A stretch of DNA of 64,000 nt from Melioribacteraceae bacterium (GTDB taxonomy: Bacteria; Bacteroidota; Ignavibacteria; Ignavibacteriales; Melioribacteraceae), in the NCBI GenBank assembly GCA_030584085.1, contig CP129490.1, positions 186,001 through 250,000 of the forward strand. Direction: 5' to 3'. Shown here in pieces: positions 1-64,000 of the stretch; within the stretch, counting starts at the first letter, position 1; each line of letters starts with the position of its first letter. The notes under the pieces are model-generated. The model had not been told where the DNA came from. It searched no databases and saw only the letters and a program-made list of their open reading frames with translations. The position numbers and the translations under genes were made by a program.

Positions 1-498
1 ATCGTAATCAACTTTTATATTCTTGATAATTTCGGCGGTTCCTTCTAATGCTAATTCATTTGTTCCGCCTTCTGGGAGGATATAGACTCGACCAAATTGT
101 TTTGCAATTGTTTCTCTAAATTCTTGATCAAAACGATTTCGATAAGTTTCGCGATCTAGGTAATGTAATTTCATTCCATTGTTTACGGCAAACTGTAAAG
201 TCGGATTAAGGGGATAGTATTCCTCACCACGAATAATTCCAATTGATTTAAAACCAAATAAATTTGCTGCTGCTGAAACAGCATAGATGTGATTTGAAAA
301 AGCTCCGCCGAATGTTAAAATCGTATCGTAATTATTTTTTTTCGCTTCCAGTAAATTGTATTTCATCTTATAATATTTATTTCCGCCGATTAATGGATGA
401 ATTAAATCATCACGCTGAAGATATACTTCAACAGATTTATTACCATCCGGCAGAATTACTTTTTGTGTGATTGACTTGTTTAGTTCAACACTAACCAT
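1..498 (-). CDS. 1-aminocyclopropane-1-carboxylate deaminase / D-cysteine desulfhydrase family PLP enzyme, 3' end cut by the window
   Basis: Reading the minus strand from an ATG at 496-498 gives 166 residues with no stop before the window edge. Visible marks of the tryptophan-synthase-beta-like fold type II PLP family are an N-terminal QRDDL segment, GGNKYYKMKY (residues about 38-47), whose lysine should carry the pyridoxal phosphate, and TFGGAFSNH (about 62-70), the phosphate/substrate loop. GRVYILPEGGTN near the right end matches the family too. Members deaminate ACC or desulfhydrate D-cysteine; the residues that separate the two activities are not all present here, so the substrate stays open. 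The gene is divergent from paaA, with a 220-bp shared upstream region (499-718) in which I see no distinctive site. Confidence 0.85.
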   Translation of the reverse strand, partial: MVSVELNKSITQKVILPDGNKSVEVYLQRDDLIHPLIGGNKYYKMKYNLLEAKKNNYDTILTFGGAFSNHIYAVSAAANLFGFKSIGIIRGEEYYPLNPTLQFAVNNGMKLHYLDRETYRNRFDQEFRETIAKQFGRVYILPEGGTNELALEGTAEIIKNIKVDYD

Positions 499-718
499 AT
501 GTTTAACACCATAAATAATTTATTGAATACCGCTGCTCTGAACTGTTTGAGAATATTAATACTTTCATAAAACAATCGAACATAACCCAATTCTTCCTTG
601 ATAAAACGGACATTAATCATCCGATTAACTGAATTACAAATTACTAAGAACTAAACTAATAATTGATCTGTAAAAAAAGATATGATATATTATTCCTCAA
701 AGACTTGAAAGGATTGTC

Positions 719-1645
719 ATGAGTGAACAAGAATTGCAGAATAAATTTGAAGATAGAATTAATTCCGGCGAAGTAATTGAACCCAAAGATTGGATGCCGG
801 AAAGATATAGAAAACAACTTATCAGAATGATGAGCCAGCATGCACATTCCGAAGTTGTGGGAATGCTACCCGAAGGAAACTGGATTACGCGTGCACCGAG
901 TTTGAGAAGAAAAATGTCACTCCTCGCAAAAGTTCAGGATGAAGCCGGACACGGACTTTACATTTACAGCGCAACAGAAACTCTTGGTGTTGATAGATCG
1001 GAATTGTTAGAGCAGCTTTTATCGGGACAAGCAAAGTATTCCAGTATTTTTAACTATCCGACTTTATCTTGGGCTGATATGGGTGTAATCGGTTGGTTTG
1101 TTGACGGTGCGGCAATTGTTAATCAAACTATGTTGGCAAAAAGTTCTTATGGACCATATTCACGAGCAATGGTAAGAATTTGTAAGGAGGAGAATTTCCA
1201 CAAAAAACAAGGTTATGAAATAATAGCAACTCTTGCTAACGGAACTACTGAACAAAAGAAAATGGCTCAGGATGCGGTGAATCGATGGTGGTGGCCCACA
1301 CTAATGATGTTCGGTCCGCCGGACAAAGATTCTCCAAACTCCGCCGAACTGATGAAATGGAAAGTTAAATTAAAAGGTAATGACGAGCTACGTCAACGAT
1401 TTGTTGATTTAACAATTCCGCAAGCAAAAGCAGTTAACCTCACAATTCCAGATCCTGATTTAAAGTACAATGAAGAGTCAGGACATTGGGAATTTGGAGA
1501 AATAGATTGGGAAGAATTTTGGCAGGTTGTAAAAGGCAACGGACCAATGAACAAAGAAAGACTCCGCGAAAGAAAAAAAGCACACGATGACGGAGCTTGG
1601 GTTCGTAAAGCGGCAATGGCTTATGCTGAGAAACGAAAGAACTAA
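719..1645 (+). CDS. paaA: 1,2-phenylacetyl-CoA epoxidase catalytic subunit PaaA
   Basis: The 308-residue product matches the usual PaaA length of about 310. PaaA is the diiron subunit of the cytosolic multicomponent monooxygenase that epoxidises the ring of phenylacetyl-CoA. The carboxylate/histidine ligands expected for the ferritin-like fold are visible as HSE (E45), DEAGH (E75, H78) and EENFH (E158, H161). The [11 protein letters not shown] and [15 protein letters not shown] stretches are typical of the family. The ATG at 719 follows a GAAAGGA ribosome site at 707-713. It is the first gene of a paaA-B-C-(higBA)-D cluster; a 72-bp spacer with a small repeat separates it from paaB. Confidence in family is high. 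Activity needs an electron-transfer partner (PaaE) that is not seen nearby. Confidence 0.96.
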
Positions 1646-1648
1646 TTT

Positions 1649-1702
1649 CAATTGACTATTTGCCATTGTCTATTCGTCAATAATCAATAGTAAATAGAAA
1701 AT
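1649..1702. repeat. AT-rich intergenic repeat, copy 1 (paaA-paaB spacer)
   Basis: The spacer between paaA and paaB carries a TCAATTGACTATT segment followed by a 24-base unit at 1679-1702. That unit matches 52182-52205 at 23 of 24 positions, the single difference being A1689 versus C52192. Neither copy is coding. It behaves like a dispersed short intergenic repeat; no function can be read from it. Confidence 0.6.
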
Positions 1703-1717
1703 TACAAGGATTTAAAA

Positions 1718-2002
1718 ATGAGCGATCAGGGAAAACTTTGGGAAGTATTTACACAATCAAAAACCGGTGCACCGCATGAACATGCCGGAAGCGTACATGC
1801 CCCCGATGCAGAAACGGCGTTGCAAAATGCAAGAGATGTTTATACAAGAAGAGGTGAAGCGGTAAGTCTTTGGGTTGTGCCTTCGGATGCCATTGTTGCC
1901 TCAAGTCCAAGTGACAGCGGTCCATTCTTTGAACCCGGAAATGATAAAGCCTATCGTCATCCACAATTTTATTCGGTTCCGAAAGGTGTTAGGGGAATGT
2001 AA
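1718..2002 (+). CDS. paaB: 1,2-phenylacetyl-CoA epoxidase subunit PaaB
   Basis: The 94-residue product is the length of PaaB, the small subunit that bridges PaaA-PaaC heterodimers in the epoxidase complex. The family pattern is plain: WEVFTQSKTGAPHEHAGSVHAPD at the N-terminus, then ALQNARDVYTRRGEAVSLWVV and a C-terminal DKAYRHPQFY. The ATG follows an AAGGA site at 1706-1710. Its stop codon TAA (2000-2002) shares a base with the paaC start, so paaB and paaC are probably translationally coupled. It contains no catalytic residues of its own, as expected. Confidence 0.95.
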   Translation: MSDQGKLWEVFTQSKTGAPHEHAGSVHAPDAETALQNARDVYTRRGEAVSLWVVPSDAIVASSPSDSGPFFEPGNDKAYRHPQFYSVPKGVRGM

Positions 2003-2778
2003 TGAACGATATCAAAAATGAAATAAAAAAAGATTTGTTTGAATATTTACTTCGACTCGCTGATGATAGGCTAATTCTTGGTCATAGATTATCCGAATGG
2101 TGCGGACATGCCCCGATACTTGAAGAAGATATTGCTCTTGCGAATATTGCACTTGATTGTGTCGGACAAGCTAACGCATTTTTAATTCTAGCAGCATCAG
2201 TTGAAAACAAAAATAGAACCGAAGATGATTTAGCATACTTTAGAGATGAAACAGAATTTCGGAATCTTCAACTTGTTGAACAGCCGAATATTGATTTCGC
2301 GTATACTATAGCTAGACAATTTTTTGTCGATGCATTTGCTGTTCATTTTTATGATAAACTTTCTAAAAGTAAGATTGAAGATTTGTCCGGAATTGCAGCT
2401 AAGGCACTCAAGGAAGTTAAATATCATCTTAGACACAGCAGACAATGGATATTACGATTGGGTGATGGTACAGAAGAAAGTCATGAAAAAATTCAAAATG
2501 CAATTAATGATTTGTGGATGTTTACAGGAGAGATCTTTTTTGAAAATGATGTCGATAAAAATTTATTTCAAGAAAAAATTGTTCCGTCGGTAAAATCAAT
2601 TGAAACAAAATGGAAGGAAGTCGTTGAATCCACACTAATTGAAGCAACTCTTAAAATCCCCGATGAACCAAACACAAATTTACGAAGTGGACGAAACGGT
2701 GATCATACAGAATACCTTGGACATATATTAGCGGAAATGCAGATTGTTGCACGATCTCATCCGGGTGCAAAATGGTAG
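2002..2778 (+). CDS. paaC: 1,2-phenylacetyl-CoA epoxidase structural subunit PaaC
   Basis: This 258-residue protein belongs to the PaaC family, the ferritin-like partner that stabilises PaaA. Marks are the RLADDRLILGHRLSEWCGHAP segment (residues about 17-37), ALDCVGQANAFL, DLAYFRDETEFRN and a C-terminal LGHILAEMQIVARSHPGAKW. PaaC resembles PaaA but is known as a non-catalytic scaffold. The start overlaps the paaB stop by one base. Downstream, 49 bp containing a strong palindrome separate it from the toxin gene higB, where a canonical operon would run straight into paaD. Confidence 0.95.
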   Translation: MNDIKNEIKKDLFEYLLRLADDRLILGHRLSEWCGHAPILEEDIALANIALDCVGQANAFLILAASVENKNRTEDDLAYFRDETEFRNLQLVEQPNIDFAYTIARQFFVDAFAVHFYDKLSKSKIEDLSGIAAKALKEVKYHLRHSRQWILRLGDGTEESHEKIQNAINDLWMFTGEIFFENDVDKNLFQEKIVPSVKSIETKWKEVVESTLIEATLKIPDEPNTNLRSGRNGDHTEYLGHILAEMQIVARSHPGAKW

Positions 2779-2796
2779 CGAATAACTTTATTTGTA

Positions 2797-2821
2797 AATA
2801 ATAACGTAAAACGTTATTATT
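2797..2821. promoter_or_regulatory. Palindrome upstream of higB, probable HigA operator
   Basis: Two perfect 11-base arms, AATAATAACGT (2797-2807) and ACGTTATTATT (2811-2821), flank AAA and end six bases before the higB start codon. Antitoxins of the HigA/XRE type usually bind palindromes at the promoter of their own operon, so position and symmetry fit autoregulation. The hairpin could also attenuate transcription coming from paaC. It lacks a GC-rich stem and a following T-run, which argues against a terminator. Confidence 0.5.
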
Positions 2822-2827
2822 CATAAA

Positions 2828-3109
2828 ATGATTAAATCATTTTCAAACAAAGAAACCGAAAAGATTTTTAATCGAGAGATTTCTCAAAAGTTATCGGGTG
2901 ATATTCAAAGAACAGCATTGCGTAAGTTGTTGTTGATAGATGCCGCAGTGAATTTGAATGATTTACGAGTGCCGCCGGGTAATAGACTTGAAAAATTAAC
3001 AGGAAATTTAAAAGGAAAATATAGTATCAGAATTAATAACCAGTATCGAATCATCTTTGAATTTGAAGATGGGAATGCATACAAAGTTGAAATAATTGAT
3101 TACCACTGA
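2828..3109 (+). CDS. higB: HigB-family (RelE/ParE superfamily) toxin
   Basis: The 93-residue product is a typical HigB: an N-terminal FSNKETEKIF, a middle LNDLRVPPGNRLEKLTG, then the strand-rich end YSIRINNQYRIIFEFEDG and a terminal EIIDYH. HigB proteins are ribosome-dependent mRNA endonucleases; the C-terminal DYH and the preceding arginines (NQYRI) are the positions usually tied to activity and are intact. No clear ribosome site precedes the ATG, which lies just after a palindrome. The toxin stop (3107-3109) is followed by the antitoxin ATG at 3117, giving the toxin-first order typical of higBA. The pair lies between paaC and paaD. Confidence 0.9.
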   Translation: MIKSFSNKETEKIFNREISQKLSGDIQRTALRKLLLIDAAVNLNDLRVPPGNRLEKLTGNLKGKYSIRINNQYRIIFEFEDGNAYKVEIIDYH

Positions 3110-3116
3110 GGGACTA

Positions 3117-3416
3117 ATGAGAATTAAACAAAAAGCCATTCATCCTGGAGAAATATTATTAGAAGAATTTTTAAACCCGATGGAAATTAGCCAATATCGT
3201 TTAGCAAAGGATATTAATGTACCCCCCAGAAGAATTAATGAAATTATTCTTGGTAAACGATCCATTACAGCAGATACAGCACTTAGATTATCAAAGTATT
3301 TTAAACTATCGGAACAATTCTGGCTGAATCTCCAAATGAGATATAATATCGAAATGGCAAAGGATAAACTCAAAAACAAACTTGAAAAAGAGGTCAAAGT
3401 ATTATCGAAATTATGA
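3117..3416 (+). CDS. higA: HigA-family XRE antitoxin
   Basis: I start this at ATG 3117, preceded by TGAGGGA (3106-3112); a longer reading from TTG at 3096 would overlap higB and adds only seven residues. The 99-residue product opens with KAIHPGEILLEEFL, the HigA signature, followed by a helix-turn-helix (ISQYRLAKDINVPPRRINEIILGKRSIT, about residues 24-51) and the DTALRLSKYF-SEQFWLNLQ segment. HigA neutralises HigB and normally represses its own promoter through the HTH; the palindrome at 2797-2821 is the likely site. Its stop TGA (3414-3416) overlaps the paaD ATG (3413-3415), so the antitoxin is joined translationally to the phenylacetate operon. Confidence 0.92.
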   Translation: MRIKQKAIHPGEILLEEFLNPMEISQYRLAKDINVPPRRINEIILGKRSITADTALRLSKYFKLSEQFWLNLQMRYNIEMAKDKLKNKLEKEVKVLSKL

Positions 3417-3898
3417 TTAGCACAAATAAATTGTTCGAATACCTTTCTAACATTCCCGACCCGGAAATTCCTGTAATTAATATTGTTGAGATGGGAATTG
3501 TCCGCGATATTGAATCTATTGGCGATGAACTGGTTGTAAAGATCACGCCAACATATTCCGGTTGTCCGGCTATGAAGTCTATAGAACAAGAAATAATAGC
3601 AGAACTAAAATTAAAAGGATTCGATAAAGTATTAGTCAAAAACACTTATACTCCGGCATGGTCAACAGACTTGTTAACAGATGAAGCAAAAAGAAAATTA
3701 AAAGAATACGGAATTGCTCCACCCGAAGGAAAAGCTGAAGATGAATTTTATCGTGATCTAATTACAAAACCGATTGAATGTCCATACTGCAATTCAAGAG
3801 AGACAAAACTCACCTCACAATTTGGATCAACCGCATGTAAATCACTTCATTACTGCAATTCTTGTCAGCAGCCGTTCGAACATTTTAAGTGCATCTAA
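3413..3898 (+). CDS. paaD: Phenylacetyl-CoA epoxidase maturation protein PaaD
   Basis: The 161-residue product has the two parts of PaaD. An N-terminal MIP18/DUF59 domain (residues about 1-95) shows IPDPEIPVINIVEMGIV and TPTYSGCPA with the conserved cysteine. A C-terminal zinc-ribbon-like part carries CPYC near residue 123, then a cysteine in GSTAC and CNSC followed by FEHFKC. PaaD is required for the epoxidase in vivo and is thought to act in iron or Fe-S maturation of PaaE/PaaA. The ATG overlaps the higA stop (ATGA). After it comes a 169-bp repeat-bearing gap rather than paaE. Confidence 0.93.
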   Translation: MISTNKLFEYLSNIPDPEIPVINIVEMGIVRDIESIGDELVVKITPTYSGCPAMKSIEQEIIAELKLKGFDKVLVKNTYTPAWSTDLLTDEAKRKLKEYGIAPPEGKAEDEFYRDLITKPIECPYCNSRETKLTSQFGSTACKSLHYCNSCQQPFEHFKCI

Positions 3899-3908
3899 TA
3901 ATAGAAGC

Positions 3909-4038
3909 ACTAAATCAGAAAACCTAATTTCTAAACAAGCTCTAAATCCAAATAATAAAAGTAAAAACGCGATTAATTGGTTTTGCAATTTGTATTTGTG
4001 CTTAGAATTTGTTTAGGATTTCGAAATTAGGATTTAGT
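3909..4038. repeat. Imperfect inverted repeat, about 130 bp, MITE-like remnant
   Basis: The left part (3909-3953) and the reverse complement of the right part (3994-4038) align block by block: ACTAAATC, CTAATTTC, TAAACAA, TCTAA and CAAAT occur in the same order, with one 7-base gap on each side. The whole element fills most of the gap between paaD and the M1 peptidase gene. It could fold into a long weak hairpin after paaD. No open reading frame in it looks real. It may be a decayed miniature element; no terminal duplication is clear. Confidence 0.5.
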
Positions 4039-4067
4039 ATTTTAGAAAAAATAATCTCGTTGTTTAT

Positions 4068-5720
4068 ATGAAAATCTTTCTCACCATCTTTTATCTTTTT
4101 TCATCGGTAATATTTGCTCAGTTCGGTACTCAAGATTCAGGCGGACTAATTCTTCCCGAACAAGCTGCTTATGATGTGAAATTTTATGATCTTGATCTTA
4201 ATATTGATCCGGACAAAAAATCTATTTCCGGTTCTGCTTTAATTGTTGCCGAACTCCTTTCGTCTATTGATTATTATGTTCTTCATCTTGATACTGTCTT
4301 TAACATAAAACGTATACTAATAAACAATGAAGCAAAATCTTTCGAGCATAAAAAAGGATTAATAAAAATAGAAGTTGAAGAAGACAAATTTCAAATCGGT
4401 AATACAATTGAAGCGAAAATATTTTATAGCGGAAAACCAAGAATAGCACAAAGACCACCATGGGATGATGGGTTTGTATGGAAGAAAACTAAAGACAGTT
4501 CGCATTGGATTGGTTTAGCCTGTCAAGGCGGCGGAGCCGATATTTGGTTTCCATGTAAAGACCATCCGTCAGATGAACCGGATTCTGTTTCGATTAAAAT
4601 AACCGCACCGGATAATTTAACTTGCGTCTCAAACGGAAAACTAATTGGCGAAGCAGCAAACAATGACGGGACAAAAACAACTCATTGGTTTGTATCGACT
4701 CCCATTAATAATTATAATATAAACATCACTTTGGCTCCATTTAAATTAATTGAACATACCTTCACGAGTATCACCGGCGAGGATTTCCCGGTAATGTTTT
4801 ATGTGCTGCCGGAAAGTTATGATACGGCTAAAGTATTCACCAATCAGTTTTTAGATCATCTTAGATTTTATGAAAAATATTGCGGGCCGTATCCATTCAG
4901 AGCCGATAAATACGGAATTGTAGAAACGCCTTATTTAGGAATGGAACATCAAACAATAATAGCTTACGGCAACGGATACAAAAATAATCAGTTCGGCTTT
5001 GACTGGCTTCATCATCATGAGTTAGCGCACGAGTGGTGGGGAAATTTAATTACTGCAAGCGATTGGAGAGACTTTTGGATTCATGAAGGAATTGGGACTT
5101 ATATGCAAGCTTTATATGCGGAAGAATTATCCGGATCGGAAGGATTGCAAAAGTTTATGAAAACTTTGGGTATGATGAATGTTAAACCTGTGTTGCAAGA
5201 AGAAAGTATTCCCGCAAGTAAAGCTTATCATCCGGATATTTATAACAAGGGAGCTTGGTTTGTACATACATTAAGATATTATCTTGGTGATGAAATCTTT
5301 TACAAAGTACTAAGAAGGTGGGCTTATCCAACAGAAGAGTTGGAGCAGGTAAAAGATGGTTCTCAGTGTAGATTTGTTACAACCGAAGATTTAATTGAAC
5401 AAATCGAATCGATTTCCGGTGAAGAAGTAAGCTGGTTATTTGATGTATATTTAAGAAACGCAAAACTACCTGAACTGGCTGCTGTTTTAATCGAAAAAGA
5501 TTACGAAAATGAACTGCGATTACAATGGATTTCGCCGGATGAGACAATTTTTGAAATGCCTGTTGAAATTAAGCTTGGTAATGAAATACAAAAACTTGAA
5601 ATGCCAAACGGTAGAGGAAAAATAAAATTCTCACCAGTAATTAATCCTATAATAGACCCAAACAATTGGATTGCGAAAAGAAAAATGGAAATCGAAAAAC
5701 ATTCTAAGAAAGGTTTTTAG
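4068..5720 (+). CDS. Secreted M1-family zinc aminopeptidase
   Basis: The 550-residue protein starts with a signal peptide (about residues 1-17, ending VIFAQ), so it should act outside the cytoplasm. The gluzincin motif is HELAHEWWGN with zinc ligands H317 and H321, catalytic E318 and the third ligand E340 in WIHEG. The exopeptidase motif appears as GMEH in YLGMEHQT, a variant of GAMEN. A tyrosine in the KGAWFVHTLRYYLG region fits the family transition-state residue. It lacks the long C-terminal helical domain of PepN and resembles the shorter bacterial M1 enzymes. It cleaves N-terminal residues from peptides; specificity cannot be read. The next gene starts 16 bp downstream. Confidence 0.93.
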   Translation: MKIFLTIFYLFSSVIFAQFGTQDSGGLILPEQAAYDVKFYDLDLNIDPDKKSISGSALIVAELLSSIDYYVLHLDTVFNIKRILINNEAKSFEHKKGLIKIEVEEDKFQIGNTIEAKIFYSGKPRIAQRPPWDDGFVWKKTKDSSHWIGLACQGGGADIWFPCKDHPSDEPDSVSIKITAPDNLTCVSNGKLIGEAANNDGTKTTHWFVSTPINNYNINITLAPFKLIEHTFTSITGEDFPVMFYVLPESYDTAKVFTNQFLDHLRFYEKYCGPYPFRADKYGIVETPYLGMEHQTIIAYGNGYKNNQFGFDWLHHHELAHEWWGNLITASDWRDFWIHEGIGTYMQALYAEELSGSEGLQKFMKTLGMMNVKPVLQEESIPASKAYHPDIYNKGAWFVHTLRYYLGDEIFYKVLRRWAYPTEELEQVKDGSQCRFVTTEDLIEQIESISGEEVSWLFDVYLRNAKLPELAAVLIEKDYENELRLQWISPDETIFEMPVEIKLGNEIQKLEMPNGRGKIKFSPVINPIIDPNNWIAKRKMEIEKHSKKGF

Positions 5721-5736
5721 TAAAAGGAGTTGATTT

Positions 5737-6726
5737 GTGAAAAATATTCTTGTGTTAATTTTTTCATTGCTTATAATTATTGGATGTACAAAAAGAATTC
5801 CCGAGCAAACTCAAAAGTTTTCAAATTTGCGCGGAGATTATCTCGGACAGCAGCAACCTGGAGACATCCCGCAACTATTTGCACCTGGTATTGTATCAAC
5901 AGGGTTGAATGAAAGAGATGCCGCATTCTCACCTGACCAAACGGAATTTTACTTTTCAATTTGGCAAAATGGAAAAGGCACTTTACTGTTTATGAAAAGA
6001 GAAGATGAAAAGTGGACAAGTCCCGAAGTAATCCCATTCTCAGGCGTTTATAATGATATTGAACCGTTCATTACATACGACGGGAGCAAAATATTCTTTG
6101 CTTCAAACAGACCGGTTGAAGGCAAGGATCCAATCGATTATAATATTTGGTATTCTGAACGAAATTCAGAAGGTCAATGGATTGATCCGATAATCCTAGA
6201 CTCTGCGGTTAACTCGCAAGCAAATGAATTTTATCCAACATTAACCGAAAACGGCGATCTATATTTTACTGCAGCAAATGATAAATCAATTGGCGGGGAA
6301 GATATATTTGTTTCACGTTATGTTGATGGAGTTTATCAACCTTATGAAAATCTTGGTGACTCAGTAAACTCAGCGAAGGAAGAGTTTAATTCCTTCATAG
6401 CGAAAGATGGTTCTTATCTTCTTTATACAACTACCGGTTTCGGTGATGGATTAGGCGGAGGAGATTTGTGGGTCTGTTTCAAAAAAGAAGATAATAGTTG
6501 GACCAGACCAAAAAATTTGGGTGAAATTAATTCGAACAAATTGGATTACTGTCCGTCTATTACTCCTGATGGCAAATTTCTATTTTTTACAAGCAATCGT
6601 GTGCTTGACAGAAATTATGAAGATCAAGTTTCATATGAGCAAATAGTTAGAGAATTTAACAATCCAATGAATGGTTCGGGAGATATATATTGGGTAAACA
6701 CGGAAGTAATTCAAAAATTAAAATGA
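5737..6726 (+). CDS. PD40/TolB-like beta-propeller lipoprotein (first of a tandem pair)
   Basis: The start is GTG at 5737, placed by an AAAAGGAG site at 5722-5729. The 329-residue product has a lipoprotein signal with LIIIGC (cysteine about 16). The body is built of PD40-type blades: repeats of the form AAFSPDQTEFYF, FITYDGSKIFFASNRP, YPTLTENGDLYFTA, FIAKDGSYLLYTT and CPSITPDGKFLFFTSNR. Such propellers bind partners or ligands in the periplasm or on the outer membrane; no catalytic residue is evident. The next gene encodes a paralogue and overlaps its stop by ATGA, so the two are coupled and may form a pair. Function is unknown. Confidence 0.8.
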   Translation: MKNILVLIFSLLIIIGCTKRIPEQTQKFSNLRGDYLGQQQPGDIPQLFAPGIVSTGLNERDAAFSPDQTEFYFSIWQNGKGTLLFMKREDEKWTSPEVIPFSGVYNDIEPFITYDGSKIFFASNRPVEGKDPIDYNIWYSERNSEGQWIDPIILDSAVNSQANEFYPTLTENGDLYFTAANDKSIGGEDIFVSRYVDGVYQPYENLGDSVNSAKEEFNSFIAKDGSYLLYTTTGFGDGLGGGDLWVCFKKEDNSWTRPKNLGEINSNKLDYCPSITPDGKFLFFTSNRVLDRNYEDQVSYEQIVREFNNPMNGSGDIYWVNTEVIQKLK

Positions 6727-7736
6727 GAAATGTAAAATTTACTTTGCTGATACTATTAACGGTATTGATCTTTCACGGATGCAGCAAAGAAGAAGAAAAG
6801 CCCGCGATCGATTTGACCTTATTAACAGATGAATATTTGGGAGAACCGTTTCCGTTTGAATCAGCAGAAGTTTTTCTGGATGGATTAGTAACAGAAAAAT
6901 ACAGCATTCAAAATATTGCTTTTTCCAGAGACGGGAATGAATTTTATTTCACGCGAACAACTTTAGATAATGATTCTTCCACAATTTTTGTTTCCTTACT
7001 TAAGGATGAATACTGGACATCACCCAAGCCGGTTTCTTTTTCAACTCAATACAATGAAACAGATCCATTTATTACTTACGATAATCAAAAAATGTTTTTT
7101 GTTTCCGATAGACCAATACCAAGTTCGGAAGAATTTTATTTTGATTATAACATTTGGTATGCCGAACGAATTGGCGATACTTGGGGTGAACCGGTTTATA
7201 TCTCGGAAATTAATTCCGAAGAGGATGAATATTCTCCGACTATTTCTGAAAACGGAACAATTTATTTTTCTTCCGCAAGAAATGATTCGGAAGGTTACTG
7301 GGATATTTATCAAGCCGAGTTTATTGATGGTAAATTTGTAACTCCGCGTAAATCACTTTATCCGATCAATACTCATTATCGGGATTGGGACCCGCAAATT
7401 TCACAAGATGAAATGAAAATGCTTTTCGTCTCAGATAGACCGGGTGGATTTGGCGGTGGTGATATTTACTTTTCAACGAAAGACGATGACGGATTGTGGG
7501 GAGAACCAATCAATCTCAGTAATAAAATTAATACTAATGATTATGAATATTTCCCGAGAATTTCATACGATAGCAATTTCTTATTCTTTACAAGATTATT
7601 AACAAACGAAGAAAATTATTATCAAGATAAAGCGTTGGATACACGAGATCCATTTGAATACATCTATTTACCGGAAGCCGGAAGAGGAGTTGTATATTGG
7701 ATTATTGCTGATTCGCTAATAAACGTCAAATTTTAA
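6723..7736 (+). CDS. PD40/TolB-like beta-propeller lipoprotein (second of a tandem pair)
   Basis: I start at ATG 6723, which overlaps the previous stop as ATGA; the frame is open further upstream but those residues lie within the preceding gene. The 337-residue product has a lipoprotein signal ending FHGCSKEEE. It shares the layout of its neighbour: EYLGEPF near the start, then blades such as IAFSRDGNEFYFTR, FITYDNQKMFFVSDRP, SPTISENGTIYFSSARND and FPRISYDSNFLFFTR. The clear similarity of layout points to a tandem duplication. Its 3' end overlaps by 11 bp the convergent lysozyme-like gene. No function can be assigned beyond a surface or periplasmic propeller. Confidence 0.8.
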   Translation: MRNVKFTLLILLTVLIFHGCSKEEEKPAIDLTLLTDEYLGEPFPFESAEVFLDGLVTEKYSIQNIAFSRDGNEFYFTRTTLDNDSSTIFVSLLKDEYWTSPKPVSFSTQYNETDPFITYDNQKMFFVSDRPIPSSEEFYFDYNIWYAERIGDTWGEPVYISEINSEEDEYSPTISENGTIYFSSARNDSEGYWDIYQAEFIDGKFVTPRKSLYPINTHYRDWDPQISQDEMKMLFVSDRPGGFGGGDIYFSTKDDDGLWGEPINLSNKINTNDYEYFPRISYDSNFLFFTRLLTNEENYYQDKALDTRDPFEYIYLPEAGRGVVYWIIADSLINVKF

Positions 7737-9219
7737 AGCTTCCGCGTTCTTCCGAGATATTTCCGTTAGTAACATATTTTTTTGTGATCAGTGCTCGTCT
7801 GTCGGAATCCGTCATAGGAAATCTTCCATAAGTTTTTCTTACTTGTAAATAATGATTCAGAAAAATTTTTTCCTCTGAGGTCGTCCAATTATTAGGGGGT
7901 TGAAGTCTTAAATCCTTCAAGGTTTTTTTAAGAGTTTCGACTAAATAACCCGGTCTGTTTACGTGATTATCCAATAGTAATGCAACTCCGTATTCCGATG
8001 AAACCAAATCAGAGATTTTATAACTTTCTACTTTATAGCTTGTAGATTTATAGAAGGTATGAATTCGTGAAAAGGCATGTTCTACTTCTATTGCTGAAAC
8101 AATTTCATCTTGACCAGCTTTCCAAAATCGAAAAGCCCAATATGCATTTCTTAATTGCTCTTTTCTATTAGCACTTATAAGTTCTTGGCCATTCAGAGAA
8201 AGTAATCCTGTAATATCATTTGCTTGAAAGATATCTAATCCATAATCCAAAAAATATTTATTGAAAATAGTTGGTGTTTTGGATTTGATTTTGGAAAGAA
8301 GAGCTGCAAGCTCACCGGCATTAGTTGAAGTTCCTAAAGTCCACTGAAACATTCCAAAAGAAAGAAAAGCATTATCCCATGTATTAACTGCATCTAAGTT
8401 TCCTTCATTTTCCGAGACGGATAAAATAACATTTATAGCTGATGAAGTTAAACCAAGGTTTGAAAGAGACTGACTATGCGATTGAATGAAATCTTTAGGA
8501 GTATTTTTACCGAGCGTAAATAATCCCTTTTGGTATTTCCTAAATGTCCACGTTAAACTACCGTCGGAAACTATCACATTATTTCCTGATACGGATTGAG
8601 TTAACTCAGCGACTTTTGTTATTTCTCTTAAAAATTCCGATCCGTAAAATGGTTTGAATTTATTAATAATTGATTCGGCTAATTTTTCGGTTAATTCTTC
8701 TCCCGAATCAAGATAACCTTGATCTTCCGCATATTTTTTTAGTGCTGCAATTGTACAATTTCCAAAATCACCATCGGCGCCATATTTATTCCATTTAAGT
8801 TGCAGTGTATATCCGAGTTCTGCAAGTAAAGTTTGTAAAGCTGCAATTCCGGTTTTGTATCTTCCATTATGTTTAATTCGTTTTTCAATCTCACCTTTTT
8901 GGACAGCGTCGTTTATTAGTTTTAGTTCATCCATTAATTCATAAAGATAGATCATTTGTTCAGCTGTTTTTTTCGAAACAGTTTTTCCGCCTGCTCTGAT
9001 TTTATTGTTGGTGCAAAATGTATCAACAGCGTTAGAGGTACAATCTCCGTAGTCTCCATCTGCTCCGTAAGTATCCCATTTTAATTCTTTACCAAAGCCA
9101 AGCTCATATAAAATTGTTTGCAAAGATTTTACCGCTGCATTTTCGTCTGATCGGTATTTCAATGTTTTTTGAGTGAGGTTGCGTTTGTGAAGGTCTTTCA
9201 ATACGTCGATGTGATTCAT
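7726..9219 (-). CDS. Lysozyme-like protein with two peptidoglycan-binding-type repeats
   Basis: I start at ATG 9217-9219, which has AGGA seven bases upstream; a TTG start at 9240 is also open. The 497-residue product has two related N-terminal repeats, each reading LQT(I/L)L-ELG, then KW--YGADGD(Y/F)G-CT, the pattern of peptidoglycan-binding modules (roughly residues 25-80 and 110-165). The C-terminal half has a lysozyme-fold look: ILSVSENEGNLDAVNTWD, with a candidate catalytic glutamate, then SFGMFQWTLG. No signal peptide or membrane segment is visible, so it would need holin-like or other export, or lysis, to reach the wall. It could be a degraded phage-type endolysin, but no phage genes flank it. 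Confidence 0.65.
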   Translation of the reverse strand: MNHIDVLKDLHKRNLTQKTLKYRSDENAAVKSLQTILYELGFGKELKWDTYGADGDYGDCTSNAVDTFCTNNKIRAGGKTVSKKTAEQMIYLYELMDELKLINDAVQKGEIEKRIKHNGRYKTGIAALQTLLAELGYTLQLKWNKYGADGDFGNCTIAALKKYAEDQGYLDSGEELTEKLAESIINKFKPFYGSEFLREITKVAELTQSVSGNNVIVSDGSLTWTFRKYQKGLFTLGKNTPKDFIQSHSQSLSNLGLTSSAINVILSVSENEGNLDAVNTWDNAFLSFGMFQWTLGTSTNAGELAALLSKIKSKTPTIFNKYFLDYGLDIFQANDITGLLSLNGQELISANRKEQLRNAYWAFRFWKAGQDEIVSAIEVEHAFSRIHTFYKSTSYKVESYKISDLVSSEYGVALLLDNHVNRPGYLVETLKKTLKDLRLQPPNNWTTSEEKIFLNHYLQVRKTYGRFPMTDSDRRALITKKYVTNGNISEERGSFKI

Positions 9220-9342
9220 ATAGTTTCCTAATATGTTCAATCTAATATAAGGATTGTAGAGGACTGAATAAACCTTACAGTTAAAAGTCGGTCGGGGCTT
9301 TTAAGAAATTAATTCTATGGAAAAGGTCTATTTATTAAGCTA

Positions 9343-11751
9343 TTAAAAAGCTTTTGTACCATTTCCATCTTTGCTTAACCAAAAAGGTGCCCAGACTAAG
9401 CAAAATAGATTTATGCTTATATTAGTTTTTTTCGGATAGATAGATTCGGTTTCTAATTTTTCTAATGTTGCATCAAAATTATTGCTATAAAGATTCACCT
9501 CGCGTTCAAATTCCTCATCAAGTTCTTGTCTTTGTTTTAACAAAAGTTCAAGTGATTCTTCGGCTCGTTTAACGTCTGCGGTTTCTTTCATGGTTCTGCT
9601 AGCACCTCTCATCGCTGTTCCGGTTTTGCTCAAAGTACCGCTGCTAAATGTTTTTCTGCCAAATATTGAACCGAGTAGAGTCGTTCCAATTGAAATAGCG
9701 GTCTGTACTTTTTGTTGTTTTGCTTGGTCTGCCTCTCTAGCAACTCGTTCTTCGGCAGTTCTTATTTTTGATTCTAGCGAAATGATTTTTTTTGAATACT
9801 TATCTCTTAGTTTTTCAACCCATTGATCCCGTTGTTCTCTAAAAGCTTGATTCAGCATTATTCTAAATTCTCTTTCTGATTCATTGGGTTTAGAAGTTAT
9901 TTTCATGGTGGGACTTTTTAATAGATCGAGTTTATGATTTCTAAAAATGAAATCCTTAAAATCTTTTTCCCAGTTAGAATAGCTGGCTTTTACCGAAGCT
10001 GGTTTAGGGAGTTCACTAAAAGAACATTCTGCTTCCGGTTTAGTTAATAACTCATCTTCAGAGATATCAGTCGACTCGGAGCTTAACCAATCTACAGCTA
10101 TTGCAGTATTTTCAATCGGGGTGATTCTTGCAATATATGATTCTTGATTAATCTGCTTTTTGGTGTCACTAAATAAAACGTTAGCGCTTCCCCAAACGAA
10201 AGGCTTATAGGTAAGTTTTGCTTCAACCGAAGGGGCACTTCCTCTGTAAGGAATGTAAAATTGTTTTATTGAACTATCTATAACCGGAAGCACAGTGCTC
10301 ACATTTTTATTTAAAATATGCTGAACATGATTTTTGGTAGACGATTTTGTGACCGATTTCAAAGTAGATATCTGCGATTTGGTAAGTGGACCAGCAAGAT
10401 AAGATAGTGCCCATCGAGTACCGAAAACTACAGGTTCATTTTCGTGAACATTATGTAATAAAAATTTTCGTTTGCCCAGTCCCGAAATAATTGACGTAAT
10501 TTCGTTCTTATTAAACTTATCCGAACCAGAAGAACTCATCAATCCGTCAATTAAACGATTGATGTCTTGCTCGGTCTGTAATCTTCCAATTAACCAAGTC
10601 CCGGTATTCGATAGTGCTTTATAATCAATATCAACAGGGTTCTGAGTTGCCAGTACTAATCCCAACCCAAATGCGCGCGCTTGCTTTAATAAAGTCATTA
10701 ATGCTTTTTTTGAGGGTGGGTTACTTACAGGGGGAAGGTAACCGAAAAGTTCATCGAAATAAAGTATTGCTCTTAGACTGCTCGTCCCCGGCTGAACTCT
10801 CATCCAACTAATTAGTTGATTAAGCAGTAATGAAACAAAAAACATTCTTTCCGTATCGGATAAATGTGCAATTGAGATAATAGATAATTTGGGTTTACCG
10901 GTCGGCGTATATAAAAAGTTGTTGATGTTCATCGGTTCACCATTTAGCCAAGTTTGAAACGATGGTGAAGCTAAAAGATTATTTAGCATCATTGCTAATT
11001 TTAATCTATCGTTTTGCGGAAAAAAAGATGAAAGGTCAAACACACCAAGTTTTTCAAATGGAGGATTTTGAACCGCATTAATCAGTAACGCTAAATCGAT
11101 AATATTTTTGTTTTGCCAGTAGTGGTTAAAAATTGCCGAAAGCAAAATGTGTTCTCTGCTTGTAAGTGGATCAGCGTTTAAATTTAACAGACCAAGCAAA
11201 CTTCCAACAACCGATTCAATTTTATCGTGAATTGCATCCGCATCGTTTAATTGATCATAATTATCTAAGGAGAGAGATTCTAAAATTGAAATTGGAATTC
11301 CTGATGAGCTTCCGGGAGTATAAATTTCAACCTCAACTTTATCTTTCATCATCTTAATTCTATCTGAAGATTGACCCCAATCCCCCAATCCTTTTTTCCA
11401 AAGAGAAGCTTGTTGTTCGGCAAATTGTTCTTTTGTTAATCCATTCTTTTCGGCTTCACTTTCATTAACCCAAGGAAGAAATTCTTCCTTTGTTAATCCG
11501 TCAAAAGCAAGTTTCAGGTTTCCCATGTCACCTTTCGGATCAATGATTATTGCGGGAATACTATCGATTGCCGCTTCTTCAAGTAAAGAAATACACAAAC
11601 CGGTTTTGCCGCTGCCGGTCATACCAATACATAATGCATGAGTCGTCAAATCTTTTGAATCGTATAAAATAATTTCATTGGTAAGAGAGTTGGATTTGAG
11701 ATCAAATTTTTTGCCTAAATAAAAAGAACCAAGCTTTTCAAAATTTTCCAT
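9343..11751 (-). CDS. HerA-like hexameric ATPase with C-terminal coiled coil
   Basis: The 802-residue protein has a short N-terminal barrel-like region, then Walker A GMTGSGKT (residues 43-50) followed by the IIDPKGD segment characteristic of HerA/FtsK-type ATPases. Walker B is ILYFDELFGY (329-338) and a sensor region reads ATQNPVDIDYKAL (368-380). After about residue 600 the chain becomes charged and coiled-coil-like, interrupted by a glycine-rich stretch (TTLLGSIFGRK) and a second coiled coil. HerA proteins pump or remodel DNA, often with the NurA nuclease; no nuclease gene is adjacent, so the role is open. Upstream is a 157-bp divergent gap to the paaG-like gene. Confidence 0.82.
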   Translation of the reverse strand: MENFEKLGSFYLGKKFDLKSNSLTNEIILYDSKDLTTHALCIGMTGSGKTGLCISLLEEAAIDSIPAIIIDPKGDMGNLKLAFDGLTKEEFLPWVNESEAEKNGLTKEQFAEQQASLWKKGLGDWGQSSDRIKMMKDKVEVEIYTPGSSSGIPISILESLSLDNYDQLNDADAIHDKIESVVGSLLGLLNLNADPLTSREHILLSAIFNHYWQNKNIIDLALLINAVQNPPFEKLGVFDLSSFFPQNDRLKLAMMLNNLLASPSFQTWLNGEPMNINNFLYTPTGKPKLSIISIAHLSDTERMFFVSLLLNQLISWMRVQPGTSSLRAILYFDELFGYLPPVSNPPSKKALMTLLKQARAFGLGLVLATQNPVDIDYKALSNTGTWLIGRLQTEQDINRLIDGLMSSSGSDKFNKNEITSIISGLGKRKFLLHNVHENEPVVFGTRWALSYLAGPLTKSQISTLKSVTKSSTKNHVQHILNKNVSTVLPVIDSSIKQFYIPYRGSAPSVEAKLTYKPFVWGSANVLFSDTKKQINQESYIARITPIENTAIAVDWLSSESTDISEDELLTKPEAECSFSELPKPASVKASYSNWEKDFKDFIFRNHKLDLLKSPTMKITSKPNESEREFRIMLNQAFREQRDQWVEKLRDKYSKKIISLESKIRTAEERVAREADQAKQQKVQTAISIGTTLLGSIFGRKTFSSGTLSKTGTAMRGASRTMKETADVKRAEESLELLLKQRQELDEEFEREVNLYSNNFDATLEKLETESIYPKKTNISINLFCLVWAPFWLSKDGNGTKAF

Positions 11752-11908
11752 AAGTTGCTCTCACATTGGATTGATATTACTTTAAATATACGGAGAGATT
11801 TCTTTTGATTAAATATAAAGTGTGATAGTTTTCAAGTCAGTTAGAGAATGATAATTTTAATAACAATTATTATTTTGCCACGTCATTCAAAAAAGAACCG
11901 GATAATTA

Positions 11909-12694
11909 ATGAACTATAAATTTATTCAATTCGATATAGATTCAAATGTAGGTTTAATTAAATTCAATCGCCCGGATGTACTTAATAGTTTTAATTTAGA
12001 GATGGGTAAGGAATTACATGAGGCTTTGGAAAAGTGTGATTCTAAAGAAATTAGATGTGTTGTTATTACGGGCGAAGGAAGAGCATTTTGTGCTGGACAA
12101 GATCTAGCCGAAGCAGTTCCGAAAGATAAACCGCTTGCCGAGCTAGGTAAAATTTTAGATGAAAATTATAACAAAACTATTCTACTTATAAGAAATCTAA
12201 ATAAGCCTGTAATTGCCGCTGTAAATGGCGTTGCAGCCGGTGCCGGTGCAAATATTGCTTTAGCTTGTGATATTGTAATCGCTTCCGAAAAAGCTTCGTT
12301 TGCGCAAGTCTTTTCAAAAATTGGTTTGATTCCCGATAGCGGGGGTACATATTTTCTACCTCGATTAATCGGTTTTCAAAAAGCGTCCGCTTTAATGATG
12401 ATGGGCGATAAAGTTTCAGCAGATGAAGCTGAAAAATTAGGAATGATTTACAAAGTCATTTCTGAAAATGAATTCAAAGAAAAAGTTAATGAAATTGCAA
12501 AACAACTTGCGACAATGCCGACAAAAGGTTTTGCTTTAACAAAAAAAGCATTGAATCAATCAATGAACAATGATTTGGAATCACAACTTGAACTGGAAAA
12601 GCAATTACAAATTGAAGCAGGCAATACACATGATTATAAAGAAGGAGTTCAAGCTTTTCTTGAAAAACGTAAACCGAATTTCAAAGGTAACTGA
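11909..12694 (+). CDS. paaG: Enoyl-CoA hydratase/isomerase, PaaG-type
   Basis: The 261-residue crotonase-fold protein matches the usual length of PaaG, which isomerises the ring-epoxide of phenylacetyl-CoA to the oxepin. Oxyanion-hole loops are visible as GRAFCAGQDL (about residues 58-67) and AAVNGVAAGAGANIALACD (about 104-122). GLIPDSGGTYFLPRLIG, with the acidic residue after PDS, is the form common in PaaG/PaaF-like enzymes. The C-terminal EGVQAFLEKRKPNF is standard for crotonases. It lies 8 kb from paaABCD on the same strand with unrelated genes between, so the link to phenylacetate degradation rests on sequence style plus the epoxidase genes in the window. A general 2-enoyl-CoA hydratase role is the alternative. 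Confidence 0.75.
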   Translation: MNYKFIQFDIDSNVGLIKFNRPDVLNSFNLEMGKELHEALEKCDSKEIRCVVITGEGRAFCAGQDLAEAVPKDKPLAELGKILDENYNKTILLIRNLNKPVIAAVNGVAAGAGANIALACDIVIASEKASFAQVFSKIGLIPDSGGTYFLPRLIGFQKASALMMMGDKVSADEAEKLGMIYKVISENEFKEKVNEIAKQLATMPTKGFALTKKALNQSMNNDLESQLELEKQLQIEAGNTHDYKEGVQAFLEKRKPNFKGN

Positions 12695-12726
12695 TCTCGA
12701 AAATATTAATTATTAACCGAGGAAAA

Positions 12727-14439
12727 ATGAAAAACAGTATTCAAAAATTATTTATTGCCATTTTATCATTAATCGTTATTTCGTGTGGTGTTGATAAACC
12801 GATTGCTGATACGATAATTATTAACGGAGTTGTAGCAACTGTTGATACTACAAATCCTTCCGCAGAAGCTATTGCAATTAAAAATGGTAAAATTTTAGCC
12901 GTTGGTACCAATGATGAGATTCTCGATCATCAAGGTGATTCGACAAAGGTTATTGATGCAAAAAATAATTTTGTTATGCCCGGATTTATAGACAGCCATG
13001 CACACTTTCTCGGGCTTGGTAAATCAAAAATGATTTTGGATTTACGTGGTGCAAATAATTATGATGAAGTTGTAGCAATTGTTGCCGAAGCGGCTGAAAA
13101 TTCTTTGCCGGGTGAATGGATTACAGGAAGAGGATGGCATCAAGAAAAATGGGACCCGTCTCCGATTGAAAATGTAAACGGTTATCCTTTTCATGATCAA
13201 CTTTCAGCAGCTAGTCCTCGTAATCCCGTTTATTTAACACATGCAAGCGGTCATGCAATTATTGCAAATGCTAAAGCGATGGAATTAGCCGGAATAAATT
13301 CATCAACCCCAAATCCTTCCGGTGGAAATATCGTGAAAGATTCTAGCGGAAAATTAACAGGTGTGTTTGAAGAAAACGCAGAGGATTTAATAGTTGATAA
13401 ATATGAAGAGTATAGACAAACACTTACCGATGAGCAATTAAGACATGAGAAAATTAGAGCTTATGAATTGGCAGCAGAAGAATGTCTATCAAAAGGAATT
13501 ACCTCATTTCATGATGCGGGGTCATCATTTGAGGAGATAGATTTATTAAAAAATCTAATCGATTCAAACAAAATACCGGTGAGATTAAATGTAATGATTT
13601 ATGAAAATAATGATAGTCTCAAAGTAAAAATAAAAGACTATCATTTGGTTGGATATGGAAATAATCGTTTAACAGTCAGATCAGTTAAGAAATATGTTGA
13701 CGGTGCATTAGGATCAAGAGGCGCATGGCTGTTATCGCCTTATTCCGATGACAGCACAAATACGGGATTAAATGTAACGCCATTAAGTGAGTTAAAAGAA
13801 ACAGCTCAAATATGTCTTGAAAATAATCTTCAAATGAACACACATGCAATAGGCGACAGAGGAAATCGTGAAGTATTGAAAATTTACGAAGAAGCTTACA
13901 ATAAAGACAACGAAAAAGATTTAAGATGGCGAATAGAACATGCGCAGCATTTATCAAATAAAGACATACCGAAGTTTACCGAATTAGGTGTTATAGCTGC
14001 GATGCAAGGAGTTCATTGTACATCGGATGCTGTTTTTGTGCCAAAACGACTCGGCCAATATCGTGCAAAAGAAGGTGCTTATGTTTGGAGGAAATTATTA
14101 GAAGCCGGAACAATTATTTGTAACGGAACAGACGCACCTGTTGAAGATGTAAGTCCGATAGCAAGTTTCTATTCTTCGGTAACCAGAATACTTTCGGATC
14201 AAACCACATTTTATCCTGAACAAAGAATGACGCGGGAAGAAGCTTTAAGAACTTATACAATCAATGGAGCTTATGCAGCATTTGAAGAAGATATTAAAGG
14301 AAGTATTACCCCCGGCAAACTCGCGGATATTGTAATTCTTTCAAATGACTTGCTAAATTGTGAAGATTGGGAGATCACGAATACACAAGTCTTAACAACA
14401 ATAGTAAACGGAAAAGTTGTTTATCAAAACCAGAAATAA
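12727..14439 (+). CDS. YtcJ-like amidohydrolase lipoprotein
   Basis: The 570-residue protein begins with a lipoprotein signal whose lipobox reads VISC (C20). The remainder is an amidohydrolase of family 3: a beta-sandwich opening TIIINGVVATVDT, the metal-binding GFIDSHAHFLG, a later HAIGDRG and RWRIEHAQHLS with metal histidines, GTDAPVE with the catalytic aspartate, and a closing GKLADIVILSNDLL. Enzymes of this group hydrolyse amide or related C-N bonds and many have unknown substrates. Export to an outer or inner membrane surface is implied by the lipobox. It follows the paaG-like gene by 32 bp with a GAGGAA site, so they may be co-transcribed. Confidence 0.9.
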   Translation: MKNSIQKLFIAILSLIVISCGVDKPIADTIIINGVVATVDTTNPSAEAIAIKNGKILAVGTNDEILDHQGDSTKVIDAKNNFVMPGFIDSHAHFLGLGKSKMILDLRGANNYDEVVAIVAEAAENSLPGEWITGRGWHQEKWDPSPIENVNGYPFHDQLSAASPRNPVYLTHASGHAIIANAKAMELAGINSSTPNPSGGNIVKDSSGKLTGVFEENAEDLIVDKYEEYRQTLTDEQLRHEKIRAYELAAEECLSKGITSFHDAGSSFEEIDLLKNLIDSNKIPVRLNVMIYENNDSLKVKIKDYHLVGYGNNRLTVRSVKKYVDGALGSRGAWLLSPYSDDSTNTGLNVTPLSELKETAQICLENNLQMNTHAIGDRGNREVLKIYEEAYNKDNEKDLRWRIEHAQHLSNKDIPKFTELGVIAAMQGVHCTSDAVFVPKRLGQYRAKEGAYVWRKLLEAGTIICNGTDAPVEDVSPIASFYSSVTRILSDQTTFYPEQRMTREEALRTYTINGAYAAFEEDIKGSITPGKLADIVILSNDLLNCEDWEITNTQVLTTIVNGKVVYQNQK

Positions 14440-14460
14440 GAATTTAAAGAAGGACTTAAT

Positions 14461-15003
14461 TTGCAAACCTATATAGCTTTGTTGAGAGGAATTAATGTAT
14501 TGGGAAAAAATATTCTGCCGATGAAGGACTTGAAATCCATTCTCGAAAAACTTGGTTGTAAGGAGGTGCAAACTTACATTCAAAGTGGAAATGTTGTACT
14601 CAAACATGATGAAAAGGATGTAAAAGTTCTTACCGATAAAATTAAATCTGCGATTAAGAAGAATCATGGTTTTGAACCCAACGTAATGTTATTAAAAAAG
14701 AAAGATATTCAAAAAGTAGTTGCAAATAATCCGTTTCCGCAAGTCGGTGAAAATCATAAATCATTACATGTATTTTTCCTTGAGAGAAAAGCAGACAGAG
14801 CAAATTTTGATAAAATGAATGAGATTAAAACCGAAACCGAACAATTTAAGTTGGTCGATAAATTTTTCTACTTTTATGCACCGGATGGATTCGGTAAATC
14901 AAAGCTTGGCGATCGTGCGGAAAAATTATTAGGTGTTTCGGCAACCGCACGTAACTGGCGGACAGTTAAGAAAATTAAAGAGATGATTGACGAAGTGAGA
15001 TAA
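14461..15003 (+). CDS. DUF1697 family protein
   Basis: The start is TTG at 14461, supported by AGAAGGA at 14448-14454. The 180-residue product opens with YIALLRGINVLGKNILPM and goes on with KEVQTYIQSGNVVL, both hallmark strings of DUF1697; TARNWRTVKKIKEM near the end is also typical. The family folds as two ferredoxin-like halves and has no settled biochemical function. It follows the amidohydrolase by 21 bp. A 244-bp gap with a degenerate repeat follows. Confidence 0.9.
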   Translation: MQTYIALLRGINVLGKNILPMKDLKSILEKLGCKEVQTYIQSGNVVLKHDEKDVKVLTDKIKSAIKKNHGFEPNVMLLKKKDIQKVVANNPFPQVGENHKSLHVFFLERKADRANFDKMNEIKTETEQFKLVDKFFYFYAPDGFGKSKLGDRAEKLLGVSATARNWRTVKKIKEMIDEVR

Positions 15004-15023
15004 TGGACTTCATGTCTACTATA

Positions 15024-15121
15024 GTTATCCTGAATCAAAATGAATTTTATCGAGGTGAAGAATCTCCATTTATAAAATAACCAATTTTTAAAGTGAGATT
15101 CGTCGTTCCACTCAAAATGAC
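15024..15121. repeat. Degenerate inverted repeat with GAATCTC / GAGATTC ends
   Basis: In the 244-bp gap after the DUF1697 gene, a left part reading GTTATCCTGA near 15024-15033 and GGTGAAGAATCTC near 15054-15066 faces a right part with GAGATTCGTCGTTCCACTC (15095-15113) and ending AAAATGAC. The right part reversed reads GTCATTTTGAGTGGAACGAC, so both ends share a GTYAT--TGA start and a GAATCTC inner edge. This resembles decayed copies of a common non-coding repeat type. The remainder of the gap shows nothing else I can name. Confidence 0.4.
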
Positions 15122-15247
15122 CTACGCGTTCGACTTTAATATAATTACATTTTTCACTCAACTTTCGTGAATTCTCTTCGTCTAAATTAACCGGACAATA
15201 AAGTATTAATTAAGACAACAGTTCTTATTTAACATATAGAGGTTAAT

Positions 15248-17482
15248 GTGAAGACTTCCCGGATGTTGATTATTGCTTTACTTTCTTTATCGCTTATTTC
15301 CGTAGAAATTATTTGGACGAGAATTTTTTCGGCTGAATATTTTTACACTTTCGCGTTTATGATTATCTCACTGGCTATACTTGGATTAGGTTTAGGCGCT
15401 CTTTCGTTACGCTTGTTTAATTTTCTTAACAAAGATTGGATAGTAGGCGTTACACTTGTTCTTTCCGGTTTAACAATTCTTGCCGGACCTATCGCAATAA
15501 TAAAAATGAATTTGGATTTTACATCTTTGCTTAACGATTGGATATCGATGGTTAAACTTATAGCTGCGATAGCAATTTTAAGCTCTACTTTTTTCTTCGG
15601 AGGAATAGCGCTCGCAAAATTATTTAAGAGTGATGTTTCCCAAATGCCGCTGCTCTATATGTTCGATTTAATTGGTGCAGCATTCGGAGTTTTACTTTCG
15701 GTTATAATGATGAACTCATTCGGAACTCCGTCCTCTGTTTTCCTAACATCAATACCAATTTTTATTGCCGCATTTATTGCAATGAATAGTTGGAGAAAAT
15801 TACTGCCGGCACTTTTGGTTTTAATTGCAATTGGAATGTCGCCTTACTCAAATGAATTTTTAAAATCGGGAAAACCGGACCGCGCAGAAGTGATTTATAC
15901 TTATTGGGATGCAATGGCGAAGATCAAAGTTTTCGATTACAATGGACAGGCAAGGGGGATAAACATTGATAACGCAGCAAACTCACCGGTATATCCTTTT
16001 GACGGAAACTATAATAAACCAGACTCACTTAAGTATGAATATAACATCAGCGTTAAAAATCTAATTGATAGGTTTGATTCTTGCACTTTTTTATCTCTTG
16101 GTGCCGGGGGCGGAACAGATGTTCTTCAAGCATTACAAGAAGGTGCAGCAGAAGTTCATGCCGTTGAAGTGATAGACCATATTAATTATTTAATGACTGA
16201 GGGAAATCTCGCCGATTACAGCGGTAATATTTATAATGATCCGAGAGTAAAAGTAATTACAGAAGACGGTCGAGCTTATGTAAGAAGATTCGAAAACAAG
16301 TTCGATATCATCTATTCACTAAGCTCGAATACGTTTGCCGCTCTAGCATCGGGTTCATTTGCCTTGGCAGAAAACTATCTTTTTACAACAGAAGCATTTC
16401 AGGATTATTGGAATTCACTTACCGACAGTGGTTTTGTAATGATGGAACATCAATTTTATGTGCCGCGTTTAACCTCTGAACTTATGTTGGCACTCGAAGA
16501 ACTTGATGTAGAAAATCCAACGTCACATTTTGCTGTTTACAACCTGCCTAAGATGAGAAGAAACATTCTTTTTATCTCAAAGCAACCGTTAACGGAAGAG
16601 TTAATGCAAAACGCTTTCGGTGAAGTTCCGCAAGGTGCTCAGAATTATCATTACTTACTTTACCCGGCGGCAGATTCGGTAAAAGACAATCTGATTAATC
16701 AAATTGTTACTAAGGGATGGGAAACAGCTCAAGTTAATGCAGCAATCGATATCTCTCCTTGTAACGACAACAGACCCTTTACGGCTCAGCTCGGTTTGAT
16801 GAGGAATTTTCAGTTTGGGAAAGTTGAAACAATTTTACCATATGAATTTTACGGATTTCCGCTTTCAAAAATTATTATTACAGTAATTTTGCTAATTGTT
16901 GTTTTTCTAATTGTCCCGCTAAATCTAATTCCGTATTTAAAGAAGGGACCAAAACTAAGAGCAGTACCATGGCTATACTTTTTTGCTATAGGACTTGCGT
17001 TTATGATGGTTGAAGTTGTTTTAATGCAAAAGTACACTCTCTTTATCGGGCCGAGTGTTTACAGCATTATTACAATATTACTCGTACTTCTTTTGGCGTC
17101 CGGAATCGGGAGCCGTTATTCCGAAAAATTTTCACCGAAATTTGTATTTACATTTATCTCAATTTGGCTTCTGATAGATGTTGTAGCTTTCACAGAACTG
17201 ATTTACGCTTTAGGTGGTCTCACTATGGCTCCGAGAATAATTATAACGGCAATCTTAATCTTCCCGCTTGGCTTTTTTATGGGAATGCCTTTCCCTAAGG
17301 GTTCGTTACTAATTGGCGAATTAGTTGATTGGGGTTTTGCGGTTAACGGGGCTGCGTCGGTTCTTGGGTCAACTATTGTCGTTTTAATTGCTTTCTCTTT
17401 CGGATATGCCACGGCTTTATTACTGGGAGCGGTAATCTATTTACTAGCTTATTTGTTGATCTCATTTAAGAGAGCATGGTAG
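15248..17482 (+). CDS. Polytopic membrane protein with central spermidine-synthase-like methyltransferase fold
   Basis: The start is GTG at 15248 after GAGG at 15239-15242. The 744-residue product has three parts. Roughly residues 1-200 form about seven membrane helices beginning ISVEIIWTRIFSAEYFYTFAF. Residues about 215-500 form a cytosolic or periplasmic Rossmann domain with FLSLGAGGGTDVLQAL and VHAVEVIDH, the nucleotide-type loop of spermidine synthases, plus KVITEDGRAYVRR. Residues about 535-744 are another helix bundle. Proteins of this plan are common in bacteria and have no firmly established reaction; a polyamine or methyl transfer role is only a guess from the fold. A hairpin follows the gene. 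Confidence 0.82.
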   Translation: MKTSRMLIIALLSLSLISVEIIWTRIFSAEYFYTFAFMIISLAILGLGLGALSLRLFNFLNKDWIVGVTLVLSGLTILAGPIAIIKMNLDFTSLLNDWISMVKLIAAIAILSSTFFFGGIALAKLFKSDVSQMPLLYMFDLIGAAFGVLLSVIMMNSFGTPSSVFLTSIPIFIAAFIAMNSWRKLLPALLVLIAIGMSPYSNEFLKSGKPDRAEVIYTYWDAMAKIKVFDYNGQARGINIDNAANSPVYPFDGNYNKPDSLKYEYNISVKNLIDRFDSCTFLSLGAGGGTDVLQALQEGAAEVHAVEVIDHINYLMTEGNLADYSGNIYNDPRVKVITEDGRAYVRRFENKFDIIYSLSSNTFAALASGSFALAENYLFTTEAFQDYWNSLTDSGFVMMEHQFYVPRLTSELMLALEELDVENPTSHFAVYNLPKMRRNILFISKQPLTEELMQNAFGEVPQGAQNYHYLLYPAADSVKDNLINQIVTKGWETAQVNAAIDISPCNDNRPFTAQLGLMRNFQFGKVETILPYEFYGFPLSKIIITVILLIVVFLIVPLNLIPYLKKGPKLRAVPWLYFFAIGLAFMMVEVVLMQKYTLFIGPSVYSIITILLVLLLASGIGSRYSEKFSPKFVFTFISIWLLIDVVAFTELIYALGGLTMAPRIIITAILIFPLGFFMGMPFPKGSLLIGELVDWGFAVNGAASVLGSTIVVLIAFSFGYATALLLGAVIYLLAYLLISFKRAW

Positions 17483-17496
17483 TAAATTTAATTTCT

Positions 17497-17532
17497 TCAT
17501 CCCGCTCTCAATTGTGTTAAAGAGCGGGATGA
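17497..17532. terminator. Strong hairpin after the spermidine-synthase-like gene
   Basis: Perfect 12-base arms TCATCCCGCTCT (17497-17508) and AGAGCGGGATGA (17521-17532) enclose a 12-base loop, 15 bp after the stop codon. Position suits a transcription stop between two codirectional genes. The tract after it is only moderately T-rich, so this may be a weak intrinsic terminator or a processing hairpin. Confidence 0.55.
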
Positions 17533-17596
17533 GAATCTCTCATTCATTTTTAATAACTTTCCTTAATTAAACACACACTATTTTCTTTGGAGTAAA

Positions 17597-18535
17597 ATGA
17601 AAAGATTCGGATTGGTTATTCTTTTTCTTGCAACTATTTCTTTAGCACAAGAAAAATTTATGGCTGTTACTTTTGATGATTTACCGTTTCAGCAAAGCGG
17701 ACAATATTCTTCCGAAAAGCAGTTTGAATTTAATAAACAGATTATCAAACATATTTTAGAATATAATATACCCGCTGTCGGTTTTGTAAATGAGGGCAAG
17801 CTGGTAAAAGAAAACGTTATTGATGAAACCGGAGTGGAGATATTAAAATTATGGCTTGACTCAGGTTTGGAATTAGGTAATCACACCTACTCACATCCAA
17901 ATATTAATGCCATACCATTCGAAGAATACAAAGCAGATGTATTAAAGGGTGAAGAATTTACGAGAAAACTTGCCGAAGAAAGAAATATTAAATATGAATA
18001 TTTCCGACATCCTTATTTACGAAGCGGAGAGACGGAAGAGATAATGTTATCATTAAAAAAATTCTTAAAGGATAATAATTACAAAGAAGCTCCCGTTACA
18101 ATTGATAACTCGGAATGGATTTTTGCATTCGGGTACAACAAAGCATTTAAGGAAAACGACATCGAGATGATGCAAAGATTAGGTGCTGATTATGTGGATT
18201 ATATGATAGAAAAAATAAAATATTATGAAGAACAATCACAAAAATTGTTCGGAAGAAACATTAAACAAGTTTTGCTTGTTCATGCCAATTTACTTAACGC
18301 CGATTATTTTGATGAACTAGCCGAAGCAATTAAGAATGAAGGATATCATTTCGTCTCATTGGATGAAGCTTTGCAAGATGAAGCTTATAGTTCGGAAAAT
18401 AATTTTGTCGGAAAATACGGTCCGTCATGGATTCATCGATGGGCGTTGACACTTGGAGTAGACGAGACATTCTTTAATGGTAATCCACGTGTTCCTCAAT
18501 ATCTAAAAGATTATTCGGATATACAGTATGAATAA
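17597..18535 (+). CDS. Secreted polysaccharide deacetylase-fold protein
   Basis: The 312-residue product has a short signal peptide (about residues 1-18, ending SLAQ). The NodB-homology motifs are present: TFDDLP with D27/D28 (motif 1), GNHTYSHPN with H96 and H100 (motif 2, metal ligands), and YFRHPYLRSG (motif 3, arginine). A late LLVHANLLN supplies the usual final histidine. Such enzymes remove N- or O-acetyl groups from polysaccharides such as peptidoglycan or chitin; the substrate is not readable. The ATG follows TTTGGAG at 17586-17592. The gene stands apart from its neighbours, preceded by the hairpin at 17497-17532. Confidence 0.9.
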   Translation: MKRFGLVILFLATISLAQEKFMAVTFDDLPFQQSGQYSSEKQFEFNKQIIKHILEYNIPAVGFVNEGKLVKENVIDETGVEILKLWLDSGLELGNHTYSHPNINAIPFEEYKADVLKGEEFTRKLAEERNIKYEYFRHPYLRSGETEEIMLSLKKFLKDNNYKEAPVTIDNSEWIFAFGYNKAFKENDIEMMQRLGADYVDYMIEKIKYYEEQSQKLFGRNIKQVLLVHANLLNADYFDELAEAIKNEGYHFVSLDEALQDEAYSSENNFVGKYGPSWIHRWALTLGVDETFFNGNPRVPQYLKDYSDIQYE

Positions 18536-18675
18536 CTTTTGGAAAACAATTTATTAATGGAAAATATTAACTTGCTTCCCAATTGTTTTCAATTATATTA
18601 ATGAATAGTTCTTCATGAAATGTTCTTTACTTTTTGTTTCCTCTCGTCAACAAATTATTAATAGCGGAGGATAAA

Positions 18676-19206
18676 ATGTTGTATCAAAAGTACATCCGTT
18701 TAGTTGAGGATCATGCCGAACAATTGACTAAAAAGTGGAGTCACGAAGTTCGGAATAATCCTTCTACACCCGGTTACAAAAATATACCGGAGAAGCAACT
18801 CAATGAAAGAGTTTATGATGTGTTCAAACGATTGGGAGATTATTTATTGCAGGACGATCCCGATTTTAGAAAAACAGCCGAACATTTTATTAAACTCGGA
18901 CGTGAAAGAGCCGTTGAAGGTATGAAAGTTTCCGAAGTAATTTATGCACTTATTTTAGAACGAGTCGTAATTTGGAATTTTATAGTTGAAGAGGGTTTAA
19001 TCTCAAGCACACTTGATCTTCATGAAGCGTTGGGTTTTTACATGAAGATTAATAACTTTTTTGACAAAGCCGAGTATTTTATTGCAAAGGGTTTCGAGAG
19101 TGTTCATTTAAGTGATATTGAAATTAGCGGAGAGAGTGATGTTGTTAACAAATCGGTTGATGCGGTAATGAGATGGTTTATGAAAAAGAATGATTATAAC
19201 ATTTAG
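18676..19206 (+). CDS. RsbRD N-terminal-like sensor domain protein
   Basis: I start at ATG 18676, six bases after GCGGAGG; the longer open frame from 18634 has no such site. The 176-residue all-helical product has the pattern of the RsbRD N-terminal domain found at the front of stressosome proteins and some histidine kinases: LVEDHAEQLTKKW, then LGDYLLQDDPDFR, HFIKLGRERAVEGMKVSEVIYALILERVVIW. No STAS, kinase or GGDEF output domain follows, so it is a stand-alone sensor-like module. A globin-like non-haem fold is typical for related domains, but no proximal histidine could be fixed. Function is unknown. Confidence 0.65.
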   Translation: MLYQKYIRLVEDHAEQLTKKWSHEVRNNPSTPGYKNIPEKQLNERVYDVFKRLGDYLLQDDPDFRKTAEHFIKLGRERAVEGMKVSEVIYALILERVVIWNFIVEEGLISSTLDLHEALGFYMKINNFFDKAEYFIAKGFESVHLSDIEISGESDVVNKSVDAVMRWFMKKNDYNI

Positions 19207-19239
19207 GTTTTCAAATAAAAGGAGAAATAAATAGATAAA

Positions 19240-19668
19240 ATGACAAATCGAATTTTAGTAATAGTATTTTTGGCCGTATTATTTACTTTTTTTGCCTGCT
19301 CTGAAGAAGAACAAAAATTAGAAGTGTATAGTCCGGAAGCATTCGCGTTTAATATTGGAACTGAATGGGAATTAAATGCAAGCGCACAGGTAAAAGGATT
19401 TACACAAGTTGAAGATGGAAAAGAATTCTCTACAAAACTATCATACTATGTTAATCTAATTACTCCGTCTAATGAAACTTTGGAAGAAATTGATTACGGT
19501 ATGATTAATAGAACAAGTCCGGAAAAATTAATGGACACACAATTAGAAATACAAATCGTTTTTGATTCTACTTTTGCAATTGGTGATTATACTTTGCAAA
19601 TTTTTGTAATGGATGACTTATCTGATCAGCAAGATTCAACACAAGTTAAGTTTACCCTAGCAGATTAA
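19240..19668 (+). CDS. Small hypothetical lipoprotein
   Basis: The 142-residue product has a lipoprotein signal (hydrophobic LVIVFLAVLFTFFAC, cysteine at 20) followed by a beta-rich domain with no motif I recognise. Phrases such as GTEWELNASAQVKGF and FAIGDYTLQIFVMDDLSDQQ suggest an immunoglobulin-like or transport-accessory sandwich. An AAAAGGAG site lies about 15 bases before the ATG, rather far for a standard spacing. It follows the RsbRD-like gene by 33 bp and may share its transcript. A palindromic repeat begins 8-10 bp after its stop. Confidence 0.7.
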   Translation: MTNRILVIVFLAVLFTFFACSEEEQKLEVYSPEAFAFNIGTEWELNASAQVKGFTQVEDGKEFSTKLSYYVNLITPSNETLEEIDYGMINRTSPEKLMDTQLEIQIVFDSTFAIGDYTLQIFVMDDLSDQQDSTQVKFTLAD

Positions 19669-19677
19669 TTTTTATGT

Positions 19678-19702
19678 AGAGACACAGCAGTGCTGTGTCT
19701 CT
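19678..19702. repeat. GTAG-headed palindrome, intergenic copy 1
   Basis: Arms AGAGACACAGCA (19678-19689) and TGCTGTGTCTCT (19691-19702) are perfect complements around one base, preceded by GT to give a GTAGAGAC head. The same head style (GTAG followed by GGGAC or GGGGAC) is seen in palindromes at 20934 and 59175. It may act as a hairpin after the lipoprotein gene, but its look is that of a dispersed REP-type palindrome. Confidence 0.6.
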
Positions 19703-19871
19703 GGGATTGATAATTAAATATTTTTTTTTACCTTCATTCGGTTACCTAAACAGTTCTAAAACTCCAGTAAGAATAAGGTCACATAGTATAATTCGATTAT
19801 ATTGATAATTGGTGCCGGGCAATTAATGATTTTATAGAAAAGAGAGAAATTACAATTAACGTGGGTTCGTC

Positions 19872-21143
19872 ATGAAAAAGATAATATTTATTGTGCACTT
19901 ATTTTTTATGACCATCGTCAGTGGGCAATGGTACGTTAAAGAACTTGATAAAACTTATGCTAGTTTTAATGATATAGAGTTTTTCAATGAAGACGTGGGA
20001 TTTGTTGTTAGCGATAGTGGTTATATCTTAAGAACAACAAATTCAGGACAAGAATGGCTCGAGATCAATAGTTTAACCGAAGAAGATTTATCTGCCATTT
20101 CTTTTTATGAAAATTCTGTATGGATTTCAGGTGATAACGGTACGATAATTTATTCAACAGATATGGGATTAAATTGGCAAGTGTTCTCAACAAATATTGA
20201 AGAGAAAATTTTAGATATATCATTCGTTGGTGAAGAGTTAGGATTTGGAGTTACATTAAATAGTGTATTAAAAACAACTAACTCAGGAGCCGCTTGGAGT
20301 AATATCCATTCAAGTGATGCTTTATACAATAGTATCAGTTTCCTTGATGATAATATTGGTTTTGCAACAGGAGAAATAACGACGGGGAGTAATTTCAACG
20401 GTATTATTGATAAAACTACTGATGGCGGAGAAACATGGACACGAGTTGTAACGACACCGGAAGGTGGGACTATAACATCAATGTTTTTCCTAGATGACAC
20501 TTTAGGCTTTGCAACCGGGCTAGATTCTCATTTTCTTAAAACATCTGATGGTGGAAATACCTGGCTGCATAGCTATGTTGAAATGAAAGGGCAGTATGAA
20601 TTTGAGGATATATTTTTTGTGAGTGAACAATTAGGGTGGTTAGTCGGTTGGAATAGTGTTATCCTTAACACAACTGATGGGGGTGAAACTTGGACAAATC
20701 AAATTTCAGAGTTGCCAATTGGATATGTAACTGCTCTACACTTTTTCGATCAAAATAATGGGATTGCAGTTGGTGGAGATGCTGGGGCTAATGGATTTGT
20801 GTTAGCAACCAACAATGGAGGAATTACCTCAATACGTGACGGAGATAAAACACTTTTATATCCCTTTACCCTCGAACAAAACTATCCCAATCCCTTTAAT
20901 CCAAGTACAAATATAAAATTTACAATTTCCAACGTAGGGGACGAATATATTCGTCCCCTACAGACCAAGTTAATTGTCTATGATATTCTTGGTAGAGAAG
21001 TGAAAATATTATTAAATAAACCGATGCATGGCGGAAATCATAATATTGAATTTAATGGTACAAGTTTACCGGGTGGAATTTATTTTTATAAACTTACAGT
21101 TGGTAGCTTTATTCAAACACGAAAGATGGTATTGCTCAAGTAA
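19872..21143 (+). CDS. Ycf48/BNR-repeat secreted protein with T9SS C-terminal sorting domain
   Basis: The 423-residue product has a signal peptide (about 1-20), then a beta-propeller of sialidase/Ycf48-like repeats: blades such as LRTTNSGQEWLEI, YSTDMGLNWQVF, LKTTNSGAAWSNI, KTTDGGETWTRV and NTTDGGETWTNQ. The last 90 residues form a type IX secretion sorting domain with FTLEQNYPNPFNPSTNIKF and a final GGIYFYKLTVGSF--TRKMVLLK. The protein should be exported and attached to or released from the surface. Between the two strands of the sorting domain the chain reads VGDEYIRPL, which is the translation of a perfect palindrome at 20934-20961. Function of the propeller is unknown. Confidence 0.88.
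   Translation: MKKIIFIVHLFFMTIVSGQWYVKELDKTYASFNDIEFFNEDVGFVVSDSGYILRTTNSGQEWLEINSLTEEDLSAISFYENSVWISGDNGTIIYSTDMGLNWQVFSTNIEEKILDISFVGEELGFGVTLNSVLKTTNSGAAWSNIHSSDALYNSISFLDDNIGFATGEITTGSNFNGIIDKTTDGGETWTRVVTTPEGGTITSMFFLDDTLGFATGLDSHFLKTSDGGNTWLHSYVEMKGQYEFEDIFFVSEQLGWLVGWNSVILNTTDGGETWTNQISELPIGYVTALHFFDQNNGIAVGGDAGANGFVLATNNGGITSIRDGDKTLLYPFTLEQNYPNPFNPSTNIKFTISNVGDEYIRPLQTKLIVYDILGREVKILLNKPMHGGNHNIEFNGTSLPGGIYFYKLTVGSFIQTRKMVLLK
20934..20961. repeat. Perfect 28-bp GTAG-headed palindrome inside a coding sequence
   Basis: GTAGGGGACGAATA (20934-20947) is followed directly by its reverse complement TATTCGTCCCCTAC (20948-20961). It starts on codon position 1 of the T9SS cargo gene and is translated as VGDEYIRPL plus the first base of the next codon. 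The frame continues afterwards into the standard TKLIVYDILGREV strand. The head matches the intergenic palindromes at 19676 and 59176. Confidence 0.75.
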
Positions 21144-21188
21144 TTCTGGCTAAGTGTGATTGTTTTGTGTGAACAGAAAATTCCAAAC

Positions 21189-21836
21189 CTACAATCTTTC
21201 AAAAAATTCTCTAAGCTTTTCATCATCAAGCAATCCATTAGTCCTAACACCGCTGCAAAGATCAATTCCGAACGGCTTAACGGTTTCTACGGCATCCCTT
21301 ACGTTACTTGGGTTTAATCCACCGGCGAGAAAAACCGGTTTTGATATTGACTCAACAATTTTTTTACTGAGCGACCAATCGTGAGTTTTTCCGGTACCGC
21401 CGAGCACTTTCACATCTAATTTTTGATTACCACTATCGAGTAAAATTGCATCAACGCTTTCAGAAACAGTAATTGCTTCATGTACCGAGGATTCATCATT
21501 AACATGAATAACCTGTACAATTGAAATTCCCGGCAATGCATTTTTCAATTCCTTATGTGTTCCTTCGATTAAACGATCGACAATCTGTATGGTATTTGTT
21601 TTACATCTCTTTTGATGTTCGATAATCCCATTAACAGTTTGTCGGCTGGTTAAAAGAAAAGTAGAAATTCCCGGCGGTGTTTGAGTTGCAATTTCTTCAA
21701 TTAATTCATCCGAAATAACTCCCGGTCCGCTTGGCATTTCTGCCACCAGTCCAATTGCAGAAGCGCCGTATTTTACGGCTAGCTTCATCTCTTCAATTGA
21801 AGAAATGCAGCAGATTTTTACTCTTGGTTTTTGCAT
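21189..21836 (-). CDS. trpF: Phosphoribosylanthranilate isomerase (TrpF-like, divergent)
   Basis: The 215-residue TIM-barrel protein starts with RVKICCIS, whose C9 fits the catalytic cysteine of the KIC motif, and has AILLDSG with D134 as the likely general acid. LGGTGKTHDW and PVFLAGGLNPSNV followed by GIDLCSGVRTNG form the phosphate-binding loops. TrpF converts phosphoribosylanthranilate to CdRP in tryptophan synthesis. Two usual strings are altered: the F-P-SPR segment reads VAEMPSGPGV and the VQLHG strand reads IQIVDRL. No other trp genes are near. The catalytic pair supports TrpF activity, but a related isomerase role is possible. It is convergent with the T9SS cargo gene. Confidence 0.75.
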   Translation of the reverse strand: MQKPRVKICCISSIEEMKLAVKYGASAIGLVAEMPSGPGVISDELIEEIATQTPPGISTFLLTSRQTVNGIIEHQKRCKTNTIQIVDRLIEGTHKELKNALPGISIVQVIHVNDESSVHEAITVSESVDAILLDSGNQKLDVKVLGGTGKTHDWSLSKKIVESISKPVFLAGGLNPSNVRDAVETVKPFGIDLCSGVRTNGLLDDEKLREFFERL

Positions 21837-22054
21837 TTGCGAGAAGTAGTTTCTTATTATTAATGTTTTCCAAAATAATCAAATTCTCTTCATAAAAGCT
21901 AACTTTGAGCGTAAAATCACTTGTATTAGTTAACGGATATTATATATTTAACAAAGCAATTCCAACAAAATATAAAAGTGGATGATTATTCACGAAAAGT
22001 TTCATTGTGATCGATAGTAGTTAAATTAGAAACTCATCAAGATGAGAACCTCGA

Positions 22055-24106
22055 ATGATGTTATCGAATCAAAAAGAAATCCAACCAATAAAATCATCTC
22101 CAGCATTTTCTTTTATAAATAATTTCCCACTTCAATCAGTTAGTATATTTCAATTAATTTCTCTGCTTATAATTTTTGCGATTTTACTCAACTCAAAAAT
22201 CTCTGCACAAGAAGATGAATTAACTAAACTACTTCAGCTTGATCTCGAGGAATTGACGGATCTAAAAATAATTTCTGCAACAAAAAGATTAAATAGAATT
22301 AGTGAAGTTCCTGCAACGGTAAGAGTTATTAAAACGGATGAAATTAAGGAAAACGGTTATCTAACACTTGAAGAAATTTTATCGGATTTGCCGGGATTTC
22401 AATTTAGAAATATACAGGGATTCAATAGCTATGTTTTTCAAAGAGGTATTATAAATCAAAATAATTATACGCTTCTGCTTGTCGATGGTGTTGAAATTAA
22501 TGAACTAAGTTCGGGCGGTTTTTATGCGGGCGGACAATTTAATTTGGAGGATATTGAACAAATTGAAGTCGTTTACGGTCCGGCGTCATCTCTGTACGGA
22601 ACTAATGCAATTTCCGGTGTAATTAATATTATCACGAAAAATCCCGAGGCGGAAAACGAAATTCATATCTCCGGCTTAATCGGTTCATTTAATACATATA
22701 CAATTAATTCTAGTTATTCATTTTATGATGAAGAAGAAAAACTCGGTTTGAGAATTTCAGGAATGTATTATAATTCCGAAAAAGCTGATCTTGCCGGTGT
22801 CAATGGAGATTTCAATTGGTCACCTGATATGGAAAATTTTGAAAGAGATTATTCACTAAACTTAAAAACAGCATATAACAATTTTATATTGGGCGTTTTA
22901 TTTCAAAACAAACAAGCTTCCCGAACTACAAATTATAGATCTGTTGGAACAAATTATTTAGATAAGAATAGTTTGTGGAATATAAGTTTCGCAAATATTT
23001 TTATGAAACATTCATTGTTCATTCAAGATAATCTTGATATTCAATCGAAAGTAGCTTATACCAACACAACGGTTCATGATAATACCATTGCTTATGTGAC
23101 GGATACTTCTCAAGTTGGATACTATCGTCCAAACTATTCACTTACGGCTGAGCTTGTTACTTATTATCAACCACTAAGTGAATTGAAATTAATTGGAGGA
23201 ATAAATTTCAAATCGGAATGGCTTTCGAAGCAGTTTTCAATTACAGAAAGTAATTCTTCATCAGAAAAACCACCCATTCCATCAGAACCAAATATTGATA
23301 GAAACGATATCTTAAGTTTATTCATTCAATCTGAACTGAGTTTATTGAGAATGTTAAATTTTTTCATCGGTGCTCGTTATGATCAAAGCAGTGTTTATGG
23401 AGATGTGATCACACCAAGAGTCGGATTAGTTCTAAATTATGAACGACTTACTTTAAAAGCTTTGTATTCAGAAGCATTCCGCGCACCTAAACCGTGGGAT
23501 TATACAAGTGGTTTAGGAAATCCAAATTTGACACCTGAAAAAATGCGTTCTTTTGAGTTAGCCGGAGGATATTCCTTCGCCAATATTTTGAAAGTTGGAG
23601 TTTCATTTTATAATAATAAGCTGATAGATATTATTGACCAAGAGTTTATTGGTAACGAATACAAATGGGTTAATAAAGGAATAGTTAAAGTAAGAGGTGT
23701 TGAAACTACTACCGACATTTATCTGAAAAATGTGAAAGCTTACATGAATTATACATATAATTTTTCCACGAACAATGATGATATATTTCTTCCGGAGATT
23801 TCAAGACACATCGCAAATGTTGGAGTAAATGTTAAACTTTCTGAAGTAATAAAATTATCTCTAAGAGGAAATTATATTGGGAAGAGAACCAATCCGCAAG
23901 TTATTACAAACACCGGAAATGATTTAATTGATGCGGCATTTATTTTACACTCGGCTTTAACATACACTGCTTTAAAAAATCTGAATCTCACTTTGAGTAT
24001 TAAAAATATCCTCGACACAGAATATTATCATACATCAAATAGACCGCCGGATAGATATAGACAGCCACAGCGTACTATTTTGTTTAATGTAGATTTTTCA
24101 TTCTGA
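22055..24106 (+). CDS. TonB-dependent outer-membrane receptor
   Basis: The 683-residue product has a long N-terminal leader with a hydrophobic core (ISLLIIFAILLNSKISAQ, cleavage about residue 50), a plug domain (about 65-180) with EVPATVRVIKTDEI, LVDGVEINE and VVYGPASSLYGTNAISGVINIITK, and a 22-strand-type barrel ending in an aromatic VDFSF. RLGAR-like FIGARYDQSSVYG and YSEAFRAPKPWDY are typical barrel motifs. Such receptors take up siderophores, cobamides or glycans using TonB energy. I find no conserved riboswitch in the 218-bp upstream gap. It heads a tightly spaced operon with yfiR-like and two-component genes, which suggests that it feeds or senses for them. Two ATGs (22055, 22058) are possible starts. 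Confidence 0.92.
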   Translation: MMLSNQKEIQPIKSSPAFSFINNFPLQSVSIFQLISLLIIFAILLNSKISAQEDELTKLLQLDLEELTDLKIISATKRLNRISEVPATVRVIKTDEIKENGYLTLEEILSDLPGFQFRNIQGFNSYVFQRGIINQNNYTLLLVDGVEINELSSGGFYAGGQFNLEDIEQIEVVYGPASSLYGTNAISGVINIITKNPEAENEIHISGLIGSFNTYTINSSYSFYDEEEKLGLRISGMYYNSEKADLAGVNGDFNWSPDMENFERDYSLNLKTAYNNFILGVLFQNKQASRTTNYRSVGTNYLDKNSLWNISFANIFMKHSLFIQDNLDIQSKVAYTNTTVHDNTIAYVTDTSQVGYYRPNYSLTAELVTYYQPLSELKLIGGINFKSEWLSKQFSITESNSSSEKPPIPSEPNIDRNDILSLFIQSELSLLRMLNFFIGARYDQSSVYGDVITPRVGLVLNYERLTLKALYSEAFRAPKPWDYTSGLGNPNLTPEKMRSFELAGGYSFANILKVGVSFYNNKLIDIIDQEFIGNEYKWVNKGIVKVRGVETTTDIYLKNVKAYMNYTYNFSTNNDDIFLPEISRHIANVGVNVKLSEVIKLSLRGNYIGKRTNPQVITNTGNDLIDAAFILHSALTYTALKNLNLTLSIKNILDTEYYHTSNRPPDRYRQPQRTILFNVDFSF

Positions 24107-24113
24107 TGACAAA

Positions 24114-24659
24114 ATGAAGAAAACAAATATTAATATTGCTCGTTATGTGATAATTAGTTTTGTTCTCTTGGTATCATTGCGAATTAATCTCATATCCCAA
24201 AGTGAATCTGCCACCCTTGAAAATGTTTTGTCGGTCTATATTTATAATTTTTCAAAATATATTGAATGGCCACCTAGTCAATCGGACAAATTCAATATTT
24301 GTATTTGGGGTGAAAATAAAATTATCTCCCCGCTGGAAGTCATTGCGAAGAAGGAAACTGTAAACGGAAAAGAAATTGAGGTGAAAGAATTAAACAAACT
24401 TAATGAGATCGAAAAATGTAATATTCTTTTCTATCCGGGAAATAATATTCGAGTCTTTTCAAGATTAATTGATTTTGCTAATGAGAAAGCAATTCTACTG
24501 ATTACAAATTCAGAAGGATTCGCAGAGAAAGGTGCTGGAATTAATTTCATTAAAGTTGAGGATAAAATAAAATTCGAAATAAATAAACGGGTGCTGGAAA
24601 AAAATAAACTAATTCCAAATTCACGATTACTTTCTCTTGCCGTGAATGTTTATGAGTAA
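24114..24659 (+). CDS. YfiR-family (DUF4154) periplasmic protein
   Basis: The start lies 7 bp after the receptor stop. The 181-residue product has an N-terminal signal or anchor (about residues 10-28) and the YfiR/DUF4154 pattern: VLSVYIYNFSKYIEWPP near residue 40, FNICIWGENKI, KCNILFYPG, then the closing ILLITNSEGFAEKGAGINFI and INKRVLEKNKLIPNSRLLSLA. In Pseudomonas YfiR is the periplasmic repressor of a membrane diguanylate cyclase. Here the neighbour downstream is a histidine kinase with a periplasmic sensor region, so this protein may modulate that kinase instead. Placement right after a TonB receptor fits a relay from the outer membrane to the sensor, which is an inference. Confidence 0.85.
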   Translation: MKKTNINIARYVIISFVLLVSLRINLISQSESATLENVLSVYIYNFSKYIEWPPSQSDKFNICIWGENKIISPLEVIAKKETVNGKEIEVKELNKLNEIEKCNILFYPGNNIRVFSRLIDFANEKAILLITNSEGFAEKGAGINFIKVEDKIKFEINKRVLEKNKLIPNSRLLSLAVNVYE

Positions 24660-24691
24660 CAAGTTTAGTAAAGACTATAAATCTTAAGCGG

Positions 24692-26668
24692 ATGAAGAAA
24701 AAATTTCAAAATATCTCTATCAAAAACAAGCTTCTGTTAATTATAACAGGAGCAAGTACATTTGCTATAATTTTAGGATTAGTCGCCTATAGTGTGTTTG
24801 ATGTAATTAATTATCGCGAGGAAATTAAGAATAATTCTTCTATTACAGCAGCCTTAGTAGGGGAGTATTGTAAAGTGCCGTTATCATTTGGTTACAATGA
24901 TGAAGTAGATGAGGTTTTGATCAAACTAAATGCTATTCCGGAAATAGTGAACGCTTTTGTTTTTGAACATAATGGAAATCTATTTTCGGGGTATAACAGA
25001 GATGATAAAAGTAACCTAATGATCAACAATTATGAAGAAATAAATTTTAGTGATAATTGGAATTACATTCACATTATTCACGAGATTAAAACAGGAAATG
25101 AAGTTGAAGGGACAATTTACCTCCGAGTTTCTACCGCATCAATATTAGAAAAGATAATTAGCAACGGATCCATAATACTTATCCTATTAATTCTGTTAGC
25201 CATTCCAATTTATATTATTGCAAACCGTCTTCAAAAAATAATTTCTCAACCGATTCTAAATCTGGCTGAAGCATCGAAACAAATAGCAAGGTCCGAATCT
25301 TATGAAATTGTGGTTGATAAAAATAGAAAAGATGAAATCGGATTTCTTTACAGAAGATTCAGCGAAATGGTGGCAAAATTAAAACAAAGGCAAGATGAAA
25401 TTGACAAAACTTCTGCCGAGTTAAAGAAGCTTAATGAAGAACTAGAAGACAGAGTAAGTGTAAGAACAAATGAATTACAACATGCTATAAGAGATCTAAA
25501 TATTGCAAAACAAGCTGTTGAAATGAAAAACCTAGCTTTACAAAATGAAATTGAATCAAGAATAGCAACCGAGAAAGCTCTTTTCGAAAGTGAACAAAAA
25601 TTAGAAAACATTCTTAATTATGCGCCTTTGCTTGTTTATATAAATGACCTTGAGGGAAACTATCTTTTTGTTAATAAAGAATTTGAAAAATTGATGAAGC
25701 TTAGTTATGACGATGTCATTGGGAAAACTGATTTAAAATTATTTCCTAAAGAAAGAGCTGAAAGAAATATTGCCCAGAATAAAAAAGTTGTTGAAACGAA
25801 TCAGCCGCAAGTATTTGAAAATGAATCGATAAAGAATGGAGAAACTCGATATTTCTTAGATTTACTTTTCCCGGTTATGGATAGCAGTAATAAAATATTT
25901 GCAACCTGTGGATGGTCTCTCGATATAACTGATCGCAAAAGATCGGAACAAGTTTTACAAGAATCCAAAGAAAAAGCCGAAGCTGCTGATAGACTTAAGT
26001 CGGCTTTTCTTGCAACCATGTCTCACGAACTTCGTACTCCGTTAAATTCGATAATAGGTTTTACAGGCATTTTGTTAAAAGAATTAGCGGGACCATTGAA
26101 TGATGAGCAAAAGAAACAACTTGGTATGGCAAAAAATAGCGCACAACATCTTCTAGCATTAATTAATGATGTGCTGGATATTTCTAAAATTGAAGCCGGT
26201 CAACTAGTTGTTTCATTAACCAAGTTTGATTTTATATCTATGCTTAAAAATGTGATAAATTCTATTACTCCTTTAGTACAAAAAAAGAATCTTAATTTAG
26301 AGTTAGATATTCCAACTACAGAAGTCGAAGTCACAAGTGATGAAAGAAGACTCGGGCAAGTGTTCTTGAACCTTCTTAACAATGCTTTAAAATTCACCGA
26401 AAAAGGAATTGTAAAAGTTGATTGCAAAGTTTATAATGGAAAAATTATTACAAAAATTATTGATACGGGAATCGGAATTAAACCGGATGATCTCGAAAAA
26501 TTATTTAAACCATTTGTTCAAATTGATACCGGATTGACAAGAAATCATGAAGGAACCGGACTCGGTCTGTCAATCAGCAAAAAATTAGTAGAAAAATTGG
26601 GCGGTTCAATCTCTGTTGAAAGTGAATTCGGAAATGGAAGTACATTTGTTGTAACTTTAGATATTTAA
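24692..26668 (+). CDS. Membrane sensor histidine kinase (periplasmic sensor-HAMP-PAS-HisKA-HATPase)
   Basis: The 658-residue protein has a first membrane helix (about 13-34), a periplasmic domain (35-153), a second helix (155-176), a HAMP linker and coiled coil (about 177-295), a PAS domain (about 300-420, with LVYINDLEGNYLFVN), and a kinase core. The phosphoacceptor is H445 in MSHELRTPLN, followed by N and G boxes (LNNALKF, DTGIGI, GTGLGLSI). The periplasmic domain resembles the short sensors that pair with YfiR-type proteins. There is no receiver attached, and the next gene supplies a single-domain receiver. It is the third gene in a five-gene operon. Confidence 0.93.
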   Translation: MKKKFQNISIKNKLLLIITGASTFAIILGLVAYSVFDVINYREEIKNNSSITAALVGEYCKVPLSFGYNDEVDEVLIKLNAIPEIVNAFVFEHNGNLFSGYNRDDKSNLMINNYEEINFSDNWNYIHIIHEIKTGNEVEGTIYLRVSTASILEKIISNGSIILILLILLAIPIYIIANRLQKIISQPILNLAEASKQIARSESYEIVVDKNRKDEIGFLYRRFSEMVAKLKQRQDEIDKTSAELKKLNEELEDRVSVRTNELQHAIRDLNIAKQAVEMKNLALQNEIESRIATEKALFESEQKLENILNYAPLLVYINDLEGNYLFVNKEFEKLMKLSYDDVIGKTDLKLFPKERAERNIAQNKKVVETNQPQVFENESIKNGETRYFLDLLFPVMDSSNKIFATCGWSLDITDRKRSEQVLQESKEKAEAADRLKSAFLATMSHELRTPLNSIIGFTGILLKELAGPLNDEQKKQLGMAKNSAQHLLALINDVLDISKIEAGQLVVSLTKFDFISMLKNVINSITPLVQKKNLNLELDIPTTEVEVTSDERRLGQVFLNLLNNALKFTEKGIVKVDCKVYNGKIITKIIDTGIGIKPDDLEKLFKPFVQIDTGLTRNHEGTGLGLSISKKLVEKLGGSISVESEFGNGSTFVVTLDI

Positions 26669-26701
26669 TATGTTCTAAACAAATTTAAGCTAGAGTTTAA
26701 G

Positions 26702-27094
26702 ATGAAAACGAGAATCTTGATAATAGAAGACAATCTTCAAAACATGTATATGCTGTCATATTTATTAGAAAGCGAGAACTATCAAGTGCTGCAAGCTTTT
26801 AGCGGAAAAGACGGAATTGCAATTGCGATTAATGAAAGTCCCGATGTAATTCTTTTGGATATTCAATTGCCGCAAATGGACGGTTATCAAGTAGCTGCTG
26901 AATTAAGAAAACAAGATTCTTTAAAAAATATTCCTATAATTGCTGTAACTTCGTACGCTATGCCGGGTGATAGAGAGAAGGCTTTAGAATCCGGCGCAAC
27001 AGGCTATATCGAAAAACCGATAAACCCGGATACATTTATTTCACAGATGATTTCTTTCCTGCCGAAAGAACTTCATCAGAAAGATGAGAGTTAG
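26702..27094 (+). CDS. Single-domain response regulator
   Basis: The 130-residue protein is a lone CheY-like receiver. The acidic pocket is IIED (E9, D10), the phosphoacceptor is D53 in LLDIQLPQMDGY, the switch residue is T in AVTSYAMPGD, and the lysine is in YIEKPI. It has no output domain, so it would act by protein contact or as a phosphate relay. It lies 33 bp after the kinase and 2 bp before a receiver-PAS-kinase gene, consistent with a phosphorelay among the three. The AVTSYAMPGDREKALESGATGY string is typical of receivers of hybrid-kinase systems (DivK-like). Confidence 0.93.
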   Translation: MKTRILIIEDNLQNMYMLSYLLESENYQVLQAFSGKDGIAIAINESPDVILLDIQLPQMDGYQVAAELRKQDSLKNIPIIAVTSYAMPGDREKALESGATGYIEKPINPDTFISQMISFLPKELHQKDES

Positions 27095-27096
27095 TT

Positions 27097-28761
27097 ATGA
27101 ATATGAAAATAATACTCGTTGATGATAAAGAAGAAAATCTTTATATGCTCGAATCTTTATTAACAGGCAACGGCTATCAAATAAAATCTACCCAGAATGG
27201 AATTGAAGCACTAGCCGAACTTAAAGATGACAAGTATGATTTGATAATCTCTGATATTCTTATGCCAGTTATGGATGGTTTTGCTTTTTGTCGTGAATGC
27301 AAAAAAGACGAAACACTTAAAAACATTCCGTTCATATTCTACACCGCTACTTACACCGATAAAAAAGATGAGGAATTTGCACTTAGTCTTGGAGCGGATC
27401 GATTTGTTTTGAAGCCGCAGGATCCCGATGTTTTTATTGAAATTGTTCGTGAACTATTACATGAAGTGGAAGACAGAAAACTTATCCCCAGAACAAAAAA
27501 TTTAATGCCGGAAAATGTTTTACTGAAAGAATACAATGCGGCGCTCATTAGAAAATTAGAAGATAAGATGCAACAAAGTGAAGAGAATGAAAAGAAATTA
27601 AAAATATATGTAAATGAATTAGAGAAAAATATTGAAGAACGAGCGGCTATTGAAAAGGAATTAAGTGAAAGCGAAGAACGCTATCGCCTTATTCTTGAAA
27701 ATAGCATGGATGCAATATTATTTACGGCACCGGACGGAAGTATTTTTTCGGCAAACAAGGCGGCATGCGATTTATTTCAAATGACCGAAGAAGAAATTAT
27801 TCAAAAAGGAAGAAACGGTATAGTAGATCAATCCGATCCGAATTTACAAATTTTAATGAAGGAGAGGAGAGAAAAAGGAAAAGCAAAAGGTCAACTCATT
27901 TTCACTAAAAAGGATGGCACAAAGTTTCCAGCAGAAATGACCTCATCCATTTTTACGACTTCGGAGGGGGAAAAAAGATCTACCACAATTATACGAGATA
28001 TAACCGAGCAAATGAGAGTTAATCAAGAATTAATCGATTCGAAAAATAGAGCTGAGAAATTGAATAGATTAAAAACAGAATTCCTTGCACAAATGTCTCA
28101 TGAAATTAGAAGTCCGTTAAATGCGATACTTAATTTTGCTCAAGTAATAAAAGAAGAAGTTAGCGATGAAGAAAATGAAACTTTAGAAGTCGCGTTCTCG
28201 GCTATAGATTCTGCGAGTAAAAGAATGATTCGTACTGTTGATTCGATATTAAATATGTCCGAACTTCAACTTGGGACTTACGAACTGTCTATTGAGAGAA
28301 CAAATCTGGTTCATATACTTAAAAGCCTAATTTCAGAATATCAGGGCACGGCAGATCATAAAAAATTGAATTTAAATTTTGTCACTGCTTTTGATGAAGC
28401 AATTATTAATACTGATGATTATGCCGTTAAACAAATTGTTGCCAACTTGATTGATAACGCGCTAAAATATACTAACGATGGGGGAGTTGAGGTTAAACTC
28501 TACAAAAATAATGATTCTAAATTTTGTATAGAAATATCTGATACGGGTATTGGTATTTCCGAAGAGTTCTTACCATATTTGTTCGATCCATTCAGACAGG
28601 AAGAACAGGGATATTCTCGTACATTTGACGGAAGCGGTTTGGGAATGGCATTAACCGATAAGTATTGCAAATTGATCAATGCTGATATCCAAGTAGATAG
28701 TCAGAAGTACAAAGGAACAACTTTTTGTATTACTTTAGGCGACTTAAAACTTACCAAATAA
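27097..28761 (+). CDS. Receiver-PAS-histidine kinase
   Basis: The 554-residue soluble protein has an N-terminal receiver (1-125) with phosphoacceptor D53 in ISDILMPVMDGF, a coiled coil (about 150-190), a PAS domain (about 195-310, with PAC end STTIIRDITEQ) and a kinase core whose acceptor is H335 in MSHEIRSPLN. N, G1 and G2 boxes appear as LIDNALKYT, DTGIGI and GSGLGMAL. No membrane segment is seen, so the input is the receiver and the PAS. Receiver-first kinases usually relay a signal from another kinase; the membrane kinase two genes upstream is the natural candidate. A bidirectional hairpin follows. Confidence 0.92.
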   Translation: MNMKIILVDDKEENLYMLESLLTGNGYQIKSTQNGIEALAELKDDKYDLIISDILMPVMDGFAFCRECKKDETLKNIPFIFYTATYTDKKDEEFALSLGADRFVLKPQDPDVFIEIVRELLHEVEDRKLIPRTKNLMPENVLLKEYNAALIRKLEDKMQQSEENEKKLKIYVNELEKNIEERAAIEKELSESEERYRLILENSMDAILFTAPDGSIFSANKAACDLFQMTEEEIIQKGRNGIVDQSDPNLQILMKERREKGKAKGQLIFTKKDGTKFPAEMTSSIFTTSEGEKRSTTIIRDITEQMRVNQELIDSKNRAEKLNRLKTEFLAQMSHEIRSPLNAILNFAQVIKEEVSDEENETLEVAFSAIDSASKRMIRTVDSILNMSELQLGTYELSIERTNLVHILKSLISEYQGTADHKKLNLNFVTAFDEAIINTDDYAVKQIVANLIDNALKYTNDGGVEVKLYKNNDSKFCIEISDTGIGISEEFLPYLFDPFRQEEQGYSRTFDGSGLGMALTDKYCKLINADIQVDSQKYKGTTFCITLGDLKLTK

Positions 28762-28784
28762 CTGAATATTTCATTAAATAAAAA

Positions 28785-28806
28785 AAGGCACGCTTTTGCG
28801 TGCCTT
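28785..28806. terminator. Intrinsic terminator between convergent genes
   Basis: AAGGCACGC (28785-28793), loop TTTT, and GCGTGCCTT (28798-28806) form a 9-bp GC-rich hairpin. On the minus strand it is followed by a run of seven or eight T, making a standard intrinsic terminator for the peroxiredoxin gene. It can also end the kinase operon from the plus side, where the T-run is short. Confidence 0.85.
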
Positions 28807-28838
28807 CGATCTTAGTATTTAATATTTATTTTTCGATG

Positions 28839-29501
28839 CTAGTTATCAAGCTTCTTGAACTTAAACCACCAGTCGTAACCTTCAACATTTTCTTTTTCAC
28901 GAGCTCGTGCGGTAACAACATCTTTTGGTGGAGGAATAATTACTTTGTCGCCCATAATTTCATTATTCGGCCAGTTTTCCGGCATAGCAACTTTTTGTGA
29001 ATCGGAAATTTGTAATGCTTTCAACGCACGTAAAACTTCATCAACTTGTCTGCCGATTTCTTGCGGATAATAAATCATCAATCTTATTTTGCCTTCGGGA
29101 TCAATTACAAAAACCGCGCGAACAGTGTTTGTTCCTTTCCCGGGATGAATCATTCCCAATTTCATTGCAACTCTACCCATATCATCGGCTATTACTGGGA
29201 ACGGAATTTCTACATTTAAATTTTCTTTAATCCAATCAACCCATTTGATATGTGAAAACACCTGATCGATAGAATGACCTATTAACTCGGCATTTAATTT
29301 TTTGAATTCATTTACTCTTTTTGCAAACGCAACAAACTCAGTTGTGCAAACCGGTGTAAAATCACCGGGATGTGAAAAAAGTACAATCCATTTACCTTTA
29401 TAATCACCCGGAATATTCTTCATACCGTGTGTTGTTTGAACTTCTAAGCTTGGCATAACTTCACCAAGTAACGGAATACCAACTCTTGTTTCTTCTGACA
29501 T
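28839..29501 (-). CDS. 1-Cys peroxiredoxin (Prx6 / archaeal type)
   Basis: I start at ATG 29499-29501, seven bases after a GGAGG site; the frame is open to TTG at 29513. The 220-residue product has the thiol peroxidase signature [13 protein letters not shown], with the peroxidatic cysteine near residue 46. The C-terminal extension ([12 protein letters not shown] and GYDWWFKFK) marks the Prx6 group of long peroxiredoxins. In the archaeal enzymes that tail carries one or two cysteines around the DWWF motif; here those positions are Y and K, and no second cysteine exists in the chain. It should therefore work as a 1-Cys enzyme reduced by an external thiol. It reduces peroxides in the cytosol. 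Confidence 0.93.
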
Positions 29502-29677
29502 ATCGTCCTCCAATTATTTTATATACAGATATGATGTCTCCAATTGATTTTGGATTCATCTTCGAAATTAAGGATTATCAAGTCTTGTTTAGATGAAATT
29601 GTCGGTTATTTCTATTGGAATAACATTTTAACACATATTAACCTATTTTTGTTAACTGAAAGTTATTGGGAAAAAAA

Positions 29678-31120
29678 ATGTGTTTTAGAAAATATTTGAT
29701 GCTGATTGCTGTCCTTGGAATCAATGTCTATCCTTCTGAATTTCAAGATTTTCTAAGTAGAGTAAACAGCATAAATAATCCAACGGATAAGCAAGCCGTG
29801 GTTGATAGTTTTTTGATTCACGCTGATTCAGTTGGAGTTCCGTTTGTGGAAGGAAATACAGCTAACTTTCTTTACAAAGGAAATGTAAGCTCGGTACAAG
29901 TTGCCGGAGATTTCAACGGCTGGAGTTCATCGGCTATGTCTCGCTTAAGTGGAACTGATTTATTTTATCTAACCAGAAATTTTGAACTTGATGCTAGGTT
30001 TGATTATAAGTTGGTTGTAAATGGACAAATGATTTTAGATCCGCGTAACCCCAATACAGTTCCGGGTGGATTTGGTAAAAATTCCGAACTGGCAATGCCG
30101 GATTATGTTCAACCATGGGAAATTGTTTACAATCCAATTGTTGAAAGAGGAAAGCTGACTAACTTTTCTTTGTCTTCCCAAATCATGAACAGAAATTATT
30201 CTGTAACAATTTACTTTCCTGTTGGTTATGATAGTGCAAAATCCGGAGGCTACTCGACAGCATTTTATCAAGATGGAAGCGATTATTTAAGTCTTGGTTA
30301 TGGTTGGGTTATTTTGGACAATTTAATTTCACAAAATATAATTGAACCAATTTTAGGAGTTTTTGTTAGACCAACAAACAGAAACGATGAGTATGCTTAC
30401 GATAACCGATTTAAATATGCAGAGTTTTTTGCAAATGAATTAGTCCCTCATATTGACTCGATGTTCAATACTACAAAATCTCCGCAAAATAGATTGGTCA
30501 TTGGCGATTCATTCGGCGGTAATATTTCTGCGTTGATAAGCTACCAATACCCGGAAGTATTTGGTTTATGCGGACTTCATTCGGCAGCATTTTGGCCTAA
30601 CGATTATGAAGTATATAACATGATCGTAAATGGAGAAAGGAAAGATATAAAGTATTACTCAGTTTGGGGAAGTTATGAAAGCTTGTTCACTAACATGCGA
30701 AACTTCCAAAGCGAAATGATCTCGTTGGGATATGAAATAGACGGTAAAGAATTTCATGAAGGACATAGCTGGGGATTATGGCGAGCAACAACTGATTTAA
30801 TTTTGGAATATTTCTTCCCATCAAATACGACAAACGTTGTAATTGATGAATTAGTTAATGAATTTGTTTTGTATCAAAACTATCCTAATCCGTTTAATCC
30901 ATCTACAACAATAAAATTTTCAATTCCCCATTCTGAATTTACAACACTTAAAGTTTATGATCTATTGGGTAGAGAAGTCGATACTTTACTTGATGAGTAT
31001 CTGGTTCCCGGTACATATCAAATGGAATTTGATGGCAGCAAACTTACTAGCGGCATATATTTTTATACTTTATATCTCAACGGAAATATTCAAACAAAAA
31101 AAATGACATTAATAAAGTAG
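29678..31120 (+). CDS. Secreted esterase with N-terminal CBM48-like domain and T9SS sorting domain
   Basis: I start at ATG 29678; a TTG at 29666 adds four residues. The 480-residue product has a signal peptide, an early-set CBM48/E-set domain (about 60-145, VQVAGDFNGWSSSAM), an esterase D-type alpha/beta hydrolase (about 150-380) with nucleophile elbow VIGDSFGGNISAL and late histidine in FHEGHSWGLW, and a C-terminal T9SS domain with LYQNYPNPFNPSTTIKF. Enzymes of this build are often feruloyl or enterochelin-type esterases or acyl transferases acting on sugar esters. The substrate is unknown. It is divergent from the peroxiredoxin and starts a long codirectional run. Confidence 0.9.
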   Translation: MCFRKYLMLIAVLGINVYPSEFQDFLSRVNSINNPTDKQAVVDSFLIHADSVGVPFVEGNTANFLYKGNVSSVQVAGDFNGWSSSAMSRLSGTDLFYLTRNFELDARFDYKLVVNGQMILDPRNPNTVPGGFGKNSELAMPDYVQPWEIVYNPIVERGKLTNFSLSSQIMNRNYSVTIYFPVGYDSAKSGGYSTAFYQDGSDYLSLGYGWVILDNLISQNIIEPILGVFVRPTNRNDEYAYDNRFKYAEFFANELVPHIDSMFNTTKSPQNRLVIGDSFGGNISALISYQYPEVFGLCGLHSAAFWPNDYEVYNMIVNGERKDIKYYSVWGSYESLFTNMRNFQSEMISLGYEIDGKEFHEGHSWGLWRATTDLILEYFFPSNTTNVVIDELVNEFVLYQNYPNPFNPSTTIKFSIPHSEFTTLKVYDLLGREVDTLLDEYLVPGTYQMEFDGSKLTSGIYFYTLYLNGNIQTKKMTLIK

Positions 31121-31127
31121 GTGCAAA

Positions 31128-31343
31128 ATGATAAGCCAAAAATTACTAGACGTACTTTGTTGTCCGGAATCAAAAGCAGATTTAGTTCTAGACAATAACT
31201 TTTTAGTCTCAACAGATAAAAATACGAGAAGACGGTATAGAATTGAAGATGATATTCCGATTATGTTGATTGATGAATCCGAACAGCTGGATGAAAAAAC
31301 TTGGCTGGAGATAATGGAGCGTCACGGTATAAAAGTAGAATAG
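31128..31343 (+). CDS. Trm112-like (UPF0434) small protein
   Basis: The 71-residue product opens with LLDVLCCPESKADLVL and includes YRIEDDIPIMLIDE, both classic for the Trm112/YcaR family. In eukaryotes Trm112 activates several methyltransferases; bacterial forms are small and of unclear role. Of the usual zinc-type cysteines only CC near the N-terminus is visible, so metal binding is doubtful. It begins 7 bp after the esterase stop with a GTGCAAA-type weak ribosome site and is followed 8 bp later by the FAD oxidase. Confidence 0.88.
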   Translation: MISQKLLDVLCCPESKADLVLDNNFLVSTDKNTRRRYRIEDDIPIMLIDESEQLDEKTWLEIMERHGIKVE

Positions 31344-31351
31344 AAAATTAA

Positions 31352-32842
31352 ATGATTATAAAAACCGAACAATCCGAATTACAAAACTTTCTTGTTGATG
31401 CATCAAACTATAAAGGAAAATGTGAAGAAGTTTATTTTCCTGAATCAAAATACGATGTAGTAGAAATTTTTCAACTGGCAAACTCATTGAATAAGCAAAT
31501 TACAATTTGTGGAAATAGGACCGGCTTAACTGGAGGCTGTGTTCCGATTGACGGTATTTTAATTTCAACTGATAAATTGAATAAAATTATTGAAATAAAT
31601 GAAAAGCAGAAATATGCAATTGTTCAGCCGGGTCTTTTGTTAAGGGATTTTATAACTCTTGTCGAAGAGAAAAATCTTTACTATCCGCCGGATCCAACAG
31701 AAAAAGATTGTTACATAGGCGGAACCGTTGCAAATAATGCTTCCGGTGCAAAAACTTTTAAGTACGGTGCAACAAGAGAATTTGTAATCGGATTAGAGAT
31801 AATTCTTCCAAATGGAGAAGAAGTGTATCTTGAACGTGATCAGCAATTTGCAAATGGATATGATCTTAAACTGCAATGTAAAAGTGGAAGCGTTATAAAT
31901 CTTTCTATTCCGAAATATCGAATGCCTAAGACCAAACACGCAGCGGGATATTTTGTAAAAAAAAATATGGATGCAATTGACTTGTTCATAGGGGCAGAAG
32001 GAACTTTTGGGTTTATATCTGAAATAAAATTGAAGCTTCTTAACAAACCGGAAAATATTTTATCGTCCGTAATATTTTTTAGTACTGAAAATAATGCATT
32101 AAAATTTGTTGAAGATGCACGTGAAGAAACTTATAAAAATCGCAAAGATTCTTTTACTGAAAGTATTGATGCTCTTGCCTTAGAATACTTTGATGGTAAC
32201 TCGTTAAAATTCTTGTATGAAGAATATCCTAATATACCTCGTCATGCCGAATCCGCGGTTTGGTTTGAGCAGGAATTTAGTTCGGATAGCGAAGAATCTA
32301 TTTTTAACAAATGGATTGAACTTATTGAAGAGTGTAACGGTGATGTTGAATCCGCGTGGTTTGCTAATAATGAAAAAGATAGAAAACAGTTTGGCGAATT
32401 TCGTCATGCTGTTTCTTGGAAGGTGAATGAATATATCTCAAGAAATAATATCTTAAAAGTGGGAACTGATATTGCGGTTCCGGATGAGAATTTCAAAGAG
32501 TTTTACAACTTTGCAAAAAAGATAGTTGCGGAAAGTAATATTGATCAAATAGCATACGGACATTTTGGTAATTCACATCTGCACCTAAACATGCTTCCTA
32601 AAACTGAATTAGAATATAAAACTGCAAAAAATATTTACTCGATAATTTGTAAAAAAGCGGTGGAATTAAATGGAACAATTTCTGCCGAACACGGTATAGG
32701 GAAATTAAAAAGAGATTATCTGCAATTAATGTTTACGGAAAACGAGATACGGCAAATGGCTAATCTGAAAAAACAGATTGACCCAAAATTAATTTTAAAC
32801 ATCGGTAACATAATCGATCCGAAATTTTATGAAGGTTTATAA
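31352..32842 (+). CDS. FAD-binding oxidase, GlcD / D-lactate dehydrogenase type
   Basis: The 496-residue protein has an N-terminal PCMH-type FAD domain (about 1-215) with ICGNRTGLTGGCVP, YPPDPTEKDCYIGGTVANNASG and KTKHAAGY, and a C-terminal FAD-oxidase domain with AYGHFGNSHLHLN and AEHGIGKLKR, the substrate and metal histidines. Such enzymes oxidise 2-hydroxy acids such as glycolate or D-lactate. GlcE and GlcF partners are not nearby, so a one-subunit D-2-hydroxyacid dehydrogenase is likely. It overlaps the following TPR gene by 14 bp. Confidence 0.9.
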   Translation: MIIKTEQSELQNFLVDASNYKGKCEEVYFPESKYDVVEIFQLANSLNKQITICGNRTGLTGGCVPIDGILISTDKLNKIIEINEKQKYAIVQPGLLLRDFITLVEEKNLYYPPDPTEKDCYIGGTVANNASGAKTFKYGATREFVIGLEIILPNGEEVYLERDQQFANGYDLKLQCKSGSVINLSIPKYRMPKTKHAAGYFVKKNMDAIDLFIGAEGTFGFISEIKLKLLNKPENILSSVIFFSTENNALKFVEDAREETYKNRKDSFTESIDALALEYFDGNSLKFLYEEYPNIPRHAESAVWFEQEFSSDSEESIFNKWIELIEECNGDVESAWFANNEKDRKQFGEFRHAVSWKVNEYISRNNILKVGTDIAVPDENFKEFYNFAKKIVAESNIDQIAYGHFGNSHLHLNMLPKTELEYKTAKNIYSIICKKAVELNGTISAEHGIGKLKRDYLQLMFTENEIRQMANLKKQIDPKLILNIGNIIDPKFYEGL

Positions 32843-34685
32843 GTTATTTTACATATTTATTTTTCTCCCGTTTCTAATTGGTTATTCGCAAGAAGCAAAA
32901 TTATCCAATATGTTCAGATTGGCGCAGACATTTGAGCAATCCGGTGAATTCGAACAAGCTAAAAGTATTTATGAAGATCTTCATAAATCACAACCGAACA
33001 ATCCAACTTTTCTCGAAGCCTTAAACAATATTTACATACTTCTAAAAGATTACGATAAATCAATTCAAATGATGACTAACATTATCAGTTCGTCACCACA
33101 AAATGTTAATTATTATGGGATGCTTGGCAACACCTATTACACTAAAGGCGATACAACAAAAGCTTTCGAAACATGGGAAAAGGGATTGGAGATTTCACGC
33201 GGCAACACTGCGGTTTACAGAGCAATTATAAATTATGCTTTACAAAACAGAGCTTTTAACAAAGCAATAGAATATTTGAATCGAGCAAAGAATTTTGGAA
33301 ATGATACGTATGTTTTTTCTCTTGATTTAGCCAGAGTTTATGCGATGACAATGAACTTTGAGAAAGCTGCATTCGAATATTGTGAGATAATTAAAAATGA
33401 TCCGACTTTAGTTCAAATGGTAATCGGAAACATGTCCGCTTTTCTTACACGACCGACAGCATTGACCGAAAGTATAAGTTCTGTAAAATCTTATTATACC
33501 CAAAACAATATTCCGGAATTAAATTCTTTACTGATTCATCTCTATAAAATGAACGGTAATTATAAAAGCGCGTTTGAACACGTTGTAAAGTTAGAAGAAG
33601 AATCCAACAAAAACGGAAGAGAGTTCTTTCAATTTGCTCAACAGGCTTTAATTGAAAAAAAGTTTGATGTTGCATCAATGTCCTTTGAAAAATTAATTGA
33701 AGAATATCCAAAGTCACCATTAGTACCCTCCTCAAGAATTGGTTATGCAAAAGCTTTTGAGCAATCAATTATCAGTAAACGTTATTCGACAATTGAAAAC
33801 TGGAAACCGTTTTCTAATGCGGAAGTAGTTTTTACTGATGATTTTATTAAAGCAATAAATTCATATAAAACAATTTTGGAATTGTATCCGAACGATGATA
33901 TAAAAGGGGAAGCGCTTTATAGAATTGGTGAAATATATCATTATTATTTAGATAATCCGGATAGTGCGAAGTCATATTACAAACAAGTTATCGGTTCTCG
34001 CACTTTTGCTCAAATTATTCATTCAGCAAATATTCGAATAGCTGAAATTGAATTAAGAAACGGTGAAAACGAATCTGCCGCAACGAGATTAGAAACAATT
34101 GCGAAAAGCTCAAATATTTCCGAACAGTATAAAAGCGAAGCAAGTCTTTTATTAGGGAAATTACATTTTTGGAATGGACAATTTAAGCAAGCATCTTCCA
34201 GTTTATCTTCGGTAACAAAAAATTTACTTGATGATAACGCAAATGATGCGTTGCAAATTCAAACATTAATCGGAACTTTAAAAAGTGATTCCGCAAACTT
34301 GGCAACATATTCAAAAGCCGAATACCATTCTTTCAATAAAAAATTTGATGAAGCAGCTGAACTTTATGATCAGTTAAGAAATGGCTCAAATCCCATTCTG
34401 AAAGAATTAGCCGGATTAAAGTATGCGTATGTTTTGATCGCCCAAGATCGTTACACAGCAGCTTTGGAAATATTGAAAGAAACAAAAGAAACCAGCACTA
34501 TTAAAATGTTTGAACCTGAAATTGAGTATATTTCGGGTGAAATAAAATTATTTGCTATAAAAGATTACGAAGGAGCTCAGACAGCATATCGAAATATCCT
34601 TGATAATTATAGCAACTCCTTATATTTTGATAAGTCCAGACAAAAAATTGAATTTATTAACGAATTGAAGAATAAAACAATATGA
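32829..34685 (+). CDS. Exported TPR-repeat protein
   Basis: The 618-residue product has a signal peptide (about 1-20, ending GYSQ). It consists of tetratricopeptide repeats: clear units include [64 protein letters not shown] and, in the second half, [14 protein letters not shown] and [15 protein letters not shown]. Such proteins act as periplasmic scaffolds; the second half resembles YbgF/BamD-style repeats. The gene overlaps the GlcD-like gene by 14 bp and clpX by 4 bp (ATGA), so the three are likely on one transcript. No enzyme motif is visible. Confidence 0.85.
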
Positions 34686-35935
34686 ATGAAACTCAAGATC
34701 AACATAATGTAAAATGTTCGTTTTGCGGAAGAGAAGGTAACGAAGTAACAAGTATGGTTGCCGGACCTGATGTTTATATATGCGACATCTGTATTAGAAC
34801 TAGTGTGGATATACTAAAAAACAATCTTGCAGCATACAATACCAAAACAAAAAAAACTGCTAGCTTAACTCCAGAAATGATCAAGAAAAGTCTCGATGAA
34901 CATGTAATCGGACAAGAAAAAGCTAAGAAAGTTTTATCTGTTGCGGTTTATAATCATTATAAAAGAATCAATTCACACACATCATTTTTTGAATTGGATG
35001 ATGTTGAGATAGAAAAAAGTAATATTCTTTTGATCGGACCAACCGGTGTTGGTAAGACATTAATTGCACAAACACTAGCAAAAATTTTAGATGTTCCTTT
35101 TGCAATTGCTGATGCAACCACATTAACCGAAGCGGGATATGTCGGGGACGATGTTGAAACAGTTTTAGTAAGGTTGTTACAAGCTGCCGATTATAATCTT
35201 GAAAAAGCTCAAAAAGGAATTATATATATAGACGAAATTGATAAGATTGCAAGAAAAAGTGAAAGTACATCAATTACCAGAGATGTTTCGGGAGAAGGTG
35301 TTCAGCAAGCACTTCTAAAAATTTTAGAAGGAACGGTTGCCGGAGTTCCTCCTCGCGGTGGCAGAAAACATCCTGAACAAAGCTTGATAAATATCAATAC
35401 TAAAAATATTCTATTTATCGTCGGCGGCGCATTCGATGGAATTGATCCGATTGTTGCATCACGTGTAAAGAAAAATGTTATGGGTTTTGATACTGATTTT
35501 TCTACCGAACATAATGAAGAAAGAGATCAACTATTACAAATGATTCAACCTGAAGATTTATTAAAATTTGGATTGATACCCGAGTTAATAGGACGATTAC
35601 CGATTATCGCTCCTCTTCATTCATTAAACGAAGATGCTTTGAAAAGTATTCTCACAAAACCGAAGAATGCGATTATCAAACAATTTAAAAAATTGTTTAT
35701 GATGGAAGGTGTAGAGTTGGAGTTTGATAAAAATTCTCTCGAAGCTATTGTAGTAAAAGCAATGGAAAGGAAAACAGGTGCACGCGCACTTCGTTCAATA
35801 GTAGAGGGGGTTTTGCTCGATATTATGTATGAGCTTCCTAACATGAATAAAGTTGAAAAATGTTTAATTACAAAAGACACGATTAATAAAGGCTCAAAGC
35901 CGGTGTATATTGAGTCCGATAGAAAATCGGCGTAA
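34682..35935 (+). CDS. clpX: ClpX, ATP-dependent unfoldase of the ClpXP protease
   Basis: The 417-residue protein has the N-terminal C4 zinc finger (C12, C15, C34, C37), Walker A GPTGVGKT (119-126), Walker [11 protein letters not shown] (180-189), pore loop AGYVGDD (151-157), and GARALRSI near residue 360 (sensor 2). ClpX unfolds tagged proteins and feeds them to ClpP. The ClpP-docking loop, usually I-G-F, appears here as VMGF. No clpP gene is in the window, although clpP and clpX are often adjacent. Its ATG overlaps the TPR gene stop, an unusual upstream partner. Confidence 0.97.
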
Positions 35936-35973
35936 TTCACACTTAATAAATTTTCTAACTTCCTAACTTTTCA

Positions 35974-37227
35974 ATGAAGAAAATATTTTTAATGATTTTG
36001 GCTCTGTGCGCAATAATAAGCGCACAGTCCAAAATTTTAATATGCATGGATCTTCAACAAACCGATCATCTCAAAGCATACGGTGTTACTTACAACGCTT
36101 TAGATAGAGGTCTCACAGCTGATTGGCTTCTCAATTATCGAGGCGGTTCATTTCTATTTGACTTTGACGATGATCTTGCTTTAAGATGCAAATTAAAAGG
36201 TGTTTCTTACGAACTCCTTTCTTCTCCACAAACAGTTGAAATTCTAGCTTATGTTCAAAATGAAGAACAGAATATGGATGTTGTTCGATTAGAAAAATCT
36301 CCGAAGATAGCAGTGTTTGTTCCTGAAGGATTTCTCCCGTGGGATGATGCCGTTTCTCTTGTTTTGGATTATGCGGAAGTTCCATATGATAAAATATGGA
36401 TTCAAGAAATAATTCAAGGCGATCTTCAAAAATATGATTGGCTTCATCTTCATCACGAAGATTTTACAGGGCAGTATGGAAAATTTTATGCAAGCTACAG
36501 CAATGCGCAGTGGTATATTGAACAGCAAATGTTATATGAAAACGAAGCCAAAAAATTAGGTTTTACAAAAGTTAGCGAAATGGAACGAGCGGTTGTTTTT
36601 GAAATTAGAAATTACATTGCCGAAGGCGGGTTCTTGTTTGCAATGTGCTCCGCTACTGATTCTTATGATATAGCTTTGGCTGCAGTAAATACTGATATTG
36701 CTGATAGAATGTTTGACGGAGATCCTCCCGACGCAAACGCTCAAGAAAAATTAGATTTTTCTCAAACACTTGCGTTTGAAAACTTTCAGTTAGAAATGAA
36801 CCCTTACGTTTATGAATACAGTGATATTGATATTCAACCTTTGGAAGTTGGGAATCAGCAGAATGATTATTTCACTTTATTCGAGTTTTCTGCTAAGTAC
36901 GATCCGGTTCCTACAATGTTAACTCAAAACCACGTTAATGTTATTCGTGGATTTATGGGACAAACAACAATGTTCAGAAAACATTTAATAAAAAATTCAG
37001 TTTATATTTTGGGCGAACGCGAGGGAACAGATCAAGTTAAATATATTCATGGAAATTTTGGCAGAGGATTCTTTTCGTTTTATGGCGGACATGACCCTGA
37101 AGATTATCAACATGCGGTTGGTGACCCTGAAACCGATTTGAGTCTATATAAAAACTCGCCGGGTTACAGATTAATATTAAATAATATTTTATTCCCCGCA
37201 GCAAAAAAGAAAAAACAAAAAACATAA
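35974..37227 (+). CDS. Conserved exported protein commonly mislabelled 'asparagine synthetase B'
   Basis: The 417-residue product has a signal peptide (about 1-17) and matches a conserved Bacteroidota family: QTDHLKAYGVTYNALDRGLTADWLLNYRGGSFLF, then SPKIAVFVPEGFLPWDDAVSLVL, LHHEDFTGQYGKF, AEGGFLFAMCSATDS and FFSFYGGHDPEDY. Databases tend to call it asparagine synthetase B. It has no N-terminal catalytic cysteine and no SGGxDS pyrophosphatase loop, and it is exported, so that name does not fit. The central part looks like a glutaminase-type or ThuA-like fold (AEGGFLFAMCSA). Real function is unknown. It lies 38 bp after clpX. Confidence 0.8.
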   Translation: MKKIFLMILALCAIISAQSKILICMDLQQTDHLKAYGVTYNALDRGLTADWLLNYRGGSFLFDFDDDLALRCKLKGVSYELLSSPQTVEILAYVQNEEQNMDVVRLEKSPKIAVFVPEGFLPWDDAVSLVLDYAEVPYDKIWIQEIIQGDLQKYDWLHLHHEDFTGQYGKFYASYSNAQWYIEQQMLYENEAKKLGFTKVSEMERAVVFEIRNYIAEGGFLFAMCSATDSYDIALAAVNTDIADRMFDGDPPDANAQEKLDFSQTLAFENFQLEMNPYVYEYSDIDIQPLEVGNQQNDYFTLFEFSAKYDPVPTMLTQNHVNVIRGFMGQTTMFRKHLIKNSVYILGEREGTDQVKYIHGNFGRGFFSFYGGHDPEDYQHAVGDPETDLSLYKNSPGYRLILNNILFPAAKKKKQKT

Positions 37228-37238
37228 CCGGAAGCTTT

Positions 37239-37895
37239 ATGAGATTTTTAAAAATTAAAAACAGCAATGAACAAGTTGAAGTCGGTAAAATAGTTTGTGT
37301 CGGCAGAAATTATGCAAAACATGCCGAAGAACTCGGTAACGAAATACCTGAATTCCCATTAATATTTTTAAAGCCGGCTTCGGTTTTAATATCAGATAAT
37401 GAAAATATTATTAAACCCAAAAATTCGGGTGAGCTTCACCATGAAGTAGAACTGGTTTTATTGATTGGTGAAACAATTAAAGATGCAGACGAAACACAAG
37501 CTGAAAATGCAATAGCTGGTTATGCCGTTGGACTTGATATGACTCTTCGGGATATCCAAAGTGAGTTAAAAAAGAAAGGTCATCCTTGGACTCTTGCAAA
37601 AGTTTTTGACACTTCTGCTGTCATTTCAGAGTTCGTTAGTAAGAAAGATTATCAATTAAGCGGAAATGAAAAAATAGAACTTTACATAAATGATGAAATC
37701 AAACAATCATCCTCGTTAGATTTTATGCTGTTTAATTCAACTCAAATTGTTGCATATCTATCTTCAAAATTCACGTTGGAAAAAGGAGATTTAATATTTA
37801 CCGGAACTCCGGAGGGTGTTGGAGCTGTTAATATTGGAGACGAAATTAAAGCCGAAATTGAGAATATTGGTAAACTAAAACTGAAAGTAGAATAA
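37239..37895 (+). CDS. Fumarylacetoacetate hydrolase (FAH) family protein
   Basis: The 218-residue protein is of the short FAH/YcgM type. It has KIVCVGRNYAKHAEEL (about 20-35), FLKPASVLI, LHHEVELVLLIG with the metal-binding glutamates (about 66-77), a GLDMTLRDIQSELKKKGHPW segment and TGTPEGVGAV near the C-terminus. Members are Mg-dependent hydrolases or decarboxylases of acylpyruvates or oxaloacetate. A link to phenylacetate or homogentisate breakdown cannot be inferred from the location. It starts 11 bp after the previous gene and is followed closely by a rhodanese gene. Confidence 0.93.
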   Translation: MRFLKIKNSNEQVEVGKIVCVGRNYAKHAEELGNEIPEFPLIFLKPASVLISDNENIIKPKNSGELHHEVELVLLIGETIKDADETQAENAIAGYAVGLDMTLRDIQSELKKKGHPWTLAKVFDTSAVISEFVSKKDYQLSGNEKIELYINDEIKQSSSLDFMLFNSTQIVAYLSSKFTLEKGDLIFTGTPEGVGAVNIGDEIKAEIENIGKLKLKVE

Positions 37896-37898
37896 ACT

Positions 37899-38267
37899 AT
37901 GAATATAAAATTCGCTATCATAGCATTACTCGTTTTAATTACTACATCATGTGCACAAAGACCAAATGTGCCATCAATAACAATTGAAGAATTTATTGAA
38001 AAAATCGAAACAGATACTTCACTGGTTATCTTAGATGTAAGAACTCCGCAAGAATTGGTTGGGCCGCTCGGGAAAATTGAATCAGTTATAAATATTCCTG
38101 TTCAAGAATTATCTGATAGAGTTAGTGAATTAGAGAAATATAAAGGGAAAAACATAGCGGTTATTTGTCGTACCGGGAATAGATCAACTTTTGCGACAAA
38201 AATACTTATAGAAAACGGTCATAAAGCTGAAAACGTGTTGGACGGAATGGTGAAGTATAGGAAATAA
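37899..38267 (+). CDS. Rhodanese-domain lipoprotein
   Basis: The 122-residue product has a lipoprotein signal (LLVLITTSCAQ, cysteine at about 18) and a single rhodanese domain: VILDVRTPQELVGPLGKIE, INIPVQELSDR and the active-site loop CRTGNRST, whose cysteine would carry the persulfide. The loop has the six-residue size of sulfurtransferases. Export places it in the periplasm or at the outer membrane, where such domains may handle sulfane sulfur or thiosulfate. It lies 3 bp after the FAH gene and 10 bp before the ArsC-like gene. Confidence 0.92.
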   Translation: MNIKFAIIALLVLITTSCAQRPNVPSITIEEFIEKIETDTSLVILDVRTPQELVGPLGKIESVINIPVQELSDRVSELEKYKGKNIAVICRTGNRSTFATKILIENGHKAENVLDGMVKYRK

Positions 38268-38277
38268 AAGGGAAATA

Positions 38278-38619
38278 ATGATTCAAATATTTGGAACCAA
38301 AAAGTGTAAGGAAACACAAAAGGCAGAACGTTTTTTTAAAGAAAGAAAAATTGATTATCAATTTTGTGATCTTACCGAAAAAGGTGTGAGTAAAAAGGAA
38401 TTTGATAATTTTTTGCAATTTTATGAACTTGAAGAACTTATAGACAAGGAAGGCAAACATTATAAAAAAAGAAATTTGCAATATATTCTGCATAATATCG
38501 AAACAGAATTGTTGGAAGATCCGTTGCTCTTTAAAACTCCGATTGTAAGATTAAATAGAAAAGTTGTTCTTGGTTACAATGTAGATGCTTGGTCAACATT
38601 TGCTTCCGAAGCAGATTGA
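38278..38619 (+). CDS. ArsC/Spx-like thioredoxin-fold protein
   Basis: The 113-residue product has the ArsC/Spx layout: IQIFGTKKCKETQKAERFFKERKIDYQFCDL, then KGVSKKEFDNFL, LLEDPLLFKTPIVR and a C-terminal YNVDAWSTF. The cysteine in KKCKET lies where the arsenate-reductase cysteine or Spx CXXC would be; here the motif is CKET, so only one cysteine is present. A glutaredoxin-coupled arsenate reductase or a redox-sensitive regulator are both possible. Preceded by AAAAGGGA. Its 3' end overlaps the convergent kinase gene by 46 bp. Confidence 0.85.
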   Translation: MIQIFGTKKCKETQKAERFFKERKIDYQFCDLTEKGVSKKEFDNFLQFYELEELIDKEGKHYKKRNLQYILHNIETELLEDPLLFKTPIVRLNRKVVLGYNVDAWSTFASEAD

Positions 38620-41600
38620 TTTATCACCGATAAAGGAATCACGGCCTTAATTTTTGTACCATCCTTTATCATCGATTTAATAGAAAACTTTCCTTGCAAA
38701 AAGAGAATTCTTTCTTCCATGCTTTTTAAACCCATACGTCTGCTGTTACTTGAATGAAGAATGTCTTCAACCTCAAAACCTTTACCGTCATCTTCTATTC
38801 TAATAATTAGAGAATCATCTTGAGTTACTAGTATAACAAGTGCGCTATTAGCGTCTGAATGTTTTCTTACATTCCAAAGTGCTTCCTGTATGAAGCGATA
38901 TATATTATTCCCGGATTCTTCGGAGATTTTGAAAGACTCCTCTAAATTTGTAAAAAATTCCACATCAATTTTCATGTGGTTGTTAAAATCATTACATAGT
39001 GCATGAATAGAATTTACAAACCCTGTTTGTTTGATAGAATTTGCATGAAGAAAATAAGCTAAGTCCCGCAAGTAAATTGTTAACTCCGAAATTTTATCTG
39101 AAATCCACGAGTAATTTTCATGCTCGGCTTTATTGCTTTCAATCAATTTATCGACTTCTAATTTTAACACCGCCATATCTTGAGCAATATGATCATGTAG
39201 ATCTCTGGCAATCTTTTCGCTTTGTTCTTCCTGCGCGGTAAAAATTCTTTGTGTTAATATCCTAATATTCTTTTCAGATTCTTGGAGCTGACTTGTTCTA
39301 ATTTTCACTTTTTCTTCAAGCAAATTTGAATAGCGTGATCTTACTATATAATTATAGATTGAATAGCTGACTGCAACCGATAATAACACGAGTAGAGCCA
39401 AAAACCAACTCTGTATATAAAATGGTGATCCAATAAAAATCGTATTAGAGTAAACAGTATCACTTGAAACACCGTTTGGATTAATTGATGAAACCCCAAC
39501 CTTATATTCACCGGGGGCAAGGTTTCTTAAGTAAAATGAAGTTTCGTTTGTATTATAAATCTCGGTTGTTCCGTCATCAATGTTTTCTAATAAAACAGAA
39601 TAGGTCATTGCAGTTTCATCGATGAAGCTTGGTGAATTGTACATTATAATCAAATCATTATTTGTGTGGGGAAATTCAATCTCTTCAGTTATATTGTTAA
39701 TATTACCATCCAGATCAGAAATTCCGATAAAATTAATTTTTGGTTTAATCTCGTAATACTCAGCATGATATGCTTCTGGAATAAAAATTGAAAGCCCATT
39801 TTCAGTACCGATATAAACTTTATTATCATCAAAAAGAAAAGCATCGCGATTAGTTTCAACACCGGCAAAACCATCCTTTGTTGTAAATCTCCTAAATTCA
39901 CCGGTTTTGGGATTCCACCTTAAAGCTCCGCCCATTAGTCCAAACCATATATAATCATTTTCTTTTTCGATAAAGAAAATAGGATCAGAAATTTTTAAGT
40001 CGGGGAATTCTTTTAATTCTTTTCCGTCAAAAACCAATAAACCGCCGTAAGAACCGATGAGCCAGTTATTTTCGCTAATATTTAAGAGAGCATATATTTC
40101 ATCCTTTTGTTTATCAGCAACTTTATATTGAGTAAACCCTCCGTTTAGAAGGTTGTATAAATAAACCCCTCTTCTTGTTGCAAGTATCAGCTTATTTTCA
40201 CTAAAATAATCCATTGCTCGGATATTTAGGTTATGCTCACGAAAAATCTCGCTGAAATAATCATTAGAAAGTTTGTTCAAGCTACTAAATGTTGAGAAAT
40301 AGATATGCTGTTCTGATGCAAGAAATAAACTCATATAACTGGTTTTAATATTAGAATCTATTACTAACCAATCCAGATATCCATTTCTACTAATAGTACC
40401 AACCCCCATGCGTTGTGACGTGAAATAAACTCTATCATCATTAGGATTATATTCGGTCTTGATTATCCTTGAAAATAAATCAAAATCGTTTTGGTTTAGA
40501 TGAATGCGTTTAACAAGTTCCCCTTGAATAAAAGTGAAACCGGAATTGTGACCCAAGATTAAAGGTCCATCAGGAAATCTGGAAATTGAAGTAACTTCAT
40601 TTTCCAAAAAAGTAGATGAGTTTAGATGATTGGAAAATGGGGAATACCGAATTTTGCTTATTCCTCTTAGTGTAGTTATCCATAAATTTTTTTCATAATC
40701 AATATATACTGAAGTTGCGCCTGAAGTTGTAAAGTTTTCACTTACATCTAGTTTTTTAATGGATTTAAAAACAGAAGAATATTGATAAAGATGGAATTTT
40801 GTCCCGAAATAAAAATCATTATTTGGTGATTTTGCAAGAAAAGGAAGGTTGATGTGTTCTTCGTAAAAATTAAGAAACATGTTTGTAATTATTTTTTCAT
40901 AATGTGTCCCAGTTAATTTACCAATCCATGTTTTAGTAAGAAAATACACCTCATTGTTTAAGTAATCATTCAAGATAGTGTAAACAGGAATATCTGCGTT
41001 GACTAAATTTTTGCTAATTCTATTACCCTGAAAATCATGTTGAAACAGTCCTTTGTTTGTCGCAACAAGTATATGTTCGTCAATAAACCTTACATCATAA
41101 ATAATATCTGTGTCTTCAATTTCTATTCTAGTTAGAGCTAAACTATCATTTGTTGAGATTAGAACTTCCGTTCGGTTAACAACCAGAATAATTCTTCTCT
41201 CATCAGAAGTGTACGAAATATCAAAAGAAAGTAATGATTTGTATTCATTACCCATGGAAGGTAAATTCGACCATTCAGAATCTTTCAAATAAAATATTTT
41301 TTTACTTTGGTCATAAGGGATAGCCCATAGAATTCCCTTTTCATCTAATCTAAGAATCTGAAAATGTAAATCGGCCTTTTCACTACCCAAAGAATCGTGT
41401 AGTATCCAATTATTCCCATCGTACTCAATCAACCCTTTTTCTGAAGCAAACCACATGTTACCGTTACTAGCTTGAACACAATCATAAATTGTTGAAACAG
41501 GTAAACCATCAACTGCTGTGTAATTTTTTATAAGTGATTGTTGTGGGAAAATTGTTGTTGTAAAGATTAGAACTATAATGATGATGTTGAGTGGATGCAT
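38574..41600 (-). CDS. Two-component sensor with periplasmic propeller and NarL-type kinase
   Basis: The 1008-residue protein begins with a signal peptide (about 1-20), followed by many two-component regulator propeller repeats (residues about 25-610, including YDCVQASNGNMWFASEKGLI and SVYIDYEKNLWITTLRGI), a Y_Y_Y domain (about 645-725), one membrane helix (about 733-753), a coiled coil, a HisKA_3 region with acceptor H802 in RDLHDHIAQ and an HATPase domain ending near 990. Such kinases sense polymers or peptides outside and phosphorylate NarL/LuxR-type regulators. No such regulator lies next to it, so its partner must be elsewhere. The last 46 bp overlap the ArsC-like gene in the opposite direction. 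Confidence 0.93.
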   Translation of the reverse strand: MHPLNIIIIVLIFTTTIFPQQSLIKNYTAVDGLPVSTIYDCVQASNGNMWFASEKGLIEYDGNNWILHDSLGSEKADLHFQILRLDEKGILWAIPYDQSKKIFYLKDSEWSNLPSMGNEYKSLLSFDISYTSDERRIILVVNRTEVLISTNDSLALTRIEIEDTDIIYDVRFIDEHILVATNKGLFQHDFQGNRISKNLVNADIPVYTILNDYLNNEVYFLTKTWIGKLTGTHYEKIITNMFLNFYEEHINLPFLAKSPNNDFYFGTKFHLYQYSSVFKSIKKLDVSENFTTSGATSVYIDYEKNLWITTLRGISKIRYSPFSNHLNSSTFLENEVTSISRFPDGPLILGHNSGFTFIQGELVKRIHLNQNDFDLFSRIIKTEYNPNDDRVYFTSQRMGVGTISRNGYLDWLVIDSNIKTSYMSLFLASEQHIYFSTFSSLNKLSNDYFSEIFREHNLNIRAMDYFSENKLILATRRGVYLYNLLNGGFTQYKVADKQKDEIYALLNISENNWLIGSYGGLLVFDGKELKEFPDLKISDPIFFIEKENDYIWFGLMGGALRWNPKTGEFRRFTTKDGFAGVETNRDAFLFDDNKVYIGTENGLSIFIPEAYHAEYYEIKPKINFIGISDLDGNINNITEEIEFPHTNNDLIIMYNSPSFIDETAMTYSVLLENIDDGTTEIYNTNETSFYLRNLAPGEYKVGVSSINPNGVSSDTVYSNTIFIGSPFYIQSWFLALLVLLSVAVSYSIYNYIVRSRYSNLLEEKVKIRTSQLQESEKNIRILTQRIFTAQEEQSEKIARDLHDHIAQDMAVLKLEVDKLIESNKAEHENYSWISDKISELTIYLRDLAYFLHANSIKQTGFVNSIHALCNDFNNHMKIDVEFFTNLEESFKISEESGNNIYRFIQEALWNVRKHSDANSALVILVTQDDSLIIRIEDDGKGFEVEDILHSSNSRRMGLKSMEERILFLQGKFSIKSMIKDGTKIKAVIPLSVINQSASEANVDQASTL

Positions 41601-41646
41601 TGATTATTTGATATATATGACGATTAAATCAAATATAATAAAATTG

Positions 41647-42261
41647 TTAAATAATACTCCTAATTTCGAGCGCGGAAATAAAGTCATCATGTCCTTTGAA
41701 CTGAACGGCATCCCAACCAACTAATTTCGCAGCTTCTACATATTCTAAAATATCATCGGTGTAAAAATGCGCATCGGATTTTTCGTTTGTAAATTTTTCA
41801 ACTGCTCTAAAAATTTCACTTTCGGGTTTAGAAAATCCTACTTCGTAGGAAAGTATTTGTTTATCAAAATACTTTAGAAAATCGTATTCGCCCCAGCCAT
41901 ACTGCTTATGAATGATATTCGTGTTCGATAATAAAACTAATTTATAGTTTTCTTTTAACTTCGGTAGAAGATCAATCATTTGTTGATTAACAGTGAACAT
42001 CTTCGAATAAATATTACAAAATTCTTCTGCAGAAACTTTATGTTCCAGCCAATCAAGCATCGTGTTTATGAATTGGTCGATTTCTACTTTACCATTATCA
42101 AAAAGTTGATGGACATGATAATTCTCATTATACAATTTATCAAATCGATCTCCTAAACCTGATTCAATTTTATTAAAATTATCTATTACTATTTGTGAAT
42201 CGAATGGAAGAAGGACTTTCCCTAAATCAAAAACAATAACACGGTAATCTGAATTTTTCAT
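41647..42261 (-). CDS. HAD-superfamily phosphatase (IA, YihX-like)
   Basis: The 204-residue protein has motif I VIVFDLGKVLLPFD, with the nucleophile aspartate followed by L-G instead of L-D, as in YihX-type enzymes. Motif II is LVLLSNTN (S/N), a lysine sits in FSKPESEIF (motif III), and motif IV is FYTDDILEYVEAAK with two aspartates. YihX acts on glucose-1-phosphate and related sugar phosphates, but substrate cannot be fixed. It lies 41 bp downstream of the M16 pair, separated by a strong palindrome, and 46 bp before the sensor kinase on the same strand. Confidence 0.9.
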   Translation of the reverse strand: MKNSDYRVIVFDLGKVLLPFDSQIVIDNFNKIESGLGDRFDKLYNENYHVHQLFDNGKVEIDQFINTMLDWLEHKVSAEEFCNIYSKMFTVNQQMIDLLPKLKENYKLVLLSNTNIIHKQYGWGEYDFLKYFDKQILSYEVGFSKPESEIFRAVEKFTNEKSDAHFYTDDILEYVEAAKLVGWDAVQFKGHDDFISALEIRSII

Positions 42262-42271
42262 AGAAAGGATT

Positions 42272-42298
42272 TGCGGTCGATCTCTAGGATCGACCGCA
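42272..42298. terminator. GC-rich hairpin between M16 and HAD genes
   Basis: TGCGGTCGATC (42272-42282) and GATCGACCGCA (42288-42298) are perfect 11-base complements around a 5-base loop. It lies 4 bp beyond the 3' end of the M16 gene and 11 bp upstream of the HAD start. There is no T-run, so it may be a transcript-processing hairpin or a dispersed palindromic repeat rather than a full terminator. Confidence 0.45.
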
Positions 42299-42302
42299 TT
42301 AA

Positions 42303-44369
42303 TTAGTTAAACATTGTGTCCGGTAAATTTTGATTGACTTTTATTTCCGTTACTTCTAAATCTATTGATTGTGGACCAATCTGCTGAGTTAACTTGTGTG
42401 GATAAAGTAAACCATTGACTTCTCTGTAATCACTCATATCTACAGTTTGATTAAAACTTCCTTGAGGTGTGTCAACGGTCGCGATTTCTCTAACCTTTAA
42501 TCCGCTTTCAACATCAAAATAATGATACCATTTTTTCCCCGAAGGTAAGGTTAACTCAATTTCGTAAGCATCCTTCCCATTGACATCTTTAATACCTTTT
42601 ATTGCAGATGAAATACCGTGTTTATCATAATCAAAATAGAGATTAAATGTTGATTGGTACTTCAATCCTTCAAGTTGATTTCCCTCAATAGGTTGTTCTT
42701 GTCCGTTTGCTATTTGCTTGCCTGACTCACCATTAAAAATTGTTGTTTGCTTAAATACACCGGCATCAAGTTCTTGGAAGAGTTTATTCGGAGATTTTCT
42801 TGCAATAGTTAGCGTAATATCGAAACCTTGAACTTTTCCTTTTAACGACGTTGTAACATCATTCACGGACTCTAACTTTTCTTTCCCGCCTTGAGCTTTA
42901 ATATAATTCTCGATTATTGATTCAACAGTCACGCTTTCATCAACTTTTTTTGCATCCGGATCGTATTCAACGGTATGAATATCATAATAATTTAATTTTC
43001 CGCTTAAAGAAAATTTTTCTAAATCCTCTGCTACTTCTTCAGCCTTCCCGACAACCAAAATATAAGCTTCATCAGGATTTATATATTTTTTAGAAACCGC
43101 AATAACATCTTCTTTTGTAATAGCCGCTAAATTTTTAAGATAGTTTTGATAATAATCCGCAGACAAATTATATCGTTCAATGTTTAGTGCAAATCGAGCT
43201 ATAGTTTGTGGATCTTCAAGTGATCGTGCAAATATACCTGTCAAATAATTTTTTGCTGTTTCAAATTCTTCATCCGTAAATTCACCTGTTCGCATTTTTT
43301 TCATTTCGGAAAGTATTTCTGTAATTGTACTATCTGTAACATCATTTCTAACCTGAGTTGAAGCATCAAATCGACCAATAAGTTCATCGGAATCTATGCT
43401 TGATCTTGCTCCGTAAGTGTAACCTTTAGCCTCACGTAAATTAGAATTAAGCTTTGAAGAAAAGTATCCACCGAGTATCATATTCGCAACTGATACTTTT
43501 ATTGCGTCGGCAGACCCAACTTTAAAATTAACCGGATATGAAACATGTAAAACTGATTGAACAGATTGAGGTCTATCAACAATAGCCACTTTATTTACCA
43601 ATGGTGCTGCGGGAGTTTTATATTTCAGCTCAGCAACTTCTTTCGATTTCCAATTCCCGAAATATTTATCAACCAATTCTTCCGCTTCATCGGTATCGAT
43701 GTCTCCGACTATTGCCAAGTAGGAAATCGATGGACTAAAGTAATTATCATAATATTGCTGGCAGACTTCCAGTGAAATATTTTCAACAGTTTGTTCGGTT
43801 ACTTGTTCACCGTATGGATGTTCTAAACCGTAAACAAGTGCATTTCTTACATTATTAGCAATAGTATTTGGATCATCTTTCTGAGCTTTCAATCCTGAAA
43901 TCGTCTGCTTTTTTAATTTATCCAATTCATCTTGTTGGAAGCTCGCATTTAAGACTATATCCGACATTAATTCAAGAAGTCTATCGGTATGCTTAGTTAG
44001 CGAACTTGCATATACTCCCGTGGATGATGTTGATAGTGTCGCGCCAATAAAATCAACAGCTTCGTCAATTTCCGATTTTGATTTGGTTGTCGTCCCTGTT
44101 CTCAGTAAAGGACCCACAATAGAAGTAAAACCGGCATATTCATTTTCTAAAATAGGATCGCGGTCAATTACTAGAGAAAAAGCAACTCTAGGCAGTTTAT
44201 CATTCTTAACAACAAATACTTTTAAACCGTTTTCTAAAGTGAAAGAATGCGGATTGCTTAATTGAATTTCCGGTGCTGGGCCTGCTTCCGGCATAACTGA
44301 TCTATCAACTTGTGCAAAAAGCGACATTGATAATAGAACAGTAAAAATCATTAAAAATTTATTATTCAT
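42303..44369 (-). CDS. M16-family peptidase-like protein without the zinc motif
   Basis: I prefer ATG 44367-44369, next to GGAGA, over the GTG at 44390, although the spacing to that site is short. The 688-residue product has a signal peptide (FTVLLSMSLFAQ) and two M16 repeats: FTLENGLKVFVVKN at the start and LAIVGDIDTDEAEELVDKYF in the first half. At the place where active members have HXXEH it reads YAGFTSIVGPLL, so it should be a non-catalytic subunit. After about residue 470 a further domain (SIIENYIKAQGGKEKLESV) of outer-membrane lipoprotein type follows. Next to it lies an M16 gene with an intact motif; the pair likely form a heterodimer in the periplasm. Confidence 0.92.
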   Translation of the reverse strand: MNNKFLMIFTVLLSMSLFAQVDRSVMPEAGPAPEIQLSNPHSFTLENGLKVFVVKNDKLPRVAFSLVIDRDPILENEYAGFTSIVGPLLRTGTTTKSKSEIDEAVDFIGATLSTSSTGVYASSLTKHTDRLLELMSDIVLNASFQQDELDKLKKQTISGLKAQKDDPNTIANNVRNALVYGLEHPYGEQVTEQTVENISLEVCQQYYDNYFSPSISYLAIVGDIDTDEAEELVDKYFGNWKSKEVAELKYKTPAAPLVNKVAIVDRPQSVQSVLHVSYPVNFKVGSADAIKVSVANMILGGYFSSKLNSNLREAKGYTYGARSSIDSDELIGRFDASTQVRNDVTDSTITEILSEMKKMRTGEFTDEEFETAKNYLTGIFARSLEDPQTIARFALNIERYNLSADYYQNYLKNLAAITKEDVIAVSKKYINPDEAYILVVGKAEEVAEDLEKFSLSGKLNYYDIHTVEYDPDAKKVDESVTVESIIENYIKAQGGKEKLESVNDVTTSLKGKVQGFDITLTIARKSPNKLFQELDAGVFKQTTIFNGESGKQIANGQEQPIEGNQLEGLKYQSTFNLYFDYDKHGISSAIKGIKDVNGKDAYEIELTLPSGKKWYHYFDVESGLKVREIATVDTPQGSFNQTVDMSDYREVNGLLYPHKLTQQIGPQSIDLEVTEIKVNQNLPDTMFN

Positions 44370-44396
44370 TTCATTCTCCAATTTTCTCACAAACTT

Positions 44397-45719
44397 TTAG
44401 TTCTGTTGCGATTTAGGTAAATAGTATAGCACAACTCGATTATCATTATTCAAGTATTCTCTTGCAACTCGTTGAATATCTTCTTTTGTTACTTTCATGT
44501 ATCTATCTAACTCAGTGTTAATCAAATCGGCATCACCGAAATAGACATGATAATTAGCAAGACTTTCCGCGATTCCCGCAACAGTTGAATTACTTTGTAC
44601 AAAACCACTTTCAACTTGATTACGAAGTTTTTCAAATTCGGTATCGGAAATAAGTTCATTTTTCACCCGTTCAATTTCTACGTCCATCGCATCTTCAACT
44701 TCTTTAGCATCATTTCCAACTGTCGGAAGACCAAAAGTTATAAATTGTCCTTCTCCTTCCAATGCTAGCGGGATAGATGCAGCTTGAAGTGCAATTTGTT
44801 TTTCGTCAACTAGTGCTTTATACATTCTTGAACTTTGTCCGCCTGAAAGTAAAGTTGTTAACATATTAATTGCGTAATAATCATCTGTTCCTTGTGCAGG
44901 TATTCTGTAAGATTGAATTACAGCCGGAAGTTGTATGTTATCGTAAACAGTATCTCTAACTTCTTCAGTCATTTCAGGTTCAACAACGTTTGGTCGAACA
45001 ATTTCACGAGTACCCTTAGGTATTTCAGAAAAGTAGTCTTCAATCCACTCTTTAGCTTGATCAATATCGATATCCCCGGCGATCGATAAAGTTGCGTTTT
45101 GCGGAACATAATATGTCTCATAGAATTCAATAAATTCATCAATAGTAGCCAAGTCGATATATTGAGTTGAACCGATTGGTGTCCAGCTATAAGGATAAAC
45201 TTTATAAGCTCGTTTAAACAACTCTTCCAAAAGTGAACCATAAGGCTGGTTATCATATCTTTGACTTCTTTCTTCTTTAACTACTTTGCGTTGTGTTTCT
45301 ACACCTATTGAATCAATTTTCGAATGAAGAAGTCTTTCAGATTCCAACCAAAGACCAAGCTTTAATTGATTTGATGGAAGTATTTGGTAGTAAAAAGTTC
45401 GATCGAATGAAGTGTTTGCGTTAAGTGTCCCGCCGTTTCCTTGAACAATCTTAAAATACTCACCGCGTGGAATATTTTCGGAACCTTCAAACATTAGATG
45501 TTCGAAAAAATGAGCAAATCCTGTTCGTTCCGGATGTTCATTTTTTGAACCAACGTGATACATAACAGAGACAGCAACAATCGGGGTTGAGTTATCTTGA
45601 TGAAGAATCACATGCAACCCGTTATTAAGTGTGTATTCTACAAATTCAATTTCTTTTGAATCCGCTAATACAAAAAGAGAGAGTATCATCATTAAAATGA
45701 TGATCAATTTCCTGTTCAT
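44397..45719 (-). CDS. M16-family zinc peptidase (catalytic subunit)
   Basis: The 440-residue exported protein has a short signal peptide and the inverted zinc motif HFFEH in GFAHFFEHLMFEGS (about residues 69-82), with the downstream glutamate in ESERLLH. The second half shows the substrate-holding repeat (LLSGGQSSRMYKALVDEKQ). M16 enzymes degrade short peptides inside a clam-shell chamber formed by two M16 halves, here probably with the inactive partner encoded 27 bp downstream. The start ATG (45717-45719) follows AAAGGTG. The pair mirrors pqqF/zinc-protease pairs seen in many bacteria. Confidence 0.95.
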   Translation of the reverse strand: MNRKLIIILMMILSLFVLADSKEIEFVEYTLNNGLHVILHQDNSTPIVAVSVMYHVGSKNEHPERTGFAHFFEHLMFEGSENIPRGEYFKIVQGNGGTLNANTSFDRTFYYQILPSNQLKLGLWLESERLLHSKIDSIGVETQRKVVKEERSQRYDNQPYGSLLEELFKRAYKVYPYSWTPIGSTQYIDLATIDEFIEFYETYYVPQNATLSIAGDIDIDQAKEWIEDYFSEIPKGTREIVRPNVVEPEMTEEVRDTVYDNIQLPAVIQSYRIPAQGTDDYYAINMLTTLLSGGQSSRMYKALVDEKQIALQAASIPLALEGEGQFITFGLPTVGNDAKEVEDAMDVEIERVKNELISDTEFEKLRNQVESGFVQSNSTVAGIAESLANYHVYFGDADLINTELDRYMKVTKEDIQRVAREYLNNDNRVVLYYLPKSQQN

Positions 45720-45900
45720 AAAACACCTTTAAAGTTAATGACTGATTGATCAAATATTATTTTCAAAAATAAACTTCTTTTTCTTTAATAGATAGATTGT
45801 TATTAGAATCACAGAATAATCCAAAGTATTCTTAAAGGAAAAGAATAAATTTTTATATTATTGTGGCTCCAAAAAATGAGAATTAGTCGAGAGGATATAT

Positions 45901-47340
45901 ATGTCAGTTAAAACGAAAATAACCGTCGCCAAGGGAGATGGAATTGGTCCGGAAATTATGGACGCAACTTTAAGAATTTTGGAAGCCGGGGAAGCCAATC
46001 TAGATATTGAAGAAATTAAAATTGGTGAAAAAGTATATTTGCGAGGAATTGAAAGTGGTTTAGGTGAAGGTTCATGGGATTCTTTACGAAAAACAAAAAT
46101 TTTTCTGAAAGCTCCGATCACCACACCTCAAGGAGGCGGATATAAAAGTTTGAACGTAACTACACGTAAAGCCTTTGGTCTATATGCTAATGTAAGACCA
46201 TGTATTTCTTATAGACCATTTGTGAGAACAAAGCATCCCGATATGGACGTAGTAATAATAAGAGAAAATGAAGAGGATTTATATTCGGGAATTGAGCACC
46301 GTCAAACAGATCAAGTTGTTCAATGTCTTAAACTATATAGCAGACCGGGAATCGAAAAAATTATTCGTTACGCTTTTGAATATGCAATTGAATACGATCG
46401 AAAAAAAGTTTCTTGCTTTGTAAAAGATAACATTATGAAAATAACAGATGGATTATTTCATCAAATCTTTGATGAGATATCAAAAGAATATCCAAAAATT
46501 GAGACAGATACTTGGATTGTTGATATCGGTGCTGCAAGATTGGCAGACACGCCGCAAAATTTTGATGTGATTGTAATGCCAAATCTATACGGTGATATTC
46601 TATCCGATGTCGCTGCTCAAATTGCCGGATCAATTGGCTTAGCCGGTTCATCCAACATCGGTGAACATCTTGCAATGTTTGAAGCAATTCATGGTTCGGC
46701 ACCCGATATTGCCGGACAAAATAAAGCTAATCCATCGGGCTTACTGTTAGCCGCAGTTATGATGCTCGTTCATATTCATCAAATTGAAGCAGCTGAAAGA
46801 GTTCATAATGCGTGGCTTAGAACTATCGAAGATGGTATTCATACCGGGGATATTTTTGCGGAAGGTACAAGCAAAGAATTAGTCGGCACAAAAGAATTTG
46901 CAAACGCAGTAATTGAAAGAATAGGTGAAAAGCCGCACATATTAAAAGAAGCACACTATTATCTTCCAAAGAAAATTGAAGGAACTCACAAAGCTATTAT
47001 TAAGGATGATAAAAAACTTGTTGGTGTTGATATATTTTTAGATTGGGATAAGGGATCACCTAATGAAATCGGAGATGCATTAAAGAAAATTTCTGTCGAT
47101 AATCTTCGGCTGAAAGTGATAACAAATCGAGGAATAAAAGTTTATCCCGAAGGTTTACCCGAAACATTTTGTACAGATCACTGGCGGTGCAGATTTTGGC
47201 AAGGTGAGTGGAAAGAACTGGATAAAGAGAAAGTAATCGAACTAATTAAACGAGTTCATGAAGCCGGGTTTGATTATATAAAAACCGAGAATCTTTATAC
47301 GTTTAATGGAAAACTAGGATTTTCGGAAGTTCACGGATGA
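45901..47340 (+). CDS. icd: NADP-type isocitrate dehydrogenase
   Basis: The 479-residue enzyme belongs to the longer IDH group found in Thermus and Rickettsia (about 480-500 residues), with a C-terminal extra domain (about 345-479). Marks are TVAKGDGIGPEIMDATL at the N-terminus, the substrate loop SLNVTTRKAFGLYANVRPC, RENEEDLYSGIEHRQ, and the metal-binding NLYGDILSDVAAQIAGSIG with aspartates, then FEAIHGSAPDIAGQNKANP. It converts isocitrate to 2-oxoglutarate in the TCA cycle. Cofactor preference is judged only by group. The ATG follows GAGAGGAT at 45890-45897. It is a single-gene unit. Confidence 0.95.
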   Translation: MSVKTKITVAKGDGIGPEIMDATLRILEAGEANLDIEEIKIGEKVYLRGIESGLGEGSWDSLRKTKIFLKAPITTPQGGGYKSLNVTTRKAFGLYANVRPCISYRPFVRTKHPDMDVVIIRENEEDLYSGIEHRQTDQVVQCLKLYSRPGIEKIIRYAFEYAIEYDRKKVSCFVKDNIMKITDGLFHQIFDEISKEYPKIETDTWIVDIGAARLADTPQNFDVIVMPNLYGDILSDVAAQIAGSIGLAGSSNIGEHLAMFEAIHGSAPDIAGQNKANPSGLLLAAVMMLVHIHQIEAAERVHNAWLRTIEDGIHTGDIFAEGTSKELVGTKEFANAVIERIGEKPHILKEAHYYLPKKIEGTHKAIIKDDKKLVGVDIFLDWDKGSPNEIGDALKKISVDNLRLKVITNRGIKVYPEGLPETFCTDHWRCRFWQGEWKELDKEKVIELIKRVHEAGFDYIKTENLYTFNGKLGFSEVHG

Positions 47341-47360
47341 TGATTATAAATAAGCCGTTT

Positions 47361-48281
47361 CTATTTTTGTTGAGGAAGCGGCTTGTTCTTCCGTTTTAAT
47401 TTTAGTTGAACAAATAATGCACCCAATGCTGCTATCAACATTCCCACTGCTTCTTTTGTTGTGATTTCTTCCCCTAAAAAAATCCATGCTAAAATTGCGA
47501 TCTGAATCAGCATTGTTCCATTAATAATACTTGATTCCATTGCAGTCAAAGTTCTGAGAGAAAGATTCCAAAGTGTAAATGCAAAAGCGGTATTTATAAT
47601 TGCAAGCCAAAGTAAATAAAGAAAATTTTCTGTGCTGATTGCCGGTAAACCTTGATATGTTATTCCACCGATTAACAAAACAATCCCACCAATTCCCATG
47701 CTGATAATAGTTATTGTAATTGGACTTAATGATGAAGAACGATTTACATCTCTTCCAATAATTGCAGAACCCGCATTTGCCAAAATTCCAAATCCCATCA
47801 CTATCAGACCAAGAGTTAAACTTTCATTCAATAAAACAGGATAAAAGTAAACAAGTACTCCGGCAAGAAATAAAAGTGCACCTAACCATTGTAATAAACT
47901 TGGTTTTTCCGAAAGAATAAAAATTCCCATTACAGCAACAACTATAGGGGTAAAGTTAAGAAGAAGACTAACAGTAACTGCCGGAAGTAAAGACAAACCG
48001 AGGAATTGCGCTCCTTGCGTGAATGTATAAAATGTGAATCCAAGCAAAGTTAGCTTTATCCAATTTTTTTTATTTAACCGAGAGACTTCCTCTCGAATAT
48101 TTTTTCTGAATGCTAATGGCAGTAAAGCGAAAAAAGCGATTGTATATCTCAATCCGGCAAAAGTTAATGGCGGAATTTCCGCTAAACCAATTTTTATTAT
48201 TACGAAAGATGTTGACCAAAGAAATGTTACGAGAAGTGCTATCGCAATTGCAGAGAGTTGTGAAAGGTTTTTGTTACTCAT
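47361..48281 (-). CDS. EamA/DMT-family transporter
   Basis: The 306-residue membrane protein has ten predicted helices in two EamA repeats; ALLVTFLWSTSFVIIKIGLAEIPPL begins the first and IVMGFGILANAGSAIIGRDV the second. The closing LGEEITTKEAVGMLIAALGALFV is the family pattern. DMT proteins export amino acids, nucleosides or other metabolites; the cargo cannot be told. The start has GGAGAAG about eleven bases upstream. It is convergent with icd, with only 20 bp between stops. Confidence 0.93.
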   Translation of the reverse strand: MSNKNLSQLSAIAIALLVTFLWSTSFVIIKIGLAEIPPLTFAGLRYTIAFFALLPLAFRKNIREEVSRLNKKNWIKLTLLGFTFYTFTQGAQFLGLSLLPAVTVSLLLNFTPIVVAVMGIFILSEKPSLLQWLGALLFLAGVLVYFYPVLLNESLTLGLIVMGFGILANAGSAIIGRDVNRSSSLSPITITIISMGIGGIVLLIGGITYQGLPAISTENFLYLLWLAIINTAFAFTLWNLSLRTLTAMESSIINGTMLIQIAILAWIFLGEEITTKEAVGMLIAALGALFVQLKLKRKNKPLPQQK

Positions 48282-48389
48282 TTATTAGCAGTCTTCTCCG
48301 TTTTGGAACTCAAAGATATAAAAATTTCGTGGAACGAAGATATTTATGATTTTATAAGATCAATAGTCAATTGGAAATAATCAATCATT

Positions 48390-49289
48390 TCATCCATGTA
48401 TTCTCTTTCGTTTATTTTCGGAAGCGCGACATTCATCCGAGCAGCAGTACTCATTTTCTTCTTTGCACTCCGGACAAGTTACAAGCAACTTATCACAATT
48501 TTGATTATGACAATTGATATACCATGAAGCAGGTTCACCGCAATAATAACATTTACCGGTATGTTTCAATTCCGGATTTGTATTTGGTTCAACTATTCTT
48601 CTTTCATCAAAGACAAATACGCTGCCTTCCCAAAATTTATTTGGATTGTCTTTAGTGTAAGTTACAATTCCGCCATTCATTTGATACACATCTTTAAAAC
48701 CCTGTTCTACCAAATAAGCAGAAGCTTTTTCGCATCTAATTCCACCGGTGCAATAAGTAACAACAGTTTTATCTTTATATTCTTTTAATTCTTCAACAAC
48801 TTTAGGCCAATCGCGAAATGTAGTCATATGGGGTGTGATTGCATTTTTGAATCTGCCGATTTCACTTTCATAAGTATTACGAGTATCTATAATCACAAAG
48901 TCTTTATTTTCTTCATAAAATTTGTTTAATTCTTCCGGTTTAAGTCTTTTGCCGGTTTTGCTTAAATCAACTTTTCCAAAATCTGCATGCACGATTTCTT
49001 TTTTCACTCTTACATGAGATTTGTAGAAAGCATGTTGGTCGGCTGGATCTTCCTTAAACCAGATATCGGAAAACTCCGGATATGAAGTTATATGCAATTT
49101 ATATTTTTCAATGTTTTCAACAAGACCCGAGACAGTTCCGTTAATTCCTTCATAAGCGATAAAAACTCTTCCTTTTATATCATTATCAAGACAAAATTGT
49201 AAATGGTCTTCTTTAAATTTTTCAGGCTCGGCAAAATTTACGTATTTGTAAAAAAGTAAAACTTTATATTTATTTTCTTGTTGATTCAT
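48390..49289 (-). CDS. trhO: tRNA uridine 5-oxyacetic-acid pathway hydroxylase TrhO (rhodanese-related)
   Basis: The start is ATG 49287-49289, one codon inside a TTG-initiated open frame. The 299-residue product matches TrhO/YceA: N-terminal ferredoxin-like part with RVFIAYEGINGTVSG, then a rhodanese domain FVIIDTRNTYESEIGRFKNAI and the active loop YCTGGIRCEKASAYL (two cysteines), and a cysteine-rich zinc tail CYYCGEP, CHNQNCDKLLVTCPEC and CCSDECR. TrhO hydroxylates U34 of tRNA in an oxygen-dependent manner to make 5-hydroxyuridine. The zinc tail is common to Bacteroidota/Gram-positive forms. Confidence 0.95.
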   Translation of the reverse strand: MNQQENKYKVLLFYKYVNFAEPEKFKEDHLQFCLDNDIKGRVFIAYEGINGTVSGLVENIEKYKLHITSYPEFSDIWFKEDPADQHAFYKSHVRVKKEIVHADFGKVDLSKTGKRLKPEELNKFYEENKDFVIIDTRNTYESEIGRFKNAITPHMTTFRDWPKVVEELKEYKDKTVVTYCTGGIRCEKASAYLVEQGFKDVYQMNGGIVTYTKDNPNKFWEGSVFVFDERRIVEPNTNPELKHTGKCYYCGEPASWYINCHNQNCDKLLVTCPECKEENEYCCSDECRASENKRKRIHG

Positions 49290-49382
49290 CAATTTTGGTA
49301 TTCCTATTTATTTGAGGAAACAAAGATAACAAATCCGATTTTTTAATTAAATTAGAAAATGAAGAATTGCTGAGGAGATTTT

Positions 49383-49679
49383 ATGCATCATTTTGTAGTT
49401 GAAATAAGATATAACGCACATATTGATGAAATTGCGAAACTTCGTCCCGCTCACAGAGAGTTTTTAGATACATTATACACAAAAGGAATTGTATTAATGT
49501 CAGGTCCGCAAACTCCGCAAATCGGGGGAATAATTATAGCACGTGCCGAATCGATGGAAGAACTTTCTGAAGTTTTGAAAAATGATCCATACCAATTAAA
49601 TAATGCGGCTGAATATATATACATCCAATTTGATCCGCGTAATTATCAGAAAATTTTAGAGGATTGGATTGGCGTATAA
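49383..49679 (+). CDS. YciI-family protein
   Basis: The 98-residue protein has the YciI ferredoxin-like fold pattern: MHHFVVEIRYN, LRPAHREFLDTLYTKGIVLMSGPQTP with the conserved histidine, then GGIIIARAESMEELSEVLKNDPY. Family members are small dimers of uncertain catalysis; some act as dehalogenase-like or dehydration enzymes. The ATG is preceded by GAGGAG. It is divergent from trhO and 48 bp ahead of the SpoIID-like gene. Confidence 0.92.
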   Translation: MHHFVVEIRYNAHIDEIAKLRPAHREFLDTLYTKGIVLMSGPQTPQIGGIIIARAESMEELSEVLKNDPYQLNNAAEYIYIQFDPRNYQKILEDWIGV

Positions 49680-49727
49680 TCTGATCTGTTTTGTTAATCT
49701 TCGTATTAATATATTTACAATTCAATT

Positions 49728-51068
49728 ATGATATCAATGAGAGAACCTACATTAAGCGTTGGGCTGATCAAGAGTCCGAGCGTCAATCTTGAACTATACG
49801 GAGATTTCCGGATTAGAAGTGTAACTCATAACTTCAGCGGAAAATATTCTGCCTATTGGGAATCGGGAAAAATTACTTTAACCGGCGCGGATTATTCTCA
49901 ATCGTTCGATGGATTAATTTTAGAGCCACGCGATCCTTCTTCAGAAACATTTTTATTAAAAGATGTAACAATTGGTATAAATTTTCATTGGCAGCGACAG
50001 AAGAATTTTCGATTTCACGGAGCGCTTAAACTAATTGTCCAAGAAAGAGATATTCTTGGAATTAATTTAGTTCCGCTTGAACAATATTTAACAAGTGTTA
50101 TTAGTTCGGAAATGTCTGCCTCAAGTCCGATCGAATTGTTAAAAGCACATGCAATTATTTCACGGAGCTGGGTTATTGCACAATTGAAAGCAAGAAAACA
50201 AAAGAAAGAAAAATCTTCTACCGAAATTATTACCGACGATGAAATTATAAGATGGTATGACAGAAATGATCACGAACTTTATGAGTTTTGTTCGGATGAT
50301 CACTGTCAGCGTTATCAAGGTATAACAAAAAAATATAATGATAGAGCTTTTTCTGCTGTTGAAGATACACGCGGTGTTGCAATTGTTTATAATAATGATA
50401 TCTGTGATACTCGATATTCAAAATGTTGCGGTGGTATTTCAGAATCTTTTGAAAATGTTTGGGAAGATCAACCAAAAAAATATCTTTCATCTATAATTGA
50501 CTACAAGTTCGAACCGGAAAATCTTGATACAGATTTAACCCAAGAACATGCTGCGGTAAAATGGATCAAAGGAAATCCTTCTGCTTTCTGTAATACAAAA
50601 GATGAAAAAATACTCTCACAGATTTTAGTCGATTACGATAGAGAAACTCAAAATTTTTTCAGATGGAAAGTTCAATATTCACAAGAGGAATTGGCGAAGT
50701 TAATTCATAAAAAATCGGGAATTGATTTTGGTAAAATCATCGAATTAATTCCAATTCAGCGAGGTTATTCGGGAAGAATTATAAAACTAAAAATTGTTGG
50801 TTCAAATAAAGAATTAGTCATCGGAAAAGAACTAGAAATTAGAAGAACATTATCGGAAACACATTTGTATAGTTCCGCATTTTTTGTTGAAGCAAAAGAT
50901 TTGCACGAAGGTATCCCCGGTACATTTATTTTGCACGGTGCCGGATGGGGACATGGTGTCGGGCTTTGCCAAATTGGTGCTGCTGTTATGGGTGAGAAAG
51001 GTTACATGTTTGATGAAATTCTTCTTCATTATTTTAAAGGTGCCCGCATTGAGAGGATTTACAAATGA
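49728..51068 (+). CDS. SpoIID/LytB-domain protein
   Basis: The 446-residue product carries the SpoIID/LytB domain: VPLEQYLTSVISSEMSASSPIELLKAHAIISRSW (about 118-151), AVEDTRGVAIVYNNDICDTRYSKCCGG, and the C-terminal HGAGWGHGVGLCQIGAAVMGEKGY. In spores SpoIID is a lytic transglycosylase that cuts stripped glycan strands; outside spore-formers the proteins are thought to act in wall turnover. No signal peptide is visible at the annotated start, and an insert (about 152-200) separates the halves. The stop overlaps the next gene (ATGA), so the pair is coupled to a glycosyltransferase. Confidence 0.93.
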   Translation: MISMREPTLSVGLIKSPSVNLELYGDFRIRSVTHNFSGKYSAYWESGKITLTGADYSQSFDGLILEPRDPSSETFLLKDVTIGINFHWQRQKNFRFHGALKLIVQERDILGINLVPLEQYLTSVISSEMSASSPIELLKAHAIISRSWVIAQLKARKQKKEKSSTEIITDDEIIRWYDRNDHELYEFCSDDHCQRYQGITKKYNDRAFSAVEDTRGVAIVYNNDICDTRYSKCCGGISESFENVWEDQPKKYLSSIIDYKFEPENLDTDLTQEHAAVKWIKGNPSAFCNTKDEKILSQILVDYDRETQNFFRWKVQYSQEELAKLIHKKSGIDFGKIIELIPIQRGYSGRIIKLKIVGSNKELVIGKELEIRRTLSETHLYSSAFFVEAKDLHEGIPGTFILHGAGWGHGVGLCQIGAAVMGEKGYMFDEILLHYFKGARIERIYK

Positions 51069-52171
51069 AAATACTGATGTCCTGCCTCTCACAGAGTTGG
51101 GGCGGAATGGAAATGTTTGTCCTCACTTTAACGGATCAGCTTATCAAAAGAGATTATGAATGCTCGTTGGTCTGTTATCCAAATTCTAAAATTCATACGG
51201 AAGCGAAAAAACTAAAAATAAAAATCGAAAAAATAAGTGCTAAGAGTTATTTTCATCCTTTGGAGACTTACAAACTTTCATCATTTCTAAAATCTACTAA
51301 ATTTGATGTAATTCACACACATTACTCAAAGGATTTATGGACGCTTGTTCCCGCGCTGAACTTATCAAATAATAAGACACCTTTAATCTTAACAAAGCAA
51401 ATGGGATCGTATATTGTAAAGAAAGATTTTCTACACAAGAAACTTTATGATAGAGTTAGTAAGGTAACCGCAATTTCTACAATCATTAAAAATAATCTTA
51501 TAGAAACATGTCCAATTGATGAAAGTAGAGTAAAAATAATTTTTAATGCCGTTGATACAACAAAATTTGATCCCACGAAAATTGATCGGGAAAAAGTTAG
51601 AAAAGAATTTAACTTATCTGAAAAGGAAATTGTTATCGGAATGAGTGCTAGATTTACTGAAGGCAAAGGTCATGAAGAGTTTTTAAATGCTGCCAAAATC
51701 CTTGTTGAAAAATACGATAACCTTAAGTTTCTGATAGTCGGCGAACCAAGTAGAGGTGAAAATACTTACGGTAAAAAAATATATGATTTGGTAGAAAAAC
51801 TGGGTTTAAAGAAAAAAGTAATTTTCACCGGATTTAGAACCGATATGCCTGAAATGTATTCAGCTATGGATATATTTGCTTTCCCATCACATGCCGAAGC
51901 ATTTGGAATTGCTTTAACCGAAGCAATGTCAATGGAAAAACCTTGTGTCGCTTCAAATGCAGACGGAATACTTGATATTATTGAGGATGGTAAAAACGGT
52001 TTGTTTTTTGAAAACAAAAATCATTTTTCACTGAAAGAAAAATTGGAACAACTTATCAACTTAACTAGTGAAAGAGAACAGCTTGGTAAAGAAGCAAGAA
52101 AGACAGTTATACAAAAATTTGAATTACAAAAAATAACAGATGATTTTACACAACTTTACAACACACTGTAA
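51065..52171 (+). CDS. Family 4 glycosyltransferase
   Basis: The 368-residue GT-B enzyme starts with KILMSCLSQSWGGMEMFVLTL and has the donor-site strings VIGMSARFTEGKGHEEFL, KVIFTGFRTDMPEMYSAMDIFAFPSHAEAFGIALTEAMSM and PCVASNADGILDIIEDGKNG. The E-X7-E motif of GT4 (EAFGIALTE) is intact. It transfers a sugar from a nucleotide donor to a lipid or surface glycan acceptor; the specificity is unknown. Start overlaps the SpoIID-like stop by four bases, linking wall processing to glycan synthesis. A 39-bp spacer with an AT repeat follows. Confidence 0.93.
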   Translation: MKILMSCLSQSWGGMEMFVLTLTDQLIKRDYECSLVCYPNSKIHTEAKKLKIKIEKISAKSYFHPLETYKLSSFLKSTKFDVIHTHYSKDLWTLVPALNLSNNKTPLILTKQMGSYIVKKDFLHKKLYDRVSKVTAISTIIKNNLIETCPIDESRVKIIFNAVDTTKFDPTKIDREKVRKEFNLSEKEIVIGMSARFTEGKGHEEFLNAAKILVEKYDNLKFLIVGEPSRGENTYGKKIYDLVEKLGLKKKVIFTGFRTDMPEMYSAMDIFAFPSHAEAFGIALTEAMSMEKPCVASNADGILDIIEDGKNGLFFENKNHFSLKEKLEQLINLTSEREQLGKEARKTVIQKFELQKITDDFTQLYNTL

Positions 52172-52181
52172 ATAAATAGTA

Positions 52182-52205
52182 AATAATCAATCGTAAATAG
52201 AAAAT
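52182..52205. repeat. AT-rich intergenic repeat, copy 2 (glycosyltransferase-batA spacer)
   Basis: The 24-base unit matches 1679-1702 except at one position. A shorter relative, AATAATCAATC, occurs at 48376-48386 beside trhO, next to ATAGTCAATTG, which is the reverse complement of the CAATTGACTAT seen near 1650. All three lie outside coding regions or at gene ends. Confidence 0.6.
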
Positions 52206-52210
52206 AGTAA

Positions 52211-54304
52211 ATGGTATTTCTTAATCCCGCTTTCTTAATAGGACTTCTCGCGGCAGCAATTCCGGTACTGCTTCATTTTCTCAACTTGCAAAAATTGAAG
52301 AAAATTGAATTTAGTACGCTCGCATTTTTGAAGGAATTACAGAAAACAAAAATTCGTAAACTTAGATTTAAACAGTGGCTGCTTCTTGCATTAAGAATAC
52401 TTTTAATTCTATTGTTGGTATCAGCTTTTGCTAGACCAACTTTCGAGACGTTTACGATTGCTGGTACTTCTGCAGCAAAAACTTCAACCGTTTTTATAAT
52501 CGATAATTCATTCAGCATGTCAGTAGTTAAAGGAAATGGTTCTCATTTTAATAAAGCGAAAGAAATAGTAAAAACTATTATGCAAGATTTTCAACAAGGT
52601 GATGAAGCCGCGATTATTTTTTCATCATCATTAAATGAAGGTAAGTTTACAACCAGTATAACGGATTTAGAAAAAAATATTAACACTGCTGATATTTCTG
52701 TTCAAAAGTACGAAATGCATGATGCAATATTACTTGCAAATGATTTACTAAAATCATCAAACAACTTCAATAAAGAGTTGTTCATACTATCGGATTTTAG
52801 TCAAAAGGACTTTGTCGATAATATCTCAAGTTATGATTTTAAACTTGATGCCAATTTGAAAATCTATCTAATGAATTTTGCGAATGAAGAAATTTATAAT
52901 AGTGGAATTACAGAGTTCGACTTGGAGAATCAACTGCTGGAACCGGGGAAAGAAATTTCTTTTTCGGCACAGATACAAAAGTTTAATTCGAATGGTAATT
53001 CAGGTAGTGTAGCATCTTTATTTATGAATAATACTCGTTCGGCTCAGCAGAGTTTTTCTTTTGAAAATGAAAGTACTAAGTCGATTTACCTTCAAACAGT
53101 ATTAGATAAAAGCGGTTTGATAGAATCATTTTTAGAGATTGAACAAGATGATATTACTCATGATAATGTTCGATATACTGCATTTTTAGTCCCTGAGGAA
53201 ATAAGTGTTTTGTTAGCCGCTGATGGCCTAACTGACGCAAGATTTGTAAAACTAGCTTTAGAAACTTCATCCGATAAACGAACAACGATTATAAAAGAAA
53301 TCAGCAATTCAGAATTAACTTTTAACTTGAACTCAACTTACGATGTTGTAGTAATTATCGGTTCAAATAATATCAGTAATGCTGAAGCAATTCAAAAATA
53401 TATTGAAGATGGAGGAAGAGTTATTCTCTTCCCGGGCTCGTTAAGTGATTCGAATAATATCCGGAAGTTATTATCCGAACTTGGAATTCGCCAAAACATA
53501 ACTCAAGTTGGGTCAGCAAATTCAACTGAATCAATTGCATATTTCAACAAAGTTGAATATGAACATCCCATCTTCAGTGATTTATTTGAAAATGAAAAAG
53601 ATACAAAAGTTGAGTCTCCTGAAGTTTATACATACTTCAAAATTCTTCCAAGCGAGCAATTGTTCCCCATAATAAGTCTAAACGATAATTCATTATTCCT
53701 AAGTGAAATTAAACAAGGTAAAGGTCGCCTATTATTATTTAATAGTTCGCCGTTACTCAGTTGGAATAATTTTCCGGTTAAATCTCTGTTTGCTCCTTTA
53801 ATAAATAAGTCTATGCTGTATCAAACATCAAAATCCGATGCGGGTAAACATATTATCGCCGGAGAGAGTTTTGAAATCAGAATTAGTAAATTAAACCTTC
53901 CGCAGTTAAAAATTGTAAAGCCGGATAAAACCGAGGAGTTTATTAATCTAGATGAATTTAGTGATCAAAATTTTATCTCGTATGACAAAACCGATCAGCT
54001 CGGAGTCTATAAAATTTATTCTGGTGAAGAACTTATAGATTTTGTTGTGGTAAATTTTGATCCGGCGGAATCTGTTACAAGTTACGCTAGTAATGAAGAA
54101 ATCGAAAAAGTTTTAAATCAATTATCGGTTGAAGATAATTATACGTTTATTGAACCATCAACGAATTATAAAGAATCAATTAAGCAAGCTAGGTTTGGAA
54201 CCGAACTCTGGAAATATTTTCTAATTGCCGCTTTATTTATTGCATTGATTGAAATGTTTGTCTCTAAAAATTCCAGAAAAGATTTTGCCGAGTTAAAGAC
54301 GTAA
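52211..54304 (+). CDS. BatA-type vWA membrane protein
   Basis: The 697-residue product has the BatA N-terminal module: MVFLNPAFLIGLLAAAIPVLLHFLNLQKLKK with a first helix, RIEFSTLAFLKEL-type strand and a second helix (about 56-75). A vWA domain follows (about 93-250) with the MIDAS sequence DNSFSMS. Later parts are extracellular beta domains, including a segment resembling a glutamine-amidotransferase fold (VVVIIGSNNISNAEAIQKYIEDGGRVILFPG), and the chain ends in a membrane helix (about 668-686). Bat proteins were linked to aerotolerance and envelope stress in Bacteroides. No BatB-E partners or MoxR ATPase are next to it. Function is inferred only from the module. Confidence 0.85.
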   Translation: MVFLNPAFLIGLLAAAIPVLLHFLNLQKLKKIEFSTLAFLKELQKTKIRKLRFKQWLLLALRILLILLLVSAFARPTFETFTIAGTSAAKTSTVFIIDNSFSMSVVKGNGSHFNKAKEIVKTIMQDFQQGDEAAIIFSSSLNEGKFTTSITDLEKNINTADISVQKYEMHDAILLANDLLKSSNNFNKELFILSDFSQKDFVDNISSYDFKLDANLKIYLMNFANEEIYNSGITEFDLENQLLEPGKEISFSAQIQKFNSNGNSGSVASLFMNNTRSAQQSFSFENESTKSIYLQTVLDKSGLIESFLEIEQDDITHDNVRYTAFLVPEEISVLLAADGLTDARFVKLALETSSDKRTTIIKEISNSELTFNLNSTYDVVVIIGSNNISNAEAIQKYIEDGGRVILFPGSLSDSNNIRKLLSELGIRQNITQVGSANSTESIAYFNKVEYEHPIFSDLFENEKDTKVESPEVYTYFKILPSEQLFPIISLNDNSLFLSEIKQGKGRLLLFNSSPLLSWNNFPVKSLFAPLINKSMLYQTSKSDAGKHIIAGESFEIRISKLNLPQLKIVKPDKTEEFINLDEFSDQNFISYDKTDQLGVYKIYSGEELIDFVVVNFDPAESVTSYASNEEIEKVLNQLSVEDNYTFIEPSTNYKESIKQARFGTELWKYFLIAALFIALIEMFVSKNSRKDFAELKT

Positions 54305-54423
54305 TGTATTAAGTTATGGTAAGTTGCAAACCATGAAAACGTTAATCCGAAAATTAGCTTAACATCCTGTAATTCCGGTATGCTTTTAGCGGGAATCTAA
54401 AGTAAATATTGGATAAAAAAAAT

Positions 54424-55692
54424 ATGATAGAACTACCAAAAATTGAAAGAGAAGATGCGATACTGGTTGGATTAGCAACTCGTGAAGTATCAAAAGAAAA
54501 AGTACAAGAACATCTTGATGAACTTGAAATGCTTGCCGATACTGCGGGAGCCAATACAATATTTAAAATTATGCAGGATAAAAGCAAACCTGATTCGGCA
54601 TTTTACATAGGCAAAGGTAAAGCCGAAGAAATTGCCGAACTTGCAGAGTTGAATAAAATCAATCTTATAATTTTTGATGACGACTTAACCGCAACACAGG
54701 TTAGAAATCTTGAAAAGATGTTTGAAAAAAAGATTATTGATAGAAGCGGATTGATACTTGATATTTTTGCCTCTCACGCAAGAACCAGAGAAGCAAAGGT
54801 TCAAGTTGAACTTGCACAATTACAGTATACTTTACCTCGCTTAACACGAGCATGGACTCACCTTTCCAAGCAATACGGTGGTATCGGAACGAAAGGTCCC
54901 GGTGAAACTCAGATTGAAACAGATAGAAGAATTATACGCGATAGAATTGCAAAGCTTAAAGACAAACTCGATAAAATTGAATCGCAGCAAAGAACAAAAA
55001 GCAGCGGGCGTGAAGATTTTATAAAAGCATCGATGGTAGGTTATACTAATGCCGGTAAATCTACATTGATAAATTTGTTAACCGGTGCTGGAGTTTTAGC
55101 GGAGAATAAACTTTTTGCTACACTTGATTCAACTACACGTTCGTTTGAAATTGAGCAGGATAAAAAAATACTAATAAGTGATACGGTCGGGTTTATTCGC
55201 AAACTTCCTCATCATCTTGTGGCTTCATTTAAATCAACATTAAATGTTGTTCGCGATGCAGATTTAATTCTACATGTAATTGATGTGTCGCATCCCTCAT
55301 TCGAAGATCATATTGATGTGGTTGATGATACAATGAAAGAGCTTGGTACGGATAAGAAAACTCAAATCAGAATATTCAATAAAGTTGATTTGATCACTGA
55401 TAAAACAAAAATGGATTATGTGCTTAATAAGTTTGACAATGCAATTTTAATTTCAGCACAAAAGGGAATCAATATCACAAAGCTTAGAGACAAACTACTG
55501 AAAATTTATGAGGAAAATTTTATTGAACATGTTGTCGAGCTTAAGAATCATCATTCAAAATTAGTGTCGCAAATCCATTCGCTTGCAGAAGTTGTTGATG
55601 TAAAGTATGAAGATGACGTTATAATAATGAAATTCCGTGCTAACAAACCGACAGTTAATAAAATTAGTAACCTTATTAATGAGGTTAAGTAA
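54424..55692 (+). CDS. hflX: Ribosome-associated GTPase HflX
   Basis: I start at ATG 54424; TTG at 54409 is an alternative with no better ribosome site. The 422-residue protein has an N-terminal ATP-binding-like domain (FYIGKGKAEEIAELAE, LIIFDDDLTATQVRNLEK, DRSGLILDIFASHARTREAK), the glycine-rich GGIGTKGPGETQIETDRR, then a G domain with G1 GYTNAGKSTL, G3 DTVGF, and G4 NKVD. HflX splits stalled or hibernating ribosomes. The following MOSC gene begins one base after its stop. Confidence 0.95.
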   Translation: MIELPKIEREDAILVGLATREVSKEKVQEHLDELEMLADTAGANTIFKIMQDKSKPDSAFYIGKGKAEEIAELAELNKINLIIFDDDLTATQVRNLEKMFEKKIIDRSGLILDIFASHARTREAKVQVELAQLQYTLPRLTRAWTHLSKQYGGIGTKGPGETQIETDRRIIRDRIAKLKDKLDKIESQQRTKSSGREDFIKASMVGYTNAGKSTLINLLTGAGVLAENKLFATLDSTTRSFEIEQDKKILISDTVGFIRKLPHHLVASFKSTLNVVRDADLILHVIDVSHPSFEDHIDVVDDTMKELGTDKKTQIRIFNKVDLITDKTKMDYVLNKFDNAILISAQKGINITKLRDKLLKIYEENFIEHVVELKNHHSKLVSQIHSLAEVVDVKYEDDVIIMKFRANKPTVNKISNLINEVK

Positions 55693-55693
55693 A

Positions 55694-56503
55694 TTGAGCA
55701 ATTATCATGTAAGTGAAATATATATCTATCCCATTAAATCATTGGGTGGATTTTCAGTTGAATCGACCGAAGTGACCGATCGCGGATTTAAGCACGATAG
55801 AAGGTGGATGCTTGTTGATAATAACAATTCGTTTTTATCTCAACGCAAACATAAACAGATGTCATTGCTTCAGACAGAACTAAGTGGTAGTAAGCTGAAA
55901 GTATTCGCAAAAAATTATCCAAACGATAAAGTAGAAATCCCGATTGAACAAGAGATAAAGAAAACCAGTAAAGCAATAGTATGGGATGATGAAGTTAACG
56001 TCATCGAATCAAATGAAGAAATAAATGAGTGGTTCTCTAATTACTTAAACATAGAGTGTAAACTTGTACACATGCCGGATGACTCGCTAAGAAAAGTGGA
56101 TCAAAGATTTGCAAATAATAATGAGATTACAAACTTATCCGACGGATATCCGTTTTTAATAATTGGACAAGAATCACTTAACTTGCTTAATTCAAAATTA
56201 GATGAACCTCTGCCGATAAATAGATTTAGACCCAATTTAGTTTTTGCCGGTGGTTTACCTCACGACGAAGACACTTGGAAAAAATTTCTAATAAACGAAA
56301 TAGTATTTAAACCGGTTAAACCTTGTGCCCGTTGTGTAATCACAACAATTGATCAGAGCAATGCTAATCAAGGAATTGAACCCCTTAAAACTCTGGCAAC
56401 TTATAGATCCGTTGAAAATAAAGTAATGTTCGGAATGAATTTACTGCATGAAGGAAACGGCATTATTAAAATTGGTGATGTATTAAAAATATCCAATAAC
56501 TAG
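55694..56503 (+). CDS. MOSC-domain protein
   Basis: I assign the start to TTG 55694, since GAGGT (55681-55685) sits 8 bases before it and it lies one base after the hflX stop; a longer frame from 55637 would sit inside hflX. The 269-residue product has an N-terminal MOSC beta barrel (VSEIYIYPIKSLGGFSVES) and a MOSC domain with INRFRPNLVFAGGLPHDEDTWKKF and KPVKPCARCVITTIDQ. The cysteines in PCARC are those that hold the molybdenum-sulfur centre in mARC-type enzymes. Such proteins reduce N-hydroxylated bases or transfer sulfur. No ferredoxin domain is fused. Confidence 0.92.
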   Translation: MSNYHVSEIYIYPIKSLGGFSVESTEVTDRGFKHDRRWMLVDNNNSFLSQRKHKQMSLLQTELSGSKLKVFAKNYPNDKVEIPIEQEIKKTSKAIVWDDEVNVIESNEEINEWFSNYLNIECKLVHMPDDSLRKVDQRFANNNEITNLSDGYPFLIIGQESLNLLNSKLDEPLPINRFRPNLVFAGGLPHDEDTWKKFLINEIVFKPVKPCARCVITTIDQSNANQGIEPLKTLATYRSVENKVMFGMNLLHEGNGIIKIGDVLKISNN

Positions 56504-56506
56504 AAT

Positions 56507-56532
56507 CCCAACCCCGATAAATCGGGGTTGGG
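56507..56532. terminator. Hairpin after the MOSC gene
   Basis: CCCAACCCCGA (56507-56517), loop TAAA, and TCGGGGTTGGG (56522-56532) form an 11-base GC-rich stem beginning four bases after the MOSC stop. The bases after it (CTTCTGG) hold no T-run. Position suits a transcript end for hflX-MOSC, but the sequence also resembles a common dispersed CCCGATAAATCGGG-type palindrome. Confidence 0.55.
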
Positions 56533-56635
56533 CTTCTGGAGGATAGTTTGACAATTTTGTTGCGCGAGATGTTCTTCTCAATTATCATTAAATTGCATAC
56601 CTTAAATAACTCCACTGTTTTATAAGGATTTATAT

Positions 56636-58192
56636 ATGAAACTCAAAATCGACGGCAAATCACTTACACTTGAAAAAATTGATTTCTTCTTAAAAGAAAA
56701 TCCAACCGTAGAATTAACAAACGATGCGAAGAAAAAAGTAAATAAAGCTCGCGCCCTAGTTGAAAATTGGGTTGCCGAGGATAAAGTTGTTTACGGCGTT
56801 ACTACCGGATTCGGTGAATTCGCCAATGTAAAAATTTCAAAAGATGAGAATGATCAGCTTCAAGAAAATTTAATAGTTAGTCATGCAACCGGAGTTGGTG
56901 AAAACCTTCCTCCGTTCATCGTGAAAATAATGATGCTGCTTAGAGCAAACGCGCTTGCTTCCGGACATTCGGGCATTCGTCTGGAAACTTTACAGCTTTT
57001 GATTGATATGATGAATAAGAATATAATTCCTGTAATTCCATCTCAAGGTTCGGTCGGTTCAAGCGGTGATTTAGCTCCTCTTGCTCATCTTGTCTTAGGC
57101 ATGATTGGAAAAGGTAAAGTTCAAGTCTTCAAAAACGTTGATGAAGAAACAGATAAATTTACAAACACAATATCATCAAAATCGGCTCTGAAAAAACATG
57201 GATTAATGCCGGTTAAACTAAAGGCAAAAGAAGGTCTAGCGCTAATCAACGGGACACAAATGATGACTGCATTTGCTTCGGTGATTTGTAATCGTGCAAG
57301 AAAACTTAACAAGCTTACCGACGGAAGCGCTGCATTAAGTCATGAAGCATTAAGAGCAACGGACAAAGCATACGATCCACGACTACATAAACTTCGCCCT
57401 TTCCCCGGACAAATTACCACTGCAAAAAATATGCTGGAATTAATTAAAGGAAGCGAGATAAGAAAATCACATTTAAAAAATGATCCACGCGTGCAGGATT
57501 CATATTCGATAAGATGCATTCCACAAATTCATGGTGCATCACGTGATGCAATTGATTACGTCTGTTCAAAAGTTGAGATTGAATTAAACTCGGTTAACGA
57601 TAATCCGTTAATTTTCCCTGAACAAGGAGATCATCGTGAAGGAGGAAATTTTCATGGACAACCGATGGCGCTTGCAATGGATTTCATGTCAATTGCTTTA
57701 GCTGAATTAGCAAGTGTTTCCGAAAGAAGAATTGAAAGATTAGTAAACGGTTCACTCAGTCAATTACCGAGATTCTTAACCGAACATGGCGGATTAAATT
57801 CCGGGTTAATGATTGCACAATATACTGCAGCCGCACTCGTTTCGGAAAATAAAACATTAGCACATCCCGCAAGTGTTGATTCTATTCCAACCTCGGCAAA
57901 TCAAGAAGATCATAACTCGATGGGATCAATTGCCGCAAGAAAGTGTTACGAAATATTAAAAAATGTTGAAACCGTTATTGCAATTGAGTATCTAACTGCT
58001 GCACAGGGGATTGAATTTTTGAAACCGTTAAAACCCGGTAAAGGTACACAAGTGCTTTATAAAAAAATCAGAACACAGGTTAAACCGTTGAAAAAAGATA
58101 GAATACTCTATGACGATATTCAAAAAGTTATTCAACTTGTTAGGGGCGGTGAACTATTGAAATCGGTTGAAAAAGTTGTTACACTAAAGTAA
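56636..58192 (+). CDS. hutH: Histidine ammonia-lyase family enzyme (HutH) with SSG cofactor triad
   Basis: The 518-residue protein has the full ammonia-lyase fold: VYGVTTGFGEF with the catalytic tyrosine (about residue 55), IVSHATGVGENLPP (HAL-like SH selectivity pair), the cofactor loop SQGSVGSSGDLAPLAH, LALINGTQMMTA, RCIPQIHGASRDA and NSVNDNPLIF. Family members build the MIO electrophile from Ala-Ser-Gly; here the triad reads Ser-Ser-Gly. The rest of the chain is conventional. It would deaminate histidine to urocanate, but no hutU, hutI or hutG lies near, so another amino acid is possible. The ATG follows AAGGA at 56623-56627. It precedes an aldo/keto reductase gene by 23 bp. Confidence 0.88.
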   Translation: MKLKIDGKSLTLEKIDFFLKENPTVELTNDAKKKVNKARALVENWVAEDKVVYGVTTGFGEFANVKISKDENDQLQENLIVSHATGVGENLPPFIVKIMMLLRANALASGHSGIRLETLQLLIDMMNKNIIPVIPSQGSVGSSGDLAPLAHLVLGMIGKGKVQVFKNVDEETDKFTNTISSKSALKKHGLMPVKLKAKEGLALINGTQMMTAFASVICNRARKLNKLTDGSAALSHEALRATDKAYDPRLHKLRPFPGQITTAKNMLELIKGSEIRKSHLKNDPRVQDSYSIRCIPQIHGASRDAIDYVCSKVEIELNSVNDNPLIFPEQGDHREGGNFHGQPMALAMDFMSIALAELASVSERRIERLVNGSLSQLPRFLTEHGGLNSGLMIAQYTAAALVSENKTLAHPASVDSIPTSANQEDHNSMGSIAARKCYEILKNVETVIAIEYLTAAQGIEFLKPLKPGKGTQVLYKKIRTQVKPLKKDRILYDDIQKVIQLVRGGELLKSVEKVVTLK

Positions 58193-58215
58193 TGTTGAAC
58201 TAATACGGAGATAAA

Positions 58216-59169
58216 ATGGAAAAAAGAAAATTAGGCAATTCCAATTTAGAAATTACTCTAATAGGGTTCGGTGCATGGGCAATCGGCGGTGCAGGTTGGG
58301 ATTTTGGTTGGGGAGGTCAAGATGATAAAGAATCCATTGAAGCAATTCATAAAGCATTAGATATGGGAATTAATTGGATTGATACAGCCGCTGTTTATGG
58401 AGTCGGACATTCTGAAGAAATTGTAACCAAGGCACTTAAAGAATATGATGGCAATAGACCGTATGTATTTACAAAATGTTCTTTAATCTGGGATAATAAT
58501 GGACATGTCAGAAAGAATCACGATCCGGATTCTATTAGAAAAGAATGCGAAGATAGTTTGAGAAGGTTACAAACCGATACAATTGATTTGTATCAAATTC
58601 ATTGGCCGCCCGAAGACGATACTGAAAAAATTAAACCGGCTTGGGAAATGATGGCAAGATTAAAGGAAGAAGGGAAAGTAAAACACATTGGTGTTTCTAA
58701 TTTTAATGTTGAGCAAATGAAAATTGCAGAATCTATTGCACCAATTACTTCACTTCAACCAAAGTATAGTTTAATAAGCCGAGATATTGAGGAAGAAATT
58801 CTTCCATATGTTAAAAAACAAAATATCGGAACCATTATTTATTCCCCGATGGGATCAGGGATTTTAACCGGAAAATATAATCGTGATAAAATCGAACAAT
58901 TACCGGATGATGATTGGAGAAAAAATTCACGCGATTTTACAGAACCTAGTCTCAGCAAAAATTTGAAACTTGTTGAAGAAATGAAACAAATTGCGTCAGA
59001 CCATAATCGTCATGTAGGAGAAGTTGCAATTGCATGGACGTTGAAGCATGAAGCAGTAACCGCGGCAATTGTCGGGGCAAGAAATGCAAGACAAGCAGAA
59101 GAAGTTATGTCCGCACATGATTTTGTTTTAAGTACAGAAGAAGTAAGAAGACTTGAATCAGTCTTGTAA
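58216..59169 (+). CDS. Aldo/keto reductase
   Basis: The 317-residue TIM-barrel enzyme has the AKR tetrad: D and Y in WIDTAAVYGVGHSEE (about 56-70), K in FTKCSLIW and H in YQIHWPPEDD. Later strings KHIGVSNFNVEQM, LQPKYSLISRDIEEEI and IIYSPMGSGILTGKY fit the family, and the NADPH-binding end is VGARNARQAEEV. It resembles YajO/YghZ-type reductases of wide substrate range. ATACGGAG precedes the ATG. It follows the ammonia-lyase by 23 bp and ends next to a palindromic repeat. Confidence 0.95.
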   Translation: MEKRKLGNSNLEITLIGFGAWAIGGAGWDFGWGGQDDKESIEAIHKALDMGINWIDTAAVYGVGHSEEIVTKALKEYDGNRPYVFTKCSLIWDNNGHVRKNHDPDSIRKECEDSLRRLQTDTIDLYQIHWPPEDDTEKIKPAWEMMARLKEEGKVKHIGVSNFNVEQMKIAESIAPITSLQPKYSLISRDIEEEILPYVKKQNIGTIIYSPMGSGILTGKYNRDKIEQLPDDDWRKNSRDFTEPSLSKNLKLVEEMKQIASDHNRHVGEVAIAWTLKHEAVTAAIVGARNARQAEEVMSAHDFVLSTEEVRRLESVL

Positions 59170-59174
59170 TTTTT

Positions 59175-59204
59175 TGTAGGGACAATTCATGAGTTGTCCC
59201 TACA
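59175..59204. repeat. GTAG-headed palindrome, intergenic copy 2
   Basis: TGTAGGGACAATTCA (59175-59189) faces TGAGTTGTCCCTACA (59190-59204); the arms are reverse complements with one mismatch (A59186-level pairing broken by G59193). The element begins 5 bp after the aldo/keto reductase stop. Its GTAGGGAC head matches the palindromes at 19676 (GTAGAGAC) and 20934 (GTAGGGGAC). It could act as a weak terminator hairpin. Confidence 0.6.
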
Positions 59205-59351
59205 GCAAATTGAAAATTTAGAAAAGATATATTATCCACATATCTAATTTGCTCTCTAATCAAAAGCAATTTAACGCATAGAAAATAAAAATTAATTTAC
59301 TTATAATTCCTTAGGATTCTTTCCAAAATCTCAACGTTGAATTTATCACTC

Positions 59352-59382
59352 TTTGTATAAGAGTGTTTCTATATAAACTTTG
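59352..59382 (+). promoter_or_regulatory. Possible Bacteroidota-style promoter for the T9SS cargo gene
   Basis: A TTTG at 59352-59355 is followed after 19 bases by AAACTTTG (59375-59382), one base off the TAnnTTTG -7 element of Bacteroidota promoters. A small 7-bp inverted repeat (CACTCTT / AAGAGTG, 59347-59365) overlaps it. The gene starts 71 bp downstream with a strong AGGAGG site. The remainder of the 284-bp gap holds one DnaA-box-like TTATCCACA (59232-59240) and nothing else I can name. Confidence 0.35.
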
Positions 59383-59453
59383 CCTTAAAGGAATCACAAC
59401 AAACTAACCTATTAACAATTAGTAAAATTCAATCTCCATACAGGAGGCATCAA

Positions 59454-60725
59454 ATGAATATCCATCTCAACCTCAAACAATGTCTTTTTGTCATCCTTAT
59501 CGTTTTATTCACAACCAATATTTTAGCACAAACAGATTTCTGGGTGCCTGTTAATAATGGGATGACAAGTTTTAATCCTAGCGATCTTGCAGTTAATTCT
59601 AATGATGTTCTTTGTCTCGCAACACGCGGTGACGGAATCTTTGTTTCTACAAACGCCGGTGGATTGTGGGTTCAAAAAAATAATGGTCTTACTAATTTGG
59701 AAGCTTGGACGGTTGCCATAAATTCAGCAGACGAAATATTCGTAGGTACTTGGGATGGAATATTTAAATCAACAGATAATGCGGAGAACTGGGTTAAACT
59801 TGAAACCGGTCTTACATTTAATCAAATTAGAGAAATTACAGTCGCGTCGAATGGATATATTTTTGCAGTCGCTCCAAATTACGGCGTCATAAGATCGGTT
59901 GATAATGGAGTAAATTGGGTTGGTGTAAATAATGGTCTATCAGGAATTCCAAATACTATAGCTGCTGATTTACACGGACAAATAATGCTAGGTAATAATC
60001 TTGGTGAAATATATTTCTCTAATAATTATGGTGATGGTTGGACGAAATCAAGTTTGGGACTTCCGCAAACAACTAGTGCTCCAATTCTTGCATTGTTAGA
60101 AACTTCTAATGAAAAATATTTTGCTGGAACCGGAGATGGACTTTATATGTCAACCGACTATGGATTAAATTGGAGCCAGGTTCATGATGGTGGTGGTAAT
60201 GGCTGGGTTCATTCGATGACAACAGATTACCAGGACAATTTAATTATTGGGACAGGCCAAAGCGGTGTATTCGTATCCGGCTTCCCAAACGGAACTTGGT
60301 TTAAGGATATGAATGAAGGGTTGACTCACCTTGGAGTTTATTCTTTAGTCGCAAATTCATCTAACAATATTTTTGCAGTTACCGGTGAGGGAATTTTCAA
60401 AAGTGAACCTCTCACAAGTGTGGAAGATAACGATGAAATTCTCACTATAAATTTTCAATTGTATCAAAATTATCCTAATCCATTTAATCCAACGACAACA
60501 ATAAAGTTCTCAATACCAATGGACATTAAAGGTGAAACGTTAAACACAAAACTTGTAGTTTATGATGTTCTCGGTAAAAAGGTGACAGTATTGGTAAACC
60601 AAAAGCTACAGTCAGGAACTCATGAAATTCAATTTGCTGCTGGAGATTTTTCGAGCGGAATTTACTTTTATAAATTAGAAATTGGTAACATTACCGACAC
60701 AAAGAAAATGCTGTTAATAAGATAA
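59454..60725 (+). CDS. BNR/Ycf48-like secreted protein with T9SS C-terminal sorting domain
   Basis: The start follows CAGGAGGCATCAA. The 423-residue product has a signal peptide (about 1-25), a sialidase-type propeller made of units such as FVSTNAGGLWVQKNNGL, FKSTDNAENWVKLETGL, RSVDNGVNWVGVNNGL and YMSTDYGLNWSQVH, and a final T9SS sorting domain with FQLYQNYPNPFNPTTTIKF, TKLVVYDVLGKKV and GIYFYKLEIG--TDTKKMLLI. It should be exported through the type IX system, whose machinery is not in this window. It is similar in length and plan to the cargo protein at 19872-21143; that one has a palindrome in the matching part of the sorting domain and this one does not. Confidence 0.9.
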   Translation: MNIHLNLKQCLFVILIVLFTTNILAQTDFWVPVNNGMTSFNPSDLAVNSNDVLCLATRGDGIFVSTNAGGLWVQKNNGLTNLEAWTVAINSADEIFVGTWDGIFKSTDNAENWVKLETGLTFNQIREITVASNGYIFAVAPNYGVIRSVDNGVNWVGVNNGLSGIPNTIAADLHGQIMLGNNLGEIYFSNNYGDGWTKSSLGLPQTTSAPILALLETSNEKYFAGTGDGLYMSTDYGLNWSQVHDGGGNGWVHSMTTDYQDNLIIGTGQSGVFVSGFPNGTWFKDMNEGLTHLGVYSLVANSSNNIFAVTGEGIFKSEPLTSVEDNDEILTINFQLYQNYPNPFNPTTTIKFSIPMDIKGETLNTKLVVYDVLGKKVTVLVNQKLQSGTHEIQFAAGDFSSGIYFYKLEIGNITDTKKMLLIR

Positions 60726-60836
60726 TCCGAAAAATTCTTCTAAGCCCTGTTAGCAAATTAAATGCTTGCGGGGTAATATCTATCAATTCATTTTTCAAAA
60801 TTATTGTATAAATTAACCGGAACAATAGACATCCTT

Positions 60837-62267
60837 ATGAATCCAATTTTAAAAGAAAATATAAATCGACTTTTCAAATCATGGTCAATCGAAAATGCTA
60901 TTACGATAGTTCCGCTTCCACAATCAGGTTCAAACCGGAAATATTTTAGAATAACCGGGAAAACAGCATCTGCAATAGCAGCTTTAAACAAAGATAAAGC
61001 CGAAAACAGAGCATTTATAACCTTTGCTAAACACTTTTTCACAAAAAACTTACCAGTTCCGCAAGTTTTAGCGGAAGACTTAAACGAGAATTTATATCTA
61101 ATTGAAGATTTGGGGAATCAAACTTTGTTTGATTTGTTAAATCAAGAAGGATTTACAAATACTGTTAAAGAATATTATCAACAAGCGTTGCGTACACTTT
61201 TAAATTTTCAAATAGAAGCCGGAAAAGATTTAGACTATTCGGTTTGTTCTCCGCGAGATAAATTTGATGAGCAGTCAATTTTGTGGGATTTGAACTACTT
61301 CAAGTATTATTTTCTGAAATTGGCAGACATTCAGTTCGATGAACAAAAATTAGAAAATGATTTTAAAGTACTAGCAAAATATTTAAGCGGAGTTAATGCA
61401 GACTATTTTATGTACAGAGATTTTCAATCACGCAACATTATGATAAAGGACAATCAACTTTATTTTATAGATTTTCAAGGCGGAAGAAAAGGTGCTCTTC
61501 AATACGATGTCGCCTCATTGCTTTGGAGTGCGCGAGCAAATCTCACATTTGATCAAAGAGAAGAACTTCTAAACTATTATTTAAATGAATTGCAAAAGGA
61601 CATTCAAGTAAACACAGACGAGTTTATAAAATATTATTATGGATTTGTTTTAGTTCGCATACTTCAGACACTCGGCGCTTATGGTTTTCGAGGTTTCTAT
61701 GAAAGGAAAGATCATTTCCTAAAAAGTATTCCTCACGCAATAGATAATCTTGAATGGCTTATCGAAAATCAAAAAGTGACAATTAACTGTGATGAATTAT
61801 TTTTTGCAATCGCCGGAATAATTAACTCGGAAATCCGAAAGAAATTTAGAGAAGAAAAAAACGATAGGCTCAAAATAACAATAACAAGTTTTTCGTATAA
61901 GCAGGGTATACCTCAAGATACTTCTGGTAATGGAGGAGGATTTGTTTTCGATTGTCGTGGATTAAATAATCCGGGACGATATGACGAGTATAAAATATTA
62001 ACCGGTAAGGATGATGCGGTTATAAAATTTTTAGAAGAAAAATCTGATGTTGATAAGTATTTAAAAAATGTATGGAAATTAATTTTACCAACCGTAAAAG
62101 AATATCAAGAACGCGGGTTTAAAAATCTTATGATAAATTTCGGCTGTACCGGTGGACAACATCGTTCGGTTTATTGTGCCGAAAAAACTGCAAAATACTT
62201 TTTCACCAAACCAAATCTTCAAGTTGATGTTAAACATACAGAGTTAAAAAAACGAGATGAGTTATGA
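60837..62267 (+). CDS. AmgK-like sugar kinase fused to a RapZ C-terminal domain
   Basis: I start at ATG 60837; the open frame extends 11 codons up to a TTG at 60804. The 476-residue chain has two parts. Residues about 1-320 are an aminoglycoside-phosphotransferase-type kinase with LIEDLGNQTLFDLL, the catalytic loop YRDFQSRNIMI and the DFG-like FIDFQGG, as in AmgK, which phosphorylates MurNAc/GlcNAc at C1. Residues about 345-476 match the RapZ C-terminal domain: ITSFSYKQGIP, FVFDCRGLNNP, LTGKDDAVIKFL, INFGCTGGQHRSVYCAEKTA. That domain in RapZ binds glucosamine-6-phosphate and RNA. The next gene is a MurU-like transferase joined by ATGA, which supports a role in cell-wall sugar recycling with a built-in sugar-phosphate sensor. 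Confidence 0.88.
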   Translation: MNPILKENINRLFKSWSIENAITIVPLPQSGSNRKYFRITGKTASAIAALNKDKAENRAFITFAKHFFTKNLPVPQVLAEDLNENLYLIEDLGNQTLFDLLNQEGFTNTVKEYYQQALRTLLNFQIEAGKDLDYSVCSPRDKFDEQSILWDLNYFKYYFLKLADIQFDEQKLENDFKVLAKYLSGVNADYFMYRDFQSRNIMIKDNQLYFIDFQGGRKGALQYDVASLLWSARANLTFDQREELLNYYLNELQKDIQVNTDEFIKYYYGFVLVRILQTLGAYGFRGFYERKDHFLKSIPHAIDNLEWLIENQKVTINCDELFFAIAGIINSEIRKKFREEKNDRLKITITSFSYKQGIPQDTSGNGGGFVFDCRGLNNPGRYDEYKILTGKDDAVIKFLEEKSDVDKYLKNVWKLILPTVKEYQERGFKNLMINFGCTGGQHRSVYCAEKTAKYFFTKPNLQVDVKHTELKKRDEL

Positions 62268-62959
62268 AAGCAATGATTTTTGCTGCCGGTTTAGGAACTC
62301 GCCTTCGCCCGCTAACTAATGATAAACCAAAAGCATTAGTTGAAGTAAAAGGGAAATCTCTACTTGAAATTACAATCAACCGCTTAATCGAAAATGAAAT
62401 TGATAAAATAATAATTAACGCGCATCATTTTGCTGATCAAGTAATTCAGTTTGTAAATGAGAAAAAATTCAAAGCAAAAATTGTTATTTCTGATGAACGT
62501 GATAAGTTATTGGATACCGGTGGCGGGCTTAAAAAAGCAAAGTGGTTTTTCGATGATCAACCTTTCCTTGTGCATAACGTTGATATTGTCTCTGACATAG
62601 ATCTAAGAGAACTTTATAATATCCACATAAAAAATAACTCTCTTGCAACCGTAGCAGTTAGAAATAGAAAAAGCTCGAGGTATTTTTTATTTGATAACGA
62701 TATGATTTTATGCGGATGGGAAAATGTTAATAAAAATGAGAAGATAATCTCACGAAGACGAAATAATCTAAATCAATTTGCGTTTAGCGGAATTCAAATT
62801 ATGAGCCCCAAAATATTCGATTTCTTTCCTAATAAAGATGTTTTCTCAATTATAGATGTCTATTTAACCGCCTCGAAGCATGAGCTAATAAAAGGATATC
62901 TGCACAATTATTCATTTTGGCAGGATGTTGGCAAAATTGAAGATCTTAATGGGTTATAA
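62264..62959 (+). CDS. MurU-like nucleotidyltransferase
   Basis: The 231-residue protein has the nucleotidyltransferase signature IFAAGLGTRLRPLTNDKPKALVEVKGK at residues 4-30 and the metal aspartate in VHNVDIVSDIDL. It closes with FAFSGIQIMSPKIFDF and YWDVG-like FWQDVGKIEDL. MurU forms UDP-MurNAc from MurNAc-1-phosphate in the recycling bypass that starts with AmgK. Its ATG overlaps the stop of the kinase-RapZ fusion (ATGA), so both should be made together. A mannose-1-phosphate or GlcNAc-1-phosphate transferase is the alternative reading. Confidence 0.88.
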   Translation: MKAMIFAAGLGTRLRPLTNDKPKALVEVKGKSLLEITINRLIENEIDKIIINAHHFADQVIQFVNEKKFKAKIVISDERDKLLDTGGGLKKAKWFFDDQPFLVHNVDIVSDIDLRELYNIHIKNNSLATVAVRNRKSSRYFLFDNDMILCGWENVNKNEKIISRRRNNLNQFAFSGIQIMSPKIFDFFPNKDVFSIIDVYLTASKHELIKGYLHNYSFWQDVGKIEDLNGL

Positions 62960-63365
62960 TTTTTCTATGAAGTTACCACCTACCTCATCTTAATCTCACT
63001 GTACTAGACCCACAAGTTTAAATTTGTGTCAAATTTTGAAACAGTAGCCCAAAATCCTCAAAATGAGACATTAATAATTCATTAAAAAGTTAGAAAATTC
63101 CCCATTTTTAGACATTTTAAGATGGCACATCGGTTGAACAGTATAGAGAAAATGCACCCTCATTTTTAAGACGTAAAAACAAAAAATTCGAACAAACGTC
63201 TGGTTCGTTACTGAGAGGGCGGGAGCATCGGTTGTCTCTTGGCTGGTGGCAGCCGGTAAACTTTCGCCCTACTATTTTTGCCTAACTCCTTCCTTGTAAA
63301 TAATTTAATATTTCCATATTTTTCGGTTCTTTTGAAAAGTTATATTTTAATAAAGGTATATTGTA
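62960..63365. other. 406-bp non-coding stretch upstream of rpmH
   Basis: No credible gene is found here. Contents in order: an 18-bp near-palindrome CACAAGTTTAAATTTGTG (63011-63028); AT-rich sequence to about 63120; a CATCGGTTG nonamer near 63128 that recurs at 63226; the GC-rich structured stretch 63201-63273; and a rpmH leader with AAAGG about nine bases before the start at 63366. I found no cluster of DnaA boxes, so there is no evidence of an origin despite the rpmH-rnpA context. Confidence 0.6.
63201..63280 (+). ncRNA. Candidate structured RNA (unassigned)
   Basis: Between 63201 and 63273, 42 of 73 bases are G or C (about 58 percent) in otherwise AT-rich intergenic DNA. AGGGCG (63216-63221) can pair with CGCCCT (63265-63270), enclosing a stem GGCTG (63241-63245) with CAGCC (63250-63254) over a GTGG loop. 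A run of five T follows at 63275-63279, as in an intrinsic terminator. No SRP RNA, tmRNA, 6S or riboswitch consensus that I know was recognised. It might be a leader of rpmH or a free small RNA. Confidence 0.4.
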
Positions 63366-63509
63366 ATGAAAAGAACATTTCAACCAAGCAACAGAAAGCG
63401 TAAAAATAAACACGGATTTCGTGAAAGAATGGCTACCAAAAACGGTAGAAAAGTTCTTTCGAGAAGAAGAGCAAAAGGAAGAAAAAAATTAACAGTTAGC
63501 GACGAATAA
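63366..63509 (+). CDS. rpmH: Ribosomal protein bL34
   Basis: A 47-residue frame reads [18 protein letters not shown] and [22 protein letters not shown], the standard bL34 sequence. It is a small basic protein of the large ribosomal subunit. The ATG is preceded by AAAGG at 63352-63356. It is followed four bases later by rnpA, the usual arrangement. dnaA, often its upstream neighbour, is absent; the MurU-like gene is there instead. Confidence 0.98.
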
Positions 63510-63513
63510 AAAT

Positions 63514-63909
63514 GTGAAGAATCAAGGGTTTTCAAAATCAGAACGCATCAAACGAAAAAATGATTTTGAAAAGGTTTATAGCTTTGGTACTACTGTTTAC
63601 TCTTCCGATAAAAAATTAAAAGCAACATACTTTTTCGATAAAACAAACGAACGCGGCTTAATTAAGGCTGCGTTTGCTGTTCATAAGAGGGCGGGAAAAG
63701 CCGTCTGGCGTAATAGAGTAAAAAGACTTTTAAGAGAATCTTTCAGATTGAATAAAAATTTGTTGTACCAGGCATTGAATTTGGATCAAGGTAATTTACT
63801 GATTGTTTTTTCTCCAAATAATTTTAATGAAAGAACTGAAAAAACGATTCATCTAAAAGATATTATGCCTTCGTTTATCGAGTTGGTTGGCAGAATTAAG
63901 GTCGTTTGA
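63514..63909 (+). CDS. rnpA: Ribonuclease P protein component
   Basis: The start is GTG at 63514; an ATG two bases earlier is immediately followed by a stop in its own frame. The 131-residue product shows SKSERIKRKNDFEKVYSFG at the N-terminus and the conserved RNA-binding RNRVKRLLRESFRLNK. RnpA assists the RNase P RNA in maturing tRNA 5' ends. It follows rpmH by four bases and precedes yidD by six, as in many bacteria. Length is normal. Confidence 0.97.
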   Translation: MKNQGFSKSERIKRKNDFEKVYSFGTTVYSSDKKLKATYFFDKTNERGLIKAAFAVHKRAGKAVWRNRVKRLLRESFRLNKNLLYQALNLDQGNLLIVFSPNNFNERTEKTIHLKDIMPSFIELVGRIKVV

Positions 63910-63915
63910 ATATAG

Positions 63916-64000
63916 ATGCGTAATATTTTTATATATCTGATTAAGCTTTACCAAAAATTTATTTCTCCTTTATTCCCGCCTTCATGCAGATTTTACCCGA
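63916..64000 (+). CDS. yidD: Membrane protein insertion efficiency factor YidD, cut by the window
   Basis: From ATG 63916 the frame reads MRNIFIYLIKLYQKFISPLF and then PPSCRFYP before the window ends. YQKFISPL and SCRFYP are the signature of YidD, a small cytoplasmic-side protein that helps YidC insert membrane proteins. Only 28 residues are present. Its place after rnpA supports the call; yidC should follow outside the window. Confidence 0.95.
   Translation, partial: MRNIFIYLIKLYQKFISPLFPPSCRFYP

Follow-up and report, generated by a model that had tools for sequence, protein, structure and literature searches.

A perfect, GTAG-headed palindrome of 28 bp is translated in frame within a T9SS type A sorting domain, and REP palindromes occupy the same loop, in the same frame, in 22 of the 124 C-terminal sorting domains (CTDs) that score above the Pfam cut-off in this genome, the other 102 being without one. 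The explanation that we prefer, at a probability of roughly 0.8, is that these are RAYT-type REPs, probably moved by RAYT, which have been tolerated in a permissive loop, have spread with the CTD paralogues and have been exchanged for other repeats. Many other secreted proteins of this bacterium have repeats of this sort in the same loop, which therefore seems to be a site at which mobile DNA can insert and leave the protein intact.

A palindrome in the loop of a sorting domain

The window, meaning the whole stretch of 64,000 nt that was analyzed, contains the following features:

19872-21143, plus strand: cargo gene of 423 aa with Ycf48-like BNR repeats and a sorting domain (ORF, profiles)
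20880-21140, plus strand: T9SS C-terminal sorting domain, from NYPNPF to the end (PF18962, TIGR04183, alignment A1, model)
20934-20961, no strand: double-foot REP of type A, perfect 28-bp palindrome (14/14 pairs)
20934-20960, plus strand: nine codons, VGDEYIRPL, from the palindrome in the reading frame of the ORF
19676-19702, no strand: related REP (GTAGAGACACAGCA/TGCTGTGTCTCT family) that has lost the 3′ foot, right after the stop of the ORF preceding the target gene
30878-31117, plus strand: third CTD of the window, insert absent (sequence comparison)
59176-59203, no strand: intergenic REP of type B with one mismatch (pattern match)
60468-60722, plus strand: CTD with the heptamer-like insert MDIKGETLN in the same loop (sequence comparison)

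The original prediction held that a perfect 28-bp palindrome, headed by GTAG and opening on a codon boundary, contributes nine residues between two beta strands of a T9SS sorting domain, and all of this has been borne out. The palindrome, GTAGGGGACGAATATATTCGTCCCCTAC, has no spacer and is the only match in the window at up to three mismatches. A chance palindrome was considered and rejected, as none appeared in 100 shuffles and copies exist elsewhere in the genome. The host gene belongs among the carriers of a type A sorting domain by its Por_Secre_tail profile, which scores 31 bits for PF18962 (cut-off 27) and 35.8 bits for TIGR04183 (cut-off 23).

The position of the insert was examined in AlphaFold2 models, which give a predicted fold, secretion lying outside what such a model tests. 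For the sorting domain, the model from alignment A1 (25 rows, including nine CTDs picked for having no insert) has a mean pLDDT of 81 and places the insert at residues 32-40 of the modelled stretch, between strands 22-29 and 40-47, with the last of the nine residues counted in the second strand and a pLDDT of 67 for the ten-residue block that holds it. An insert-free natural paralogue (A2, 11 rows, mean pLDDT 91) is predicted to have strands 9-16 and 20-28 with a three-residue turn between them, so that the long strands follow in the same order with and without the insert. The inserted residues are thus predicted to occupy the loop that joins the first long strand to the second. That they lengthen this loop, as had been proposed, agrees with alignment A1, where the nine insert-free paralogues are shorter by 7 aa at that place. 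A Foldseek search with the CTD model returned mostly generic Ig-like folds, with the T9SS entries 8glk and 8qb1 at ranks 19 and 31.

The remaining two CTDs of the window had been described as lacking the insert, and both do lack this palindrome, but the one at 60468-60722 has the different, heptamer-like insert and measures 85 aa, against 80 aa for the insert-free CTD. An alignment to an empty site had also been proposed. For a different cargo gene, the best match in a congener has an empty CTD, but the only close orthologue found for the window gene, in the metagenome bin SURF_28 (records QZJX01; 98.8% identity over 1534 nt), has the identical palindrome, and the insertion event in the window gene itself was therefore not observed. 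An orthologue search of 30 genomes, including its own, gave a best match of 42% identity outside its own genome and no direct empty site.

Several repeats at one recurrent site

The genome, a single contig of 3.74 Mb, has 136 matches to PF18962, of which 12 fall below the cut-off, leaving the 124 CTDs. The 30 best matches and those above the cut-off of at least 234 bp were fetched as 70 loci, from which 65 CTDs, one per locus, were parsed; the CTDs left out are matches of 231 bp or less, and by eye none of the 39 pattern places described below falls in one of them. Among the parsed CTDs, a REP palindrome is present in 22, a heptamer-like repeat (TGAAACG-like) in 6 and neither in 37. The palindromes are of five types:

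Type A, nine CTDs: VGDEYIRPL and variants
Type B, six CTDs: VGTTHELSL
Type C, five CTDs: VGTSRDLSL
Type D, one CTD: VVDAKFAST
Type E, one CTD: VETPNRESL

An in-frame REP in the loop of an export signal, as originally proposed, is thus well supported, but it is far from a single event. The heptamer-like inserts, which yield KRETSN-like peptides, occur in the same loop of the window CTD at 60468-60722 and of L083, L092, L099, L101 and L106. In a congener, G001, three CTDs (L246, L250 and L264) carry in this loop a palindrome without GTAG feet, CCCCCCTTTCCAAGGGGGG (SPLSKGGMQGG).

All 22 copies begin in frame with GTA or its variant. The frame that begins with TAG opens on a stop, and the second is open in types A and C and closed in B; the GTA frame is open in all three, and a perfect palindrome would give the same peptide in either orientation. 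Because of these two properties, surviving genic copies tend toward the GTA frame. The net gain at the loop is 7 aa in 19 of the copies and 3 aa in the other three, with no clean gain of 28 nt seen. In L184 and L196, and in one of the L197 copies, the junction lies one residue later. An additional type A copy sits in a CTD interrupted by a stop codon. Inspection of the junctions by eye gave nothing firm in the way of a target-site motif, and no target-site rule was found. When one of each of three near-identical pairs was dropped, type was unrelated to the similarity of the flanks (350/1000 permutations).

A genome search for such palindromes had been suggested, and the pattern GTAGNG...CNCTAC, which takes in some imperfect and perhaps chance matches, occurs at 39 places, compared with 16 for a reversed control pattern. 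Fourteen of the 39 lie inside CTDs, which make up an estimated ~0.8% of the genome (124 x 240 bp), giving a binomial probability of 5e-20; when each type at the CTD site is counted once (5/30), the value is still 4e-6. The genome holds several REP families with identical copies, and a perfect member of the GTAGAGACACAGCA/TGCTGTGTCTCT family is found in frame within a congener CTD (L254).

The same families also occur outside CTDs, repeats of this kind being ordinarily intergenic. Types B and C are found between genes, and for 14 of the 15 intergenic copies listed in this genome the 3′ end of an ORF is at most 25 nt away or is overlapped by up to 12 nt. Other GTAG/CTAC families of this genome, beginning GTAGAGACTTGATTAATC, GTAGTGAACGCAAA and GTAGCGGCTTC, stand close to ORF 3′ ends, at distances of 2-24 nt (L159, L160, L162, L164, L167, L168 and L170), as if they were terminators. 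With the stricter pattern GTAGGG...CCCTAC, matches were present in at least 26 of 58 genomes, this one included. In the fetched loci of relatives, 15 distinct copies stand in long ORFs: five in RAYT genes, five in CTDs, four in a second loop of G012 and one in a linker immediately before a CTD. The second loop, NN.GFEIQR[...]WEKIGFVEG, holds types B and C in frame (L145, L186, L187 and L191), and the CTD is consequently not the sole repeated landing site. A scan of contigs returned 33 stretches. Ten loci with 11 matches are CTDs, and their labels are Melioribacteraceae, Melioribacter or Ignavibacteriales, whereas 23 others do not read as CTDs; its pattern was strict enough that absence from other taxa says little.

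Double-foot REPs and RAYT genes

The palindrome has the feet of a double-foot REP (5′ GT[AG]G and 3′ C[TC]AC around a long hairpin) and, with its 39 pattern places, is repeated in the genome. It differs from a classical GTAG REP, in which the foot at one end is not paired, as all four GTAG bases pair with CTAC. It would belong to the non-autonomous elements that RAYT (TnpA-REP) enzymes cleave and join in single-stranded form. Such cleavage, at CT, has been shown for other groups, according to a source that also calls REP dissemination poorly understood (PMC8266576).

RAYT transposase genes of the order likewise contain REPs in frame. At L179, type B stands on both flanks of the gene and in frame within it, and the protein from this locus, used as a query, found matches in 61 of 116 genomes, with one in the genome studied here. 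Thirty RAYT loci were collected and 26 parsed (an earlier NHCH being taken as the start in L212). Between HUH and W[QH], 16 of the 26 have an inverted repeat, 12 being counted as GTAG-headed, and 10 have none; an upstream control stretch of equal length has one in 0 of 26. Among the four unparsed loci, L221 and L227 show such a palindrome.

The RAYT gene of this genome (G000:C1:3223796-3224350, L222) has the NH[IFV]H and WQ motifs (NHIH, WQ), and in place of YIxNNP it reads YIEQNP, compared with YIENNP in L200 and YIINNP in L216. Between HUH and Y, 42 nt past the start of the HUH motif, it carries GGGGTCGATCATCATCGACCCC in frame. The insert consists of two repeats, and REPs lie around the gene; its flanks hold D-like and GTAGGGGTCGAA-type repeats, and exact type A was not seen there. 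For NF047646 (REP-associated tyrosine transposase) the protein scores 49.6 bits (E 3.7e-13), below the cut-off of 80, so that by sequence it appears related to that equivalog and is not filed as it. It is likewise predicted to work like an enzyme of subclass 2.4, and is not filed as one. Movement of the repeats by RAYT was not observed in the genomes compared.

Just upstream of this gene is a Type ISP restriction gene (G000:C1:3220860-3223532, an ORF in L014), of which 891 codons are seen, the start being outside the locus. It contains two in-frame REP-like inserts, VGVDHHRPRR...NENIRPLR and YVVDANLASPKNKNVGVDDDRP...MDTKFASTT, which resemble the RAYT insert, as if pairs of REPs had been copied locally into a neighbor gene.

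Exchange at the loop, competing explanations and significance

Extra residues appear to be harmless in this loop, and secretion would presumably go on unaffected. In the order of events that we infer, the element would then have spread from one cargo gene to another as CTDs were duplicated and recombined, and been swapped, at the same site, for other REP types or unrelated repeats. Exchange was followed at two ranges. At close range, 30 CTDs of SURF_28 were parsed from the best 30 of 71 matches together with three earlier loci, and pairing by upstream DNA of at least 90% identity gave 20 pairs with CTDs of this genome: 10 REP-bearing (nine of the same type and one of different type), two with the heptamer in both and eight empty in both. 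No filled/empty pair occurs among the 20. Ten SURF_28 CTDs, some of them short of upstream DNA, have no partner, and three of these carry a REP. The pair of different type joins the gene at 3591 kb to L291 (95.8% identity over 2089 nt), and the CTD DNA is near-identical except for one tract of 41 nt, which holds type B in one genome and type A in the other. A local assembly error might conceivably account for this difference, SURF_28 being a metagenome bin. With type unchanged in nine of the ten pairs that bear a REP, and filled/empty pairs absent from the set, exchange would be slow.

At longer range, seven comparisons of five genes with two congeners (G001 and G002; best matches, synteny not checked) span 388-501 aa at 65-75% protein identity, and the element differs in all seven, one of them being empty: B versus empty, B versus VETQHAVSL, heptamer versus type A-like (three times), C versus type A-like and C versus heptamer-like. 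Matches shorter than 380 aa or below 65% identity stand outside this set; among the short ones, the genes at 1392 kb and 2471 kb share their type with L239 (A/A, 123 aa) and L249 (B/B, 121 aa), respectively, and the others differ.

CTD tails do recombine, as two further pairs attest. The gene at 1387 kb matches L301 of SURF_28 over its final part, as far as the palindrome and across it, and the gene at 3589 kb matches L291 through its heptamer insert; in both, a different CTD tail and different downstream DNA follow. Some of the spread and exchange, or even all of it, may be due to homologous recombination, and the exchange could be short-tract gene conversion. No near-identical donor of the exchanged tract was found in this genome, where the best match is 85%; among the examined loci, the best is a G002 sequence that matches the SURF_28 tract at 96% over 55 nt.

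It is possible, though we think it the less probable course, that one REP entered one CTD once, and that all copies arose through CTD duplication and gene conversion, with the types coming from conversion between paralogues and not from new insertions. This overlaps the explanation favored here, which likewise has spread by paralogues, and it would fit the codon and frame shared by all 22 copies, the recombination seen at the 1387-kb and 3589-kb genes and the weak tendency of type to follow flank similarity when all 22 copies are kept (36/1000 permutations). However, the loop holds five REP types and a heptamer-like repeat here and a GTAG-free palindrome in a congener, its junctions vary (+7 or +3 aa, and the shift by one residue noted above), and types B and C are found between genes too. 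A more speculative idea, which we hold doubtful, is that the loop is an exchange port, where REP hairpins in CTDs, through being nicked by RAYT or through stalling forks, would set off recombination between cargo genes and so shuffle export tails; the tail switches at 1387 kb and 3589 kb would then be its scars.

Retention for function, either through a peptide that tunes sorting or through an mRNA hairpin that regulates cargo expression, is unlikely. The strong enrichment in CTDs would suit it, as would the fold of the palindrome region as single-stranded DNA (-15.4 kcal/mol, z -6.8) and the fact that the palindromes of the nine type-keeping SURF_28 pairs differ by one base in total, but one site yields five different peptides, 102 of the 124 CTDs do without it and unrelated repeats occupy its place. 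Across types A, B and C, 20 copies have 15 changes from consensus, nine nonsynonymous and six synonymous (26-28% synonymous being expected by chance), and all 15 leave a mismatch, with none compensated. Judged from these changes, neither peptide nor hairpin looks strongly maintained. As for ancestral loop residues whose codons form a palindrome by coincidence, nothing was found in their favor, and they are exceedingly improbable: exact copies of the 28-mer recur in the genome, with near copies outside CTDs, and a perfect 28-bp palindrome has a chance of ~2e-4 in 64 kb (our own arithmetic, equal bases). The shorter insert-free CTDs of alignment A1 led to their rejection. The same residues encoded by unrelated codons, which would have pointed to such an origin, were not seen; the residues vary while the palindromic DNA recurs.

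The explanation by tolerated and exchanged RAYT-type REPs has partial precedents. For subclass 2.4 of TnpA-REP (RAYT group 4), Quentin et al. 2018 (PMC6006769) describe double-foot REPs with 5′ GTAG and 3′ CTAC feet, REPs that flank the RAYT gene and in-frame REPs within it between HUH and Y, all of which have counterparts here. As far as that account goes, insertion concerns the RAYT gene, with others cited for unrelated genes, and a secretion signal as a recurrent insertion site is not mentioned. Di Nocera et al. 2013 (PMC3733652) likewise report GTAG REPs within coding sequences, including different REPs at about the same recB site in two Xanthomonas species; their GTAG foot is described as not paired and the emphasis of that work is on replication and repair genes, whereas the foot here pairs with CTAC and the insertions share a single loop of an export domain that recurs in the genome. 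Rickettsia palindromic elements also stand in frame in many unrelated genes and are thought to be compatible with the fold, but they are described as ~150 bp long and situated in unrelated metabolic genes, not at one repeated site (reviewed in PMC10969869). A search of the open-access literature, supplements aside, found no report of REPs in T9SS sorting domains. In-frame REPs are already known; what was not found in print is a site of the T9SS signal that is used recurrently, with different REPs and unrelated repeats taking one another's place.

Intragenic REPs have been reported as scattered cases, whereas here one structural site is repeated more than 100 times in a single genome, making the fate of in-frame REPs countable as filled, empty, exchanged or decayed. 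REP dissemination could be followed at the CTD loop by comparing close strains. If the doubtful exchange-port idea were true, the site would offer several unrelated mobile repeats a natural place to land with the reading frame kept. Finally, the loop of the T9SS signal seems to accept foreign peptides and could serve for tagging.
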